A program made the translations under genes and the position numbers. 64,000 bases of DNA from a virus. The stretch is from IMG/VR virus record IMGVR_UViG_3300025098_000019, positions 46,011 through 110,010 of that record. One strand, 5' to 3'. Shown here piece after piece: positions 1 through 64,000 of the stretch; the first letter of the stretch is position 1; each line of letters starts with the position of its first letter. The notes beneath the pieces were generated by a model that ran no database searches, was not told the origin of the DNA, and saw nothing but the letters and a program-made list of their open reading frames with translations.

Positions 1-488
1 GCTGTGTTTAATACCTTAACAAACTGTTCATACCAATTAGTATTAGTGCTGTCGTTCCATAATATAGTTTGACCTTGCAAGTTTCTACCATTTGAATCAA
101 TAACGTCTTCAGTTGTACTAACACTAGTGATTTTTAGTAAGCCGTTTGCTGCTTGATTTCTACGAGGATTATAATTAAGTAAACGTGCTAAACGGAGAAC
201 ACTTTCTCTACGCTCTGCAAGTTCTAAAAAGTTTTCTCTAGCATTTAGGTCAATACGGAAAGCAAGGTTTTGACCTAAGAAAGCAATCAAGTCAATTAGT
301 GCTAGATATTCGCTTGATTCTATATAGTCGTTAAAATCCTCAGGATAATTAGTCCTAAGGTAGTTGATCATTGTTCGACGTAAATTGTCAAAGTCGTATG
401 ATTGAAAATCTGCGTTGCGGAAGGTTTGGTATACACGCTTCCAATCTTCTGCAACTAGTAATCTATTCTGTCTATCTGTCGCTGACAT
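1..488 (-). CDS. gp6: Baseplate wedge subunit, gp6-like (partial, C-terminus beyond the window)
   Basis: The open minus-strand frame runs from an ATG at 488 off the left edge, giving the first 162 residues. The N-terminus (starts MSATDRQNRLL; then a segment reading FRNADFQSYDFDNLR and NYPEDFNDYIESSEYLALID) matches what is typical of T4 gp6, the wedge protein that dimerises to form the inner baseplate ring. A GAGGAAA ribosome binding site lies about five bases before the ATG, and a late-promoter motif (AATAAATA) lies upstream at 509-516, so this gene can be transcribed separately from the genes at 541-8257. T4 gp6 is about 660 residues, so only the first quarter is visible. Assignment is from sequence pattern plus the neighbouring gp25 and gp5; confidence is good although the bulk of the protein is outside. 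Confidence 0.82.
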   Translation of the reverse strand, partial: MSATDRQNRLLVAEDWKRVYQTFRNADFQSYDFDNLRRTMINYLRTNYPEDFNDYIESSEYLALIDLIAFLGQNLAFRIDLNARENFLELAERRESVLRLARLLNYNPRRNQAANGLLKITSVSTTEDVIDSNGRNLQGQTILWNDSTNTNWYEQFVKVLNT

Positions 489-508
489 GTGCTTTCCTCG
501 TTATAATG

Positions 509-516
509 TATTTATT
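509..516 (-). promoter_or_regulatory. Late promoter motif AATAAATA before gp6
   Basis: The minus strand reads AATAAATA followed by a C, fitting the NATAAATA late-promoter consensus of T4-like marine phages that is recognised by a gp55-type sigma factor. It sits in the gap between the gp25 stop and the gp6 start, giving a leader of roughly 15 bases. Inference from motif and position only. Confidence 0.6.
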
Positions 517-540
517 CAATTTAAAATATGCGTATATAAC

Positions 541-987
541 TTAGGAAAGTAATCCGTTGTCTTGATCAAACTGTAACCGCATAGTTTCAGCTATACTGTA
601 ATTTAAGTAAACTAACACACATTCTATTTGTAAACCGCTTTCGTATTCTTCTACTATTACTTGATCAGCTTGTACTCTTGGATCGTAATTAATAATATCT
701 TCTACATTTTCAACAATAGCAGCTTTAAGATTCTCAGTTAACGGATCAAATAAAACGTCCCAAATAATTGTTCCAAATTCAGGTTGTTCTAATTTTTCAC
801 CTTGCCGTATGTGAAAATGATTTATTATGTCTTGTTTGATAACTGCAAGATCATATAATTTGTTACCAATATTTTCGTTGCTAACTGAACTAATCGATCT
901 GTACGTAGCAGACGATGATGGTTTTTGCTGACTTTGTGGTACATCAACAATTACCCGTTTATATAAGTTTTTTTCTAAAGTGCTCAT
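541..987 (-). CDS. gp25: Baseplate wedge subunit, gp25-like
   Basis: 148 residues. The family hallmark is the FGTIIWDVLFDP segment at about residues 71-82, followed by a helix and the I-x-x-Y-DPR motif typical of gp25 (older family name gp25/gpW-like lysozyme). gp25 is a small structural wedge component joining the sheath initiator end of the baseplate. It lies between gp6 and gp5, as in many T4-like phages. The start has no convincing ribosome binding site: only 12 bases separate it from the upstream spike gene stop, and a late-promoter motif overlaps this gap, so translation may depend on reinitiation or on a leaderless message. T4 gp25 is 132 residues, so length fits. Confidence 0.9.
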   Translation of the reverse strand: MSTLEKNLYKRVIVDVPQSQQKPSSSATYRSISSVSNENIGNKLYDLAVIKQDIINHFHIRQGEKLEQPEFGTIIWDVLFDPLTENLKAAIVENVEDIINYDPRVQADQVIVEEYESGLQIECVLVYLNYSIAETMRLQFDQDNGLLS

Positions 988-991
988 AACG

Positions 992-999
992 TATTTATG
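992..999 (-). promoter_or_regulatory. Late promoter-like motif CATAAATA touching the gp25 start
   Basis: CATAAATA followed by C on the minus strand, ending only four bases before the gp25 ATG. If used, transcription would begin at or just past the ATG, so it would either give a leaderless gp25 message or mainly serve gp6 downstream. It matches the consensus, but its position makes function uncertain. Confidence 0.35.
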
Positions 1000-3387
1000 T
1001 TAAACAATTTGTCCAGTTTGTTTAGCATTCCTTAATGCTGCTACTAATTCTTCAGTAGATATTAATGACTTATTCAGCCCATCGCCTGAGTAATAACTTT
1101 CTCCAGGATTTACAATTCGCTGTGATCCTTGTGTTTTATTAATTACAGGCATACTTGCCCATTCTTGAGCAATACTTTTTGCCATTGCTGCTTCTGACTT
1201 TGTACCTTTAATAAAATCGTTAATTTTTCTTCTACTTAATAATTCCTTGGCTGCTCTATCTTGGGCATCTTGATTAAATAATTCATCTTCGGATATTGCT
1301 ACTCCAATAAGGCTTTTAAGTGTCTTTCTAATAAACTGATATCTTCCAACAGCAGAGCTTGCTGAGCCAGCTGCAACACTGTCATCTTGCCACTGTTGAA
1401 CTTCTGCTACTGTCATCTGTATAAGCGGCTTAGGTGTTGATATTTTAGATCCACTGTAAATAGTATTATACCCAGAACTTTCTGCATTTCCGATAACATC
1501 TAGTAAGTTTCCAAACGCTCCAACAGCAGAATAGTTTGCTGGAGGGAAGTTGTTTGGACTAGATGTTACTTGTGATGTTCCGCTTCTAGCTGTAGTTGTT
1601 GCAGTACCTGTCGCAGATCCGCCTGTTCCGCTAAAGTTAGCTGTGTTTAGACTTTTTCTAAAAGTATCAACTGCATTTATAAGGGAACCTGATTGTGTTG
1701 AATTGGTATTTAATACATCAGTTTGGATTGGCTTAAATGCCATTGGATTTAAGTTTTCATGATGTGGCCAAGGTTCGTGGCTTGGCATACGTTTTACTAT
1801 TGACGAAACATCAGATGCTACAGTTGTTCCAGGAGTTACTTTTGGAACAGCATGTGTGTTTAACGGTACAACTGGTGTTGCATCCTCTGCGTCTGTTGAT
1901 GCTGTAGCAGGAGTAACGTCTCCGCTATTCATATTAATGTTTACACCTTGCTGTTCTATATTCGCCGAGGCTTTAATATTAACGGCGCCTTCTGATGCAG
2001 AAAGATACGTATTTTTACCACTAGCATGTAGATTGGCATCTGTGTTTACATGTAAATCATCCACTGCTTTAATATGTCCTTGTACATCTGCTAATATGTA
2101 TAAATTTGCATTTGTATGATGATGAATATCGCCTTCAACTAAAGTTTTTTGGTATCCAGTAACTTTAGTTTCTTGATATCCTGCAACTTCAGTTTTCATA
2201 TTTTGTTCAACAAGTATATTAGTATCGTATTTGCTTTCTATTTGTACATTGCCGCTTGTTCCGCCTTCGGCAGATCCGTTAGTTGCTCTTGCACTTGCAC
2301 GAATATTAACATTTCGGCCGCCTTCAATATTAACATCTCTATCAGCACTTAAATTAATATCTGCATCGCTATGTATACTAATACTATCTGATCCGTAAAT
2401 ATCTATTTTACCATCACTGGTTAATTCTACCCATGCTGTGCCACGAGAATTACCAATATAAACAAAGTCTTCTGTGTTGTGCATTACAATTTGATGGCCT
2501 GTTCGTGTTCTAAAACGTACTAGCTCATTGTGAAGTAATGTTCTATCGCCGTTTTTTTCGCCGGCTTCAACATTTACATAATCTGGAGGTCCTTCACTAG
2601 CATGTGTTTTTCGTATTAGTGTATTATCTCCGTCATCCATTACAAAACTTGAACCTCCAAGTCTGTTAACAAATACACTTTGCGACCCAGGTCCAGCTGC
2701 TAAACCTCTTAGTGAAAAATCACGTTTATCTACTGGTCCAGGAGTGCTTATTCCAAAAACACTGCTAGGTACTTCTCGCCTAGCACTTGTCGAAGTTGTT
2801 CCTCTATTATCGTCGTTTAAAAGACCTTGGACTTCTAATACTTGTGTAAAATCTTTATTGTATGGTTTTGGAAATTTAGTTGGATCTCTTGCTTCGCCTT
2901 TTTCGATGTACTTGTTATATTCACCAACAGGAAGTTTTTGTCCTTTTATATTATTCGGTGTTCCGTCGGTTGTAATTGTTGTACTGGCTTTACCGTCAGG
3001 CACCATAAAATTCATATGTTTATCTTGTATACAACCTATCCAATAACCTTGTGATACATCGCCTTCAGCAAAAATTACTAATACTCTTGCGCCTGGATCT
3101 GGCGGAACTGCCCAAAACCCATAGCTTTTTTGAGAACTTGCATAACCGTCATTTGGTGTTGTATGGTTAGGATTTGTTACTCCATAAAATGGGCTGAGGT
3201 ATTTTACTATAACACTAGTACCTATTTTATTAGGTATTGAACCTGAGCTGCCTCCTTTGAGTATATCTACTTTTAAACTTCCCATATAATGAGGGTCAAG
3301 GTTACTAACCACAACTGCTTCATATGGTCCAGGTCCTATTGATTTTTCTAATTTTTCTCTATTAGTTCTTTTACTTTCGCCGGACAT
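1000..3387 (-). CDS. gp5: Baseplate central spike / hub protein, gp5-like, with C-terminal lysozyme-like domain
   Basis: 795 residues. An OB-fold-like N-terminal region (about 15-140, with GPYEAVVVSNLDPHYMGSLKV) is followed by a gp5/VgrG-type repetitive beta-helix (about 320-490) rich in alternating short strands and N/D/G turns. The C-terminal part (about 625-790) looks like a lambda-lysozyme-type (GH104-like) transglycosylase: a glutamate in NAESSGYNT, then SAVGRYQFI and a late AQEWASMPV segment that parallel lambda R protein. The spike punctures the outer membrane and the enzyme would open peptidoglycan during injection. In T4 the lysozyme lies between the OB domain and the helix; here it follows the helix. 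The start overlaps the upstream hub stop by one base (TAATG), implying translational coupling. Confidence 0.8.
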   Translation of the reverse strand: MSGESKRTNREKLEKSIGPGPYEAVVVSNLDPHYMGSLKVDILKGGSSGSIPNKIGTSVIVKYLSPFYGVTNPNHTTPNDGYASSQKSYGFWAVPPDPGARVLVIFAEGDVSQGYWIGCIQDKHMNFMVPDGKASTTITTDGTPNNIKGQKLPVGEYNKYIEKGEARDPTKFPKPYNKDFTQVLEVQGLLNDDNRGTTSTSARREVPSSVFGISTPGPVDKRDFSLRGLAAGPGSQSVFVNRLGGSSFVMDDGDNTLIRKTHASEGPPDYVNVEAGEKNGDRTLLHNELVRFRTRTGHQIVMHNTEDFVYIGNSRGTAWVELTSDGKIDIYGSDSISIHSDADINLSADRDVNIEGGRNVNIRASARATNGSAEGGTSGNVQIESKYDTNILVEQNMKTEVAGYQETKVTGYQKTLVEGDIHHHTNANLYILADVQGHIKAVDDLHVNTDANLHASGKNTYLSASEGAVNIKASANIEQQGVNINMNSGDVTPATASTDAEDATPVVPLNTHAVPKVTPGTTVASDVSSIVKRMPSHEPWPHHENLNPMAFKPIQTDVLNTNSTQSGSLINAVDTFRKSLNTANFSGTGGSATGTATTTARSGTSQVTSSPNNFPPANYSAVGAFGNLLDVIGNAESSGYNTIYSGSKISTPKPLIQMTVAEVQQWQDDSVAAGSASSAVGRYQFIRKTLKSLIGVAISEDELFNQDAQDRAAKELLSRRKINDFIKGTKSEAAMAKSIAQEWASMPVINKTQGSQRIVNPGESYYSGDGLNKSLISTEELVAALRNAKQTGQIV

Positions 3388-6300
3388 TACTGCGGGCCTC
3401 CTGTATTTGGATCTGATTCTTCAGGTGTTGTTGGTAGTGTAGTAGTAGGTTGATATGTTGCATTATAATTTTGATATGCTGCTAATACCTTGCTTCCAGT
3501 GTTATAACTATATAAGTTATCATTCACGTCTGTAGGCAAGTACTGGCGCAATACATCTCCAAATCCGCCTTGTATTTGATTGCTTACTTGTAGTCGTTGT
3601 GTTACTGGCTGTGTCCCTGACACAGTTGGTTGACTTTCAACTGTTTGTTGTGCAGCAGTTTTTACTGTGCCATCTGCATTGTGTGTTTGGCCATATTTTG
3701 CGTTCCATGCTGCCAGTGCTTTACCTTCCAAACCCAAACTAATTCTAGGTGCAACAGGTTGTAATGTTGGAACTTTAGCACTTGTTGATCCAATCTGTTC
3801 ACGTCCTCTTGGGTCGTTATCATCTAATTGGGTACTTGCATTATCACTTGTTTGTGCTTGTGGTGGACTTCCATCCTCTGGTAAAGGCGGTTCTTGATCA
3901 GGTGCTTTAGGTATTAATCCGTTGCGCGGCCAGTCTAGCGTTCCTCCTTCAAAAGATGCTGCTGAGAAGTGCATAGCATCAACAGAACTTTTCCAGTTGC
4001 CTCCCCATCCAAGTCCGTGTTTCTTAGCAAGTGCTAACATTTCATTTCCGGTTCCGTCTTCAGGCATGTCTGTAGGTTCGCCGCTCGGAAGTGGTTGCGG
4101 CCTTGGTCTTTTATAAGCATTTTCTGCGGAATTAATATCTATTGCTAGACCACTAGCATGATAACTTGGTTTACTTGACCCGATTGACGTGCGGTTTACA
4201 TAGCCGCCTAATGTTCTAATTTCATAACCGTAAAAATCTTCAAGTTCGTCTATAAGAGCTTGAAACTGTTCTCCTACAATTTTTGCAACTTGTGTTGTTT
4301 TTCCAGACTTAGTTGTAATAGTAACAAGTTCTCCATTTTTCTCCGACTGTAAAGGTCTAGCAATTCTTCTTGATGAATTAGGCGCAACTCTTTCTGTTGG
4401 ATCTTGACCAATCCTTTCTGCTAAAGGTCTTTCATTAGGGTTTAATGATTTAGATTGTGGATTTTCTACTAATGTCTTAGCTGTACTGATACCTTCGGTA
4501 CTTTGATTCTTTCTACGAAGTAAGTTTAACTTTTGTGTAAATTTATTACCTGATATACTTGTAGTTAATGTTAAAATTTTATACAATCCGCTAAAACTAT
4601 CTACCGGTATAGTGTCTCCTGGAAATTCCATTATTCCTGAATTCATACTATAGTCTATTGGGGTCCTAAAGTTAACTAAAATATCTACTTCGCTTCTTTG
4701 ATGATCAATACTACCGTCTGCTGTAATATTAATACTAGGTCCTTGTGCTGCTGTGTAGTTTCCTACACCGCTATCAGGTATATAAAAAGGGTCTCCCCAA
4801 ATTTCCAGTTCAGCAGTAATTAAATCTGCGTCACTATTTAAAAGTGTATTATGTAGTTGTCTAGCTAAGTTAGTTGCTGCTGTGGCATTAAAGTTATTGC
4901 TTGTAAATCCAACTTGGTTTACAGCTTGTGTTGTTCCTTCAGGTAACGATCCGCCTGAAGTATCAGGTGTTAACGTAGGTTCAGGTCCTTCAGCAGTTGA
5001 TTTGTCTCTACTACCATTTATTTGCGCACTGCTTAGTTGTCCTAAGTCTGCTCTCATAGCTTCAAAGAACGCTGCATTAAATTTAATTTCAAAACCTAAT
5101 ACGTCAGTGTTCATTCCGCTATAGATATAATTGTATGACTTAGGTGCTTGTTTTGCTAATGCAACATTGCCTTTTGTTGTTTTGTTAGGTGAACTAAATT
5201 GTGATACATTAACATCATACCTAACTACATCATATACAAAGATTCTTGCACTCTTACCTGTAATATTCTCAAAATCCGGATCGTCGATCATATACACTTT
5301 TGGTTCAACCTTAAACCAAGGTATATTTCCTTCTTCGTTTACTAAATCTAATGCTGATTTTCCGTATGTACTAACTAACACAATTTCTTCAATAATCTTA
5401 GTTATCGGAGTGCCTTGACTAAATTTAAAAGTTCTATTACTGTCACTGATTGTTAATTCAATACCATCTCTTTCATAAAGTTTTTTATCTTCATTCCAAG
5501 TGTATAAGCCTAAACCAAATGGCGAATCGCCGCTTGAATTTGTTCTATCTAACATTGGAGCTGCGCCAATTGGGTTAAGATCACTAACAGCACTACCTCG
5601 TAACACTCCTAATAAACTACTTGAATTTGTATCTAGTCCAATATTTGCAAAATAGTCTGTAATATTTCGTGCTGCGGCATCACTAATATCTGTACCAAGA
5701 CGTGAAGCAACAGATTCACGATCAGTAACTGTTGCTGAATTATCGGCTGCTGTTTTTGAATCACCTAACGTAGGATTTCCTGCATCTCTAGAAGTTGGAA
5801 ATCTAATAAGATAAAAGTCGCTTGTCGGCATGCCTGCACTTTGTGCAACTTCTTGTAATTTAGCATTCATTGATGTTGTAAGACTTTGCTCGCCCGCACA
5901 CAAACATTCAAAAACATTTGAACCTGTAATTTCAATAGTATCCTGTATGTTCATTATTTCGTTCATTAATGCAGATTCGTTCCAAGGTATACAATTAACA
6001 GTATATGTTGAGCCGCCTTTTTCAACATCAAACTCTACTGACATTAATTTAAAAGGAATTTTTCTATTTGAATACTTAATAGGTTCTGCTATACCGTTAT
6101 CGTTCCATCCTACGAAATCTAGTTCGAGCAAATAAGGTGCTTGCAGGTAATTTTGAAACCCTCCACTAAATGCTGCTGCTTGTAACGACTGTAGAAATAA
6201 TCCCATTGAATACGGTTCTTGCACTTGAAAAGAAAATTGCATAGACTGTGCTACACCTGCTTGTTTAGATGGAGCAATAACTGATTCAAGTTCAAAGTTA

Positions 6301-7058
6301 TCAATAAAGTATTCTAAATTTCCAGGTTCAAGTCCTAAAGCATCATACGCTGTTTGTATTCTCTTATCATCAATTCCGCCACCGCCTGATCTAAGTATAG
6401 TAAAATCGGCTCCGTTTTGTCTATACGAGTCTTGTGGGTTATTAATACTATTTGTCGAAAGTACACCTAGTGTAAAAATACAATTATAAGAGTGGTATGC
6501 TTCTAGCTGATTTTTTAAAACTGCACCAGGTCCTGGAGGATATGTTTCTGCTGTAGATGTTGATCCAATTTGAGAAGTTGATTGTAATGCAGTCTCGAGT
6601 ATTGTTTCAAGATCTATTATTGGTGTTGTTAATGATCCTATTTGTCCATAAACATCTTCTAGTGCTGCGGTTGCTGAATTTGCAAGTCCGGTCAACGATG
6701 AAACAGATCCAGGAAGAATATTAGTAACATAATCTTGTATTGCTGATCCAGTAGATGCTCCAAATCCGTTAGCAAACTTGTTTAATGACGGAGGAAATAT
6801 ATCTTTAAATTCGCCTGTTGGTGCAGCAAATTTAGACATTAATCCTTGAGGACCTTTAGCTATTAATTTTCCTACAGTGTCAACATTAGCAAATTGATTA
6901 TCTAGTACCTTTACCTGACTTGAAAAACTAGATGCTGTTGCACTTAACCCATTTTTCAAAGGACTAAAATCAGGAGTCTGAATATTTCCAAACGATCCAT
7001 CTGCTGCTTTGGCTAGAGCGGCTGTCTTGTTTTGTATTATCTTACTAGGATCTATCAT
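3387..7058 (-). CDS. Large baseplate hub protein with M15-type peptidase domain
   Basis: 1223 residues. The N-terminal 850 or so residues are of hub type (position and coupling to the gp5-like spike suggest the gp27 role, but I do not see a decisive gp27 motif). At about 930-1035 there is an M15/VanY-like zinc peptidase: the segment YHASGLAIDIN gives the His-x6-Asp ligand pair near residue 966, and WGGNW followed by DAMHF gives the third ligand His near 1029. Such domains cleave peptide crosslinks of peptidoglycan. The C-terminal 180 residues are low complexity, rich in Q, T, P and N. The gene sits three bases after the gp53-like gene and overlaps the spike gene by one base. Together with the spike this gives the tail tip two wall-degrading activities. 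Confidence 0.75.
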   Translation of the reverse strand: MIDPSKIIQNKTAALAKAADGSFGNIQTPDFSPLKNGLSATASSFSSQVKVLDNQFANVDTVGKLIAKGPQGLMSKFAAPTGEFKDIFPPSLNKFANGFGASTGSAIQDYVTNILPGSVSSLTGLANSATAALEDVYGQIGSLTTPIIDLETILETALQSTSQIGSTSTAETYPPGPGAVLKNQLEAYHSYNCIFTLGVLSTNSINNPQDSYRQNGADFTILRSGGGGIDDKRIQTAYDALGLEPGNLEYFIDNFELESVIAPSKQAGVAQSMQFSFQVQEPYSMGLFLQSLQAAAFSGGFQNYLQAPYLLELDFVGWNDNGIAEPIKYSNRKIPFKLMSVEFDVEKGGSTYTVNCIPWNESALMNEIMNIQDTIEITGSNVFECLCAGEQSLTTSMNAKLQEVAQSAGMPTSDFYLIRFPTSRDAGNPTLGDSKTAADNSATVTDRESVASRLGTDISDAAARNITDYFANIGLDTNSSSLLGVLRGSAVSDLNPIGAAPMLDRTNSSGDSPFGLGLYTWNEDKKLYERDGIELTISDSNRTFKFSQGTPITKIIEEIVLVSTYGKSALDLVNEEGNIPWFKVEPKVYMIDDPDFENITGKSARIFVYDVVRYDVNVSQFSSPNKTTKGNVALAKQAPKSYNYIYSGMNTDVLGFEIKFNAAFFEAMRADLGQLSSAQINGSRDKSTAEGPEPTLTPDTSGGSLPEGTTQAVNQVGFTSNNFNATAATNLARQLHNTLLNSDADLITAELEIWGDPFYIPDSGVGNYTAAQGPSINITADGSIDHQRSEVDILVNFRTPIDYSMNSGIMEFPGDTIPVDSFSGLYKILTLTTSISGNKFTQKLNLLRRKNQSTEGISTAKTLVENPQSKSLNPNERPLAERIGQDPTERVAPNSSRRIARPLQSEKNGELVTITTKSGKTTQVAKIVGEQFQALIDELEDFYGYEIRTLGGYVNRTSIGSSKPSYHASGLAIDINSAENAYKRPRPQPLPSGEPTDMPEDGTGNEMLALAKKHGLGWGGNWKSSVDAMHFSAASFEGGTLDWPRNGLIPKAPDQEPPLPEDGSPPQAQTSDNASTQLDDNDPRGREQIGSTSAKVPTLQPVAPRISLGLEGKALAAWNAKYGQTHNADGTVKTAAQQTVESQPTVSGTQPVTQRLQVSNQIQGGFGDVLRQYLPTDVNDNLYSYNTGSKVLAAYQNYNATYQPTTTLPTTPEESDPNTGGPQ

Positions 7059-7061
7059 ATA

Positions 7062-7364
7062 TTAAACGCCTAAAACTTTTTTTAATTTATCTGGTGAAGG
7101 TAGATATATTTCTGTTCCTGCTATAAAATCAAAAACAGGATCTTTTATAGTATTCATATTTCGTTGTGCAAATACCCACCATAATTTAGGAGTACCATAA
7201 TAATCGTAAGATAGTAAATCAGGACGATATGTATATTGAGGTTCAATAGTATAAACGCTATCGTCAGCACTTTCTGGAACAGGACGTATTCTCAAAATAT
7301 CAAGTGCGCCTTGAGCAGTGTATCCTGTATTATTCCAAGGACTTGTTGTAGTATATGATGCCAT
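7062..7364 (-). CDS. gp53: Baseplate wedge protein, gp53-like
   Basis: 100 residues. The pattern YRPDLLSYDYYGTPKLWWVFA followed by N-x-I-K-DP and a final LysM-like stretch (GTEIYLPS) is characteristic of the gp53 family of wedge proteins, in which a small LysM-like domain bridges the wedge. T4 gp53 is 196 residues, but compact versions are usual in marine T4-like phages. The ATG shares one base with the stop of the preceding tube-cap-like gene (TAATG), and the hub gene starts three bases after its own stop, so it is part of a coupled operon running 8257 to 541. Confidence 0.75.
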   Translation of the reverse strand: MASYTTTSPWNNTGYTAQGALDILRIRPVPESADDSVYTIEPQYTYRPDLLSYDYYGTPKLWWVFAQRNMNTIKDPVFDFIAGTEIYLPSPDKLKKVLGV

Positions 7365-8257
7365 TAAATAAACCCTTGTCCGCTATTAATATAATTTCCA
7401 TTTACAAAACTGTTTAAATTAAATTCTGATACTCGTCTTCGTGAATAAGTAGGTTTCAGCGTTACTGAAATTTGACTCGACGTAGGCACCCATGTTGTAC
7501 CAGCATTACTATTTTCGTCTCCTTGAACAACAGGAGTAAGTAAAGGAGTTGCAATGTAATCTACGTCAGCTGGTAAATCAACTGTAAAGTTTGCTACTAC
7601 GCAAGGTACTTTGTTAAACACATAATCACCGTATCCGCTTAATTTTACTAGTGGAGGCGGAGCACCTGAGTTATCACCTTGTCCATAAAACATTTTAGTA
7701 ACACTTCTTAAGTAATGTACACATGCAACCCAATACTGGCCTTCTTCAGCAGTTTCAATATTAAATTCGCCTGTAATTACTATATCATCCGATACACTGT
7801 TATCATATATTTGGAATGGATAATTTGTATGTACTGGTTGTAAACTATTATAATTAGCACTATGGCTAACAATAATTGTTGGTGTGTAAGGAAAACAAAA
7901 TCCGCCTGTTTTTGTCAAAGGTGCAATAAGTCCTGCACCTGATAGTGATGGCGGAATACTAAGTTTTACCCTCCAATCAGTATCTTTAGTTGCTTTACTA
8001 AATGATGCTGATGCTTCGCTTTTAACTTGGCCAGTATCTGGCTTAGGTAAATTTGCTCCTCTTGACTCTTTTGCAAAACCAAAGGAACTAAACAATTCGT
8101 TTGCAACGTCATTGATTGCAGAGTCAATAGCACCTATGCCCGTTTTTAAGTTATTACCTACAAAATTCTTCACAGATGCTTCTGCTTCATTTGCAAAGTT
8201 ACCAGCTGTATTTTTTATAATATTTCTACCGATGGATTTTGGGTCAAAAAGTGCCAT
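7364..8257 (-). CDS. Probable baseplate tail-tube cap / initiator protein (gp48/gp54-like)
   Basis: About 297 residues. The N-terminal 80 residues are helical and Ala/Asn-rich; the remainder is beta-rich, with a conserved-looking core VPCVVANFTVDLPADVDYI and a C-terminal WVPTSSQISVTLKPTYSRR. Its place at the head of the baseplate operon, before gp53 and the hub, and this C-terminal pattern suggest the tube-initiating gp48/gp54 class; which of the two I cannot say. Start choice: an in-frame ATG at 8263 lies only two bases after AGGAGAT, whereas the ATG at 8257 (protein starts MALFDP) is eight bases from AGGAG and is preferred. A CTAAATA late motif lies just upstream on the same strand. Confidence 0.6.
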   Translation of the reverse strand: MALFDPKSIGRNIIKNTAGNFANEAEASVKNFVGNNLKTGIGAIDSAINDVANELFSSFGFAKESRGANLPKPDTGQVKSEASASFSKATKDTDWRVKLSIPPSLSGAGLIAPLTKTGGFCFPYTPTIIVSHSANYNSLQPVHTNYPFQIYDNSVSDDIVITGEFNIETAEEGQYWVACVHYLRSVTKMFYGQGDNSGAPPPLVKLSGYGDYVFNKVPCVVANFTVDLPADVDYIATPLLTPVVQGDENSNAGTTWVPTSSQISVTLKPTYSRRRVSEFNLNSFVNGNYINSGQGFI

Positions 8258-8278
8258 AATCATATCTCCTATTATACT

Positions 8279-8286
8279 TATTTAGT
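8279..8286 (-). promoter_or_regulatory. Late promoter-like motif ACTAAATA for the baseplate operon
   Basis: The minus strand reads ACTAAATA about 21 bases upstream of the 8257 start. It is the CTAAATA variant of the phage late motif and shares its first base with the -35 element of the divergent sigma70 promoter at 8286, so the two promoters face away from one overlapping site. Confidence 0.5.
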
Positions 8287-8314
8287 TGACATAATTAAGT
8301 ATGTAGTTTATAAT
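8286..8314 (+). promoter_or_regulatory. Perfect sigma70-type promoter for gene 55
   Basis: TTGACA at 8286-8291, exactly 17 bases, then TATAAT at 8309-8314: full consensus. The predicted start of transcription is near 8321. This is a host-type (early/middle) promoter driving the phage late sigma factor. Confidence 0.85.
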
Positions 8315-8341
8315 ATGTTTATACTAACTGGAGATATTCAA

Positions 8342-9193
8342 TTGAGAAAACGAAATTACCTAAATAACAAAGATATTCTATCTGAAATACACAAATCAAA
8401 GAGCACATACTGTAGCTTTATTGAACCTGAACATGCACAGTTTGACATCATTTTACTAGATGTTGACAAAATAAACATAAGAACTATAGCCGAAGCAAAG
8501 CGAAACAAAGCAAAACGTCTTAGTACTGCGGATTACGAAGCAAGAAGAATGGCTGGAGAAAAAGTTAAGCAAGCAGAATGCGAAGTTGACTATAGAAAAA
8601 TTACTAAAGAAGAGCTAATTTTCCGTGTTATGACGTTTGATCATATCCCAGAAGAGCCAGGAAGAAAAAAGAACCCAAAGACCATTGCTGACACAAAAGT
8701 AAAGCTAAACTTTCCACCATTCCACCATTACAAGTTTGACGAAGACGGAGTCTTGCAATTAGTAGGAAAAAGTCACTGGGAAGGCGGCATGCAAAACGGT
8801 GCTTTCAATCATAAACACGGAAAAGCAACAAATACACTTGCTACTATGTGGTTAAAGTTAGTTGACAGATATGCTACCCGAGGCAATGTACGTGGTTACA
8901 CATACAATGACGAAATGAAAGGTCAAGCAATACTCCAGTTAGCACAGATTGGCTTACAGTTTGACGAATCAAAGTCAAACAATCCATTTGCATATTACAC
9001 AGCAGCCGTTACTAACAGTTTTGTACGTGTTATTAACATTGAAAAACGTAATCAAAACATTAGAGACGACATTCTTGAGATGAACGATCTTAATCCTAGT
9101 TACACTCGACAACACCAAGGTGAATGGGAAGCTTCTGTTAAAAGAAACGAAGAAGCAGGATTTTCTATACACAAAGACACAAAAACCGGTTGA
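8342..9193 (+). CDS. gp55: Late-transcription sigma factor, gp55-like
   Basis: 283 residues from the preferred TTG at 8342, which is preceded by GGAG at eight bases. An in-frame ATG at 8315 overlaps the promoter start region (consensus TATAAT ends at 8314) and lacks a ribosome binding site, so it cannot be the normal start. Residues near 190-250 carry the gp55 signature: YTYNDEMKGQAILQ, then FDESKSNNPFAYYT, then a basic helix ending in EKRNQNIRDD, corresponding to the sigma region 2-like segment that binds the -10 late motif and core polymerase. The longer N-terminal region resembles that of marine T4-like phages. gp55 lets host polymerase read the NATAAATA-type promoters found throughout this window. 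It heads the unit with 47 and 46, as in related phages. Confidence 0.88.
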   Translation: MRKRNYLNNKDILSEIHKSKSTYCSFIEPEHAQFDIILLDVDKINIRTIAEAKRNKAKRLSTADYEARRMAGEKVKQAECEVDYRKITKEELIFRVMTFDHIPEEPGRKKNPKTIADTKVKLNFPPFHHYKFDEDGVLQLVGKSHWEGGMQNGAFNHKHGKATNTLATMWLKLVDRYATRGNVRGYTYNDEMKGQAILQLAQIGLQFDESKSNNPFAYYTAAVTNSFVRVINIEKRNQNIRDDILEMNDLNPSYTRQHQGEWEASVKRNEEAGFSIHKDTKTG

Positions 9194-9218
9194 CTTTTAT
9201 AGTATTTGACCTTATAAT
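9190..9218 (+). promoter_or_regulatory. Strong sigma70-type promoter for 47-46-hemE-hemC
   Basis: TTGACT at 9190-9195, 17 bases, TATAAT at 9213-9218. It overlaps the stop codon of gene 55 (TGA 9191-9193). Predicted transcript start near 9225, giving a short leader before the TTG start at 9247. It should drive gene 47 and, through tight coupling, 46 and the two hem genes. Confidence 0.8.
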
Positions 9219-9246
9219 TAATAAGAGTGAATAGAGGAATCTAAAT

Positions 9247-10266
9247 TTGTTTAAGAAAGCAGCAGTTTTTACTGACATACATTTTGGCCTAAAAGGCAAC
9301 AGTCGCATACATAATGATGATTGCGAAGAATTTGTAGATTGGTATATCGAAAAAGCCAAAGAACACGGATGCGAAACAGGAATATTCTGTGGCGACTGGC
9401 ACCATAACAGAAACAGCCTTAACCTTACAACTATGGATGCAACTATTCGTAGTTTAGAAAAACTTGGTAAGGCATTTGATAAATTTTATATGTTTGTGGG
9501 TAATCACGACTTGTACTATAAAGACAAGCGCAATGTTAGTTCAACTATATTTGGAAAACACATTGAAGGTATTACATTTATAGATGAAATTTATCAAGAA
9601 GATGATGTGGCTCTTGTACCGTGGCTAGTAGGCGACGAGTGGAAGAAGATTGAAAAAATTAAGTCCAAGTATATGTTTGGGCATTTTGAATTACCAAGTT
9701 TTTATATGAATGCTTTGGTTAGAATGCCTGATCACGGTGACTTACGCCCTCAACACTTTAAACATCAAGAGTACGTGTTTAGTGGACATTTCCACAAACG
9801 TCAAGTACAAGGTAAAATACATTATATCGGAAATGCTTTTCCTCACAACTATGCAGATGTAGGTGATGACGAACGTGGCATGATGATCCTCGATCGTGAG
9901 AATAATAAAGAGCCTGAATACATTAATTGGTGGAACTGTCCTAAGTATAGAACAATTAAACTTTCAAAATTAATTGACGATGCAGATGCTTTTATTAAAC
10001 CTAAAATGTATCTAAGAGTTGAACTAGACTTACCTATTAGTTATGAAGAATCTAGTTTCATTAAAGAGACATTTATTAAACAATATAACTGTCGTGAAAT
10101 TACACTAATTCCACAAAAACAAATTGAAGAAATTACTACTGATTTAGATATTAGTACGTTTGAATCAGTTGACCAAATTGTAGCAAGTGAAATAACAGAA
10201 CTTGATACAGAAAATTACGATAAATCGATGTTACTAGACATCTATCATGGATTAGAGAGTTATTAA
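9247..10266 (+). CDS. gp47: Recombination endonuclease subunit, gp47 (SbcD/Mre11-like)
   Basis: 339 residues starting at a TTG preceded by GAGG about nine bases away. Metallophosphoesterase motifs are all present: DIH (residues 10-12), GDWHHN (D50), GNHD (85-88), then H146 and the paired GHFHKR (H181/H183). With gp46 it forms the Mre11/Rad50-like complex that resects double-strand ends for recombination-dependent replication and host DNA breakdown. The length matches T4 gp47 (339 residues). The stop is directly followed by the gp46 ATG without any gap, the usual arrangement, and the gene is led by the promoter at 9190. Confidence 0.95.
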   Translation: MFKKAAVFTDIHFGLKGNSRIHNDDCEEFVDWYIEKAKEHGCETGIFCGDWHHNRNSLNLTTMDATIRSLEKLGKAFDKFYMFVGNHDLYYKDKRNVSSTIFGKHIEGITFIDEIYQEDDVALVPWLVGDEWKKIEKIKSKYMFGHFELPSFYMNALVRMPDHGDLRPQHFKHQEYVFSGHFHKRQVQGKIHYIGNAFPHNYADVGDDERGMMILDRENNKEPEYINWWNCPKYRTIKLSKLIDDADAFIKPKMYLRVELDLPISYEESSFIKETFIKQYNCREITLIPQKQIEEITTDLDISTFESVDQIVASEITELDTENYDKSMLLDIYHGLESY

Positions 10267-12039
10267 ATGATTCGCATTAAAGACCTAACTGTTAAAAACT
10301 TTATGAGTGTGGGTAATCAAACACAGGCTGTAGATTTTAACAAAGACAACTTAACGTTAGTACTTGGTGAAAATTTAGATCAAGGTGGGGACGACAGTGG
10401 CTCACGTAATGGTACTGGTAAAACTACAATCATTAATGCACTAAGTTATGCATTATACGGTACTGCACTTACTAATATCAAACGAAACAACTTGATTAAT
10501 AAAACTAACAGCAAAGGAATGTTAGTTACACTACACTTTGAAAAGAACAACGTAGACTACAGGATTGAGCGAGGACGCTCTCCTAATATTTTAAAGTTTT
10601 ATGTGAACAATCAAGAGCAAGAACAAATTGACGAAAGTCAAGGTGATAGCCGTAAGACACAAGAAGAAATTGATTCCTTGTTAGGAATGTCGCACACAAT
10701 GTTTAAAAATATTGTTGCACTAAACACATATTCAGAACCGTTTCTTGCAATGCGTACAAATGATCAACGTGCTATTATTGAACAACTATTAGGTATTACA
10801 TTATTGTCTGAAAAGGCAGAAGTACTAAAAGAAGGTACACGTAGAACTAAAGATGCAATTACCGAAGAAACTCTTAAGATTGAAGCAATACAAACTGCTA
10901 ACAGTAAGATCGAAGGCACTATTGACAATCTAAAGAAGAATCAACGTGCATGGGTCGCAAAACAACGATCTGATGTTGAAAAACTTAACAAAGCTATTGG
11001 TGAGTTAGAACAATTAGACATCGATACAGAACTTGAATTGCACGAAAAACTATCAAATTGGACTGAACATAATAATTCTATTTTGGCTCTTAAAAAGGAA
11101 TTAAGCACATTAGAGCCGGCACTATTACGTGCTGACAGATCTGTTGAAAAAGCAAAAAAAGATGCCGCTGATTTAGATCAAGGCACATGTCATTCGTGTG
11201 GACAAGATCTTCCTGCTGATAAAAAAGCAGAGATAGAAAAACGCAAACAGTCGGAATTAGAAGATGCTATTTCGTATCAAACAGAGATACAAGAAAAGGT
11301 TTCTTCTGTTGCTGAAGCACTAACAGAAATTGGTGACATTAACGGCAAACCTACAACATTTTACGATACTGCAAAAGAAGCATATGAACATCGAAGCAAC
11401 GTTGAAAATTTACGCAATGCTTTGATAAGTAAACATGAGGATACAGATCCTTATCAGAGTCAAATTGACGAATTAAACGATAGTGCAATTCAAGAAGTTA
11501 ATTGGGAAAGTGTAAATCAATTAACGTCTTACAAAGAGCACCAAGATTTCTTATTGAAACTGCTTACTAACAAGGACAGTTTTATTCGTAAAAAGATTAT
11601 TGATCAAAATCTTGCATATCTAAACAACAGGCTTACATACTATCTTGACAAATTAGGCTTACCACATCAAGTACTATTTCAAAATGATCTAGCTGTTGAA
11701 ATTACACAGTTAGGACAGGATTTAGATTTTGATAATTTAAGTAGAGGCGAACGTAACAGATTGATTTTAGGACTATCATTTGCATTTAGAGATGTTTGGG
11801 AAAGTTTATATCAAGGTGTTAATTTACTGTTTATTGACGAATTAATTGACAGTGGTATGGATACAGCAGGTGTTGAGAATTCACTAAGTGTCCTTAAGAA
11901 GATGGCTAGGGAACGTGAAAAGAATATCTACTTAATTAGTCACAAAGACGAACTAGTTGGTAGAGTTAATAACGTATTAAAAGTAATAAAAGAAAACGGT
12001 TTCACTAGTTACGAGAACGATGTAGAAGTTGTAGAATGA
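10267..12039 (+). CDS. gp46: Recombination endonuclease subunit, gp46 (SbcC/Rad50-like ATPase)
   Basis: 590 residues. Walker A is GSRNGTGKTT (45-54); the central part is coiled coil with a zinc-hook CHSC at 308-311; the ABC signature LSRGERNRL lies near 492, and Walker B LLFIDEL near 520. This is the complete SMC-like arrangement, close to T4 gp46 in length (560). It pairs with gp47 at DNA ends. Its last codons overlap the next start: ATGA at 12036-12039 contains the hemE ATG and the gp46 TGA, so hemE is translationally coupled to a replication gene. Confidence 0.95.
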   Translation: MIRIKDLTVKNFMSVGNQTQAVDFNKDNLTLVLGENLDQGGDDSGSRNGTGKTTIINALSYALYGTALTNIKRNNLINKTNSKGMLVTLHFEKNNVDYRIERGRSPNILKFYVNNQEQEQIDESQGDSRKTQEEIDSLLGMSHTMFKNIVALNTYSEPFLAMRTNDQRAIIEQLLGITLLSEKAEVLKEGTRRTKDAITEETLKIEAIQTANSKIEGTIDNLKKNQRAWVAKQRSDVEKLNKAIGELEQLDIDTELELHEKLSNWTEHNNSILALKKELSTLEPALLRADRSVEKAKKDAADLDQGTCHSCGQDLPADKKAEIEKRKQSELEDAISYQTEIQEKVSSVAEALTEIGDINGKPTTFYDTAKEAYEHRSNVENLRNALISKHEDTDPYQSQIDELNDSAIQEVNWESVNQLTSYKEHQDFLLKLLTNKDSFIRKKIIDQNLAYLNNRLTYYLDKLGLPHQVLFQNDLAVEITQLGQDLDFDNLSRGERNRLILGLSFAFRDVWESLYQGVNLLFIDELIDSGMDTAGVENSLSVLKKMAREREKNIYLISHKDELVGRVNNVLKVIKENGFTSYENDVEVVE

Positions 12040-13019
12040 GTAACGAAAAATTTAATAATGCATGTAATAGAATAGCACAGCCATGTCCGCCTATATGGAT
12101 GATGAGACAAGCTGGACGGTATCAAAAAAGTTACATGGAACTAAAAGAAAAATACACGTTTGAACAAATGTGTAAATTGCCGCAACTTGCTATGCAAACG
12201 GCAATGCTACCGATTAACGAGTTTGACTTTGATGCCGCAATATTGTTTAGCGACATACTTTGGCATTTAGAAGGATTAGGATTTCCTGTTGAATTTGCTC
12301 CAGGTCCTAAGTTTACAGAACACTTAACTGAAGAAAACTATTCTAAGTTTACTGATGTTGACTCAGCAATGTTACACCTTGAATTTCAGAAAAAAGCAAT
12401 TATTGCTACAAAAGAAAATTTGTCGCAAAAGAAAAGTTTGATTGGCTTTGTAGGTGGTCCTTGGAGTTTACTTAACTATGCGTTAGGAACTAATAAAGTT
12501 AGTAAAGAGTTTAAAACAATGTATCTTAAAACTGTACTTGTTCCTCTAATAAAAGAAAGTATTAGAGAGCAAAAAAGAGCAGGTGCTGATGTTGTAATGA
12601 TACTCGATAGTGGACTAGACAATGTTAGTAAAAGTTATTACGACACTACATATATAGAATTTCTTAAAGAAATTGCGTTAATTGGTGATGTAGGTTATTA
12701 TGTTAGAGGCATACCAGAAGGAAGTCTTTCTAAAATAAAAAAATTAGACTTCGCTGGCATTGGTATTGACAGTTCTCAAGATTTACCTAAAACATTAAAA
12801 ACATATTCAAAAGGATTTGTTCAAGGAAACTTTAACGAACAATTTTTATTACTTGAAACAAGATTATTCAAATACGAATTAGATAAGTGGTTAGACACAC
12901 TATCAGGTGTAGACACTACAGGATGGATATGCGGATTAGGACACGGTATTACAAAAACTACTCCAACAGATCATATTCATCATTTTGTAAAAACAGTTAG
13001 GAGTCATTTTAGTTCATGA
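12036..13019 (+). CDS. hemE: Uroporphyrinogen decarboxylase HemE
   Basis: 327 residues. HemE removes four carboxyl groups from uroporphyrinogen III to give coproporphyrinogen III on the road to haem and chlorophylls. Family motifs are intact: PPIWMMRQAGRY (residues 18-29, with the two substrate-binding arginines R24 and R28), AILFSDIL (catalytic-pocket D73), GFVGGPWSLLNY (Y148), LDS (191-193 region), VQGN near 262, and the C-terminal GLGHGI with H303. It is slightly shorter than cellular enzymes (about 340-355), mainly at the N-terminus. Base composition is as AT-rich as the flanking phage genes, so it is not a fresh import. It overlaps gp46 by four bases and hemC by four bases (ATGA at 13016-13019). 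A methylcobalamin:CoM-methyltransferase relative is unlikely because the HemE-specific residues are kept. Confidence 0.93.
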   Translation: MSNEKFNNACNRIAQPCPPIWMMRQAGRYQKSYMELKEKYTFEQMCKLPQLAMQTAMLPINEFDFDAAILFSDILWHLEGLGFPVEFAPGPKFTEHLTEENYSKFTDVDSAMLHLEFQKKAIIATKENLSQKKSLIGFVGGPWSLLNYALGTNKVSKEFKTMYLKTVLVPLIKESIREQKRAGADVVMILDSGLDNVSKSYYDTTYIEFLKEIALIGDVGYYVRGIPEGSLSKIKKLDFAGIGIDSSQDLPKTLKTYSKGFVQGNFNEQFLLLETRLFKYELDKWLDTLSGVDTTGWICGLGHGITKTTPTDHIHHFVKTVRSHFSS

Positions 13020-13756
13020 TTAGAGTCGGTGCAAGAGGAAGTAAATTAGCTCTAGCATATGCTAGGAAAGCATGTGAGCAATTAGATTGCGAAACTGAAA
13101 TTATTGAAATTACAACTCCAGGTGACATCGACACCGAAACTCCTATATACGAAATGGGAGGTAAAGGTGTATTTTGTAGTACAATTGAGCAAGAACTATT
13201 AAACGGTAATATTGACGTTGCTGTTCATAGTTTAAAAGATGTTCCTGGCCAAGAAACAGACGGATTAATAATTGCTGCAATGTTGCAACGAAACAGTCCT
13301 CATGATGTTCTTATTGGAAAAGTTAGTTATAATTGCACTATTGGAACTAGCAGTCCTAGACGTACTGCACAATTATTAGATCTTTACAAAGACTTGAGAA
13401 TTAATATCAAACCTATTAGAGGAAATATAGATACTAGGTTAGAAAAACTTGACAATGGCGAGTATGATGCTATAATACTAGCAGAAGCTGGGCTTCAAGC
13501 ACTTAATATATCAAGACCAACAGTTAAGGTACCAACTATTCCTGCTGTAGGACAAGGTATTATTGCTTTGCAGACTAGACAGGACGACGAAGAAACAATA
13601 AAAATAGTTAAACAGGCAAATCACGATAAAACATTTAAACAGGCAACAATTGAAAGAGCATTTTTAAAAGGCATAGACGGAGACTGTCATACAAAAATAG
13701 CAGCTCACGCAACTGGATCAAATCCAATTACACTTAAAGCAATGTATTATGAATGA
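13016..13756 (+). CDS. hemC: Porphobilinogen deaminase HemC (shortened C-terminal domain)
   Basis: 246 residues. HemC joins four porphobilinogens into hydroxymethylbilane, using a dipyrromethane cofactor on a cysteine. Visible motifs: GARGSKLAL (5-13), GGKGVF (48-53), HSLKDVP with the catalytic aspartate D75, IGTSSPRR (109-116), IRGNIDTR (134-141), PAVGQG (176-181) and DGDCHTKI with cofactor cysteine C224. Domains 1 and 2 are complete. Cellular enzymes are about 300-313 residues with some 70 residues after the cysteine; here only 22 follow, so domain 3 is cut to its first strands. The downstream frames do not continue it, so this is a real shortening and not a frameshift. It is coupled to hemE by a 4-base overlap and to the next gene by 8 bases. 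No hemB or hemD is in the window. Confidence 0.92.
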   Translation: MIRVGARGSKLALAYARKACEQLDCETEIIEITTPGDIDTETPIYEMGGKGVFCSTIEQELLNGNIDVAVHSLKDVPGQETDGLIIAAMLQRNSPHDVLIGKVSYNCTIGTSSPRRTAQLLDLYKDLRINIKPIRGNIDTRLEKLDNGEYDAIILAEAGLQALNISRPTVKVPTIPAVGQGIIALQTRQDDEETIKIVKQANHDKTFKQATIERAFLKGIDGDCHTKIAAHATGSNPITLKAMYYE

Positions 13757-13961
13757 TGACATACACGACGAATTAGTACAAACGTACTTAAAATACTTTC
13801 GGGCAAATGAAAAATTTGCTAGACGTAATTCTGTTAGACTACATGCCGAGGTGCGAAGACATCTTAGAAATCTAAGAAAATTAGCCAAAATAAGAATGGA
13901 AGAGATACACATATACCAGGCAGAAAACAAAGTAACCAGAAAAGACATAGATAAAAAATAG
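13749..13961 (+). CDS. Small basic helical protein, unknown function
   Basis: 70 residues, rich in Arg and Lys, predicted almost entirely helical (QTYLKYFRANEKF, then RRHLRNLRKLAKIRMEEI). The start overlaps the end of hemC by eight bases (ATGAATGA). I recognise the general look of small conserved proteins found beside recombination genes in T4-like marine phages but cannot assign a function; DNA or RNA binding is possible from the charge. It could alternatively be a coiled-coil partner of a replication protein. Confidence 0.65.
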   Translation: MNDDIHDELVQTYLKYFRANEKFARRNSVRLHAEVRRHLRNLRKLAKIRMEEIHIYQAENKVTRKDIDKK

Positions 13962-13978
13962 GCACGGTAAGTAAGTTC

Positions 13979-14428
13979 ATGCAGTGGACTTATGAAGGCA
14001 AAATTATAGACAATATACCAGACGAATACGAAGGTTTTGTTTATATCATTACAAACACCACTACAGATCAAAAATACATAGGCAAAAAACTAGCAAAGTT
14101 TAAAACTACTAAGCCACCACTTAAAGGCAAGAAAAATAAAAGACGCGGTTACAAAGAAAGCGACTGGAGAACATACTACGGTAGTTCTGATAGATTAAAC
14201 GCAGATGTAGCCGAGCTAGGCGAAGACAAGTTTACAAGAGAAATATTATACCTATGTAAAGGTAGGGGCGAAATGTCCTATATAGAGGCACGAGAGCAGT
14301 TTGACAGGCGAGTACTTGAAACTGATGATTACTATAATGGTATCATTAATGTTAGAGTAGGCGGATCAGACAAACTTAAACAGGCATTGCTAGAACATCA
14401 CATCAAGGCAAAACATTCCAACACCTAA
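13979..14428 (+). CDS. GIY-YIG-family endonuclease-like protein
   Basis: 149 residues. The N-terminal half has the GIY-YIG pattern: GFVYIITN (19-26) and KYIGKK (32-37), a basic stretch KGKKNKRRGY, DWRTYYGSS (62-70), the metal-binding-type glutamate in YIEAREQ (E103), and an asparagine near YYNGIINV (N120). The fold fits a single-domain nuclease; no separate DNA-binding domain is present. Such proteins in T4-like phages include homing (Seg-type) enzymes and repair nucleases. It is the last gene of the unit and precedes a 535-base structured gene-free stretch. Its start follows the previous stop by 17 bases without a strong ribosome binding site. Confidence 0.75.
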   Translation: MQWTYEGKIIDNIPDEYEGFVYIITNTTTDQKYIGKKLAKFKTTKPPLKGKKNKRRGYKESDWRTYYGSSDRLNADVAELGEDKFTREILYLCKGRGEMSYIEAREQFDRRVLETDDYYNGIINVRVGGSDKLKQALLEHHIKAKHSNT

Positions 14429-14830
14429 GGTTGGCGGGCCAGATTAGAAATACCGCTGTGGAAAAAGCTCTCGTATAGAAGCACACGTACATATTGATTG
14501 ACACACCAGAGTGTGGAAGCCACCAAACAAATTGGGCTCACTAGTTGATATAGATTGCATGTTGGCAGTCGAAAAACACAAACACAGTACATAAAAACTC
14601 TTTAGCAATAGGAACGAAGCGAGAGGTAGCTGGAAACAGCGATGTCGACGTAGGTTGGGAAAGGTCAGAGCCCATTGTACTTTGTGTATAAACAATTACC
14701 TACTTCCAATGTCTCGGCTGGTGCGACTCACATGAAGCGTATTTTGAGATTAGATGGGACCGTAACAGGTTCCGTCTGACTGAAACAATCTACATGAAAC
14801 TTAAACATTATTACTTCGTAATAATGCATT
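14429..14830 (+). ncRNA. Candidate structured RNA (about 400 nt), class not recognised
   Basis: No convincing gene lies between 14429 and 14963, which is exceptional in this compact genome, and this part is less AT-rich than its surroundings. It contains many potential helices: CACAC/GTGTG with a CAGA tetraloop (14502-14515); CCAA/TTGG extended by AGC/GCT (14518-14538); GCTG-GAAA-CAGC with a GNRA loop (14629-14640); a long-range GTAGGT/ACCTAC pair (14650-14655 with 14698-14703) enclosing ATTGT/ACAAT (14674-14678 with 14692-14696); a 10-bp stem with loop GTAACA (14752-14761 with 14768-14777, two G-U pairs); and a 9-bp stem (14806-14826). It is not a tRNA, tmRNA, RNase P or a group I intron that I can recognise. 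The strand is assumed from the flanking genes; both ends are approximate. Confidence 0.5.
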
Positions 14831-14925
14831 CATCTTTATATTCATTTGTATCTATCTGATGTAATTACTTTAAACGAAGTGTTTAGTTTGAGCGTTAGCG
14901 ATAACTTGTTTCGTGTAGCGAAACA
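14831..14925. other. AT-rich gene-free spacer with one hairpin
   Basis: AT-rich sequence without an open frame. The only clear structure is GTTTCG-TGTAG-CGAAAC at 14908-14924, ending one base before the late promoter at 14926. I see nothing else in it. Confidence 0.5.
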
Positions 14926-14933
14926 TATAAATA
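14926..14933 (+). promoter_or_regulatory. Late promoter, perfect TATAAATA
   Basis: Exact T4-type TATAAATA followed by C, 30 bases before the ATG at 14964. It should start late transcription of the two virion-type genes at 14964-18010. Confidence 0.75.
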
Positions 14934-14963
14934 CAAGTAATAATTTTAAAGGTATACTCACAA

Positions 14964-15731
14964 ATGAAAATAAATGATATATTAAATGAATCTGATGTTA
15001 AAGCTGATCCAAAGATAGTGGATAAATTTGCTGGCGTAAGTGATAGTCAAAGATCATACTACATATACCAATGGGCAAAAGAAAAAGGCATTGACAGCGA
15101 TGACGCAATGCAACTAGCTGGATATAAGCGTGGTAGTTATATGGGTGCAGGATCTTACATGTGGAACTATGCTCCAAACGAAAGCATTGAGGAAGCACCT
15201 GCAGGTATGTTAAAACAAGTAGGACGTAGACTTGGTGCTAAGGCCGCAGGCGCTATAGGCATGAAAGGCACCGCAGCAAAATTAGGCGGGGCTGCTGACG
15301 CAGGCAAAGCAGCAAATCAGTTAAAAGTTAAACTTCAAGGATACCTTGGTAAAACTGGCGGTAATATAAAGCAATTAGATGCTCAAGAACTTTCTGCATT
15401 TTTAAAACAACAACAACTTCCAACTAACGCTGTACCTGCAAGTGGTATAATTGCACCAAAAGACGTTGATAAAGTTTTAATGAAAACTATTCAAACAAGT
15501 AATAAAGCCGCAGGCGCACCTGCTGGCGATGCACCACAACAAGATGCACCACAACAAGCAGCAGGTGGCGGACAGCAACAAGCAGCAGCACCACAAGCAA
15601 GTGCTCCACAAAAACAAGCAAGTGCTCCGCAACAACAGGCAGCAAGTGCAACAGGAATACCTGCAAATATACAAGCGCAGTTAGATTCGCTAACACCAAC
15701 AGAGAAAAAAGTATTGGCAGGAGTTATATAA
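14964..15731 (+). CDS. Probable virion protein with Ala/Gln/Pro-rich C-terminal region
   Basis: 255 residues, function not recognised. The N-terminus MKINDILNES resembles the short leader of T4 internal head proteins and contains an L-x-E site (ILNE) of the type cut by the gp21 protease. Residues 25-75 are compact (YYIYQWAKEKGIDSDDAMQL, then repeated GSYM). Residues 80-150 are basic and Ala/Gly-rich. Residues 180-235 are low complexity (A, P, Q repeats), ending in a short helix. It has a late promoter and is coupled to the next gene: its TAA shares one base with the following ATG (TAATG at 15729-15733). A packaged internal protein or a tail structural protein are both possible. Confidence 0.6.
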   Translation: MKINDILNESDVKADPKIVDKFAGVSDSQRSYYIYQWAKEKGIDSDDAMQLAGYKRGSYMGAGSYMWNYAPNESIEEAPAGMLKQVGRRLGAKAAGAIGMKGTAAKLGGAADAGKAANQLKVKLQGYLGKTGGNIKQLDAQELSAFLKQQQLPTNAVPASGIIAPKDVDKVLMKTIQTSNKAAGAPAGDAPQQDAPQQAAGGGQQQAAAPQASAPQKQASAPQQQAASATGIPANIQAQLDSLTPTEKKVLAGVI

Positions 15732-18010
15732 TGAAATTAACCGAAGTTACATTATACGAAAATAAATCACACAGAATTTTAAAAGAAGGCTGGCAGGATC
15801 TTACTGAATCACAAAAACTTTATCAAGGAAGATTTGAAAAAGAACTTTGGCCATTAGTTGAACAATACACAAAACTAGCAGAAGCAGAACTTTCTAGACA
15901 ACAAGTATTAGATATCTTTAGTGGTGCTGAACAAGTTGCAATGGACAGTGGCGATAATAAAACAATCGCTGGTAAAGTAGGCGCAGGCGCAGCAGCAGCC
16001 GCAAAACTTCCTGTAGATATTGCTAAAAAAGTTGATGCAAAAATTAACGAACTAGGTAAACTAGCACAAAATGCAGGTCCTGTAAAAAATGCAGATGCTA
16101 AGTTTGCACAACTTAAGAAAGATATTACTGCAAATAACAGTGACAGTAAAATTGTACAAGGTGTACAAAAGATAAGTGATTGGGCAAAAGCAAATCCTGG
16201 TAAAGCAAGTGTAGCTGTTGGTATTTTAACTACTATGGCAGCATTTGCAGGCGGTCCTGCGGGCGGCGCAGCAGCAGGTTTGGTACTACGTGCATCAAAA
16301 GATTTATTACAAGGCGAGGAGCTTTCAGCAGCAGTTGGCAAGTCAATCAAGACTGGTGTTTATGGTGCTCTTGCTGGCATGGCATTTAGTGAACTTACAG
16401 ATAATATTGTTGATAACATTTCATCTGCACAAGGCGCAGAGCTTGAAGCAATGGAAGCAAGTTTGAAAGCTGAAAATCTTGCAACAGCAAAAGCTGACTT
16501 ATTTGCAGACCTAGGAATGGAAGTTGATGTTCTAGACGGTGCAACTAGAATTGATATGAGTGGAAACTTAAATGGATTCTACTATTCATATGACACAGTT
16601 ATTCCACCAGACATGATGGGTCAATACGAAGCATTAAGTAATGCAGTAAGTAGTGCAGATACATTTAGTCCTGAACACTATGCAGCAGCAGCCAAGTTCC
16701 ATGATTTTATGGGCGGATTAGTTGACGCTCCTGAAGCAAAGAATTTAACAGCAGCCTGGGACGCACTAAAAGAAATACCAAAAGAACAGTTAACTACTGC
16801 AAACCTTGATACACTTCTTGCTCAAGCAGAATCTAGTGGTGCAGTATTAACCGCATTAAATGATGCAGGCGGAGCAATAGCTGCGGCTGCTCAAGGTGCA
16901 TTACAAACAGTTGACGATACTGCCAAAGATGCACATAAAGCAAAGCCAGTTGATCCAGAAATTAAGCAACAACTTGAACTAGATTTAAAAGGCGGAAGCA
17001 ATGCAAAAGCAGAATCAATGTCAATGGAAGAACGCTTTGAATTGTATCTAGCAGAAGCAGATCCTGCACAAGGAGAATTGCCTTTAGATAATCCTAATAC
17101 AATGGGTGCAAAACTAAAGCGTGGAGCAGGAAAACTTGCAGGTAAAGCCGCAGGTGCAGTAAAAGGCGCAGCAAGTTCAGCAGCAGGTGCAGTAAAACAA
17201 GGTGCAAAAGATGTTGGTAATAAAGTTACTGCTAATAAACTTACAAAAACTTGGAAGTCAATGGGAGAACCAACTGACGCAGGAAGTATTGCTAATATTT
17301 TAGCAGATGCAGGTGTAAGTAATGACCAAATTGCACAAATAAGTAAAACTGCTAACGTAAAATTACAACCTACGCCAAAATCAACAGCAGCAGATCCTAA
17401 AGCAGCAGCAAAAGCAACTGCAACTGCAAAAGCAACTGCAAAAGATCCTAAAGCAGCAGCAGCAGAGCCTAAATCAGCAATTTCTAAAGGTGCTAATAAA
17501 GCAACTGCAACAAAGCCAATGAAAAAAGGTACTACAAAAGAAGTAGGCGGCAAAACTTATCGTTGGGAAGGCGCACTTTGGGTAGACACTGCAACAAATA
17601 AACCAGTGAGTGTTGCAAATGCAATGAAAATGGGATTAGGTAATCCTAAATTAGACCCAATTATATCAGCAGCGAAAAAAGATCCTGCACTTGCTAAGTT
17701 AATTAAACAACAAATTACTTCTAAAGGTGTTAAAGCAGGTACTGCGCAAGCAGCAAAAGCAGCACAACCAGATGCTAAAAATAAAGTAGCTCCAAAAGCA
17801 GCTCCGGCAGCTAGTGTAGCACCAAAAGCAGCACCGACAGCTAATGTAGCACCAAAAGCAGCAGCAACTAAGAAGACAGCCGCAAAAGCAGCACCAGCAG
17901 CTAATGTAGCAACTGCAAAATCAGGTGGTAAACTTAAGAAAGCAGCAGGCGCAGTAAAAAGTGGTTATAAAAATTATAATAAAATGAGTGCTTTAAATCC
18001 AGGTTCTTAA
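15731..18010 (+). CDS. Large virion-type protein with histone-H1-like Lys/Ala/Pro tail
   Basis: 759 residues, not assigned. N-terminus MKLTEVTLYENKS again carries a possible protease-cleavable leader (LYE). Residues 95-160 are Ala/Lys-rich helix; residues 155-185 form a hydrophobic Gly/Ala segment (VAVGILTTMAAFAGG) that might insert in a membrane; a mixed globular part spans 215-400. From about 475 to the end it is rich in Lys, Ala and Pro (repeats such as PKAAPAASVAPKAAPTANVA), like the tails of histone H1 or HU-like proteins, so DNA contact inside the capsid or during ejection is plausible. The stop overlaps the convergent minus-strand tail-assembly reading frame by four bases (18007-18010). 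The alternative is a pilot or tail-tube-associated protein. Confidence 0.6.
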   Translation: MKLTEVTLYENKSHRILKEGWQDLTESQKLYQGRFEKELWPLVEQYTKLAEAELSRQQVLDIFSGAEQVAMDSGDNKTIAGKVGAGAAAAAKLPVDIAKKVDAKINELGKLAQNAGPVKNADAKFAQLKKDITANNSDSKIVQGVQKISDWAKANPGKASVAVGILTTMAAFAGGPAGGAAAGLVLRASKDLLQGEELSAAVGKSIKTGVYGALAGMAFSELTDNIVDNISSAQGAELEAMEASLKAENLATAKADLFADLGMEVDVLDGATRIDMSGNLNGFYYSYDTVIPPDMMGQYEALSNAVSSADTFSPEHYAAAAKFHDFMGGLVDAPEAKNLTAAWDALKEIPKEQLTTANLDTLLAQAESSGAVLTALNDAGGAIAAAAQGALQTVDDTAKDAHKAKPVDPEIKQQLELDLKGGSNAKAESMSMEERFELYLAEADPAQGELPLDNPNTMGAKLKRGAGKLAGKAAGAVKGAASSAAGAVKQGAKDVGNKVTANKLTKTWKSMGEPTDAGSIANILADAGVSNDQIAQISKTANVKLQPTPKSTAADPKAAAKATATAKATAKDPKAAAAEPKSAISKGANKATATKPMKKGTTKEVGGKTYRWEGALWVDTATNKPVSVANAMKMGLGNPKLDPIISAAKKDPALAKLIKQQITSKGVKAGTAQAAKAAQPDAKNKVAPKAAPAASVAPKAAPTANVAPKAAATKKTAAKAAPAANVATAKSGGKLKKAAGAVKSGYKNYNKMSALNPGS

Positions 18011-18240
18011 AAGAACGGTAAACCTGACTTTTTAGTAGTTTCCATATTGTCTTTAACAATACCACTTATCATTTCGCGTTCTTCTGAAGACAAATAGTGT
18101 GCTTCAGTGTAGGATAATCCCCCTCGCATATACCAAACAGTTTGTAGTAAATCATTTTTGATTTGCTTGACTTGATTTTCTAGGACCTTAACTTCTTTTA
18201 ATATTTCGTCAAGGGGTAGGTTTAAGATCCTTATGCGAAA
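18007..18240 (-). CDS. Tail assembly chaperone extension reached by -1 frameshift from the gp26-like gene
   Basis: The minus-strand frame is open from the slippery site to a TAA at 18007-18009 and encodes 77 residues: a coiled-coil start (LDEILKEVKVLENQ), then YMRGGLSYTEAHYLSSEERE and a C-terminus ending KKSGLPFF. It has no ATG, GTG or TTG in the first 40 codons; the first ATG, in WYMRGG, lacks a ribosome binding site and would cut the domain. The upstream boundary of this frame is a TGA near 18252, just before the slip site. The arrangement is that of lambda gpG/gpGT and P2 E/E', whose frameshift products chaperone the tape measure protein. The fused product would be 360 residues. This reading is inferred from sequence only. 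Confidence 0.65.
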   Translation of the reverse strand, partial: FRIRILNLPLDEILKEVKVLENQVKQIKNDLLQTVWYMRGGLSYTEAHYLSSEEREMISGIVKDNMETTKKSGLPFF

Positions 18241-19088
18241 AAATTTGTTTGATCAAATGCAATTGGTACTTCGTATGATGCAGGAACACCTTTTGTAATT
18301 TCTTCGTCTGTTGCATCAACTATCATTGGTTTAATTTCAAAAGAATCTTTTTGACTTTGTAAATGATTTTGAATATGCTCAAAAGTTGTTTTATCAGCAT
18401 TTTCAATAAACTCGCTGATGTGTTCTCTACTTGTAACTACATCGTCGCCTATCTGAATAGATTGTATACTAAACTTTATGCTGTCAACAGTAAGATCTGT
18501 TAGTTTTTTAAAGCTAGACTGAAACTGTGATAGTTTTTCTTCTTCAGTTAAGTCTTGATCATTAACAACTGCAAATATTCTTTGCTCTTCAAATGTTTTT
18601 AAGTTAACTGATGTAAATTCTTTGTATGTTAACGGCTTCATTGTAATAGTTAAATCACCCATTATACAAGTACCATTGTATTGTGCAGAAATTAGTCTTT
18701 CAAGAATAATTTTTAAGTCTAACTCAAAGTCTTTTTCTTCTTCAGTTATCGGTGTTGTAGTTGTTAGTGTCATCATATCGCCATAAGTTGCAATTCTAAT
18801 AGCAACTAGTGCAGCGTCAACATCTAAACTTGGCATATTCCATGCATTTTTAATATTAGGAATACAACTTTGAATAATATCAACAGTTGCTTGTCCGTTT
18901 AATAGTGCATCAGGTGTTTTTATAATCATCTCGTCTTTTGCTGTCATAGCATAGACTGGATATTCGTTGTTTTCTAGCAAATCGATACTATTGTTACCAT
19001 AGTATTGACCTTGAGACGGTAAAGATAGGTAAATCTTTGGTTGTCTGAAGTACTTTTGTAACGGATTAGCCGTTGCGGTATTAGTCAT
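18231..19088 (-). CDS. gp26: gp26-like baseplate/tail assembly protein (T4 base plate protein family)
   Basis: 285 residues. The N-terminal signature QPKIYLSLPSQGQYY, PVYAMTAKDEM with KTPDALLNGQATV, and CIPNIKNAWNMPSLDVDAALVAIRIATYG identify the T4 base plate protein family that includes gp26. In this family the protein behaves like a tail assembly chaperone. The start has a good AGGAG site. The gene ends in AAATTTTTTCGC then the TAA at 18231-18233; the slippery heptamer A AAT TTT sits four codons before the stop, allowing a -1 shift into the 77-residue extension. Its late promoter TATAAATA is at 19133-19140, and the divergent neighbour is the probable tape measure gene, its expected client. 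Confidence 0.85.
   Translation of the reverse strand: MTNTATANPLQKYFRQPKIYLSLPSQGQYYGNNSIDLLENNEYPVYAMTAKDEMIIKTPDALLNGQATVDIIQSCIPNIKNAWNMPSLDVDAALVAIRIATYGDMMTLTTTTPITEEEKDFELDLKIILERLISAQYNGTCIMGDLTITMKPLTYKEFTSVNLKTFEEQRIFAVVNDQDLTEEEKLSQFQSSFKKLTDLTVDSIKFSIQSIQIGDDVVTSREHISEFIENADKTTFEHIQNHLQSQKDSFEIKPMIVDATDEEITKGVPASYEVPIAFDQTNFFA
18240..18246 (-). promoter_or_regulatory. Programmed -1 frameshift heptamer A AAT TTT
   Basis: In the gp26-like frame the codons ACA AAT TTT TTC GCA TAA contain the X XXY YYZ heptamer AAATTTT, the canonical form for tandem -1 slippage. After slipping, base 18240 is read twice and translation continues for 77 codons. I see only a weak downstream stem (AAGG/CCTT), so any stimulator is unclear. 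Confidence 0.6.
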
Positions 19089-19100
19089 ATAATTCTCCTG

Positions 19101-19107
19101 CTAAATA
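19101..19107 (+). promoter_or_regulatory. Late promoter-like CTAAATA before the tape measure gene
   Basis: CTAAATA followed by C on the plus strand, 59 bases before the GTG at 19167. It is one of several CTAAATA variants in intergenic positions of this window and interleaves with the minus-strand promoter at 19133. Confidence 0.4.
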
Positions 19108-19132
19108 CAATGTATAAAGTATATACCATTTT

Positions 19133-19140
19133 TATTTATA
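19133..19140 (-). promoter_or_regulatory. Late promoter TATAAATA for the gp26-like gene
   Basis: The minus strand reads a perfect TATAAATA, 44 bases upstream of the ATG at 19088, consistent with late expression of tail assembly genes. Confidence 0.65.
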
Positions 19141-19166
19141 TACGTATTTAACTAGGACCTAACTAA

Positions 19167-21956
19167 GTGGCAGAAGAAATTGAAATTAGTAATGTAGGCG
19201 GAGCCAATGGTGTTGCAAGTGAAGCAACGCTTAAAGCTCTTGTTGATGCATTAAACAAAAAAGACGGATCTGGCGCCTCTGGCAAGGCAGCAAAACAGTA
19301 TAACGACCAATTAAAAAATGGTGCAACAGTAACTAGAGACAATAATAAAGCAACAAAGACTAATACTAAAGCTACTATTAGTGCTTCAGAAGCTACAAGT
19401 AAGTTTGCTTCAAAATTAAGTGGTGCCGCATTAGGCGCAATTGGTGCTATAGCTGGTTCAATAGGTAATCTTGGTAAAGAGTTTATCAATGGCGGTAGTC
19501 AACTAGGTGATTTTACACAGCACTTACCTTTAGTTGGACAAGCAATATCTCCTTTAGTTGGATTAATTGACGATAGTGTATCAAGCTTCAGAGCATTGTC
19601 AAGTGTTGGTGCTAGTTTTGGTAACAGTATAACTGATATGCGTCTAGCATCTGCTAATGCCGGATTAAGTATGGAAGAATTCTCTGGCTTAATAGGTAGT
19701 AATTCAGAAACACTTCGATTATTAGGTGGAACTGTTTCACAAGGTACTCAAAGATTCCTTCAAATGAATCGTAATCTTAAAGATACTGGTGATTTTGAAA
19801 CTCTAAAGAACTTAGGCTTTACAGTTATGGACATCAACGAAGGAATGGTTGATTACATTGACTTACAAGCTAATTTAGGTAGAAACCAAAAGCGTAGTGC
19901 TGCAAGCCTAGCACAAGGTTCATCGCAATACCTACAACAACTAGATGCACTTGCAAAAGTAACAGGTAAATCTAGAAAAGAATTAGCAGCTACACTGAAT
20001 AAGCAATCACAAGACGCAGGTTTCAGAGCATTAATGAATCAGTTTGAAGCAGGAAGCGAAAAAGCTGAGAATTTTGCATCAAGCATGGCTTTGATTGACA
20101 CACTTCCTGCAGAAGTTGCAACAGGATTAAAAGACTTAGCAGATGGCGTAGCACAAACGCCCGAAGCAGTAGCATTAATAAATGCAGCAGGCCCAGAAAT
20201 TGCAGATGCAATGGAAGCTGTTGCTAACGGAGCAGATCCACAAGTTATAATCGATGCACTTGGTAAAGCAGGTGTTGATATGGAAAAATTTGCAGGACTT
20301 GAAGGCAAACAAAGAGCTGCATTCATTCAAAATCTAAGGCAAACAAATCCTACACTAGCAGCAATACTTGATTCTTCTACTCAATTAACTAAGATAGGTA
20401 ATGCAGAATTTAAAAAAGCACAAGGCGAACAGAAAAAACGAGACGAGATTACAGCATCACTTACTACATTCGATGATTCCGTTCGCGAAGTTAGATCAAA
20501 ACTATCTAAAGCGTTTATTGAGAGTGGCCTCTTTGAAGCTATCTCAGGTCAAACTGGTAATTTAGCTGATGGACTAGCAGCAGCAGTGCCGCATATTGTA
20601 AATTTCTTAAAAGAGTTTACATCTATTGCACAAGGTGAAGGTTTCGGAGCAGCAATTTCTCAAAAAATTATTGATCCAATGAAAGAAGCGTTACTTAACG
20701 GTATTAAAGGACTTTGGACAGACTCAAGTATATTTTCAAAAATGGCTATTGGTATTTTGGGCTTATTTGCAGGAGCAAAAGTTGTTGGCGCTCTAACAGG
20801 CGGCCTAAGTAAATTATTTGGCGTTGGTGGCGGCGGCGGCATGGGCGGTGGCGGAATGCCAGGCAAAGGCAAAGGAGCAGCCGCAGGTAAAGGTGCAGGA
20901 GCGTTTGTTGGAAACGTAGCTGGCGGAGCAATGACAGGTGCTGCTAAAGGACTTAGTGCATTTGCAAGTCCGCAAGTAGCAATTGGTGCAGGTGTATTAG
21001 CAGGAACAATCTTAGTAGTTGGCGGAGCAGTAGCAGGCGCAACATGGATGATGGGCAAAGCACTACCAACATTTGCAGAAGGTTTAACAAAATTTGAAGA
21101 ACTAGACGGCGAAAAACTTAAATCAGCTGGTTTAGGTATGGTTGCTATCGGTGGAGGCTTTGCAGCCTTCGGCGTAGGAGGTGTTGCAGCAGGCATAGGC
21201 GGCATTATTGGCAGCATATCCGAAGGGCTGCTAGGAATGTTTGGCGGTGACGATCCATTAACTAAGATAAAAAAGTTTGGTGATGCTGATATTGATGCAG
21301 TAAAAGTAAAAGCAAACGCAGAAGCAATGGTTGCATTTGGTGAAGCAATGGGTGCAGCAGGTGTAGGAAATGCAGCAGCAGGAGCAGGCGGAATTGTAGG
21401 AGCATTTGCAAGTTTCTTTGCTGACGATCCAACAGAGCAAGTTAAAGAGTTTGGCAAACTAGATATTAATGCGGACGGTGTTACTAATAATGCCAATGCA
21501 ATGCTAGTGATGTCACAAGGCATCGCTGCAATGGCAAACGCCGGTATATCTTCACTAACAATAGATGATGGGCTAATAGACAACTTTTCTACATTATCAA
21601 AAATAGGCCCAGGATTAGATACAGCAGGTGATGCAATAGTTAAAATAGCAGGTGTTGCTGACCTAAGTGGAAATGTTGATTTGTTAAATTCGATTGACAG
21701 AAGTGGAATAAGAAACTATAATATAGAATTAGCTAAGATGGTTGATTTGCTTGAAAACATGAATACTGAACTATCAAAAGATAATAAATTTGGATTTGGC
21801 AGCGGAACAAATGCCGGAGACGTGATGCAAACCATGGCTGACAGTGGTCAAGCCACTACTCAGCTAAGTACTACTATGCTTACAACATTGGAAGAGATAA
21901 AAGATATAAACAAAGCAAGTAAGACATTGCTTGGTGAAATAAAGAGAAATATATAA
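19167..21956 (+). CDS. Probable tail tape measure protein
   Basis: 929 residues from a GTG start (protein begins MAEEIEIS); the ribosome binding site is weak (AGGAC). The protein is Ala/Gly-rich and mostly helical with hydrophobic stretches typical of tape measures: residues 85-105 (AALGAIGAIAGSIG), and repeated membrane-like segments between about 525 and 710, including a Gly-rich run GVGGGGGMGGGG, LAGTILVVGGAVAGATWMMG and GLGMVAIGGGFAAFGVGG. The C-terminal 150 residues are hydrophilic helix. No peptidase or lysozyme motif is visible. Its position beside the tail assembly chaperone and directly before the portal supports the assignment, though the chaperone is on the opposite strand. The stop and the portal ATG are separated by one base. 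A membrane-penetrating pilot protein is the alternative. Confidence 0.65.
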   Translation: MAEEIEISNVGGANGVASEATLKALVDALNKKDGSGASGKAAKQYNDQLKNGATVTRDNNKATKTNTKATISASEATSKFASKLSGAALGAIGAIAGSIGNLGKEFINGGSQLGDFTQHLPLVGQAISPLVGLIDDSVSSFRALSSVGASFGNSITDMRLASANAGLSMEEFSGLIGSNSETLRLLGGTVSQGTQRFLQMNRNLKDTGDFETLKNLGFTVMDINEGMVDYIDLQANLGRNQKRSAASLAQGSSQYLQQLDALAKVTGKSRKELAATLNKQSQDAGFRALMNQFEAGSEKAENFASSMALIDTLPAEVATGLKDLADGVAQTPEAVALINAAGPEIADAMEAVANGADPQVIIDALGKAGVDMEKFAGLEGKQRAAFIQNLRQTNPTLAAILDSSTQLTKIGNAEFKKAQGEQKKRDEITASLTTFDDSVREVRSKLSKAFIESGLFEAISGQTGNLADGLAAAVPHIVNFLKEFTSIAQGEGFGAAISQKIIDPMKEALLNGIKGLWTDSSIFSKMAIGILGLFAGAKVVGALTGGLSKLFGVGGGGGMGGGGMPGKGKGAAAGKGAGAFVGNVAGGAMTGAAKGLSAFASPQVAIGAGVLAGTILVVGGAVAGATWMMGKALPTFAEGLTKFEELDGEKLKSAGLGMVAIGGGFAAFGVGGVAAGIGGIIGSISEGLLGMFGGDDPLTKIKKFGDADIDAVKVKANAEAMVAFGEAMGAAGVGNAAAGAGGIVGAFASFFADDPTEQVKEFGKLDINADGVTNNANAMLVMSQGIAAMANAGISSLTIDDGLIDNFSTLSKIGPGLDTAGDAIVKIAGVADLSGNVDLLNSIDRSGIRNYNIELAKMVDLLENMNTELSKDNKFGFGSGTNAGDVMQTMADSGQATTQLSTTMLTTLEEIKDINKASKTLLGEIKRNI

Positions 21957-21957
21957 A

Positions 21958-23709
21958 ATGAGTTGGAAAAAACACTTTACACCAGTGCCACAAGGCACAG
22001 CAACAGGCGGATCGTACAGTCCTTTAAGTAATTACAAAGGAAGTATGCCAGGACCTGCTGCAAGAAATTATAATTCACACTTGCCAGATGTATATGTAGG
22101 AAATCCTAATCGTATCGAAAGGTATGGTCAATATAATACAATGGATTCAGATTCTGAAGTAAATGCAGCACTTGATATACTTGCAGAGTTTTGTACTCAA
22201 ACTAATGAAGCAAACGGCACTAATTTTAAATTAAATTTTAAACAAAAAGCAACTAACTCAGAAACAACAATTATATCAAAATATCTACAACAGTGGTGTA
22301 AACTTAATAAGTTTGAAACACGCATGTTTAGATTAATACGTAATTCCTTTAAGTACGGTGATCAAATATTTGTTAGAGATCCAGAAACTAAAAAGTTATT
22401 TCATGTAGACTGTGCAAACCTTACAAAAATTATTGTAAACGAAAGTGAAGGCAAAGTTCCAGAACAGTATGTTGTTAAAGATATGAATTTAAATTTTAAA
22501 GATTTAGTAGCAACTACACCTTATCAAACAAATGGTCAAATAAACAATGGCGGCGCAGGCAGCTATCAAAGTTCAAGCTCAGGCAAAGGATATATTTCAG
22601 GCGGAGCAGGACAAAATGCAGGAACAAGATTTAGTAGAGAAGAAAATGAAATAGCAATTGATTCAGAACATATTGTTCACCTATCAATGAGTGAAGGATT
22701 AGATAATAATTATCCTTTTGGTAATTCATTACTTGAAACTATTTTTAAAGTTTACAAACAAAAAGAATTGCTTGAAGATGCGATTATTATATATCGTGTT
22801 CAAAGAGCTCCAGAAAGAAGAGTCTTTTACGTTGATGTGGGCAACATGCCTTCACACCTTGCTATGCAATTTGTGGAACGTGTTAAAACGGAAATACATC
22901 AGAGACGTATCCCATCGCAGACTGGCGGAGGTCAAAGCGTCATAGACAGCTCATATAATCCGCTTTCAATTAACGAAGACTACTTCTTCCCACAAACTGC
23001 TGAAGGTAGAGGATCTAAAGTAGAAACACTGCCAGGCGGAACTAACCTAGGAGAAATTGATGACCTTAGATATTTTACTAATAAGCTCGTACGTGGTTTA
23101 CGAATCCCTAGCAGCTACTTGCCTACCGGCGCTGAAGATGCTACTTCATCATACAATGATGGACGAGTCGGAACTGCTTATATACAAGAATTAAGATTTA
23201 ATACTTATTGCGAACGCTTGCAAGGCCTGTTAGTTGAAGACTTTGATCAAGAATTTAAACGTTACCTTTTAGAAAAAGGTGTAAACATTGATACTTCAAT
23301 GTTTGATATTCAATTCCAGCCACCACAAAACTTTGCAAGTTACAGACAAAGTGAAATTGATAATGCTCGTGTACCAACTTATACACAAATGAGTGCTATA
23401 CCTTATATTTCAAATAGATTTGCATTAAAACGTTTCTTAGGTATGTCAGATGAAGAGATTGCAGATAACGAAAGATTGTGGAAAGAAGAAAACGTTGAAA
23501 ACTTAGAAGTACCACCAGCAGATGCATCAGGAGAGATGCGTAGTGCAGGTATAAGCGGCGCAGGTCTTGAAGCTGACTTGTCAGATGCCGAAGGCGAAGC
23601 TGCACCAGATGAAGCTCCAATTGAAGGAGGAGTAGGTACTCCGCCCGAAACTAATACTGGTGCAACATTAGGCGGCGGAGATGCCGCAGCAACAGATCAA
23701 ACGATATAA
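21958..23709 (+). CDS. gp20: Portal protein gp20
   Basis: 583 residues. Portal hallmarks of T4-like phages are clear: NRIERYGQYNTMDSDSEV with NAALDILAEFC near residue 60-80, KYGDQIFVRD near 135, YPFGNSLLE near 255, YRVQRAPERRVFYVDVGNMP near 280-300, and GGTNLGEIDDLRYF near 360, followed by RGLRIPSSYLPTG. The protein forms the dodecameric ring for DNA packaging and neck attachment. A variable insert rich in G, S and N (residues 190-225) lies before the conserved core, and the last 50 residues are Ala/Gly/Glu-rich. It opens the canonical head gene order 20-core-21-22-23. Confidence 0.96.
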   Translation: MSWKKHFTPVPQGTATGGSYSPLSNYKGSMPGPAARNYNSHLPDVYVGNPNRIERYGQYNTMDSDSEVNAALDILAEFCTQTNEANGTNFKLNFKQKATNSETTIISKYLQQWCKLNKFETRMFRLIRNSFKYGDQIFVRDPETKKLFHVDCANLTKIIVNESEGKVPEQYVVKDMNLNFKDLVATTPYQTNGQINNGGAGSYQSSSSGKGYISGGAGQNAGTRFSREENEIAIDSEHIVHLSMSEGLDNNYPFGNSLLETIFKVYKQKELLEDAIIIYRVQRAPERRVFYVDVGNMPSHLAMQFVERVKTEIHQRRIPSQTGGGQSVIDSSYNPLSINEDYFFPQTAEGRGSKVETLPGGTNLGEIDDLRYFTNKLVRGLRIPSSYLPTGAEDATSSYNDGRVGTAYIQELRFNTYCERLQGLLVEDFDQEFKRYLLEKGVNIDTSMFDIQFQPPQNFASYRQSEIDNARVPTYTQMSAIPYISNRFALKRFLGMSDEEIADNERLWKEENVENLEVPPADASGEMRSAGISGAGLEADLSDAEGEAAPDEAPIEGGVGTPPETNTGATLGGGDAAATDQTI

Positions 23710-23710
23710 G

Positions 23711-23718
23711 GATAAATA
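23711..23718 (+). promoter_or_regulatory. Late promoter motif GATAAATA within the head cluster
   Basis: GATAAATA directly after the portal stop and five bases before the ATG at 23724. Transcripts starting here would be nearly leaderless for the small core gene but could feed the later head genes. Confidence 0.4.
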
Positions 23719-23723
23719 ATTAC

Positions 23724-23969
23724 ATGATACTAAGAGAATTATTTTATTTTGATCCCGAGACTGTTGAAATGGGCCAGAACGATCGTTATGAGCCACAGCA
23801 TGACGACTCACCTCTTAAGGCATCAGACACACGAAAGTCTAAACTTACACTAAAACAAATTAACAGAATTAGAAAAGCATCTGATTTGCATAAAGAAGAA
23901 CAAGTAAACGATCTTGATTTTGTGCGTCAAATGTATGGAGTTGCAGCTAACGCTGAAGCCGGCGTCTAA
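23724..23969 (+). CDS. Small head-module protein in the gp67/gp68 position
   Basis: 81 residues, charged, with a basic helical core DTRKSKLTLKQINRIRKASD (about 36-55) and a C-terminal LDFVRQMYG motif. It sits directly after the portal, where T4 has prohead core genes 67 and 68, and resembles a conserved small gene found at this place in marine T4-like phages. A role in the prohead core is likely by position, not by a recognised domain. Its last base overlaps the next start (TAATG at 23967-23971), showing coupling to the glycosyltransferase-like gene. Confidence 0.65.
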   Translation: MILRELFYFDPETVEMGQNDRYEPQHDDSPLKASDTRKSKLTLKQINRIRKASDLHKEEQVNDLDFVRQMYGVAANAEAGV

Positions 23970-24568
23970 TGTCTGTAAGCCATACTGCTTTCGTTTTAGG
24001 AAACGGACTCAGTAGACAATCTATTAACCTACATGAATTAAAAAAACACGGAACTGTGTATGGATGTAATGCTATATACAGAGAGTTTAAGTGTGATCAT
24101 TTAATTGCTGTTGATACAAAGATGGTTCTAGAAATAGCAAAAACAAACTATCAGAAGTATAATAGTGTATGGACCAACCCAAGTAAACTGTACAAAAACA
24201 TACCATCTTTGAATTATTTTGAACCAAGTAAAGGTTGGTCAAGTGGACCTACTGCATTATGGCTTGCAAGTCAAAATGGACACAAACACATTTATATTTT
24301 AGGTTTTGATTATTCAGGCACAGGTGATCAACACGCTAACTTTAACAACATATATGCTGATACAATAAATTATAAGACGTCACAAGAACCTGCAACATTT
24401 TATGGTAATTGGTTAAGACAAACTGCATCAGTAGTTAAAGAATATAGCATAATTAGATACAGTAGAGTTATAACGTCATATAATATTTGTCCGTCTGAAC
24501 TAAATAAATTTAGAAACATTAGTAACATTTCAATTGACGATTTCAAAAAAATCGACAAATTTAAGTAG
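23969..24568 (+). CDS. Glycosyltransferase-like protein (DUF115 / GT42 sialyltransferase-like fold)
   Basis: 199 residues. The start AFVLGNGLSRQSI (7-19), GCNAIYREF (32-40) and LIAVD (45-49) match the nucleotide-binding beginning of DUF115 and CstII-type (GT42) sialyltransferase-like proteins, and SSGPTALWLA plus HIYILGFDYSG (91-117) parallels their second motif. The true donor and acceptor cannot be read from sequence. It lies inside the head operon between two prohead core genes, so a virion glycosylation role or a late-expressed cell-surface modification are both possible; simple moron-style carriage is the alternative. It is coupled to the preceding gene by overlap. Length is near the minimum for such enzymes (CstII about 260), so activity is uncertain. 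Confidence 0.65.
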   Translation: MSVSHTAFVLGNGLSRQSINLHELKKHGTVYGCNAIYREFKCDHLIAVDTKMVLEIAKTNYQKYNSVWTNPSKLYKNIPSLNYFEPSKGWSSGPTALWLASQNGHKHIYILGFDYSGTGDQHANFNNIYADTINYKTSQEPATFYGNWLRQTASVVKEYSIIRYSRVITSYNICPSELNKFRNISNISIDDFKKIDKFK

Positions 24569-24594
24569 TATCTTTCCGAAATGGTCCGTTTTGA

Positions 24595-24617
24595 GCCTGT
24601 TTCTAGGCACTTTTTCT
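24595..24617 (+). terminator. Weak Rho-independent terminator candidate
   Basis: GCCTG-TTTC-TAGGC (one G-U pair) followed by ACTTTTTC, 27 bases after the glycosyltransferase-like gene stop. The stem is short, so partial read-through into the core gene is likely. Confidence 0.4.
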
Positions 24618-24694
24618 TATATCAAGTAAATAATAATGACAGCCTTACCGTAGACTATTGTAGAACATGGTATATACATTTATAGGAGAATAAA

Positions 24695-25645
24695 ATGGCA
24701 GATCTAAAGAAATTTGAAGAAATGCTCGAGCGTCTTGTTAATGAAGACAAGGAAGGCGCTGAGGAGCTTTTTCACGAGATTGTAGTAGAAAAATCACGTG
24801 ATATTTATGAGTCACTATTAGAAAGTGATTTAGACATCGAAGAAGACACTGATGAAGAAGTTGAAGAAACTACTGACGAAGAAGTAGAAGAAGCAACTGA
24901 CGAAGAAGTTGACGAAGATGAAGACAAAGTTGATGAAAACTTTGATCTAGATGAATTTGAAGTTGAAGCTGACCCAATGGACATGGGCGGCGACGCAGCT
25001 GACGACATGATGGCTGACCTAGAAGGTGGCGATGATGACGAAGAAGGTGATGACGAAGACGGCGAAGATGGCGACATGGAAGACCGCGTTATGGACCTAG
25101 AAGATGCACTTGACGACCTAAAAGCAGAATTTGAAAAAATGATGGACGGTGAAGAAGGTGAAGGCGATGATGAAGAAGCTGGTGATGATGAAGAGCCAGA
25201 AGAAGCATTTGCTTTTGAAGCATCAGACGAGGAAGTTGAAGAAGCTACTGACGAAGAAGTAGAAGAAGCAGCTGACGAAGAAGTCGAAGAAAAAACTAAC
25301 AAATCCGCTGGCGAAGAAATGCGCGAGTACGTAGAAAAAGTATCAGCTAAAATGGGTGACAACGGTGCAAACTCAAAGTCATCAGTAGCGGGTGCAAATG
25401 ATATGGGTGGAACAGCAAGCAACTTGAATCAAGCTGCATCTGCAAGTGACCCAGAAGCCGGAGCAGGAAGCACAGTTAAAGGTTCATCTTTAAGTGATAC
25501 ATCTGCAAAGGATATGAATACCAAGAACGTAAATGTTCCTGGTGGTAAGGCATCGAAAGCTGCTAAAACCGAACCTGGCCACGGCGCTGAGAAAAAGGGC
25601 AAGCCAGAGACTGCTGACAACAAAAAATCAACTGTCGGCAAATAA
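24695..25645 (+). CDS. Acidic prohead core protein
   Basis: 316 residues. Residues 45-230 are extremely acidic with repeats of the kind DEEVEEATDEEVEEA, GDDDEEGDDEDGEDGD, while the last 90 residues are Ser/Ala/Lys/Gly-rich and unstructured. The position before the prohead protease matches the acidic core proteins (T4 gp67/gp68) that are broken down to small peptides during head maturation. The ribosome binding site TAGGAG is strong. There is no folded enzyme domain; a scaffold or internal-peptide precursor is the likely role. The repeats make this a site where length may vary between relatives. Confidence 0.65.
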   Translation: MADLKKFEEMLERLVNEDKEGAEELFHEIVVEKSRDIYESLLESDLDIEEDTDEEVEETTDEEVEEATDEEVDEDEDKVDENFDLDEFEVEADPMDMGGDAADDMMADLEGGDDDEEGDDEDGEDGDMEDRVMDLEDALDDLKAEFEKMMDGEEGEGDDEEAGDDEEPEEAFAFEASDEEVEEATDEEVEEAADEEVEEKTNKSAGEEMREYVEKVSAKMGDNGANSKSSVAGANDMGGTASNLNQAASASDPEAGAGSTVKGSSLSDTSAKDMNTKNVNVPGGKASKAAKTEPGHGAEKKGKPETADNKKSTVGK

Positions 25646-25661
25646 ACTAAAGGACGATTGA

Positions 25662-26285
25662 ATGAGAAACTTACGAGAGCATTTGACATTCGACCAAGCT
25701 CAGATAGTTGTTGAAAACGCAAATGAAGGCAAAGATCTTTACATGAAAGGTATTTGCATACAAGGCGGAGTACGCAACGCAAATCAGCGAGTGTATCCTG
25801 TAAATGAAATTGGCAGGGCTGTCAAAACTCTCAATGATCAGATCGAAGGAGGATATAGTGTTCTCGGCGAAGTTGATCATCCAGAAGGCCTTAACATTAA
25901 CCTAGACCGTGTGTCACATATGATTGAATCATGTTGGATGGACGGTGCAAACGGTTACGGAAAGTTGAAAATTTTACCAACTCCAATGGGACAACTAGTT
26001 AAAACAATGCTGGAAAGCGGAGTTAAACTTGGTGTCTCATCAAGAGGAAGTGGTAATGTATCAGAAGACGGTGGCAACACCGTCTCTGATTTCGAAATAA
26101 TCACTGTGGACGTAGTGGCTCAGCCTAGCGCCCCTGGTGCATATCCAACTCCCATTTATGAGCATATCATGAATGCAAGAGGCGGATACAAGGCATTTGA
26201 ATTAGCACAGGCTACAAAACACGATGACAAGGCACAGAAATATTTAAAAGAGAGCTTATTAAACATAATAAGCAGGCTCCGATAA
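25662..26285 (+). CDS. gp21: Prohead core protease gp21
   Basis: 207 residues. The S77-type protease motifs are visible: GEVDHPEG with catalytic His73, and GVSSRGSG with the nucleophile at Ser126/127, followed by FEIITVDVVAQPSAPGA, which is strongly typical of gp21. The enzyme cleaves scaffold and capsid proteins after L/I-x-E sites during maturation; T4 gp21 is 212 residues, so the length fits. It lies between the acidic core protein and the scaffold gene in canonical order. Confidence 0.94.
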   Translation: MRNLREHLTFDQAQIVVENANEGKDLYMKGICIQGGVRNANQRVYPVNEIGRAVKTLNDQIEGGYSVLGEVDHPEGLNINLDRVSHMIESCWMDGANGYGKLKILPTPMGQLVKTMLESGVKLGVSSRGSGNVSEDGGNTVSDFEIITVDVVAQPSAPGAYPTPIYEHIMNARGGYKAFELAQATKHDDKAQKYLKESLLNIISRLR

Positions 26286-26299
26286 CCGAGGAGAAAACT

Positions 26300-27394
26300 A
26301 TGTTGGACGCATTAAAAGAACTCTTCGAGAGCAGCGCACTTTCAGAAGAAGTAAAAGCAGAACTACAAGAAGCTTGGGAGACGAAAGTTACTGACAATCG
26401 TCGTCAAGTTACTGCTGAGCTTCGTGAAGAATTTGCTCAGAAATATGAACATGATAAAACTACAATGGTGGAAGCTATTGATAGCATGTTGTCTGAGAAA
26501 CTTGCTGAGGAAATTACAGAATTTTCAGAAGATCGCAAACAACTTGCAGAAGCAAAAGCAAAATATGCTATTGCAATGCGTGAGAATGCAGATTTAATGA
26601 AAGGCTTTGTAATGGATCAGCTTCAGAAAGAAATTTCTGAACTACACGAAGATAAGCAAGCGATGGCGGCTAAACACGCACAGCTTGAAGACTTTGTAGT
26701 TGAAGCTCTTGCTAAAGAAATTGCAGAGTTCCACGAAGATAAAAAAGATTTAGCAGAAACGAAAGTACGTTTAGTTCGTGAAGCTAAAGAACACTTTGCT
26801 AAAGTTAAAACTAACTTTATCGAAAGAAGTGCTAAAGCAGTATCTGAAACAGTTGATGGCGCATTACGCGGCGAAATTGGTCAACTTAAAGAAGATATTG
26901 AAGAAGCACGAAGAAACGACTTCGGTCGTAAGTTATTTGAAGCATTCGCTAGCGAATATTCAACTAGCTACCTAAACGAAAATAGCGAAACTGTGAAGCT
27001 AATGAAAGTTGTTGATACTAAAGACAAGCAACTATCAGAAGCCAAACAAGCTGCTGAGAAAGCTATCGCACTTGCAGAAGCACAAGTTGTGGAAAACAAG
27101 AAGATAACAGAATCAGCAAGACGTGAGAAAACAATTAATGGCTTAATTGCTCCTTTAAACAAGGAACAAAAAGATATTATGACAGACTTACTGGAAAGTG
27201 TACAAACTGATAGACTTAATAAGTCTTTTAACAAGTACTTACCATCAGTTATTGACGGAAATACTCCAGCAAAGCGTAAGGCAGTTTTAGCAGAGGCAAA
27301 AGAAATTACAGGCAACAGAGAAGAAACACAAATGACAACTAAAGCAGACGAATCTAACGTATTAGACTTACGCCGTCTTGCTGGATTAAACTAA
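26300..27394 (+). CDS. gp22: Prohead core scaffold protein gp22
   Basis: 364 residues, nearly all helical and Lys/Glu-rich, with repeated coiled-coil segments of the form EKLAEEITEFSEDRKQLAEA, EISELHEDKQAMAA, EIAEFHEDKKDLAE (a repeat of roughly 35-45 residues at about 65-150). The C-terminus has LNKEQKDIMTDLLESV and ends DLRRLAGLN, both typical of gp22 in marine T4-like phages. It forms the internal scaffold and is removed by gp21. GAGGAG precedes the start, and the major capsid gene follows after 11 bases. Confidence 0.9.
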   Translation: MLDALKELFESSALSEEVKAELQEAWETKVTDNRRQVTAELREEFAQKYEHDKTTMVEAIDSMLSEKLAEEITEFSEDRKQLAEAKAKYAIAMRENADLMKGFVMDQLQKEISELHEDKQAMAAKHAQLEDFVVEALAKEIAEFHEDKKDLAETKVRLVREAKEHFAKVKTNFIERSAKAVSETVDGALRGEIGQLKEDIEEARRNDFGRKLFEAFASEYSTSYLNENSETVKLMKVVDTKDKQLSEAKQAAEKAIALAEAQVVENKKITESARREKTINGLIAPLNKEQKDIMTDLLESVQTDRLNKSFNKYLPSVIDGNTPAKRKAVLAEAKEITGNREETQMTTKADESNVLDLRRLAGLN

Positions 27395-27405
27395 GGAGAT
27401 AAAAG

Positions 27406-28575
27406 ATGTCAGAACTATTAGAAAGCCGTTGGTCAGACACAAAAACAGCTCTTCTTGAAGGCCTAGAGGGTAACAAGAAGTCTGTAATGGCTGCCACGCT
27501 AGAAAACACACGCAAGTACTTGTCAGAGAGTGCTACAGCAGGTGCAACATCAGCAGGTAACGTAGCTACACTTAACCGTGTAATTTTACCTGTAATTAGA
27601 CGTGTTATGCCAACTGTTATTGCAAACGAGCTCGTTGGTGTACAACCAATGACAGGACCAGTTGGTCAAATTCACACACTACGTGTACGTTACGCTGATG
27701 CGTTTAACGGCGCTGCAGGTGGGTCTACAACAGCTGGCGAAGAAGCATTAAGCCCATTCAAGATTGCTGAAGGTTACTCAGGTAACACAAATGGTAAAGC
27801 AAGTGCAACATCTTCATTAGAAGGTGAAGCAGGCAACCAAATGTCAATTCAGATCTTGAAGCAAACTGTTGAAGCGAAGACACGTAAATTGTCAGCTCGC
27901 TGGACATTTGAAGCAGCTCAAGATTCACAAGCAATGCACGGCATTGATGTTGAAGCTGAAATTATGGCTGCTCTTGCACAAGAAATCACAGCTGAAATTG
28001 ACCAAGAAGTATTAGGTTCTTTGGCTTCATTAGCAGGTACTGCTTCTGAAGATTTCGACCAAGCTGCGGTATCAGGTACTGCTACTTTTGTTGGTGACGA
28101 ACATGCTGCATTAGCTGTTTTGATCAACAGAGTATCAAACCAAATCGCTCAACGCACACGTAGAGGCGCTGGTAACTGGGCAGTTGTGTCACCATACGCA
28201 TTAACTGTACTACAGTCAGCAACTACTTCAGCGTTTGCACGTACAACAGAAGGCGCTTTTGAAGCACCGACTAACACCAAAATGGTTGGTACATTAAACA
28301 ATGCAATGAAAGTATATGTTAACACATACGCTTCAGATGACAGTGATGTATTAATTGGTTACAAAGGTTCAAGCGAATCAGATGCAGCGGCATTCTATTG
28401 CCCATACATCCCGCTAATGAGCTCAGGTGTTGTACTAGATCCATCAACATTCGAACCAACAGTATCATTTATGACACGTTATGGTTATGTTGAGCTAAAC
28501 AACACTGCGTCATCTTTGGGTAACGCAGCTGACTACTTAGGTAAAGTAGCTATCAACAACGTTAGCTTCAAGTAA
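27406..28575 (+). CDS. gp23: Major capsid protein gp23
   Basis: 389 residues. The N-terminus is a helical leader; KYLSE followed by SATAGATSAGN gives an L-S-E site at 39-41 where the prohead protease would cut. Conserved blocks follow: FPVI-type region RVILPVIRRVMPTVIANELVGVQPMTGPVGQIH (quoted in parts here: LPVIRRVMPT, IANELVGVQPM, GPVGQI), AKTRKLSARWTFEAAQD, and the C-terminal YVELNNTASSLGNAADYLG. This is unmistakably gp23. Shorter than T4 (521) as in marine relatives. Codon use looks more GC-balanced than in the neighbours, as expected for the most expressed gene. A strong terminator follows. Confidence 0.97.
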   Translation: MSELLESRWSDTKTALLEGLEGNKKSVMAATLENTRKYLSESATAGATSAGNVATLNRVILPVIRRVMPTVIANELVGVQPMTGPVGQIHTLRVRYADAFNGAAGGSTTAGEEALSPFKIAEGYSGNTNGKASATSSLEGEAGNQMSIQILKQTVEAKTRKLSARWTFEAAQDSQAMHGIDVEAEIMAALAQEITAEIDQEVLGSLASLAGTASEDFDQAAVSGTATFVGDEHAALAVLINRVSNQIAQRTRRGAGNWAVVSPYALTVLQSATTSAFARTTEGAFEAPTNTKMVGTLNNAMKVYVNTYASDDSDVLIGYKGSSESDAAAFYCPYIPLMSSGVVLDPSTFEPTVSFMTRYGYVELNNTASSLGNAADYLGKVAINNVSFK

Positions 28576-28598
28576 TTACTTAATAGTAATAGCATTAA

Positions 28599-28626
28599 AA
28601 TAGGACCTTCGGGTCCTATTTTTTTG
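28599..28626 (+). terminator. Strong Rho-independent terminator after the major capsid gene
   Basis: AATAGGACC-TTCG-GGTCCTATT, a nine-pair stem with a UUCG-type tetraloop, followed by a T run. It ends the head operon. Confidence 0.92.
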
Positions 28627-28634
28627 ACTAAATA
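28627..28634 (+). promoter_or_regulatory. Late promoter-like ACTAAATA before the 20-residue gene
   Basis: ACTAAATA directly after the T run of the capsid terminator, 85 bases before the small gene at 28719. It is the CTAAATA variant; use is inferred from placement. Confidence 0.4.
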
Positions 28635-28718
28635 AAATTAGTTTAGTCCGCTCGAGAGACTCGCATAGGTTCATGCGTTAAAAGAATCGTATACTATCTG
28701 TTACATAGGAGAAATACG

Positions 28719-28781
28719 ATGACTAAAGAACTAACCTTTATATATCGCGGTGTTAAGTACACTAAAACCGTAAGAGTATAA
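28719..28781 (+). CDS. 20-residue peptide gene with YRGVKY motif
   Basis: ATG at 28719 follows AGGAG with seven bases spacing; the frame ends at TAA 28779-28781. The product starts MTKELTFIYRGVKY. The L-x-x-x-YRGVxY pattern resembles the short DUF4278-type peptides of cyanobacteria and their phages. It is isolated between two strong terminators, with its own upstream late-type motif, which supports a real short transcription unit. Function is unknown. At this length chance cannot be excluded, but the ribosome binding site, motif and terminator context argue for it. Confidence 0.6.
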   Translation: MTKELTFIYRGVKYTKTVRV

Positions 28782-28788
28782 TTCACGT

Positions 28789-28808
28789 AGGACAAGGATG
28801 TCCTTTTT
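28789..28808 (+). terminator. Rho-independent terminator after the 20-residue gene
   Basis: AGGACA-AGGA-TGTCCT followed by TTTTACTTTTTT. Placed eight bases after the small gene stop. Confidence 0.8.
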
Positions 28809-28823
28809 ACTTTTTTCTTTTTT

Positions 28824-28831
28824 GATAAATA
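28824..28831 (+). promoter_or_regulatory. Late promoter GATAAATA
   Basis: GATAAATA followed by CTTGTGTTA, the same downstream bases as at the 31445 promoter. It starts a transcript with a leader of nearly 90 bases before the gene at 28925. Confidence 0.65.
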
Positions 28832-28846
28832 CTTGTGTTATAGAGT

Positions 28847-28880
28847 TCCTCATATGAGGACTTATGCGGATTCCACCGCG
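28847..28880 (+). promoter_or_regulatory. Leader hairpins before the 28925 gene
   Basis: A 14-base perfect palindrome TCCTCATATGAGGA (28847-28860) is followed by GCGG-ATTCCA-CCGC (28866-28879). Both lie in the predicted 5' leader and may stabilise the message or control its translation; role inferred. Confidence 0.4.
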
Positions 28881-28924
28881 TAGACCCTAGAACGGCAAAT
28901 GATTTAAACAAAGGAGATATAATC

Positions 28925-29329
28925 ATGGGAAGACCAATTAATAAAAGATTTTTCGGAGAGCCAACAGCAGATGGCAACGAAATCAAAGTACGTTATCGTG
29001 CTACAGGACAAGCAGAAGCAAACGGTTGGATTGTAAAGCAATTAGGATCTAAAAAGTTCCGTTGCTACGATGGTACTAACACAATGGATTGTTACTTAGT
29101 TGACAAATCACAAGGCACTTTAGCAGTAGGCGATATGACTATTACAGTTAAAGACGATGGCGGAACAGCTCGTCAAGTTACTAAAATTTCAGGTCGTATG
29201 GTAACACTTGACTCAGGTGACAAAATTGCTTGGAACTTCAGTGATGCTGCCGATGACAATGCAGTTGAAATGGAAGAAGCTGGCACAGATGATGCATTCA
29301 CTGGCGCAGATGATTTCGAAGCTGACTAA
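28925..29329 (+). CDS. Probable small virion protein (possible capsid decoration protein)
   Basis: 134 residues. It starts MGRPINKRFFG, is beta-rich through the middle (VRYRATGQAEANGWIVKQLG, KFRCYDG, DMTITVKDD) and ends in an acidic tail (EMEEAGTDDAFTGADD). I recognise the general pattern of structural proteins encoded just after the major capsid gene in marine T4-like phages but not a named family. The strong AAGGAGA site, own late promoter, structured leader and flanking terminators indicate abundant late expression, which would fit a decoration protein. That role is inference. Confidence 0.65.
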   Translation: MGRPINKRFFGEPTADGNEIKVRYRATGQAEANGWIVKQLGSKKFRCYDGTNTMDCYLVDKSQGTLAVGDMTITVKDDGGTARQVTKISGRMVTLDSGDKIAWNFSDAADDNAVEMEEAGTDDAFTGADDFEAD

Positions 29330-29338
29330 GACTAGAAT

Positions 29339-29367
29339 AGTAGGGGAGAAATCCCCTACTTACTTTT
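29339..29367 (+). terminator. Rho-independent terminator candidate
   Basis: AGTAGGGG-AGAAAT-CCCCTACT (eight pairs) followed by TACTTTT, nine bases after the preceding stop. The T run is interrupted, so termination may be partial, and the next gene at 29380 has no separate clear promoter. Confidence 0.65.
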
Positions 29368-29379
29368 AAGGAATAATAC

Positions 29380-30489
29380 ATGTCAAAAATAGTAAGAGTA
29401 TCAGACGGTAACTATAAAATTGCAGTAGCAGAGGATCACAGAATTACCTTTGATGTCGGATCAGGCGGCAGAGGTGACGGAAACGGTACTGTGTATATTA
29501 CTGGTGACTTAATGGTTGAAGGTACAAACACTTCATTAGAAACTGTTAATACTGTAATTGAAGACAACATTATTACTTTAAACAGAGGCGAAAGTGGATC
29601 TGGCGTTACTAGAGATAGCGGTACATCGGGCTTACAAATTGATAGAGGTTTAAAAGTTGATGCTTATTGGGTATTCGACGAAGCAATTACATGGTATGAT
29701 CCAACAGGAATTACATATCAAGGAACATTTAAAGCAACTGACAATGATGACAGAATATTAGGACTACAAACACCTAATATTACTACAGACGGTACAGATT
29801 TAAATTTATTAGGCCCTTATTCAACAAGCGGCGGCATAGAAGCTAATCCAGGGTTAATTAAAATTGCTGGTGAAGACGGTGCACCTTATCTAGCTAAGAT
29901 GAACCTTACTAAAGATCCAGGCGATCCGTTGTCAGAAGTTGATGGAAACATTATTCCAAACGTATCTTATGTTAATGATTATGTTTTAACATTCTTTAAC
30001 AATACAGTGCCTAACAGAATTGAATCTGGTATTATTCCAGATGCAATTACTAGCGTAAGAGCTTTTGATAATTCAGAAGATGGCGGAACTAGTAAAGTAG
30101 TGTTAAGTGTTGACGGAAATGCAGTACAAGAAAACTTTGATAATTATGTAGAAATGTATGGATTAATTATCCAAGACACTGACTTAGGTACAGAAATAAA
30201 AACATCAAGTACGTCAGCACAAGATCTAATACTTGGAGCAATGGGTACAGGTAGTGTTGTTGTAGAAGATAATCTACGTATTAGTAGAATCGGACATGAA
30301 GGTGATGACAGATTAGAACCAGCAGCACCAGTTGGTGACGAAGGAACAGTAATATATACAGATCACAGCGGCGCTGGTGCATCAGGAATATATTTTGTTA
30401 ATTCTAAAACTGTAACCACAGGTGGCGACGAACAGAGAGACGAATTGATAAGTAGAAATAGAGCACTAGTTTATAGTATGCTCTTTTAA
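29380..30489 (+). CDS. Virion surface / fibre-type structural protein
   Basis: 369 residues, beta-rich. The N-terminal half has GDLMVEGTNTSLETVNTVIEDN followed by IITLNRGESGSGVT, a pattern common in fibre proteins of T4-like marine phages, and the DLILGAMGTGSVVVEDNLRISRIG stretch (about 283-306) is the same D-L-x-L-x-A-x-GTG-x-V motif repeated in the giant fibres at 31475 and 38325. The C-terminus is a short helix ending RALVYSMLF. It opens the fibre gene series. Exact role, such as adaptor or fibre, cannot be told. Confidence 0.65.
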   Translation: MSKIVRVSDGNYKIAVAEDHRITFDVGSGGRGDGNGTVYITGDLMVEGTNTSLETVNTVIEDNIITLNRGESGSGVTRDSGTSGLQIDRGLKVDAYWVFDEAITWYDPTGITYQGTFKATDNDDRILGLQTPNITTDGTDLNLLGPYSTSGGIEANPGLIKIAGEDGAPYLAKMNLTKDPGDPLSEVDGNIIPNVSYVNDYVLTFFNNTVPNRIESGIIPDAITSVRAFDNSEDGGTSKVVLSVDGNAVQENFDNYVEMYGLIIQDTDLGTEIKTSSTSAQDLILGAMGTGSVVVEDNLRISRIGHEGDDRLEPAAPVGDEGTVIYTDHSGAGASGIYFVNSKTVTTGGDEQRDELISRNRALVYSMLF

Positions 30490-30499
30490 GGAAAGATAA

Positions 30500-30889
30500 A
30501 TGGCAATAGTAAATGAAGCAATAATAAGTAACGGCACCGGCGGCGCAACAGACTATAGATACACTATGTTAACTGTACCAGCAGGTGAAGAATGGGCCAT
30601 AACAAATATTATGGTTTGTAATACATATGATCCAGCAGGTGGCGATGCAGCAACAGCAGATTGCGCATTTGACTTACATTTTGTACCAAGTGACGGATCG
30701 TACAGTGATACTATTACATCTGTAGTTAGAAGATTAAATTTACCTGCAGGCGAAACTTTTACGTTTGATACAGAAAAAGTTGTGCTAGAAGGCGGCGACA
30801 GTGTAGTTGTTAATGGCAGTGCAGATACAACTTCTCCAACAGCAGTTGGTAGATTAGCATGTACAGTAAGTTATATTAAGGTATTGTAA
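30500..30889 (+). CDS. Small beta-sandwich-type structural protein, unknown
   Basis: 129 residues, almost wholly beta with alternating hydrophobics (TMLTVPAGEEWAITNIMVCN, FTFDTEKVVLEGGDSVVV). It looks like a fibre accessory or decoration protein and has general similarity to the protein at 45859 (both describe a compact strand-rich domain with a PAG/PPGG turn). The GGAAAG site is weak to moderate. Its last base overlaps the next gene start (TAATG), so it is coupled to it. Confidence 0.6.
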   Translation: MAIVNEAIISNGTGGATDYRYTMLTVPAGEEWAITNIMVCNTYDPAGGDAATADCAFDLHFVPSDGSYSDTITSVVRRLNLPAGETFTFDTEKVVLEGGDSVVVNGSADTTSPTAVGRLACTVSYIKVL

Positions 30890-31440
30890 TGAGGTTATTA
30901 AAAGCGCAAAATACAAATCTACGTAACATTTACGGTAAGGGTGTTAAGTATGATATTAATAACAGAGTAATTGTAGATAGCGAAAATGTTATGCTAGTTC
31001 CAAAAGGTACTACAGCAGAACGTCCTGCAGATGCAACTACTGGCGACTTGCGCTACAATACAAGCAACAACGAATTTGAAGCATATCAAGGCAGCAGTGC
31101 AACTTGGAAAAGAATTGCATTTAAAGAACCATCAACAGTGGTCCAGCAACAATTTGGACCAGCTGACGGAGTAGAAACTGTGTTTGGTCCGTTGAACTCG
31201 TCATGGGATAATGACGGTGGCGACTATGAAGATTACACATTGCCAGTGGATGGAAACAATGTTATTGTACTAGTAGAAAATGTTATTCAAATACATGGCG
31301 CAGGAAATAATTATACAATCGTAACAAATCCAGGTGGATTTGCAGCAGGTACTTATCTACAATTTACTTCACCACCCCCATCAGCGGGCACAGGTGGCGC
31401 TGACGTTTATATAACAGTGCTACATAACTTCGATAAGTAA
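30889..31440 (+). CDS. Fibre-module structural protein
   Basis: 183 residues. Residues 35-78 contain PKGTTAERPADATTGDLRYN followed by NEFEAYQGSSATWKRI, the same T-x-x-x-RP-x-x-x-x-G-x-x-R-x-N-T-x-x-x-x-x-E-x-Y-x-G-x-x-W unit that ends the giant fibres at 38325 and 31475. The second half (EDYTLPVDGNNVIVLVENVIQIHGAGN) resembles a virion beta domain binding neighbouring fibre parts. A tail-fibre connector role is inferred. A stop is followed after four bases by the next late promoter. Confidence 0.6.
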   Translation: MRLLKAQNTNLRNIYGKGVKYDINNRVIVDSENVMLVPKGTTAERPADATTGDLRYNTSNNEFEAYQGSSATWKRIAFKEPSTVVQQQFGPADGVETVFGPLNSSWDNDGGDYEDYTLPVDGNNVIVLVENVIQIHGAGNNYTIVTNPGGFAAGTYLQFTSPPPSAGTGGADVYITVLHNFDK

Positions 31441-31444
31441 ATTC

Positions 31445-31452
31445 AATAAATA
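31445..31452 (+). promoter_or_regulatory. Late promoter AATAAATA
   Basis: AATAAATA followed by CTTGTGTTA, identical downstream to the 28824 promoter. It lies 23 bases before the GTG start of the first giant fibre. Confidence 0.65.
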
Positions 31453-31474
31453 CTTGTGTTAAGGAGACATCTGA

Positions 31475-34400
31475 GTGGCACAAGTAGGTAGAATATCCGG
31501 AGGTTTATTAGATAGCAACCTTCTAAGAGAAGGCGCAACAACCGGAGCAAATCAAAATCTTACATTTAGAAATGTATCATCAGCAAGTGGTGGTGCAGCA
31601 ATACTTCACCTTGACGTTATTAATGATAAATTAGGATTTAATAATGATGCTCCTAGTACTGTTTTACATGTAACAGGCACAACAAAAATATCTAATTCAT
31701 TAACTGTCGATACCAATATCGACATTGCAAATCTAAATATTCAAAATAACACTATAGTACCGCTAGGCGGAACAAATAATATTATACTTAATTCTGCTGG
31801 TGTTATTACATCAACGAATGTGCAAACTGAAGAATTATTTATTGATAATAATTTTATACAGACATCAAATACTAGTGCAAACTTAGAACTAAGACCGAAC
31901 GGCAATGGTAGCGTTGAGGTAATTTCTAATGTAAATGTTAGAGGAAATTTACACTCTGAAGGAAATATTACCGCTGAAGGTAATATTGTATTTGGTGATT
32001 CGAACACCGACACAGTTATACTTAAAGCAGAAGTAAGTAGTAATATTGTTCCTGATCAACACGATACATATGCTCTTGGTAGTACATCAAAACGCTGGAT
32101 AGAATTTGAAGGGATATTATTAAACGGGCAAGAAACTACAGCAGACGTTGCACTTATCGGTGGACTAGAAATAAACTCTCGACAAGGCAAAATATGGTTT
32201 GTTGCTAAAAATGGTAGTAATTATAATGTAGGAGATCATCCGCAAGGCCCATTTGAAACTATTGATTATGCTGTAACACAAGCAACTGCCGGAGATACAA
32301 TTTATGTATATCCAGGAGAATATGAAGAAAGTTGCCCAATTGAAATTCCACAAGGCGTAACTTTACGAGGACACGATCAAAGAAATACTATTGTATATCC
32401 AGCAAGCAGTCAAAGCACTACTGATATATTTTTACTCAACGGTGAAACTGGAGTAAGTGATTTAACTATTAAAGATTACTTTTATGACAATGCAAACGAT
32501 ATAGGATATGCATTTAGATTTGCAGCAGGCGGCAAAGTAACTAGCCGATCACCGTATATACAAAACGTTACGGTTTCAACTAAAGGTAGCACAGTATCCG
32601 CAGCAGATCCTTTAGGATTTATTGCAGGTGATGCTGGGCGTGGCATCCTAGCTGATGGCGCAGTATTAGCAGCAGATACAAGAGAAGCAAGTTTATTATT
32701 TCATGCAATTACATTAATTGTTCCTAATGCAGATGCATTAGTAATGACTAATGGTGTAAGGATAGAATGGTTAAACTCCTTTACTTATTTTGCTAATAGA
32801 GGATTTTACGCAACAAATGGTGCAGGCCGAGTTGATGATAATTTACAAACACACTACGGTGCCGAAGTAAGGTCAATCGGAAGCGCAAACATTTACGGCA
32901 ACTACGGTGCCGAAGTAGATGGCTCAGATACATTAATCTATCTAATTATGCACAACTTTGGTTACATAGGGACAGGTGCTGATAGTTCAAATGACGAAAC
33001 ACTAACAATACAAGCAAATGAAGTTGTAGAAGCAAATAGTGGTAGAATACAATATCAATCACAATCACATAATGGTGATTTTAGAATAGGCGATAACTTC
33101 TTAATTGACTTTCAAAAAGGCAGCCAATCTTTTAATATTAATGATCTTCCTGTAGTTGGTGTTGATACTATTAGTGTTACCACTGGCTCGGACATTACTT
33201 TCTTAGATTTACAATATGTACAAACTGGAAATGTTAGATTAATTGACAATAGTTTAGCAAGCATCAGCGGCGACATGAATATCGCTAGTGCATCAACTTT
33301 AATAAATCTTAACGGTGATGTTACTATTGAAGAAGATCTAGATGTTAGTGGAAACTTAACTATAGCAGGAGCATTAATTGCATTTGGTAATAATCAATCA
33401 ATTGATACAATTAGATTTGAATCAGGTATTGACAGTAATTTATATCCTAAAACAACAGACATTTATGACATTGGCAGCAACACACTACAATGGGACGATG
33501 TTTGGTTAACCCAAGTACTAAATGATGATATTAATATTACTAATAACTTTATTGAGACAACACAAACTAGTAGTGATTTAGAACTTAGAGCAGACCAAAC
33601 TGGAACAATAGTTATTAGTGATAATGCTATATTTGAAAATAATTTAACAGCGTCAAGTTTAACTACATTTAATGGCACGTTAGACGTTTCAAACTTAATT
33701 CTTAACAACGGCTTGTCCGGGTTAGGAAATTTAAATGAAAATCAAAAACTAATAATAACTGGCAATCTTACAACCGGCGCAGCAGCGCAATTTGAAGAAA
33801 TATTAATCGACGGCAACTTTATTACAACTACGTCTACAAGTGAAGATTTAGAACTTCGTGCAAATAGCACTGGAAAGATATTAGTACCTGATAATGATTT
33901 TATAGTTGTAAATGATATTATAGTAACTGAAAACGTACAAGCTGGGGAAATAGAAGCTACAGGATATATCCAGTTTGACGGAGAATATACAACAGGTCAA
34001 TTAAAAATATTTGATGATACTATTACTACAACATCAGGTAATTTAGATCTTGGCGCAACTGGTGATGTTGTAGTTGATTCAAACGGAGTACAAATTGATA
34101 ATAATTTAACAGTTATTGGATTAACTACTGTAAACAATACTGTTGATGTTACCGGCACACTAACGCATATTGGCACTAATAACCAAATCGGTAATAAAAC
34201 TATTACAGGAAATCTTTATGTAAGCAATAAAAATACATTTGACCGTAGATTTGAAATTGAAGATATAGTAATTGACGGAAATGTTATTACTACATCTGCA
34301 ACTAGTTCAGATTTAGAATTACGTGCAAACAGCGCAGGAGTTATACGATTTAATAACACATTAGAAGCACTAGGAACTGGTGTTAATGTACAAGATGTTA

Positions 34401-37400
34401 CTGCAAATACATTATTGTCACAAACAACAATTACAACACCAACAATAAGTAATGGCACAATTGTTGTTTCAGGTAATCAAATATCTACAAGCAATACTGA
34501 TTTAGTTTTTAGTGTATTAGATCCAAACAAGGCAGTAACCGCTGACATCAATGCTGTTAGAGCATTATCAAGTATTGAAGTAACATCAGGACCAACTCAA
34601 TTCACGACTGCTACTGATATAGTAGGTACATTAATACATACTGGATCACTATCACAGTTTGGTAGTAGTAGTCGCACAGGTGATCATGATATAGTAGGTA
34701 ATTTAACTATTAGTTCAGCAACAACGATAGACGATATTAAGTTCGCATCGGGTAACATTTTTACAACCGATACTGATTTAATACTTTCTGCACAAGGTAC
34801 CGGACAGGTATTAATACCAACTAATGATGCACTAATTGCAGGAACTTTTGACAATCAAGGCATATCGATTGTTAATTCTGCTATTGTTTCAAATTTAACA
34901 ACAGCAGAACAATTTATATCAGGAAGAACTACCATTTCTGATAATACTATATTCACTGATTTTGCTTTAGATTTAGCAGCAACCAGTGGAAAAAAAGTAG
35001 TATTTGATTCTAACGCAATATTTGAAAATGATTTAAATGTTATTGGCTTAACAACTCTTAATGCAGTTGATATTACTGGCACACTACTCCATAATGATGA
35101 CAGAATACAAACAGGGCTGTATTCACTTATAGGTGATTTGACAGTAAGCGGCAATTTTGTTGTTCCTAATATAGAATTTGATAATATATTAATTGACGGA
35201 AATAGAATTACAACAACATCTGGAGACTTAGAGTTAGAAGCAGCAGGCTCCGGCAAGGTTGTCTTTAACAAACCCGTAATAATAGATGCAGATGTTACAG
35301 CTAAATCTACAATACAAGGATCGCAAGCAACAGTAGATGTATTTCCTGGAGGCACAATTAATGTAGACGCATTAGCTACTCCTGTTAGTTTAACCGAAGC
35401 AACTGTTTTAATTAATAATAAAATTACAACATCTGTTGGAACTAATGTGTCATTAAGTATTGAAGATTTTGACACTATAATAATAGATGCAGATGCTACA
35501 GAAATTTCACTTAACCTCGATGTTGACGGAACAACTACATTATTAGATACAGAAGTTGGTAGTACATTAACATATATAGGAGACCTAACTCAAACAGGTA
35601 ATGTTGATATAACTGGTAATGTTAGTTTTAATGGAACCTTAACAGTTGCTAGCCAAGTACAATTTGAAAATATTTTTATAGACGATAATATTATTACAAC
35701 TACTGAAACAAGTAGTGACTTAGAATTACGTGCTAATGGAACAGCAAAAGTTGTAGTATCTAGTAGTAATTTGTCTATAGACAATGATCTTACAGTAGAC
35801 GGATTAACAACAACTGACGGTATTACTAACGGAATAAACATTAGTTCGAATGCATTTGAAACTAACACCGGATTAGAAATTAGAAGTAACGGTATTATTC
35901 ATACCACGCCTGATTTAAATATAGAATTAGCTGCTGGTTTAAATGCAGATGTAATATTTGATTCTGATACAAGTGCTAATGAAGATTTTACAATGTTTAG
36001 TGGCTCATCGCAGTTACTTAATACTAGAATAGGAACAGTAGTAACAACTAACACTATTCTAACTCATACTGGTGATAGAGAACAAACAGGACTCTTTTCT
36101 ATGCCAAACTTCCTTGGCAACGAGGTAATGAGTGTAACTGGCACAATTGATGTTACAGGTTCTGGAAGATTAGGCAATATTAGAATTGAAGGTAATACTA
36201 TACGTCAAACTGCTGTTGCAAACGGAGATCTAGAATTACGTGCAAACGGCACTGGCAACATTTTAGTACCCGAAAATAATGTTCGAATTACAAATAATTT
36301 AACTGTATCACAACTAACCTCGTCAACTATACAGAATATTAGTCAGGTTAATGTAGACACATTAGAAACTAATTCTCTTAGGATTTATGATAATAACATT
36401 GATGCATACGGTACTGACAAAGACATTATTTTAGAAACTAATGGCTCGGGTAATGTTGTAATTGATACAAATAATGCAGTATTTGGTCAAACATTAACAG
36501 CAACTAACTATATATTAGGCGGCGTAAATATTGGTAGTGTTGCAACACCGGCCCAACTTACTCAAACCGGCGACAGAATTGATAATGGAACTATTATACT
36601 TTTATCATGTGATTTTGATATTACAGGAAGTTTAACAGGAAGTTTAGGACAAGCTAGACTAGATGACATAACAATTTCTACTATAGGAACTGCTGAAGGA
36701 ATATCATCAACTAGCGACCTTATACTTAGAGCTACAAATAATGTTGTATTTGACGGCGACCTGGCATTTAGTCATAATAATATTAATGCTCAAAACATAA
36801 CTTCGCAAACTATTATTAATAGTGGTACAATTACTGCAAATGCATTTGAAACTGCCGATATTACTGTTACACAAGATACTATTGGAATTAGTACTGTTGG
36901 ATCAGGCTTATACTTCATGCCATCAACAGGCAATATAGTAAGTGTTCCAAGTAATGATGTGTTTATCAATGAAGATTTAGATATTGCTGGTACCACTACA
37001 ACTGTACAAGATCTTGAGGTAAACGATGGTACATTAGACCCAAAACAAATTACTCATGTAGGTGATAGAACAGTAGAAGATACATTTGATGTCTCAGGCG
37101 ACTTAATAGTTACAGGAGATATTATTGCAACTGAAGTACAGTTTGAAGAAATTAATGTTAATGATAACACAATAACAACTACGTCATCCAGCGCCTATTT
37201 AGAGTTACAAGCAGCAGGAACTGGAGAAGTACAGTTTAGTGCTAACGCAAAGATAGAAGAAAATTTATATCTAAACGGTGTAAGTGACATAGGACAGTTA
37301 ACAGCACAGTATATACAATCTGACAAGTTTGAAACTGATAACATAGAAATATACGACAATAGAATACAGTCTGTTAATACTGATAGTAATTTAGAATTAC

Positions 37401-38179
37401 GTACAAATGCTCCAACTATCTCTGCGAACATAGAAATAGACGACCTTAGATTTTCAGGTCAATCATATCCACCCGTAATGGACTCTATTACTTCTGAATT
37501 CAAGTTTAGCCTTGGCTCCGGCAGTCTTGATATATCTAACTTTGATAATGCCGAAATGCCATACGGTACAACAGCACAAAAAACATTAAGCACATCTGGA
37601 GAAATTAGGTTTAATACTGACCTTGGTGTGTTTGAAGGATTTACATCAGCACCAATTGCATTTTCAGGCATTTACTCAGCAGATAGACAAACAAATGTAA
37701 CTGCTGACTCTGCATCAAACGAATTAAGATTAAATGCACAAGGAAATAGAGTAGCTACATTTAGAACTGGTAACGTGTCACTTGCTGGAATAATACTTCC
37801 TAATATTGATATTAATGACTCTACAATATTAGGTACTGTAACAGATCAAGATATTACATTTAGCAACGGAAGCGGCGTAGTTAATATTGAAGAATTAACT
37901 TTTGAAAATTCTAAAATATTCAACAATACTAATAGTGCATTAACATTTTCAAACACCGGCGGCTTTACAGTACTATCTGCAGACGGATTGCAACTTCCAT
38001 CAGGCCCATCAGCTAATAGAACAAGTATAGAAGTAGGCGACACTCGATGGAATACAGATACTGGAATTTTAGAAACATATGACGGAAATTCTTACATAGC
38101 ATCAGCAGGATTATCTAATAATATTACCCCTGCAGAGTTTGACGATCTATTGTTTGAATACACGTTAATCTTTGGCTAA
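31475..38179 (+). CDS. Giant repeat fibre protein 1 with DUF1565-type beta-helix
   Basis: 2234 residues from a GTG preceded by AAGGAG. Residues 80-230 carry fibre repeats including YALGSTSKRW; residues about 238-480 form a pectate-lyase-like beta-helix (GKIWFVAKNGSN, ETIDYAVTQATAGDTIYVYPG, SRSPYIQNVTV); the rest is a long array of degenerate units with the core I-x-x-N-x-I-x-T-T-x-x-S-x-DLELRANGTG and ITGNLTV/LTHTGD turns, recurring about every 450-500 bases. The C-terminus has the fibre-end RP-x-G-x-x-R-x-N-T unit and a terminal helix (EFDDLLFEYTLIFG). It is a paralogue of the protein at 38325. Such proteins are long tail fibres or whiskers that contact the host; which one is unknown. Confidence 0.75.
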   Translation: MAQVGRISGGLLDSNLLREGATTGANQNLTFRNVSSASGGAAILHLDVINDKLGFNNDAPSTVLHVTGTTKISNSLTVDTNIDIANLNIQNNTIVPLGGTNNIILNSAGVITSTNVQTEELFIDNNFIQTSNTSANLELRPNGNGSVEVISNVNVRGNLHSEGNITAEGNIVFGDSNTDTVILKAEVSSNIVPDQHDTYALGSTSKRWIEFEGILLNGQETTADVALIGGLEINSRQGKIWFVAKNGSNYNVGDHPQGPFETIDYAVTQATAGDTIYVYPGEYEESCPIEIPQGVTLRGHDQRNTIVYPASSQSTTDIFLLNGETGVSDLTIKDYFYDNANDIGYAFRFAAGGKVTSRSPYIQNVTVSTKGSTVSAADPLGFIAGDAGRGILADGAVLAADTREASLLFHAITLIVPNADALVMTNGVRIEWLNSFTYFANRGFYATNGAGRVDDNLQTHYGAEVRSIGSANIYGNYGAEVDGSDTLIYLIMHNFGYIGTGADSSNDETLTIQANEVVEANSGRIQYQSQSHNGDFRIGDNFLIDFQKGSQSFNINDLPVVGVDTISVTTGSDITFLDLQYVQTGNVRLIDNSLASISGDMNIASASTLINLNGDVTIEEDLDVSGNLTIAGALIAFGNNQSIDTIRFESGIDSNLYPKTTDIYDIGSNTLQWDDVWLTQVLNDDINITNNFIETTQTSSDLELRADQTGTIVISDNAIFENNLTASSLTTFNGTLDVSNLILNNGLSGLGNLNENQKLIITGNLTTGAAAQFEEILIDGNFITTTSTSEDLELRANSTGKILVPDNDFIVVNDIIVTENVQAGEIEATGYIQFDGEYTTGQLKIFDDTITTTSGNLDLGATGDVVVDSNGVQIDNNLTVIGLTTVNNTVDVTGTLTHIGTNNQIGNKTITGNLYVSNKNTFDRRFEIEDIVIDGNVITTSATSSDLELRANSAGVIRFNNTLEALGTGVNVQDVTANTLLSQTTITTPTISNGTIVVSGNQISTSNTDLVFSVLDPNKAVTADINAVRALSSIEVTSGPTQFTTATDIVGTLIHTGSLSQFGSSSRTGDHDIVGNLTISSATTIDDIKFASGNIFTTDTDLILSAQGTGQVLIPTNDALIAGTFDNQGISIVNSAIVSNLTTAEQFISGRTTISDNTIFTDFALDLAATSGKKVVFDSNAIFENDLNVIGLTTLNAVDITGTLLHNDDRIQTGLYSLIGDLTVSGNFVVPNIEFDNILIDGNRITTTSGDLELEAAGSGKVVFNKPVIIDADVTAKSTIQGSQATVDVFPGGTINVDALATPVSLTEATVLINNKITTSVGTNVSLSIEDFDTIIIDADATEISLNLDVDGTTTLLDTEVGSTLTYIGDLTQTGNVDITGNVSFNGTLTVASQVQFENIFIDDNIITTTETSSDLELRANGTAKVVVSSSNLSIDNDLTVDGLTTTDGITNGINISSNAFETNTGLEIRSNGIIHTTPDLNIELAAGLNADVIFDSDTSANEDFTMFSGSSQLLNTRIGTVVTTNTILTHTGDREQTGLFSMPNFLGNEVMSVTGTIDVTGSGRLGNIRIEGNTIRQTAVANGDLELRANGTGNILVPENNVRITNNLTVSQLTSSTIQNISQVNVDTLETNSLRIYDNNIDAYGTDKDIILETNGSGNVVIDTNNAVFGQTLTATNYILGGVNIGSVATPAQLTQTGDRIDNGTIILLSCDFDITGSLTGSLGQARLDDITISTIGTAEGISSTSDLILRATNNVVFDGDLAFSHNNINAQNITSQTIINSGTITANAFETADITVTQDTIGISTVGSGLYFMPSTGNIVSVPSNDVFINEDLDIAGTTTTVQDLEVNDGTLDPKQITHVGDRTVEDTFDVSGDLIVTGDIIATEVQFEEINVNDNTITTTSSSAYLELQAAGTGEVQFSANAKIEENLYLNGVSDIGQLTAQYIQSDKFETDNIEIYDNRIQSVNTDSNLELRTNAPTISANIEIDDLRFSGQSYPPVMDSITSEFKFSLGSGSLDISNFDNAEMPYGTTAQKTLSTSGEIRFNTDLGVFEGFTSAPIAFSGIYSADRQTNVTADSASNELRLNAQGNRVATFRTGNVSLAGIILPNIDINDSTILGTVTDQDITFSNGSGVVNIEELTFENSKIFNNTNSALTFSNTGGFTVLSADGLQLPSGPSANRTSIEVGDTRWNTDTGILETYDGNSYIASAGLSNNITPAEFDDLLFEYTLIFG
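33788..37160 (+). repeat. Degenerate tandem repeats in giant fibre 1
   Basis: Units marked by the coding sequence for FEEILIDGNFITTTSTS-type segments begin near 33788, 34248, 34727, 35174, 35660, 36164, 36659 and 37137, so spacing is about 450-500 bases. Identity is moderate and units are in frame; each holds two DLELRA-type half units. Confidence 0.65.
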
Positions 38180-38201
38180 TAGCCCACTTTTCCGTAAAAC
38201 A

Positions 38202-38209
38202 CATAAATA
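38202..38209 (+). promoter_or_regulatory. Late promoter CATAAATA
   Basis: CATAAATA followed by C, in the gap after the first giant fibre. The transcript would have a leader of about 110 bases before the next start. Confidence 0.6.
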
Positions 38210-38214
38210 CTAGT

Positions 38215-38324
38215 AATGCAAATACGTGAGACCGCGTCTTGCAGGACAAACTGTGGTTAGCCAGCAAAGACCTTAGGGTGAAAAATAGGCTAGAGGGACA
38301 GGATCCCCGTGTTAAGGAGAAGAG
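38215..38324 (+). promoter_or_regulatory. Leader of giant fibre 2 with possible hairpins
   Basis: A gene-free 5' leader that looks less AT-rich than the coding DNA, with small stems such as TGG-TTAG-CCA and GGGA-CAGGA-TCCC and an AAGGAG site at its end. Structure is only suggestive. Confidence 0.3.
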
Positions 38325-41300
38325 ATGGCTGTTGGTCGTATATCGGGTCCGCTCTTAAAGTCAAACTTACTTCGATCAGGAGTAAATTTAGCCTTTGAGA
38401 ACGACTTACTAGTATTAGATGTCAATAATGACAAAGTAGGTATCAAGCTAGGACTTAACAACGGAGATCAAAACGATCCTATATTACCTCAACACGAATT
38501 AGATGTTAACGGAACATCAAAGACTACTAACCTCATAGTAGACGTACAAGCAGACCTTGCTGATATTACTATATCTGGTAATACTATACAAAGCTCCAGT
38601 GATTTAAATCTTGTAACAATAGGTGCAGATACTGTTGTATATCAAAAACAATTAGATATACAAGATATAAGCATATATGACAATATTATAAGCACTAATA
38701 ATGGTAATGTAAATTTAGAATTAAGACCAAACGGAACTGGAATTGTAGATATATTTTCAGAAGTAAACGTTACTGGAAATATTCATGCTACAGGCAATAT
38801 TACAGCAGACGGTAATATTCAACTTGGTAGTACTGACCAAACAACACCAAATGACGATACTGTAACATTTAATGCAGAAATAGCATCAGATTTAATACCT
38901 GATGCAGATAATACTTACCAACTAGGTACAGCAGCAAAACGTTGGTCAGATATTTACGTTCAAAACTTTGTTGCTACTGAGATTGACACCGGCGACTTAT
39001 TTGTTGATGGTATTGATTTATCATTACGTCAAGGTAAAATTATATATGTTGCAACAAATGGTGACGACACTAATACAGGAACACATCCTCAAGATCCGGT
39101 TGCAAGTTTAAAATATGCTATAGAAACAATAGCCAACACTGGCGATTCAATACACATATATCCAGGAACGTATACTGAAACATTTCCGATTGAAATTCCA
39201 GTAGGAGTAAATATCAAAGGCGAAAGTCTTAGAAGTGTTAAAGTACAACCAACCGTAGCATCACAAGACAAAGATGCGTTTCTTCTTAATGGTGAAACAA
39301 CAATTGAAGACATAACTGTTGCAAATTATTTTTACAATAGTACTAATAATACAGGCTATGCATTTAGATTTGCAAGCAACATTGAAGTAACTTCACGTTC
39401 ACCATACATAAAGAATGTTACTGTTATTACAGAAGGAAGTGTAACTAGCGCAGCAGATCCTAGAGGATTTGATCAAGGAGATGCTGGTAAAGGTGTTTTT
39501 GTAGACGGTAGTGATGCAACAGCAAACAGCAAAGAAGCAAGTATGTTGTTCCACTCAGTGACATTTATTTGTCCGGGTGTTGATGCAGTTACAGCAACTA
39601 ACGGCGCAAGAATTGAATGGCTAAATTCATTTACATACTTTGCTAATCGTTCAATGTATGCATATGATAGTGCAGCAGGTTTAAGAGGCGACGGCAAAAC
39701 AGCAATTAGAGTAGACGATGTAATAGGTTCATTTAGTGCAGGCGAGACAGTTACTTACTACGACATCGATGGCACTACAGTATTAGCATCAGGAACTATT
39801 GAAACAGTTGATGCAGACGGCAAATTTTATATTGACACTAAAAATACAGGTTGGGAACTTCCTTCAGAGCGTGGCGGAAAAACTGTAGCAGTTAACGGCG
39901 ATGCTCAATTATCATCATCAATTAGTAAATTTGGTATTGGCAGTTTATTACTAGACGGTACTGGCGATTATATAACAGTTAGTAGTCAAGACGATTTTGA
40001 ATATGGCACTGGTGATTTTACTATTGAGTTTTATGTATATTTTGATGCAGTATCAGGCAACTTATACGATCAAAGAACAACTGCGTCACAGGCATCGCCT
40101 GTAATTTATGTTAATGGTTCGAGTAAAATTGCATATTATGTTAATGGTGCAGAAGTAATTACAGGTACAACTACTCCTGCTACAAGTACTTGGTATCATG
40201 TTGCTGTAACAAGAGAAGGCACAAACACTAAACTGTTTATCAACGGAACACAAGAAGGTAGTACGTGGACTGATAATACAACGTATGTTGAGACAGGTAT
40301 AAGAATAGGTGCAGGATTTAATGACACTTCTTTTGTAGATGGTAACTTTGATGAAGTTAGAGTTGTTAAAGGCGAAGCAAAATATACTACAAACTTTACT
40401 CCTAGTACACTTCCATTTGTAGGTGAAGACGGTACTATTTTATTATTACATTTTGAAGGCTTAGACGGATCAACAGACATTGTTGACGATGGAATAAGCG
40501 GACAAGATATTAGATTCAGCGGAGGCGCCACAGCAAGTAAAACTACACTAGTTGATCTTTCAGACTTTGGCGCAGAAATACGTTTAATTGGTTCAGCAAG
40601 TGTTTACGGTAATGAAGGACTTGTAGGCGACGGTCCTGGCGTTGTTATGTACGCAATTGGCCATAATGTTGCATATATTGGTAACGGTAAAGATGTTGAC
40701 AATGATCCTAACACTGTAATACAAGCAAACGAAATTGTAGAAACAAATGATGCAAAAGTTTATTATTCGACAGTTGACCATAAAGGCGATTTTAGAGTAG
40801 GCGATTTATTTGTTATTGACCAAGAAAACGGTGCTATACAATTTAGTAATGCATCTTTTAATATTGATACTACTAATGGTATTGAAATTACAGATGGAAC
40901 AAATACTACACTAATTAGAGGTGACAAAATTGAAACCGGTAACTGGCGTCTAAGTGATAATACATTAGAAACCTTATCCGGTGATGCTAATATTACAGCA
41001 GCAAGTGGTCAAATTAATTTACAAGATAATGTTGATATTACTGGAGACCTAGACGTTGTTGGTAATGTTACTGTTGCAGGTAATATTACAATAGGCGATC
41101 AAAGCACAGATTCAATTAGTTTTGCTGCTAATATTGATAGCGGAATGTTTCCAACTACATCCGATACTTACGACTTAGGTAGTCCAAGTTTGCGTTGGAG
41201 AGACCTTTGGTCAAATAGATTATATGTCGATGATATAGAAATTAATGACAACTATATTACAACTACTGGCACAAATGCAGATTTAGAACTTCGTGCAAAC

Positions 41301-44300
41301 GGCGCTGGAGTTGTACGTGTACCAAGTAACAATGTTATTATTTCAAATGATTTAACTGTAAACGGAAATACAATACTTGATGATGTTACAATTAATTCAG
41401 ACTTCGATGTAACAGGTACTGTTACAATTACCGGAGATACTGATATTACAGGTGATGTAACTATTGGTCAGAATTTAACTGTTTCTGAAACTGCACAATT
41501 TGAAGAAATATTAATTGATGACAACTTTATTACAACTACTACCACAAGTGCAGACTTAGAACTTCGTGCAGCAGGAACAGGTTCTGTAGTTATACCAAAT
41601 AATGATTTAGAAATTACCAACAATTTAAATGTTGGAATTAAACTTACATCGCAAAATATTGATGTAATAGGAAATATACAATCTGCTTCTATTAGTTCTA
41701 GCGATATTAATATAGTTAATAATACAATAACAACTACTCAAACAAGTAGTAATTTAGTTTTAAGAGCCAGCGGTGCCGGCGAAATACATGTTGATACAAA
41801 TGATGTTGTATTTGGTCAAACACTAACAGTAGCAGGCGCAACTGACGTACAAGATTTAACTGTTAACGGAACTATAACACATACTGGTGATTATACGCAG
41901 ACAGGCGATACAAACATTACTGGAAACTTAGATGTTTTTGGAACAGTTACGTTTGATTCAGAAGTACAGTTTGAAGAAATATTAATTAATGACAACTTTA
42001 TTACTACTACATCTACAAGTGCAGATTTAGAGCTACGTGCAGCAGGTACAGGCAGAGTACTGATACCAAATAATCAAGTTGTAATTGAAAATGATCTTGA
42101 TGTTACTAATAATATAACTGCTAATAATATAGATGTAACAGTAGACGTAACATCACCGACATTTAATATTAGTGATGTACGAATAACAGGTAACGAAATT
42201 GCCACAACAATATCAAATGCAGACTTAGATCTTGTTGCTAATGGCGGCGGAGAAATTGTATTTAATAGTAAAGGCATTTTCAGCCAAGGACTTACTGTTG
42301 CAAGCGGCACTACAAATTTACTTGATACTACTATTGTAGGCAATTTATCTCATGCAGGCCCTGCAACATATACAGGTGATGCACTTACTACTGGTGACTA
42401 TATATTACAGGGTGCATTGACCCTTACAGGCGGTAGTGCTATTATTGATGATATTTTAATTGACACTAACTTTATTACTACTAATATAACAAATGCAGAT
42501 CTAGAACTACGTGCCGACGGCAATGGTATAGTTAGGATAGATGACAACTTAGAAGTTACAAACGACTTAACAGTTAACGGAACTTTGTCTACACCAGTGT
42601 TAGATGTTACAACAACTATTACATCTGATATCTTTAGCACCGGCGACATTGAAATACAAGATAACGTAATTACTACAACAAATACTAACAATGATTTAGA
42701 ACTACGTGCTAATGCCTTTGCATTTGTTAGGGTAGATCAAAACAATGTAATTATGAACCAAGAATTAGAAGTTGTTGGAGCTACACGATTACAAGATACA
42801 ACTGTAACTGGTAGTTTAACTCATATCGGACAAACTAATCAAACTGGCGATTTTGATCTAACTGGAAACTTAAATGTAACCGGAGATTTAGATATTTCTG
42901 GAGCAGCACAGTTTGAAGAAATATTAATCGACGATAATAAAATTACAACTACATCTACAAATGCAGATTTAGAATTAAGTGCAAGTGGCACCGGCAACGT
43001 ACTGATTAATAATGCAGCAGTATTTGAACAAAATATTGAAATTGAAGCATCTAATACTTTACGAGCTGGAACTATTAACGTTGGTACTGTGCTTACTCCG
43101 TCATTAACTATATCCGACGAAATTGAAATTGCTGGAAATGTTATTAGAGCAGTACAAAGTAATTCCGATCTTGTAATTGATGCTAGTGGAACAGGCTCAG
43201 TATTAATTCCTAGTAGTAATGTTAGTATTACAAATGACTTAACAGTGTCTGGCTTAACAACTTTAGGTAATACAGTAGTTACTGGAGATATAACACATAC
43301 TGGAAATTACGCACAGACGGGCGATGCAGTCATTAATGGTGATTACACAGTCAATGGATTATTTTCAGTTAATGCAGAAATGCAATTTGAAAATATTTTA
43401 ATTAATGATAACTTTATCACTACTACACAAACCAGTAGTGATTTAGAATTACGTGCAGCAGGTACAGGAAAAGTATTAGTTCCTAACAATGATGTTTTAA
43501 TTAACAATAACTTAGAAATTTTAGGAATAACAACAACTGAAGATATTAATAATACTGGCTTAATAACTTCAGGGTCATTTGAAACTTCTGAAATTAGAAT
43601 TATCAACAATCTTATTAAAACAATACTACCAGGTGACGATTTAATTATAGAAGCCAACGGTACTGGCACAATTAATGTAGATTCTGATTTAACTGTTACT
43701 AATGATTTTGCAGTTACAGGCGAGACTACATTACAAGAAACAAGTATAACAGGTACATTAACACAACAGGGCGGTACAGTACAAAGTGGTAATTTTGATC
43801 TAACTGGTAACTTGCAAGTTGTTGGTGATTTAACAGCACTTAGCTCAGCACAATTTGAAGAAATATTAATTGATGACAACTTTATTACAACTACTAACAC
43901 AAGTGCAGATTTAGAGCTACGTGCAAATGGACTTGGCGAAGTACTAATACCCCTTAATGATGTTGTTATTACAGATAATTTAACAGTTAACGGAGTAATA
44001 ACTAGCGGATCAATTGTAAATTCAGGACAAATAATTAGTGATTCGTTTGGCACAGGCGACATATTAATTGATGATAATACAATTACAACATCTGTTACTA
44101 GCAGTAATTTAGAACTACGTGCAAGCGGCACTGGTGAAATAAAAGTTCCTACAAGCAATGTTGAAATTACTAATGACTTAACAGTAATTGGATTAACAAC
44201 AACTGCTGACGTAAACGTTACTGGACAAATTACACATATTGGTAATACAATTCAAACAGGTGATTATACGGTAAACGGTGCTGTAGTTCTTAACGGACAA

Positions 44301-45854
44301 CTTAATGTTACTGGTCCGTCTACTTTGGACAATATGGTGTTTTCAAATAATGTAATATCCATAGATCCAAATTCAACAAATACTGATTTAATTCTTAGAC
44401 CAAACACAGGCAACGAAGTTATTATTGATCAAAATGATTTATCAGTAACTGGAGATATATTAGCACAAACTTCTACTATAAATTCAAACACTATTAACAA
44501 TACGTTCTCTGTATCAGCATCTACATTTAGTACTGGTACTATATCAATAATAGGAAACTATATTACTTCTAGTGCTGATATTATTTTAGAAGCAAATCCA
44601 GGAGATGCTGTTAGAATAGAAACTGCTGACGTAGAATTTGGTGAAGATCTAACTATTCTTGGAACTACTACTTTAAATGATTTAAATGTTAACGGAACAA
44701 TAACACACATTGGTGACTACACACAAACTGGCGACACAACTATTAATGGTAATATTATTGTCGGCGGCAACTTTGATGTTTCGGGTGCATTCCAGTTTGA
44801 AGAAATATTAATTGATGATAACATTATTACAACTACATCAACAGATGCAAACTTAGAACTAAGTGCGAGCGGCACAGGCGAAGTATTAGTTCCAAATAAT
44901 AATGTTAGAATGCTACAAGATTTAACAGTTGATGGAACAATATATGCAAATAGTGTTGTAACATCAAATTCGTTTATTTCTAGTGATACGTTTAGTACTG
45001 GTAATATTTTAATTGAAGATAACTTTATCACTACAACGGATACTAATAGTAATTTAGAATTACGTGCATCGGGTACTGGCTCTATTGATTTTGGTACTAT
45101 ACAAATTAAAGATAATACAATTTCAACAGTAGCTAATACTGATCTAATTATAGGTTCTGGAGATGCAATAGTACTTGATACAACAGGTAGTTTAGTACTT
45201 CCGTCGGGTACAACCGCACAACAGCCAGCTACTAGTTATGCAGGTAGTTTAAGATTCAATACAGACATAAATGACTTTGAAGGATATGATGGCACAAACT
45301 GGACTAGCTTGGGAGGAGTGTTTGATACTGACAGAGACACCTATATTACAGCAGAACTAACTCCGGGTGCAAATGATGGTGCTATTAGATTTTATACAAA
45401 TGGATCACTAGCAGCAACTTTAGACAGTACAGGACTTGAAACACCAAGACTTGAAATTGATAATATTTTAATTGAAAATTCTACTATTAGTTCAGTAAAT
45501 AATAATACTGATATTAATATTGAAGCACAAGGAACTGGCGGAGTAGTATTAGAAAATTTCCGTATAGCAGAAAATACTATAACTAATACTGTACCAGGAT
45601 CAAACACTGAAATTGTACAAACAGGCAACGGGTATCTTAAATTTGGAGATACTGAAGGGTTTGTAATTCCAGTAGGTACAAGTATACAAAGACCAGGAGC
45701 ACCAGTAGTTGGTGTTACACGTTTTAACACTACTGACAGTCGTGTTGAAGTATATGACGGACAAAATTGGGTATCAGTTGCTGGTTCAGCAAGTGGTATA
45801 TCAAGAGCAGATGCAGAAGATTTAGCACTAGAAATTGTATTAAGTTTAGGATAA
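38325..45854 (+). CDS. Giant repeat fibre protein 2 with beta-helix and inserted LamG lectin domain
   Basis: 2509 residues, paralogue of giant fibre 1. The front has fibre repeats and QLGTAAKRWSD; a DUF1565-type beta-helix starts near residue 238 (GKIIYVATNGDD, GDSIHIYPGTY) and runs to about 840, but is interrupted at about 460-745. The insert contains a LamG/concanavalin-like lectin domain (about 520-713: SLLLDGTGDYITV, DFTIEFYVYF, WYHVAVTREG, LFINGTQEG, FDEVRVVKG). The array that follows has units with DDNFITTTSTSADLELRAAGTG-type cores spaced about 471 bases. The C-terminus has two fibre-end units. The lectin likely binds host surface sugars; inference. Confidence 0.78.
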   Translation: MAVGRISGPLLKSNLLRSGVNLAFENDLLVLDVNNDKVGIKLGLNNGDQNDPILPQHELDVNGTSKTTNLIVDVQADLADITISGNTIQSSSDLNLVTIGADTVVYQKQLDIQDISIYDNIISTNNGNVNLELRPNGTGIVDIFSEVNVTGNIHATGNITADGNIQLGSTDQTTPNDDTVTFNAEIASDLIPDADNTYQLGTAAKRWSDIYVQNFVATEIDTGDLFVDGIDLSLRQGKIIYVATNGDDTNTGTHPQDPVASLKYAIETIANTGDSIHIYPGTYTETFPIEIPVGVNIKGESLRSVKVQPTVASQDKDAFLLNGETTIEDITVANYFYNSTNNTGYAFRFASNIEVTSRSPYIKNVTVITEGSVTSAADPRGFDQGDAGKGVFVDGSDATANSKEASMLFHSVTFICPGVDAVTATNGARIEWLNSFTYFANRSMYAYDSAAGLRGDGKTAIRVDDVIGSFSAGETVTYYDIDGTTVLASGTIETVDADGKFYIDTKNTGWELPSERGGKTVAVNGDAQLSSSISKFGIGSLLLDGTGDYITVSSQDDFEYGTGDFTIEFYVYFDAVSGNLYDQRTTASQASPVIYVNGSSKIAYYVNGAEVITGTTTPATSTWYHVAVTREGTNTKLFINGTQEGSTWTDNTTYVETGIRIGAGFNDTSFVDGNFDEVRVVKGEAKYTTNFTPSTLPFVGEDGTILLLHFEGLDGSTDIVDDGISGQDIRFSGGATASKTTLVDLSDFGAEIRLIGSASVYGNEGLVGDGPGVVMYAIGHNVAYIGNGKDVDNDPNTVIQANEIVETNDAKVYYSTVDHKGDFRVGDLFVIDQENGAIQFSNASFNIDTTNGIEITDGTNTTLIRGDKIETGNWRLSDNTLETLSGDANITAASGQINLQDNVDITGDLDVVGNVTVAGNITIGDQSTDSISFAANIDSGMFPTTSDTYDLGSPSLRWRDLWSNRLYVDDIEINDNYITTTGTNADLELRANGAGVVRVPSNNVIISNDLTVNGNTILDDVTINSDFDVTGTVTITGDTDITGDVTIGQNLTVSETAQFEEILIDDNFITTTTTSADLELRAAGTGSVVIPNNDLEITNNLNVGIKLTSQNIDVIGNIQSASISSSDINIVNNTITTTQTSSNLVLRASGAGEIHVDTNDVVFGQTLTVAGATDVQDLTVNGTITHTGDYTQTGDTNITGNLDVFGTVTFDSEVQFEEILINDNFITTTSTSADLELRAAGTGRVLIPNNQVVIENDLDVTNNITANNIDVTVDVTSPTFNISDVRITGNEIATTISNADLDLVANGGGEIVFNSKGIFSQGLTVASGTTNLLDTTIVGNLSHAGPATYTGDALTTGDYILQGALTLTGGSAIIDDILIDTNFITTNITNADLELRADGNGIVRIDDNLEVTNDLTVNGTLSTPVLDVTTTITSDIFSTGDIEIQDNVITTTNTNNDLELRANAFAFVRVDQNNVIMNQELEVVGATRLQDTTVTGSLTHIGQTNQTGDFDLTGNLNVTGDLDISGAAQFEEILIDDNKITTTSTNADLELSASGTGNVLINNAAVFEQNIEIEASNTLRAGTINVGTVLTPSLTISDEIEIAGNVIRAVQSNSDLVIDASGTGSVLIPSSNVSITNDLTVSGLTTLGNTVVTGDITHTGNYAQTGDAVINGDYTVNGLFSVNAEMQFENILINDNFITTTQTSSDLELRAAGTGKVLVPNNDVLINNNLEILGITTTEDINNTGLITSGSFETSEIRIINNLIKTILPGDDLIIEANGTGTINVDSDLTVTNDFAVTGETTLQETSITGTLTQQGGTVQSGNFDLTGNLQVVGDLTALSSAQFEEILIDDNFITTTNTSADLELRANGLGEVLIPLNDVVITDNLTVNGVITSGSIVNSGQIISDSFGTGDILIDDNTITTSVTSSNLELRASGTGEIKVPTSNVEITNDLTVIGLTTTADVNVTGQITHIGNTIQTGDYTVNGAVVLNGQLNVTGPSTLDNMVFSNNVISIDPNSTNTDLILRPNTGNEVIIDQNDLSVTGDILAQTSTINSNTINNTFSVSASTFSTGTISIIGNYITSSADIILEANPGDAVRIETADVEFGEDLTILGTTTLNDLNVNGTITHIGDYTQTGDTTINGNIIVGGNFDVSGAFQFEEILIDDNIITTTSTDANLELSASGTGEVLVPNNNVRMLQDLTVDGTIYANSVVTSNSFISSDTFSTGNILIEDNFITTTDTNSNLELRASGTGSIDFGTIQIKDNTISTVANTDLIIGSGDAIVLDTTGSLVLPSGTTAQQPATSYAGSLRFNTDINDFEGYDGTNWTSLGGVFDTDRDTYITAELTPGANDGAIRFYTNGSLAATLDSTGLETPRLEIDNILIENSTISSVNNNTDINIEAQGTGGVVLENFRIAENTITNTVPGSNTEIVQTGNGYLKFGDTEGFVIPVGTSIQRPGAPVVGVTRFNTTDSRVEVYDGQNWVSVAGSASGISRADAEDLALEIVLSLG
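41496..45080 (+). repeat. Regular 471-base (157-residue) tandem repeats in giant fibre 2
   Basis: Unit anchors (the coding sequence for QFEEILIDDNFITTT) start at 41496, 41967, about 42438, 42909, 43383, 43851, about 44323 and 44793, so spacing is 468-474 bases, always in frame. Several units share long runs of identical bases. Each unit holds two DLELRA-type half units separated by beta-hairpin text like LTHTGDYTQTGDT. Confidence 0.8.
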
Positions 45855-45858
45855 AAAA

Positions 45859-46191
45859 ATGGCAACACTATTTAAAAATAAAGTATTAACGCAGGTAGGA
45901 ACAACTCCTGTACAAATTGCGCAGACTGCAAGCAATTCTAGAGCAACAGTAATTGGGCTCAGTCTTACAAATTTATTAGCAGACAAAGCTGTGTTAGTTA
46001 GCGTAATGTTAACAGATGAAACAACCACAACAGGGTATTATCTAAAAGATGTAATGATACCACCAGGCGGAAGTTTACGGGCAGTTAATGGAGGCGAAAA
46101 ATTAATTGTAGCTTCTAGTAATGAATTAATGGTAGTATCAAGCGTTGACGACAGCGTAGATGTTTTAATGAGCTTTGTTGAGATTGTATAA
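45859..46191 (+). CDS. Small strand-rich virion protein, unknown
   Basis: 110 residues, beta-rich (RATVIGLSLTNLL, KAVLVSVMLTDETT, DVMIPPGGSLRAVNGGEKLIV). It starts four bases after the giant fibre stop (AGGATAAAAAAATGG), so it is probably co-translated with it. It resembles fibre accessory proteins that cap or decorate fibres, and shares general character with the protein at 30500. No enzyme motif is seen. Confidence 0.6.
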   Translation: MATLFKNKVLTQVGTTPVQIAQTASNSRATVIGLSLTNLLADKAVLVSVMLTDETTTTGYYLKDVMIPPGGSLRAVNGGEKLIVASSNELMVVSSVDDSVDVLMSFVEIV

Positions 46192-46201
46192 GGAGAAATA
46201 A

Positions 46202-46561
46202 ATGAGTGGAAATTATTACGTAGGAAACGGACCAAATTTAATCCTTGATCAATACAACGGAGGAAGATATTTTTATGCGTTAAGAATAGACGAAAACGAA
46301 TTTTTGTATTTGACAAAGGTAGATATGGTACTAGATAAAACATCTAGTGTTAATTTAAATGAATCAGGTCCTGATAGTACAAAGGATTTTGAGAATTTTG
46401 AATTTGGAGTAGACTTTTTTGATAAACGTTTACCAAATAAAGAAGACGATCCTGAAATAAAAAATATGCGATATCAACAATATCGCTGGGATTCGAAAAA
46501 CATAGACTATGAAGTTAATGCTGACGGAGAACTCATAGTTAAAATAGATCCGTTAGGATAA
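46202..46561 (+). CDS. Small fibre-cluster protein, unknown
   Basis: 119 residues. Beta-rich first half (NYYVGNGPNLILDQYNGGRYFYALRIDENEFLYLTKVDM, quoted here only to show strand alternation: GRYFYALRI, EFLYLTKV) and an acidic C-terminal half (FFDKRLPNKEDDPEIKNM). A strong AAGGAG site precedes the ATG. Its stop is followed by the late promoter at 46572. Structural role by context only; I do not recognise the family. Confidence 0.6.
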   Translation: MSGNYYVGNGPNLILDQYNGGRYFYALRIDENEFLYLTKVDMVLDKTSSVNLNESGPDSTKDFENFEFGVDFFDKRLPNKEDDPEIKNMRYQQYRWDSKNIDYEVNADGELIVKIDPLG

Positions 46562-46571
46562 TAAAATAAAA

Positions 46572-46579
46572 GATAAATA
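46572..46579 (+). promoter_or_regulatory. Late promoter GATAAATA
   Basis: GATAAATA followed by C, 38 bases before the ATG at 46618; a small hairpin ATGC-AAAGC-GCAT lies in the leader. Confidence 0.6.
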
Positions 46580-46617
46580 CATGCAAAGCGCATGTGCTGA
46601 ATTAAAGGATAAGGAAA

Positions 46618-47994
46618 ATGGCAGAATTTAATCTAGGTAGATTACGATTTGTATGGAAAGGGGAGTGGCAGACCGGCACCGCATACCTAAGAGATGATGT
46701 TGTACGTTACGGCGGAACATCATACGTATGTAAAGCAGGACACACAGGTCAATCAAACTTCTATGCAGATAGAGATCTTGGTAGTTGGGAGATCATGGCA
46801 GGAGGATTCGAATGGGAATCTGAATGGACAGGTGGTACATATTATAAAGTAGGCAACGTAGTACGTTATGGTGTTACTGTTTATTTGTGTATTACAGGAC
46901 ACACAGCAGATCCTACAACATTCGAAAACGATGGTGCAAACTGGGAAATTTTAGTTGCAGGTTTAAACTGGAGAGACTCTTGGGGCGCAGGCATTCAATA
47001 CCAAGCAAACGAACTTGTAGTACAAAGTGATAGACTTTACATTGCATTACGTGATAATATTGGTGCTGACCCAGACACATCTGCTTTAGACTGGAGACGC
47101 TTAACAGGTTCTTTAGGACTTCAAGACGGTGACACAATTGGCGTAGATCTTATCCCTGACGCTGACGAAGTTTACGACTTAGGTTCTACAAATAACAAAT
47201 GGCGAGACCTTTATCTAAGTGGCAACACAATTTATCTAGGAGATACACAAATTAGTGTTAGCGCAGACGGCAAGATTTCAGCACTTGGCGGATTTGACTT
47301 AGGTGGTACTGAAGAACTTACCAACGGTCAAATAGCTATCACAGGCAATGTAATTGAGACTGTTGAGACAAATGCAGACGTCGATGTACGCACAAGCGGA
47401 ACAGGTGCAATTAATTTAGAAGCCGATACAAATGTAACAGGTAACTTAGATGTTACTGGAGACATTACATTAGGCGGAAATATAAGAATTGGTGATAACG
47501 AAGTTGATACTGTTGAAGTACAAGCAGATTTTATATCTAATATTGTTCCAGATGTTGCTGATACTTATGACTTAGGTAGTACAACTAAGCAGTGGGCAAA
47601 TGTCTATACAAATAATATTCGTGTTAATAATGCTATTACAACTACTGACGTAGGTACAATTGATGTTTTAAATACTAATGCAACAGTTATTAATGCATTT
47701 GGTGCAGCATCAACTATTATGATTGGTGACACCGACGGCGAAACAACGTTTAGAACAACTATTGTTGTAAATGGTGACTTAGAGTTAGACAATCAACTTA
47801 TGCCAGAATACGGTGGTACAGGTTTAACTACTATGCCAGCAAATAGTATTGTATACGGCAACGGCACAGGTGTGATGCAGACCACAGGCGAAAGTGCTCC
47901 TGGGTCAAATGCAACAACAAGTTACGGAATTTTAACAACAGATGATAGCAATGTTCCAGTATGGACCGATGTGATCGACGAAGGAACCTTTTAA
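46618..47994 (+). CDS. Fibre protein with three N-terminal CBM5/12-like modules
   Basis: 458 residues. Three tandem modules of about 50 residues (roughly 11-60, 63-112, 113-160) share W-x-x-GTAY-x-x-DDVVRYGG-x-x-Y-x-C-x-x-GHT, the pattern of chitin/cellulose-binding CBM family 5/12 and related phage adhesin domains. Two fibre repeats follow (TYDLGSTTKQW and VYDLGSTNNKW), with DVDVRTSGTG units, then a C-terminal beta segment ending GILTTDDSNVPVWTDV, as seen at the end of marine phage fibres. Aromatic residues of the modules could stack on sugars, so host glycan binding is likely. The AAGGAAAA site is moderate. Confidence 0.7.
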   Translation: MAEFNLGRLRFVWKGEWQTGTAYLRDDVVRYGGTSYVCKAGHTGQSNFYADRDLGSWEIMAGGFEWESEWTGGTYYKVGNVVRYGVTVYLCITGHTADPTTFENDGANWEILVAGLNWRDSWGAGIQYQANELVVQSDRLYIALRDNIGADPDTSALDWRRLTGSLGLQDGDTIGVDLIPDADEVYDLGSTNNKWRDLYLSGNTIYLGDTQISVSADGKISALGGFDLGGTEELTNGQIAITGNVIETVETNADVDVRTSGTGAINLEADTNVTGNLDVTGDITLGGNIRIGDNEVDTVEVQADFISNIVPDVADTYDLGSTTKQWANVYTNNIRVNNAITTTDVGTIDVLNTNATVINAFGAASTIMIGDTDGETTFRTTIVVNGDLELDNQLMPEYGGTGLTTMPANSIVYGNGTGVMQTTGESAPGSNATTSYGILTTDDSNVPVWTDVIDEGTF

Positions 47995-47995
47995 G

Positions 47996-48003
47996 GATAA
48001 ATA
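47996..48003 (+). promoter_or_regulatory. Late promoter GATAAATA
   Basis: GATAAATA one base after the preceding stop, 78 bases before the ATG at 48082. Confidence 0.6.
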
Positions 48004-48010
48004 AAAATAC

Positions 48011-48059
48011 AAGCATATATATGCTTAAAGACTAAGGGAAGACAGGTGTTTCAACCCTT
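48011..48059 (+). promoter_or_regulatory. Leader hairpins before the 3563-residue gene
   Basis: A 16-base perfect palindrome AAGCATATATATGCTT at 48011-48026, then AAGGG and CCCTT flanking a 16-base loop ending near 48059. They lie just downstream of the late promoter, in the same relative place as the hairpins at 28847. Confidence 0.4.
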
Positions 48060-48081
48060 TACCTATATAGGAAGAAAATAA

Positions 48082-51000
48082 ATGGCTAGTAAACTAAAAC
48101 ACATTAGAAGTAGTGTACCGGGAAGAGTACCTACAGACTCACAGATCGAAACAGGTCAAATTGCAATTAACACTGCTGATGGTAAAATTTTTACCAAAAA
48201 GGAAAACGGTGAAATTGTTGCGCTACAGGCGGTTGATCCAGATTTTGCATCGTCAAGTATTTTCCAAGGCGATACTTTATTAAAAGTATTAGACGCTCAG
48301 GATAGTACTAAAGCAAGTATTACTGCAAGTGTAGACGGCGTATCCAAAGTTGTTATTGAAGCAGACGGTACCGAATTTAACGGACCAATTACTGTTAATG
48401 CAGCAGAAACATTATTCTTTAATGATGCTGATGACAACAAATACGTAGGTATACAAGCACCTGATGATGTTAACTTTAGCTATATTATTAAACTTCCACC
48501 AGAAGATTCAATTGACCCTGCTGTACTAACAACAGACGGACAGGGAAATACATTTTGGGGTAGACCAGATGCGTTTGGCGGAAACAGAGTTTATGTTTCA
48601 GACAAATATGGTAATGACGAAAACGACGGTACTAGCCAACCAGTTAAGTCAATTACGCGAGCAACACAAATTGCAGCAGATTTATCATATCGTCCAAAAG
48701 TAGATCCGGGTAGAGAATTCTTTAACGCTAAGAAATTATTGCGTGACAACAAGCCATATATTAAAGAAGAAGCAATTGCGTTTATTGAAGCAAACTTTGT
48801 TAACTTTTTTCCAGAGTTTGATCAAACAGACTTTGGCAATGACGTAGTTAAATTAGTTGATGCTGTAACAGAAGATATTGTATTTGCAACAAATTATAAA
48901 TCAACAGTACTAGCATTAGAATTAGCTGAAAAGCAAAAAGCATTTGCAACAGACGGCCAAAAAGCAAAATACATTGATTTTGTAGAATATGTTCTTACTA
49001 GACTAGAACTTATTGCGCCACTTGATGCAGCAACACTTCCTGCTATTAGAACACTATGGGCATCTATTGTTGAAATTATATGGACTGATCTTGACGATGC
49101 TCAAGCAATGAGCGAAATATACTTTACTCCAAATCCAACTGCAATAACAACACTTACAAATGGTGTTGATCTTCTAAGAAGAAACAAAGAGTTTATTGCC
49201 GAAGAACAAATTGCTTGGATCGAAGCAGAAATACTTGCTGGTAATTCACCTTTTAACAACGGCTTAACATATTCACAAGAAGTATGGAAAGACTTTTATA
49301 ATGACTTAATTGATGCAATAGCATATGATTTACAGTATAGTGGTAATACTGCTACAATAGCACAGACTGATTGGCTAGCATCTGGTGATGATAATATTAC
49401 AGGTGTTGAAGCACAATATAGAGAAGCAATTACACATTTAGTAACTTATATTGATGATGTAATCGAAAGCAACACAATATCAGTACCAGCGCAATCGACA
49501 GTAGCACAGGTTACTGACGCAGCAAATGGTAGTAGTGTTGAATCAGCAGCAGCTATTTCATTGTTAACACAATTAAATGAAAGAACATATCAAGATCCTG
49601 GTAATTACCCTGTTATAATAACTAATCCAGCATACGTTGCTGCTTTTAACTTTGATCCTGGTAATACTGACAGAGGTACAATCCAAGACGAAACAGCAGC
49701 AGTTAGACAAAACTCAATTATCTACTTAGATCAAAAGTATCCTGGTGCATATAAAGAAGCAAAATGTCGTAGAGACACTGGGCTTATTGTAGATGCAGCA
49801 TATTGGGATATTTTATTAGGTACTAATTATAATCAAGTTACAGCTGGATTATCGTATACTAGAGGTACAAGTGCGTACTTAGGAAATTATCAAAATATTC
49901 AAACTGTAGAAAGTTTAAAACATGCTAAAACGTTAGCAACAGTGCTTACAGGTTCTGATGCAGTTGCACAATTCCGTAATGACGAAGCATGGGACGAAGT
50001 TGTATACATTATTGAAAACGGTGTTACTGAAGACGGGTCAACAAGACCTATGCAGTATCCATCACCAGTTGGCGTTTCAGAGTTTAAAGTTGAAGCCAAA
50101 GATGTACTACAAGACAAAAGAATACTTATTCAAAATAGAGCAATTAGTTGGTTAACACTTAACTACCCTGCACTTGTGTATGATGCTGCAAAATGTCGTA
50201 GAGACGTAGGTTATGTAATTGACGCATTATGCTACGATACAACATATGGCGGTAACAGTGCTACACATTATAATGCTTCTATGTATTATGAAAATGCTGT
50301 TAACCAATTACCACCAGAACAAAGAGTAATTACATCAGCACTATACGCAGAATTAAAAAATTGGGTTGAAGGTGCAATTTCAGGTACTGACTTTACTGAA
50401 GCAATTGATGAAGAAGGTAACCCTGTTATAGTTGATCCAACAGGCACAACAGCACCAACTGGTACACCAACTGAGGACGATACCGGCGGCACTGGTACAG
50501 GAACCGGCGGCGGTACACCTACGGCAGCTCCACCAACAGGCGGACCAACTGGTACAGAGCCAACTGGTGAACCACCAGAAGAATTAGATCCATTACTAAT
50601 TGTAGAAATTCAAAATATACAAGCATTAATTGATGTTATCATTGGTGTAATTGATCAAGGACTTACTCAACTACCAAATAAAATTAATCCTGACATAGCA
50701 TGGGTATCGGGTTCTGTTACAACAGCAGCAACAAACTTATTAAACGGTGTTTCTGGAATCCAGCAGTCAGTTATTGAATATATTGAAAATAACTTTACTG
50801 GATATGTTTATGACCCAGCCGACTTTACTGCTAAATTAGGTGCATTTATCGATGCAGCAGAACTAGACGTTGGATTAAGTACAAACTATAATTCTGTTAC
50901 AGCAGGTAGAGCATATAATATTGTTGAAGCACCAAATGTATTCATTGACCAATTACGTGAGTTTTTACTTACTATAACAGATCTTAAAGCAAGAGCATTA

Positions 51001-54000
51001 CTAGTTAGTAATGTAGCTGATTTTCCAAATGCAACAACATCTGTTACTAATTCGTTTGATGAAATTATTAATATTATTACAAACGGTAACAGTTCTGCAA
51101 ATGCACTAACATTTACTTCACCAACTGGTGCTACTGACACTGAATATGCTAAAGATCATTTACAACTTAATAGAGAATTTTTACAAGACGAAATTATTGC
51201 GTGGATAGATGTTAACTACGGTAGTTTAAGATATGTTCCTCGTATAACTAAAGAAAGAGTTGGATTTGTTGTTGATGCACTAAGCTATGACATATTATAC
51301 GGCGGAAATAGTGCTACGAGATTTGCAGCAGCGGCGTACTTCTTTGGTTCAACCGGACTTGGTGGCGCAGAAGCTAATGCAACAGCAGCAGCATATAATA
51401 GATTACAAACTGTTGTAGCACAAGTAGTTAGAGGTATTACAGTATCTAAATCGACTGGTAATACTCAAGTACAGGATACATCAAGTCAAAATGCCGACGA
51501 AGCAACAGCAATTCTAGTACAAAACTTAGTACAGATTGTTGAAGATACAATTACTAATGGCGACTTGTCAGCATTGCCAGCTACAATTACACCGTCTACA
51601 GCTTGGAACGTATCAGATCTTATAGATGCAGCAACAGGACTTAACAATTCACAATCAGCAATGATTACAGAATCAATATTCTACTTAAACACTATCACGT
51701 TTGATTATAATAGAGATACATGTAAGCGTGATATTGGATTGATTGTTGACGCAGTAGCTTATGATATTGTATTAGGCGGAAATCAAAAGTCTGTCGAAGG
51801 CGGACTAAGTTACTTGGCAATTGCTAAAGTAATGAAGCAACAGTTATTCCAAACATTGAAATCAATTCAATTTACTAGAGACTTATGTGTAGACGGTATT
51901 TTAACTAATACAGCATATACGCCAACGTATACTAATGTTGCACCATTCCAAAAATTATATACTAACCTTGAGACTCAATCAGCAGTTGCAACTGTTAGAG
52001 AACGATTTGACGAATTATTATTAGTATTAACTAGACCAGCAAAAACTGCTCCTGAGCTTGTTGGTGTAAGTACTAAACTTAATACTTACAATGCATTACA
52101 AAATGCTAAATCTGTAATACAAACAGCAACAACACGTTTTATTAAAGGTACATTTAGCGGATTTATTTACAATGTTGCAACGTGTGAACGTGATATTGGT
52201 TTAATTATTGATGCAGTATGTTATGACTTAATTACAGGTTCGTACTTTGCTTCAGCTGTAGCAGGTAGATCGTATGCACGTGGCACAGCAAGTGTTGTAA
52301 ATGCAAGCCAAAAAGAAGAAACAGTAGCAGCATTTGGATACGCTAAAGGATTATCACTAGAGTATGCTGATAGTATTGAACAAGCTGAAATAGCACTTCT
52401 TTGGGATATTGTTATTGATCTTATCAGTACAGGTGTTACTGACAAAGGTAATATTTGGAACAACTTTACATATAATTCTGTTAAGTGTGCAAGAGATACT
52501 GAATATCTTGTAGATGCAGTACGTCTTGATGCTATCTTTAACAGTAATTATAGATCAGTTGCAAGTGCAAAACGTTATCTAAGTGGCACAGCAAGTGTTG
52601 TAACGACTAGTCAAAAGCCTCAAACTGCTGCGGCGTTCGGCGAAGCTAAGGTATTAACAGCAGCAATTCTTAGTGATGCTACGTTAATCTCACGCTCAAA
52701 TGCGCTGTGGGACGAAATTATTGATATAGTTCAAAATGGCGAAGACGCAGTAGATGCATATGTTAGACCAATTCCAACAGGCGGCTCAGGAAACGCAAGT
52801 GATTCCGGTTACGCAAATGCAGCAGCACAATTAATTGCTAACAAAACATTTATGCAAAAAGAAGTTAGTGCATGGATTGCTGGTCAAATAGGTGCATCGC
52901 AACCTCCGTTTACATCAGACTTTGTATATGATACAGAGAAGTGTGAAAGAGACATAGGATTGCTTGTTGACGCACTTGTTTATGATATCACATACGGCGG
53001 TAACTTACAAACTTATGACGCAGCAAATGCTTACTATAAAGATGGTGTAGCGCAATACGGCACAGATGAAAAAGAAGAAACTATTGCTGCATACAATCGA
53101 TTAAAAACTATTGCAGAACAAGTTATTATTGAAACAGCAGTTGTTGTATCAGCAGGAAACCAAGAAACGCAAGATACATCAGGTACAGCAGGTAGTGCAG
53201 CAGCAGGAAACCAAGCTGAAGCATTAGTTCAACAACTTATGGATACACTGACTAATGACGGCACGTTGCCAGTTAGATCAGAGCCTGATATTAGTTGGAC
53301 AAGTGGTACATTCCAAACACAATATGCTTCACTTGGAACAGCAGGTCAGGAAAGTATATCTGCAGACGTTATTACTTGGATTGATAACAACATTGCAAAC
53401 GCATTCCCAACTAACAACTACACACCAGCAGATGCTGCAACATCAGTATCTACTTTCCAAACTAACAAAGCAACTTATATAAGTTCAGTAACTAGTTGGA
53501 TCTCAACAAACTATCCTGATTTAACTTATGATAGTGCAACGTGTGAAAGAGATACAGGATTCTTAATTGATGCAATAAGTCATGATCTTATGTATAACGG
53601 TAACGTACAGTCGTACATTGCAGCTGATGCATATTATAGCTTTGGTGTATTACAATTAGGCAGTGTTGCTGAAAAAGAAGCTACAGTAGCAGCATATACA
53701 TATTTAAGAAACTTAATGATTGCAGATTCAACTGGGGTTGACACAGGCACAAGAATTACAGCATTATTTACTGATGTGTTTGTAATTATTAATGAAGGTG
53801 ATATACCAGATATTGTTGAAGCAAGATTTGATATTATTCCAATTACTGTTGCAGTATCAGCAGGTGACTTCTATGTTAACAACCCAATTATTGTTCCAGA
53901 CTTTGTTACTATTGTTGGTGATTCAATTCGTTCAGTTGTTATTAGACCACTCAATGCTGGTAAGGATATGTTCCGTACACGTAATGGTACATATATCTTT

Positions 54001-57000
54001 GGTGTAACATTTAAAGATGCACTAGACGAAAACAATATTCCAACATATACGTTTGATTTTGCATTAGCATTTGATGACCCGGCTGATACGTCAGTTGATA
54101 GAACTGAATATTTTGGTATTGGTAATACTAAACCAATTATTACAACTTCACCATATATTCAGAACTGTTCAATCATATCGTTCTTAGGTGCAAACGGTGC
54201 AAAAGTTGATGGTAGTAAAATTACTACTCCAAACATTCCAAAAATACTTGAAGAAGTTGAAACACCAGTTAGCTTCGGAGACGGCATACCAGAACAAGGT
54301 AAGTCAATGGTTTCGAACGCATTTACTACACTATCGTTTGGTGGTACAGGTTGGTTAGTAATTAACGATGCTTATGCACAGATTGTTAGTTGTTTCCAAA
54401 TCTTCATGCTTAACGGTAGTTACTGTCAGTCAGGTGGTTACTTATCAATTACTAACTCAGCTTCAAACTTTGGTTTGTATGCATTACGTGCAAGTGGTTA
54501 TTCGCAAAACGCATTCTTGTTTGATAGAGGAACAATTGTTGCAAGTGGCTTTGACGGCGGCAATACATTTACAAGTATTGGTACAGGTCGTTCACCAATT
54601 GAACAATTTGTTATTAGAATTAGAGATAAGGACGATAACACTGATATTACAGCAGATTACAAACAAGCAACTACTGAAGTATCATTTGATGCTGCAACTA
54701 GCATAGATGCTGCAACTAACATTATTACTATTGTAGATCACGGATTTACAAATAATCAAGCAGTATATTATAATAGCCTTGCTAATGATGATATTCCGGG
54801 ATTATTAGACCAAGGACAGTATTATGTAAATATTATTGATACAAATACATTTAGATTGTTTAATGATAACTCGTTAACATTTGCAACTGAAGTTTCTCCA
54901 GGCACTGGAACACATTCATTTACATTAAATGCAGAAGAATTTACTGTTCAAGGCATATTAAATGAGCATAACAACTATCAAACACTTGTTCTAACAGACG
55001 GACAAAATTTATCAATTAGTAGCTTTACTACAGGTGATGCACTATTAGGTACTACTGGTAGTTTTGAAAATACTGCATTTGTACTTGATTGGGATCACTT
55101 AACAAGAACACTTGTTGTATCTAATGAAGGTACTAACGTTGGTGCAGATGAACCAATTACAGTACGTTTTGAAGACACGTCAACAATTACACAAGTTGCA
55201 GGAGCACTTATTTCTCCAGCATACACAATTGAATCAGCTGTAGCAAGAACTGATTACTGGACAGCAACATTTACTGTTGACTCAACAGTACCTGACAACA
55301 GTATACAAAATCCAAGTCAGGCAGTAAGTAACAAGATTAGTTTCCACAGACCTTCAATTGTTAACAGTTCATCACATACTTGGGAATATTCAGGTTCAGG
55401 TGTTGACTATAACGCACTACCACAAAACGGCGGTAAGAGCCAAGGTACAGATTTTGAGCAATATTCAGAACTACCAGGACGAGTTTACGCTTCGGGTACT
55501 AACGAACTTGGTGACTTTAAAGTTGGTTCGTTTATTGTTGCTGAAAACAAGTCAGGTGAAATTGCGTTTAATGCAAGAGTTACAGTTGGCGAACTTGCTG
55601 TATTACGTTTGAGCTTATCAGATGTTAATATTGAGGAGTTCTCCACAGACGTAGGCTTGGGTGATAATGAAATTGGCGGCGCAAAAGATACTCGTGTATC
55701 AACTCAGCTTGCTATACGTAGCTTTGTTGCTAATAGACTTGGTAACGTACTAGATAAGAACGTTAGTTCTAACGCAGTACCGGGTGCTGTTGTACAGTTA
55801 AACTCAGCAGGACAGATCAACGCAGACTTGTTACCGCCAGCACGTGGTATTACAACATACAATGTTGATGAGTGGGAAGGTAGATTAAGACTTTCAGAAC
55901 GTGTTCCACCAGTTGAAGTAATTGCAGGTGATAACGCAAGTGAAACGTATGATCAAGCAATTATTGTAGTATCCAACAACATAACAGCTAACAAGGGTGA
56001 CGAAATTACCCAGGTTGGTAATGCTGGAGCATTTGGTTATAACCAAAATACAATTATTAATAATACAGTTATAACATTAGCAGACGTTACTGGTACATTT
56101 AACACTACAGGCGAGCTTGAAGTTAATGGTGTTGCGCAGTCAGGCATTATTCCAACTACTGTTAACGCAACAGAAGAAATTGTTGACAACTACTTTATGA
56201 AGAGTGACACTATTAGTCAGTACTTAGTACTTGAAGGTGGCGTCACATATGACTTTACTGGCATTACTGAAGTAATTGGTGCTAACGCAGGCGCACAAGG
56301 TGATATTACAGCAGGACCAACATATGGTAACATTGCATCACTTAACTATGCAACATTTACAGCAGGTACTGGATATACTCCAGGTACTGGAACAGCAACA
56401 TACAAAGACATTCCATTAACAGGCGGCACAGGCACAGGTGCAGTTGGTGATGTTATTGTTACTGGCGGCACAGTTGAAAGTGTTCAGCTAAAAGTAAGTG
56501 GAACAGGCTATACAGCAGGTGACACACTAAGTGCAGCATCGTCAGCTATTGGTGGTACTGGTTCAGGCTTTAGTATTAACATTGCTACAGTACAAACTAG
56601 ATTGTTTATTGATCTATCAGGCGGCTTTACTAAGTTTAGTGCTAATGAAGGTTCACCAGATTACATACAAGATGCTAATGCAACTGTTAAAACTATTGCA
56701 GATGTAACAGCAACTACAAATGTTATTGTTAACGGTGCTGATATTGGCGCAGGCGGTGATATTGATTACTTAAACAGTGAATTTGAAGTTTCAGGACACG
56801 GTCTTGTAAGTGGTGAAGCTGTTAAGTATAACAGAAACGGTAACCCAGTAATAGGTAACTTAATTGATGGCGAAACATACTTTGTTAAAGTAATAGATAT
56901 AGATACATTTGAACTTTACGCAAACTATGCATTTACATCGGGCTCACAGATACTATTAGGTGGTTCAACATCAGGTAACCATGTATTTGCACATGATGTA

Positions 57001-58773
57001 ATATCAGTTGATAACGATATTTTCAATATTCCATCACACACATTTATTACAGGTGATATTGTAAGATTAAGTGCTAGTGATGCACCAGCTGGGTTATTAG
57101 ACCAAACAACTTACTTTGTTGGTAGTGTAACAACTAATACATTTACGTTACATGAGCAAGGCGGTGATGCATTAGCAAGTACAAACGGTGTATCTCTAAA
57201 TGCAGTTGATTTAACTGACACTGGTACAGGTTCACTTACACTTACACTACAAAACGTTGCTATTGTTGGAACAGTAAACACAAGTTCAACAACACTTAAC
57301 AACTGGGGCATACTTGCTTCAAGTAGCTTCGATGCAAGTGCTATTGTTAGTGGTGTTATTGATCCTTCTAGACTTGCTCCAGAAGGAAGTGCATCAGATC
57401 AATCATTCTTAAGATTACTGAATGGTAATAGTGCTTGGGTACTTGCTGTACAAAATATTAGAGCAACAGCAGACAGTCCAATATCAGTAACTGGTGACTT
57501 CTTTACAGATCCAGATGACGGACTTAACAAGTTCTATTCAGAACTAGCATTAGATGTTTCAAGAGCTGATGATGCAGGTGGCGATACTAACTATACTAAC
57601 TTAGGTGTTGTAGGAACTAATAAACTACAGTTTACTACATCCAATGGACAAGTTAGCATTAAGAGTGGTATTGTAGATGCAGGATTCTTAGGCGGACAAG
57701 CGGGTAACTATTATACTAACCCAGCTAACTTGTCAAGCAGTGTACCAACTAATAAAGGTGGTACAGGACTAGCAAGTTTCACAGCAGGTGACTTGATTTA
57801 CTCAGGTGCAACTGATAGTTTAACTAACTTATCAATTGGTCCTAATAACTCAGTATTGTTTAGTGACGGAGCTGTTCCACAGTGGACAACATCACCAACA
57901 TTTGGTGGTGCGTTAACAATTGGCGGTATTGCTGCTGTTAACAGTACATCAGCAGCTACAAGCGCAACAACAGGTGCGCTACGTGTTGCAGGCGGTGTAG
58001 GTATTGGCGGAGACGTTTATCACACTGGTACGCTTAACACCGAAACACTAAATGTTATTAACCCAGATCCAAGTAATAATGTTGCTCTAGCTGTTAGATC
58101 TAGCTTACAATTCCAAGCAGTTGATGGCATTCAGCAAATTACTGCTAGAATGGATCAACCAGCAGGTGGTTTACGATTTGACGGTGCAGCTGGACAGTTG
58201 TTTACAATTACAGATACACTAGTTGGTACTGTGTTCTCAGTAAACAATGATACTAAAACATTATTAGAAGGTAATGACGTTAACGAACTTATTGCAGTTC
58301 CTTCAAGTAACAGTTATTTACTAGTTGGTCAAACATCAAACGATGGTGTTAGCAGACTACAAGTTACAGGACAGTCGGTATTTAATGGTAATGTAAATAT
58401 TACTGGCACAATGACTGCTGCTTCTAAGAGCTTCCTTATTACACATCCAGCTAAGCCAGGATATAAATTACAATACGGTTCACTTGAATCACCATATCAT
58501 GGTGTAAGATTAACTGGCGAAGGAGTTGTAAAGAATGGTACAGCAACTATTGAGCTACCTGACTATATCCATGCACTATGCCGCGAAGAAGGAGTTAATG
58601 TACAATTAACTAATATCAAACACGGACAGGTATTATGGGTAGAATCAGTTGATATTGCTAATAACCAAGTTGAAGTTAAAACTGAAAATACTGATGGTAA
58701 CTTTAAGTTTTACTGGAGCTTCACAGCAGTCAGAAAAGATGTTCCGCCACTAGCAACGGAGTATAAGTACTAA
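48082..58773 (+). CDS. Giant virion protein (3563 residues) with C-x-R-D repeat domains and beta-helix
   Basis: The N-terminal 150 residues are fibre-base like (GRVPTDSQIETGQIAINTADG is common in phage fibres). Residues about 180-1920 hold some 11 helical repeats with core C-[RKE]-R-D-x-G-x-[IL]-[IV]-DA-x-x-YD-[IL]-x-x-G-x-N, at nucleotides near 49771, 50191, 51721, 52183, 52487, 52943 and 53541, plus variants without the Cys near 48800, 49280, 50812 and 51247. A Thr/Gly/Pro linker lies near residue 790-840. Residues about 1930-2300 form a pectate-lyase-like beta-helix (NPIIVPDFVTIVGD). The C-terminus (FLITHPAKPGYKLQYGSLESP) matches the HP-x-KPGY end domain of marine phage fibres. Likely a receptor-binding fibre or whisker; the repeat domain is unassigned. 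Confidence 0.75.
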   Translation: MASKLKHIRSSVPGRVPTDSQIETGQIAINTADGKIFTKKENGEIVALQAVDPDFASSSIFQGDTLLKVLDAQDSTKASITASVDGVSKVVIEADGTEFNGPITVNAAETLFFNDADDNKYVGIQAPDDVNFSYIIKLPPEDSIDPAVLTTDGQGNTFWGRPDAFGGNRVYVSDKYGNDENDGTSQPVKSITRATQIAADLSYRPKVDPGREFFNAKKLLRDNKPYIKEEAIAFIEANFVNFFPEFDQTDFGNDVVKLVDAVTEDIVFATNYKSTVLALELAEKQKAFATDGQKAKYIDFVEYVLTRLELIAPLDAATLPAIRTLWASIVEIIWTDLDDAQAMSEIYFTPNPTAITTLTNGVDLLRRNKEFIAEEQIAWIEAEILAGNSPFNNGLTYSQEVWKDFYNDLIDAIAYDLQYSGNTATIAQTDWLASGDDNITGVEAQYREAITHLVTYIDDVIESNTISVPAQSTVAQVTDAANGSSVESAAAISLLTQLNERTYQDPGNYPVIITNPAYVAAFNFDPGNTDRGTIQDETAAVRQNSIIYLDQKYPGAYKEAKCRRDTGLIVDAAYWDILLGTNYNQVTAGLSYTRGTSAYLGNYQNIQTVESLKHAKTLATVLTGSDAVAQFRNDEAWDEVVYIIENGVTEDGSTRPMQYPSPVGVSEFKVEAKDVLQDKRILIQNRAISWLTLNYPALVYDAAKCRRDVGYVIDALCYDTTYGGNSATHYNASMYYENAVNQLPPEQRVITSALYAELKNWVEGAISGTDFTEAIDEEGNPVIVDPTGTTAPTGTPTEDDTGGTGTGTGGGTPTAAPPTGGPTGTEPTGEPPEELDPLLIVEIQNIQALIDVIIGVIDQGLTQLPNKINPDIAWVSGSVTTAATNLLNGVSGIQQSVIEYIENNFTGYVYDPADFTAKLGAFIDAAELDVGLSTNYNSVTAGRAYNIVEAPNVFIDQLREFLLTITDLKARALLVSNVADFPNATTSVTNSFDEIINIITNGNSSANALTFTSPTGATDTEYAKDHLQLNREFLQDEIIAWIDVNYGSLRYVPRITKERVGFVVDALSYDILYGGNSATRFAAAAYFFGSTGLGGAEANATAAAYNRLQTVVAQVVRGITVSKSTGNTQVQDTSSQNADEATAILVQNLVQIVEDTITNGDLSALPATITPSTAWNVSDLIDAATGLNNSQSAMITESIFYLNTITFDYNRDTCKRDIGLIVDAVAYDIVLGGNQKSVEGGLSYLAIAKVMKQQLFQTLKSIQFTRDLCVDGILTNTAYTPTYTNVAPFQKLYTNLETQSAVATVRERFDELLLVLTRPAKTAPELVGVSTKLNTYNALQNAKSVIQTATTRFIKGTFSGFIYNVATCERDIGLIIDAVCYDLITGSYFASAVAGRSYARGTASVVNASQKEETVAAFGYAKGLSLEYADSIEQAEIALLWDIVIDLISTGVTDKGNIWNNFTYNSVKCARDTEYLVDAVRLDAIFNSNYRSVASAKRYLSGTASVVTTSQKPQTAAAFGEAKVLTAAILSDATLISRSNALWDEIIDIVQNGEDAVDAYVRPIPTGGSGNASDSGYANAAAQLIANKTFMQKEVSAWIAGQIGASQPPFTSDFVYDTEKCERDIGLLVDALVYDITYGGNLQTYDAANAYYKDGVAQYGTDEKEETIAAYNRLKTIAEQVIIETAVVVSAGNQETQDTSGTAGSAAAGNQAEALVQQLMDTLTNDGTLPVRSEPDISWTSGTFQTQYASLGTAGQESISADVITWIDNNIANAFPTNNYTPADAATSVSTFQTNKATYISSVTSWISTNYPDLTYDSATCERDTGFLIDAISHDLMYNGNVQSYIAADAYYSFGVLQLGSVAEKEATVAAYTYLRNLMIADSTGVDTGTRITALFTDVFVIINEGDIPDIVEARFDIIPITVAVSAGDFYVNNPIIVPDFVTIVGDSIRSVVIRPLNAGKDMFRTRNGTYIFGVTFKDALDENNIPTYTFDFALAFDDPADTSVDRTEYFGIGNTKPIITTSPYIQNCSIISFLGANGAKVDGSKITTPNIPKILEEVETPVSFGDGIPEQGKSMVSNAFTTLSFGGTGWLVINDAYAQIVSCFQIFMLNGSYCQSGGYLSITNSASNFGLYALRASGYSQNAFLFDRGTIVASGFDGGNTFTSIGTGRSPIEQFVIRIRDKDDNTDITADYKQATTEVSFDAATSIDAATNIITIVDHGFTNNQAVYYNSLANDDIPGLLDQGQYYVNIIDTNTFRLFNDNSLTFATEVSPGTGTHSFTLNAEEFTVQGILNEHNNYQTLVLTDGQNLSISSFTTGDALLGTTGSFENTAFVLDWDHLTRTLVVSNEGTNVGADEPITVRFEDTSTITQVAGALISPAYTIESAVARTDYWTATFTVDSTVPDNSIQNPSQAVSNKISFHRPSIVNSSSHTWEYSGSGVDYNALPQNGGKSQGTDFEQYSELPGRVYASGTNELGDFKVGSFIVAENKSGEIAFNARVTVGELAVLRLSLSDVNIEEFSTDVGLGDNEIGGAKDTRVSTQLAIRSFVANRLGNVLDKNVSSNAVPGAVVQLNSAGQINADLLPPARGITTYNVDEWEGRLRLSERVPPVEVIAGDNASETYDQAIIVVSNNITANKGDEITQVGNAGAFGYNQNTIINNTVITLADVTGTFNTTGELEVNGVAQSGIIPTTVNATEEIVDNYFMKSDTISQYLVLEGGVTYDFTGITEVIGANAGAQGDITAGPTYGNIASLNYATFTAGTGYTPGTGTATYKDIPLTGGTGTGAVGDVIVTGGTVESVQLKVSGTGYTAGDTLSAASSAIGGTGSGFSINIATVQTRLFIDLSGGFTKFSANEGSPDYIQDANATVKTIADVTATTNVIVNGADIGAGGDIDYLNSEFEVSGHGLVSGEAVKYNRNGNPVIGNLIDGETYFVKVIDIDTFELYANYAFTSGSQILLGGSTSGNHVFAHDVISVDNDIFNIPSHTFITGDIVRLSASDAPAGLLDQTTYFVGSVTTNTFTLHEQGGDALASTNGVSLNAVDLTDTGTGSLTLTLQNVAIVGTVNTSSTTLNNWGILASSSFDASAIVSGVIDPSRLAPEGSASDQSFLRLLNGNSAWVLAVQNIRATADSPISVTGDFFTDPDDGLNKFYSELALDVSRADDAGGDTNYTNLGVVGTNKLQFTTSNGQVSIKSGIVDAGFLGGQAGNYYTNPANLSSSVPTNKGGTGLASFTAGDLIYSGATDSLTNLSIGPNNSVLFSDGAVPQWTTSPTFGGALTIGGIAAVNSTSAATSATTGALRVAGGVGIGGDVYHTGTLNTETLNVINPDPSNNVALAVRSSLQFQAVDGIQQITARMDQPAGGLRFDGAAGQLFTITDTLVGTVFSVNNDTKTLLEGNDVNELIAVPSSNSYLLVGQTSNDGVSRLQVTGQSVFNGNVNITGTMTAASKSFLITHPAKPGYKLQYGSLESPYHGVRLTGEGVVKNGTATIELPDYIHALCREEGVNVQLTNIKHGQVLWVESVDIANNQVEVKTENTDGNFKFYWSFTAVRKDVPPLATEYKY

Positions 58774-58812
58774 TGATAAAGCAATATAAATTGTTAAAAG
58801 GAGACATTTAAA

Positions 58813-61632
58813 ATGGGCGTACATTACGGACCAAGACCCACAGGCAATTTGCCACCGATAACAGTGCCGCCGACGGCAGATCCAGCTTCAGGTAATACAA
58901 AACCAGTAAACCCGTCTAGTTGGACAAGAGAAAGCGACTGGCTAGCAATGCCAAACGTAGTTGAAACTGACCAAGTATTTTATGGGTTAGTTGCAATTCA
59001 CGATGTGCCGCACAACTTTTTGACATTTAGAGCGCAAGGTGCTTATACAATTGACTGGGGTGACGGAACACCTACTGAAAATTATACAAGTAATTCAACA
59101 GCACGACATGATTATGATTGGGACAATGTTTCATCTGCTACATTAACTAGTAGAGGATATAGACAGTGTATGGTCACTGTAACACCGCAAGGTGGAAACA
59201 ACCTTACAGCTATTAACCTAAATGATAAACATAACCAAGCAGGTTTAACAAACTATACATCAACCGGTTGGTTAGATATTAAATTTGCTATGAACAATGT
59301 AGGTACGTTTTACTTGTATAACTCAGCATGGCGTCATTCTGTATTAGAAAGACTTCACTGGGTTGCATCGTCATCTAGTCAAACAAGTGGTAACCAATTA
59401 TTTAGACACTGTTGGGCTATGCGCTCAATACCAAACTTACCATTTGCTTCATTAACAGATTGCTTTTTTATGTTTGGACATTGTGATAATTTAGGTGACG
59501 ACGGATATCCAACATTACCTAGTACAGCAACATCAAACAATTTCCACTATATGTTCTATTTGAACAGACAGTTGCAAACTGCTCCTGTATTAGATACTGG
59601 TAATGCTACAAATATGAGTTATATGTTTCGACTTTGTTGTCGAGTAAAGTATATACCTTCGCTTAATTTCCAAAATAATTTATATTCACAATACCAATTC
59701 CAAAACTGTTTTAACTTAGAATTATTTAGTGATACGTCATGGGACTTTGACAAAGTTACACGTTGCGAATATATGTTCTCAGGGTGTTATGCTATGAGAT
59801 ACTTACCAGCAATGGATACTAGTTCTGTAACACGTATGGACGGTATGTTCTTGTCACTAAGGTCGTTGACAGAAATGCCAGAAGTTGATCTAAGTGCATG
59901 TACTAATGCTTATCGATTAATGGAATCATGTACTAAAGTTAAGTATACACGATTTGTTGGTTCAAACTCGAATATTACACGAATGGATAGAATGTTCCTT
60001 GCATGTTATAGACTGGAATATTTACCATCTCTTGATACTTCGAGGATTGAAAGAGCTGATAACATGTTTAACGGTTGTATTAACCTTAAACGTTTAACTC
60101 AAGATACGTTTGATCTAAGTGCATGTACACGTATTAATGGTATGTTTGCAGGTATGAATCAGTTGAGAGTTGCGCCTGTATTACTTAATTCTAGTTTAGT
60201 TGTTGACCTTGATAACTTGTTTACAAGTTGTTATTACTTAACAGAAATTGGTTATATTGATACACAAAGTGTTACTGACTTTTATCGTATGTTTATTAAC
60301 TGTTACTCACTAACAGGCCTTGATTGGGAATTAGACTGTAGAAGTGCTACGCGACTACGTGGTATTTTCCACAGTTGTATTTCATTGCGTAAATCACCAG
60401 CATTACGTAACATTAACTTAGTTAATGAAGCTACAGAATTCCGTGATTTATACTATAATTGTAATTCGCTGCAAGAATTTACAAACATAGAATTAGATAC
60501 GTCGAATGCTACTACTTTTTATTATATGTTCTATAACTGTTTGAGTTTAGCAACAATTCCGTTTAACATTGATACAAGTAAGTGTATTGACATGCGTGGA
60601 ATGTTTAGATACTGTCGTGTGTTAGAATCGTTTAATCAAACTAATGATTCATTTGATACTACATGGCTTCGTAACTATGATGCAATGTTTTGGGATTGTC
60701 ATAATTTACAAGAAGTTCCGGATATTGAAATAAACAATATTAATACTGATATTGATGGAAATGCAGTTACTCAAAACTTAAACCTAGACTATATTTTCTA
60801 TGGTTGTTACAATCTTCGAGAAATTCCAACTAACTTCTTTAACAAAACTTATTTAGATGCAGGTGGCACTCCAAAGAGCTTTGACGGTTATAGATTGTTT
60901 AGTAACTGTTTTACAATTAATACATTACCCAATATGAGCTTTGGACAAATTAATAGATTTTATCAATTCTTAATTAGTTGTCGTAATATTGAATATCTAC
61001 CAACAATGGATACTTCAAATGGCGGCGACATGAGATACGCTTTTGCATACATGTATGCTCTTAGAGAAATGCCAGCTGGTGTTGATTTATCAAGTTGTAC
61101 TACTGCATATGCATTTGCTATTAACCCAAGAGCAATGACGTATCTTCCGGACTTAAATGGACCTGGTGCAAGTTGTACTGACTTCCGTTACATGTTCTAT
61201 GGCAGTGAGACTCTTACGAATGTAGATGCTACATTTGATACTAGCAGCGCAACAAATGTTGCACGTATGTGGGGTTATTGTAGAGCACTTAAAAAATTAC
61301 CAGGAACTTATGATTTTAATAATGTTACTACTGAGTCAACTAGTGCAGCAGCAGGTGTAAATCAATTTATTATAGACTGTAGTTCTCTACAAGAAATTAA
61401 TGTTATTAATTTACGTAGACAGATGGATTTCAAAAATGCAAGTTTTGATAGAGATCAAATTGTAAATATGTTTAATAACTTAGTTGACAATAGTAGCCCT
61501 GAGTTAAAGCCAGACGGTACAACACGGGCTACAGCATATACATTGTTTATAGGTGGTAACTTCGGATTGCAAACATTAACTCAAACTGATAGAGATATAG
61601 CTCTTAATAAAAATTGGATTCTAAACGGATAA
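58813..61632 (+). CDS. BspA-type leucine-rich-repeat surface protein with PKD-like front
   Basis: 939 residues. The N-terminus is Pro-rich, then a PKD-like strand segment with YTIDWGDGTPTENY (about 90-103). From about 190 to 880 there are some 25 repeats of the BspA/DUF285 kind: MF-x-x-C-x-x-L-x-x-[LI]-P-x-[LM]-D-[TS]-S-x-x-T-x-M-x-x-MF. These LRR-like repeats are known from surface adhesins of bacteria, protists and some large phages. Many cysteines are present, one in nearly every repeat. The ending (ATAYTLFIGGNFGLQTLTQTDRD) is typical of the family. A strong AAGGAGA site precedes the start. Probably an adhesin at a fibre tip, since it follows the giant fibre genes; receptor unknown. Confidence 0.75.
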   Translation: MGVHYGPRPTGNLPPITVPPTADPASGNTKPVNPSSWTRESDWLAMPNVVETDQVFYGLVAIHDVPHNFLTFRAQGAYTIDWGDGTPTENYTSNSTARHDYDWDNVSSATLTSRGYRQCMVTVTPQGGNNLTAINLNDKHNQAGLTNYTSTGWLDIKFAMNNVGTFYLYNSAWRHSVLERLHWVASSSSQTSGNQLFRHCWAMRSIPNLPFASLTDCFFMFGHCDNLGDDGYPTLPSTATSNNFHYMFYLNRQLQTAPVLDTGNATNMSYMFRLCCRVKYIPSLNFQNNLYSQYQFQNCFNLELFSDTSWDFDKVTRCEYMFSGCYAMRYLPAMDTSSVTRMDGMFLSLRSLTEMPEVDLSACTNAYRLMESCTKVKYTRFVGSNSNITRMDRMFLACYRLEYLPSLDTSRIERADNMFNGCINLKRLTQDTFDLSACTRINGMFAGMNQLRVAPVLLNSSLVVDLDNLFTSCYYLTEIGYIDTQSVTDFYRMFINCYSLTGLDWELDCRSATRLRGIFHSCISLRKSPALRNINLVNEATEFRDLYYNCNSLQEFTNIELDTSNATTFYYMFYNCLSLATIPFNIDTSKCIDMRGMFRYCRVLESFNQTNDSFDTTWLRNYDAMFWDCHNLQEVPDIEINNINTDIDGNAVTQNLNLDYIFYGCYNLREIPTNFFNKTYLDAGGTPKSFDGYRLFSNCFTINTLPNMSFGQINRFYQFLISCRNIEYLPTMDTSNGGDMRYAFAYMYALREMPAGVDLSSCTTAYAFAINPRAMTYLPDLNGPGASCTDFRYMFYGSETLTNVDATFDTSSATNVARMWGYCRALKKLPGTYDFNNVTTESTSAAAGVNQFIIDCSSLQEINVINLRRQMDFKNASFDRDQIVNMFNNLVDNSSPELKPDGTTRATAYTLFIGGNFGLQTLTQTDRDIALNKNWILNG

Positions 61633-61641
61633 GGTAACATA

Positions 61642-62136
61642 ATGACAGAAATTACAGAAATAACGCAAGACAACACACAGTCGGGATTTTATTGCATGAT
61701 TGACGGAGCCTTAGGGTTTGCTCCAAATTTTGTTCAATGGCCCGATGGCACAACTATTCAGCGTTCAGAGAAAGACACTTATAGCTATCCTGTTAATGGA
61801 TATAGTTGGTTTGACTCACGAGCAGCAGCAAAAAGATTTTTTAATTATATTGAAGAGCCGCAAGGTGATGCTACATTAAGAGATACAGAAGACATGCAGT
61901 TTGGAACGTCTTCAAATTCATTTATTGTTGGACCTATTCCGCCCGACAACGATCCGGACGATGACGATCAAGGCATACTAGAAAAACCAGATCCTTATGT
62001 TGAAGACGGACCTTTGCCAAATCCTATTGGAATAGTATATGACATTGATATGCCTCCTGCACATGCAGAAGATGCTCACTTAGCTGATCCGTATGAATTT
62101 GATCCTACATTGGAAATGGATGTTCCGCATCAATAA
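61642..62136 (+). CDS. Acidic protein of the fibre cluster, unknown
   Basis: 164 residues. The first half looks folded (SGFYCMIDGALGFAPNFVQW, then GYSWFDSRAAAKRFFNYIEE); the second half is acidic, Pro/Asp-rich and likely unstructured (PPDNDPDDDDQGILEKPDP). It follows the LRR protein by nine bases in the same transcription unit and ends at the bidirectional terminator. A fibre chaperone or connector is possible; no family is recognised. Confidence 0.55.
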   Translation: MTEITEITQDNTQSGFYCMIDGALGFAPNFVQWPDGTTIQRSEKDTYSYPVNGYSWFDSRAAAKRFFNYIEEPQGDATLRDTEDMQFGTSSNSFIVGPIPPDNDPDDDDQGILEKPDPYVEDGPLPNPIGIVYDIDMPPAHAEDAHLADPYEFDPTLEMDVPHQ

Positions 62137-62142
62137 TAAAAC

Positions 62143-62166
62143 AAAAGGACCGTAATGGTCCTTTTT
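62143..62166. terminator. Bidirectional terminator between convergent genes
   Basis: AAAAGGACC-GTAAT-GGTCCTTTTT: nine pairs, A run on one side and T run on the other. It would stop both the fibre transcript and the minus-strand Nudix/gene 15 transcript; the Nudix stop codon abuts it. Confidence 0.9.
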
Positions 62167-62596
62167 ATATTAAATCCATCACATCAAATATTGTTTCTAA
62201 TTTATTAACTATAATTTTTGTAGAAAAACTTCTGCGTAACCCTTGATGTAAAGGTTTAGGCGCATCTCTAATTTCACTCCATGCCCAGCCTTTATGCTCA
62301 TTGCTTAGAATAGGCAAGAACTCTTCATCTACTACACATAGATATGTATGAAAGTTAAATTTTTCATCGCTAGAAATAAATGTTTCTAATGGAATTGATT
62401 TGAGTATGTGAGGTAGGAACCCTATTTCTTCTTCAACTTCTCGTTGTAGACCTTGCCATGCACTTTCGTCTTTTAAATTAGTGCCGCCAACAAGTCCCCA
62501 AGTACCGCGATTTTTACCTTCGGCCTTTTGTAATAAAAATATTCTTTTGGTTTGCTTTGAATAAAAAAGCGCACCACTGCAAACTATCTCGGTCAT
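62165..62596 (-). CDS. Nudix hydrolase
   Basis: 143 residues. The Nudix box is complete: G-x5-E-x7-REUxEExGU from G38 to F60 (GTNLKDE ... REVEEEIGF). Upstream GTWGLVGG is the usual preceding strand. These enzymes hydrolyse nucleoside diphosphates linked to another group, for example damaged dNTPs, NAD-type caps or ADP-ribose; substrate cannot be told here. It follows the tail completion gene by eight bases on the same strand, an unusual partner, so it may be expressed with late genes. The stop overlaps the bidirectional terminator. Confidence 0.88.
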   Translation of the reverse strand: MTEIVCSGALFYSKQTKRIFLLQKAEGKNRGTWGLVGGTNLKDESAWQGLQREVEEEIGFLPHILKSIPLETFISSDEKFNFHTYLCVVDEEFLPILSNEHKGWAWSEIRDAPKPLHQGLRRSFSTKIIVNKLETIFDVMDLI

Positions 62597-62604
62597 ACTA
62601 ATAG

Positions 62605-64000
62605 TTAGCCGTCGAGCTGCATTCCCCAGGTTCCTCCTGAGTATTCACCTTCGTATGAACGTATCCAAAACTCTCCAGTCCATTTATATTGATAAGTTGT
62701 ATTAAGATTAGTTACGTATGTAACTGTTGACGTTTCACTTGCATCAAATACAATTGACCAAGAACTGCCGTCCCATTCAACAATGTCGTTTTCGCCAGCA
62801 ATAAAGTCACTATTATTAGAATTTTTCCAAGCATCTGATCCGTCTGTGTTTTCTGCATTACCAATATCGCCTAGTAACATTAATCGTATACCGGGTGACT
62901 TTTCTTGTGTAGGATCAAATCTTAATGGATCAACAATGTAATCAATTGATGTTCTTGTTCCTGCAGGACCTGTAATAGCAGTATCGTCTCTAAACTCATC
63001 AAAGTCAATAACAATAGTTGTTACGTCTAGTGGGTTAATTGTAAATGTTCCTGCAATGTAAGTATCGCTATCGTCTGTTTTTAGATACAGTTTACTAACT
63101 CCTGCTTTATACGATCCAGGAACTGCTTCGACTAGTTCTTCCCAACTAACTTCGCCTACGTTATTTCGATTTATAAGTTGTGCTTCGTTACCAAGTACCA
63201 TTAATCCGTAATTTTGATAAGTGGAAGCAGATACTAAATGATCCCATCTAAATGTAGTATCGATATCCATTACTCCATCGCCGGCGTTTGGAAACTCTCC
63301 TTTATCTACTACAGTTTCAGATTCGCTACTAACGGCTTTAAATACAGGATCTGCGCCGTCTTGCGCACCAATGTTAAGATTAACACCTAGTTCGATAGAT
63401 CCTGAACTTTCGTTAAACATGTTACTAATAATATTTGTAACAACACCAAGTCGTTTAACCTTTGTGGGAGGCGATATGTATATCGGACTACTAAACTGTA
63501 ATTGTCCTACATCAATGTCGCTATCAACACCAACCGGAATACTTTTACTACTAAATGTAACTCCTTCTAAGTCAACTACACTTAGACTTGTCCAATCTAC
63601 ATAATTATCTGTTGTTTGTATTTCAAAACTAGGATTGAATAATACAAGTATTTGCTCCATTATTTGTAACTTTTGTTCAGTATTACTTGCCCATATATCA
63701 ACACTCATTTTTAATATATACGGACTTGGCATTGCACGTTCGACAGTATAGTTTTTGCCTTGTTTATTTAGATACTCGTTATTATTTTCATCATATGCAC
63801 GTTCTCTAATATGTACTTTACTAACTAAACTAGCATCTGCTGTCCTTGTGCGATCCATTTCTAAACCTGTGACATATACGCTCATTCTAGGAGCACTTGG
63901 TAATTTATTTTCAGAGTTGTCACGTATAATACCTGCAACCTGTCTAGTTAAATCACCATACATAACCGGAACCTGTGTTTCATTTCCGTTACCGTCTTGT
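62605..64000 (-). CDS. gp15: Tail sheath stabilizer and completion protein, gp15-like (partial, N-terminus beyond the window)
   Basis: At least 465 residues. The frame is open to the right edge: upstream of the Met at 63963 it still reads QVPVMYGDLTRQ, which parallels the early VPI-x-YA segment of T4 gp15, so the true start lies outside. Matching features include MPSPYILKMSVDIWASN followed by QIMEQILVLFNPSFEIQ (T4: ELSIFTRYEDDMFQIVEQILPYFQPHF) and PIYISPPTKVKRLGVV near the end of the shared part. The C-terminal 200 residues, with aromatic-rich beta text (VEWDGSSWSIVFD, TYQYKWTGEFWIRS), are an extension absent from T4 gp15 (272 residues). gp15 caps the tail tube and joins the head. Confidence 0.8.
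   Translation of the reverse strand, partial: QDGNGNETQVPVMYGDLTRQVAGIIRDNSENKLPSAPRMSVYVTGLEMDRTRTADASLVSKVHIRERAYDENNNEYLNKQGKNYTVERAMPSPYILKMSVDIWASNTEQKLQIMEQILVLFNPSFEIQTTDNYVDWTSLSVVDLEGVTFSSKSIPVGVDSDIDVGQLQFSSPIYISPPTKVKRLGVVTNIISNMFNESSGSIELGVNLNIGAQDGADPVFKAVSSESETVVDKGEFPNAGDGVMDIDTTFRWDHLVSASTYQNYGLMVLGNEAQLINRNNVGEVSWEELVEAVPGSYKAGVSKLYLKTDDSDTYIAGTFTINPLDVTTIVIDFDEFRDDTAITGPAGTRTSIDYIVDPLRFDPTQEKSPGIRLMLLGDIGNAENTDGSDAWKNSNNSDFIAGENDIVEWDGSSWSIVFDASETSTVTYVTNLNTTYQYKWTGEFWIRSYEGEYSGGTWGMQLDG

Follow-up and report, generated by a model that had tools for sequence, protein, structure and literature searches.

A DUF285/BspA-type leucine-rich repeat protein of a phage fibre unit carries a front module that recurs with such repeats in other phages

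BspA proteins are mostly cell-surface proteins, and leucine-rich repeat (LRR) arrays of the BspA/DUF285 class are generally adhesive. DUF285-type repeats have also been encountered in several uncharacterised phage proteins. They are present, together with a WGDG motif, in the "putative tail protein" gp93 of Synechococcus phage S-CBWM1, in a 353-aa protein of S-SKS1 and in gp103 of PAU, and they lie within the "tail protein I" gene of the annotated Klebsiella phage ST16-OXA48phi5.4 (identities for these phages, 22-29%). Their settings differ from that described here, since the S-SKS1 protein is placed among head genes and the Klebsiella repeats are fused to a baseplate protein. For Vibrio phage pir03, such repeats have been annotated only (PMC7765460).

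Two further systems are related by their repeats. In the algal virus AaV, the DUF285 proteins AaV_052 and AaV_382 were found in purified particles (PMC7507832). AaV shares the possession of DUF285 proteins with the phage studied here, but it is a eukaryotic giant virus with an unrelated particle. PARCEL coding repeats are 25 aa long, are recognised by DUF285 models, have spread horizontally and are common in marine metagenomes (PMC2996958). Their palindromes are absent from the LRR DNA of our locus, which holds only four long-range imperfect inverted pairs. PARCEL membership was rejected on this lack of local palindromes, as judged with a repeat finder (the authors' method was MEME). In the open-licence literature on BspA/DUF285/LRR and phage tails, we found annotations only and no description of the combination of a WGDG-bearing front module with DUF285 repeats (hereafter, the cassette).

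A 939-residue repeat protein in a phage fibre unit

The window, a stretch of 64,000 nucleotides, makes up the final 64 kb of a virus record 110 kb long. The phage carries T4-like genes (portal, protease, major capsid and baseplate). Capsid protein identity was 70% with Vibrio phage 2.275.O and 67-70% with several phages whose genomes span 280-470 kb. Given this likeness, the record probably covers only part of the jumbo-type genome of a marine phage. The features of the locus are listed in Table 1. The LRR gene starts with ATG, with a Shine-Dalgarno-like AAGGAG approximately 9 bases 5' of it.

Table 1. Positions of the LRR gene, its domains and its neighbours in the window
Feature	Positions	Strand	Description
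Fibre-like gene	48082-58773	+	3563 aa; directly upstream of the LRR gene, 39-base gap
LRR gene	58813-61632	+	939 aa; leader, front module, DUF285/BspA-type LRR array, C-terminal cap
Leader	58813-58920	+	Residues 1-36; Pro-rich; no obvious hydrophobic signal sequence (sequence reading)
Front module	58921-59340	+	Residues 37-176; phage module, WTRxSDWLAMP...YTIDWGDG; all-beta, modelled at pLDDT 89
LRR array	59365-61416	+	Residues 185-868; ~26 repeats of the form DTSxVTxMxxMFxxCxSLxxxP
C-terminal cap	61417-61629	+	Residues 869-939; ends DRDIALNKNWILNG
164-aa gene	61642-62136	+	Downstream of the LRR gene
Hairpin	62143-62165		Terminator-like; separates converging units

The Pfam model DUF285 (PF03382) matched the protein in seven stretches (E=8.8e-37; 125.9 bits against a cut-off of 25), whereas the LRR_5 match was weak and under its cut-off. 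We placed 26 repeats by hand; most spacings were 24-28 aa, and three were longer (33-36). Twenty of the 26 repeats have a Cys in the same register, and the whole protein contains 30 Cys. Thus, the BspA/DUF285-type repeats and the Cys in nearly every repeat, both proposed in an earlier sequence-only reading, were confirmed. A family profile matched the BspA-type LRR structures 4fs7, 4gt6 and 6mlx (E=2e-24 to 9e-8). A model of the full protein was of low confidence (pLDDT 58.6), too weak for spatial mapping of residues, and a fold search with it returned LRR proteins as the best, though weak, PDB matches (E ~0.02).

In its repeat consensus, Cys register, DUF285 match and profile matches, the protein resembles the BspA-like/DUF285 and LRR_5/TpLRR proteins. 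It differs from BspA-like/DUF285 proteins in its phage-specific front module, in its location in a phage fibre unit and in the lack of a visible signal sequence or cell anchor; read by eye, the N-terminus contains no hydrophobic stretch. By its sequence, the protein is of the DUF285/BspA LRR type and falls outside the secreted surface class. The leader is a possible virion anchor or linker. Comparable Pro-rich leaders precede the same front in two other cassette proteins (L192 and L196).

The front had been described as PKD-like. The WGDG motif is indeed present, but no Pfam PKD match was obtained with this front or with any of 57 relatives, and a PDB comparison by sequence and by fold gave no confident match. 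Since neither a PKD model nor a good PDB match was found, the front is best called a phage-specific module of its own. Its 140 residues were modelled confidently and are mostly beta.

The LRR gene lies in the fibre unit, although not at its very end as had been thought: it is next to last and is followed by the 164-aa gene and the hairpin. Beyond the hairpin, converging Nudix and sheath-stabilizer-like genes are located. In each of the four close relatives, the 164-aa gene adjoins the LRR gene; a search of the phage record collection found nothing related to it. Its product is Asp- and Pro-rich in its C-terminal half and is 63% identical to that of the relative L003, diverging faster than its neighbours.

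A second DUF285 protein, of 1330 aa, is encoded by the same phage outside the window (G000:C1:16345-20337, minus strand, corresponding to L184:3346-7338, minus strand). Its DUF285 repeats (E=2e-34) are accompanied by a glycine-rich domain (Gly_rich_2); it is without the WGDG front, and its gene clusters with tail-collar fibre and fibre-like genes.

Recurrence of the front module with DUF285 repeats

When viral contigs were searched with the front alone, at least 600 pattern matches and at least 266 confirmed relatives were obtained. The family form is WxRPxDWLxLP...YTVDWGDG. WGDG was present without exception in an alignment of 57 fronts, of which at least 90% shared R, W, P, YTV and further residues. 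The query contained no repeats; among the matches listed, 53 of 56 non-redundant complete front-bearing proteins had DUF285 repeats. An equivalent of the terminal motif, IATxKGWTVTG, was found no more than 6 aa from the C-terminus in 41 of the 56 cassette proteins. In the phage record collection, two front queries gave no match at 1e-5, although the WGDG motif is present in the S-CBWM1, S-SKS1 and PAU proteins.

The genes around the cassettes point to virion anchors. In 51 of 55 instances, the gene upstream shared the strand of the cassette (median gap, 0), and matches to tail-fibre PHROG families recurred among such neighbours. Single labels are weak, because names of multi-domain fibre PHROGs can spread via shared repeats. 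In one contig (L131:3289-5976), the cassette is fused to a P22-type head-closure protein Hc3 (N-terminal 350 residues, E=4e-65), which would put the LRR solenoid at the head-tail neck. The N-termini of two further proteins (L134 and L140) contain repeats matching baseplate-wedge, fibre and virion proteins, and another (L110) ends in a laminin-G-like (lectin) domain that also matches baseplate-wedge profiles.

A protein of 105-121 aa (YKVLGQ...TTLYTVP...) precedes the cassette in many phages (for example, L097:5594-5920) and in some cases matched tail-fibre PHROGs. A link between it and the 110-aa gene at 45859 of the window was dropped (E=0.03).

In approximately 85,000 bacterial and archaeal genomes (257 billion bases), only 14 front-module loci were confirmed, several of which adjoin phage tail or head genes. 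In Zoogloea (L188), genes for tail-collar proteins and for a central tail fibre J protein (E=8e-169) directly precede the cassette, and a major head protein is encoded near the cyanobacterial cassette (L192). In Flavobacterium supellecticarium (L187:7836-14542), three cassette genes (454, 551 and 479 aa) share a 7-kb stretch close to an amidase/endolysin-like gene; this is probably a prophage or tailocin-like region.

These fusions and neighbourhoods, together with the local gene context, bear out the placement of a BspA-type LRR protein in a fibre module. From its position and its relatives, we infer that the LRR gene is a virion gene. Encoded in a fibre module and linked through its relatives to virion anchors, the product would count among tail-fibre or receptor-binding proteins. 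Secretion or expression by the host as a cargo protein separate from the virion would fit the mostly cell-surface location of BspA proteins, yet it is very improbable given the N-terminus without a hydrophobic signal sequence, the place of the gene within the fibre unit and the fusion of relatives to head-closure and baseplate-like proteins.

Substitution patterns among close relatives

An orthologue of the LRR gene was present in four viral contigs, three of them at full length (that in L005 is partial), and a second scan for orthologues gave no sequences beyond these. Identity to the window protein was 94% for L002 and 83-84% for L003, L004 and L005. The gene order matched that of the window in all close relatives that extend far enough. 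Among relatives with a stabilizer identity of at most 66%, other genes occupy the slot and no LRR match was obtained there. The gene is therefore dispensable in the wider group, and its presence at this slot is a feature of a small clade. In one 66% relative (L016:9852-17241), the slot holds fibre-like genes, approximately five putative 2OG-oxygenase-like genes and a methyltransferase-like gene, all named by sequence reading only.

The sequence-only reading had cast the repeats as a fast-evolving host-recognition tip. In the comparison of the window with L003 (~84% identity), dN/dS was 0.125 for the LRR gene, 0.128 for the stabilizer-like neighbour and 0.177 for the fibre gene (C-terminal 2600 codons), which speaks against fast evolution at this distance. 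Changes were spread unevenly over the repeat positions (none of 5000 permutations was as extreme). Position -11 was changed in 58% of repeats, whereas positions -8, -6, -5, -2, -1, +1 and +2, which vary among repeats, were changed between orthologues in only 8 of 182 cells. The Fisher p of 4e-10 for these seven nearly frozen positions is post hoc, because they were chosen after the per-position table had been viewed; the permutation test over all positions is not. Such strong LRR conservation argues against an arms-race tip. The pattern is suggestive only, coming from one deep comparison, of a specific surface that may be retained, together with a few free or shifting sites.

Nearly frozen, exposed-looking positions are also what a fixed protein-protein interface predicts. 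The protein could be a structural or decorative component that packs on the giant fibre or the baseplate, or loosely on the extracellular matrix, with no part in host choice. Purifying selection equal to that on the neighbours and the slot without LRR in distant relatives of the neighbouring gene agree with this role. However, LRR arrays of this kind usually serve adhesion, one close pair shows an excess of amino-acid changes (see below), and the attachment of the cassette to many unrelated anchors is easier to reconcile with a tip than with a fixed interface. We consider a purely structural role rather unlikely.

In recent pairs, the LRR gene was the more variable, with dN of 0.031 and 0.021, compared to 0.0175 and 0.005 for the fibre gene. 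Between L003 and L004, the closest pair, the ratio of nonsynonymous to synonymous changes was 45:35 in the LRR gene and 32:86 in the fibre gene (p=5e-5); between the window and L002, the difference from the fibre was not significant (p=0.15). Six residues were variable in both close pairs, compared to 1.8 expected. At residues 272 (F/Y), 474 (Y/F) and 721 (I/Q), the same two alleles occur in both lineage pairs, suggesting allele exchange or repeated change.

Fast evolution, as proposed in the sequence-only reading, is partly supported, by the closest pair and by position -11. As a special case of a virion adhesin, the protein may be a rapidly diversifying host-recognition tip, with change confined to few sites and alleles exchanged between lineages. 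The excess in the closest pair and the shared variable residues, some with the same alleles, favour such a tip, but no excess is seen at larger distance, the second pair does not differ significantly from the fibre, the full sequences number only four, and no reverse transcriptase (RVT_1) was found in the 110-kb record, which may be a fragment. A diversity-generating retroelement was rejected for lack of this enzyme in the record. Overall, rapid diversification of this kind appears doubtful, at perhaps one chance in four.

Proposed role of the protein and of the cassette

The 939-residue protein is quite likely a virion-attached adhesin, an adhesion solenoid built from a portable phage cassette. 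The short leader would tether the protein to the tail fibre or baseplate, and the WGDG front module would start or cap the solenoid. As suggested by the fold class and the gene's place, the 26 repeats could then offer a long face contacting a molecule on the host surface, with the conserved C-terminal cap closing the solenoid at its end. Since the front marks the cassette in the tail-fibre regions of many unrelated phages, the whole is probably a detachable, host-gripping "hand".

What is new here is the phage-specific front and the wide recurrence of the cassette on virion anchors. A broader reading, to which we give somewhat less than even chances, is that the front and the DUF285 solenoid constitute a phage-wide, hitherto unrecognised cassette for adhesion, one moving among unrelated fibre, baseplate and neck anchors across many tailed-phage lineages. 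If so, phages would have, in addition to beta-helix fibres and to tips of the jelly-roll or lectin kind, another common scaffold for receptor binding. If the solenoid binds receptors, many phage proteins whose present label is "unknown" or "surface protein" would gain a testable role, and the LRR scaffold, a recognition device elsewhere in nature, would also serve host binding by phages.
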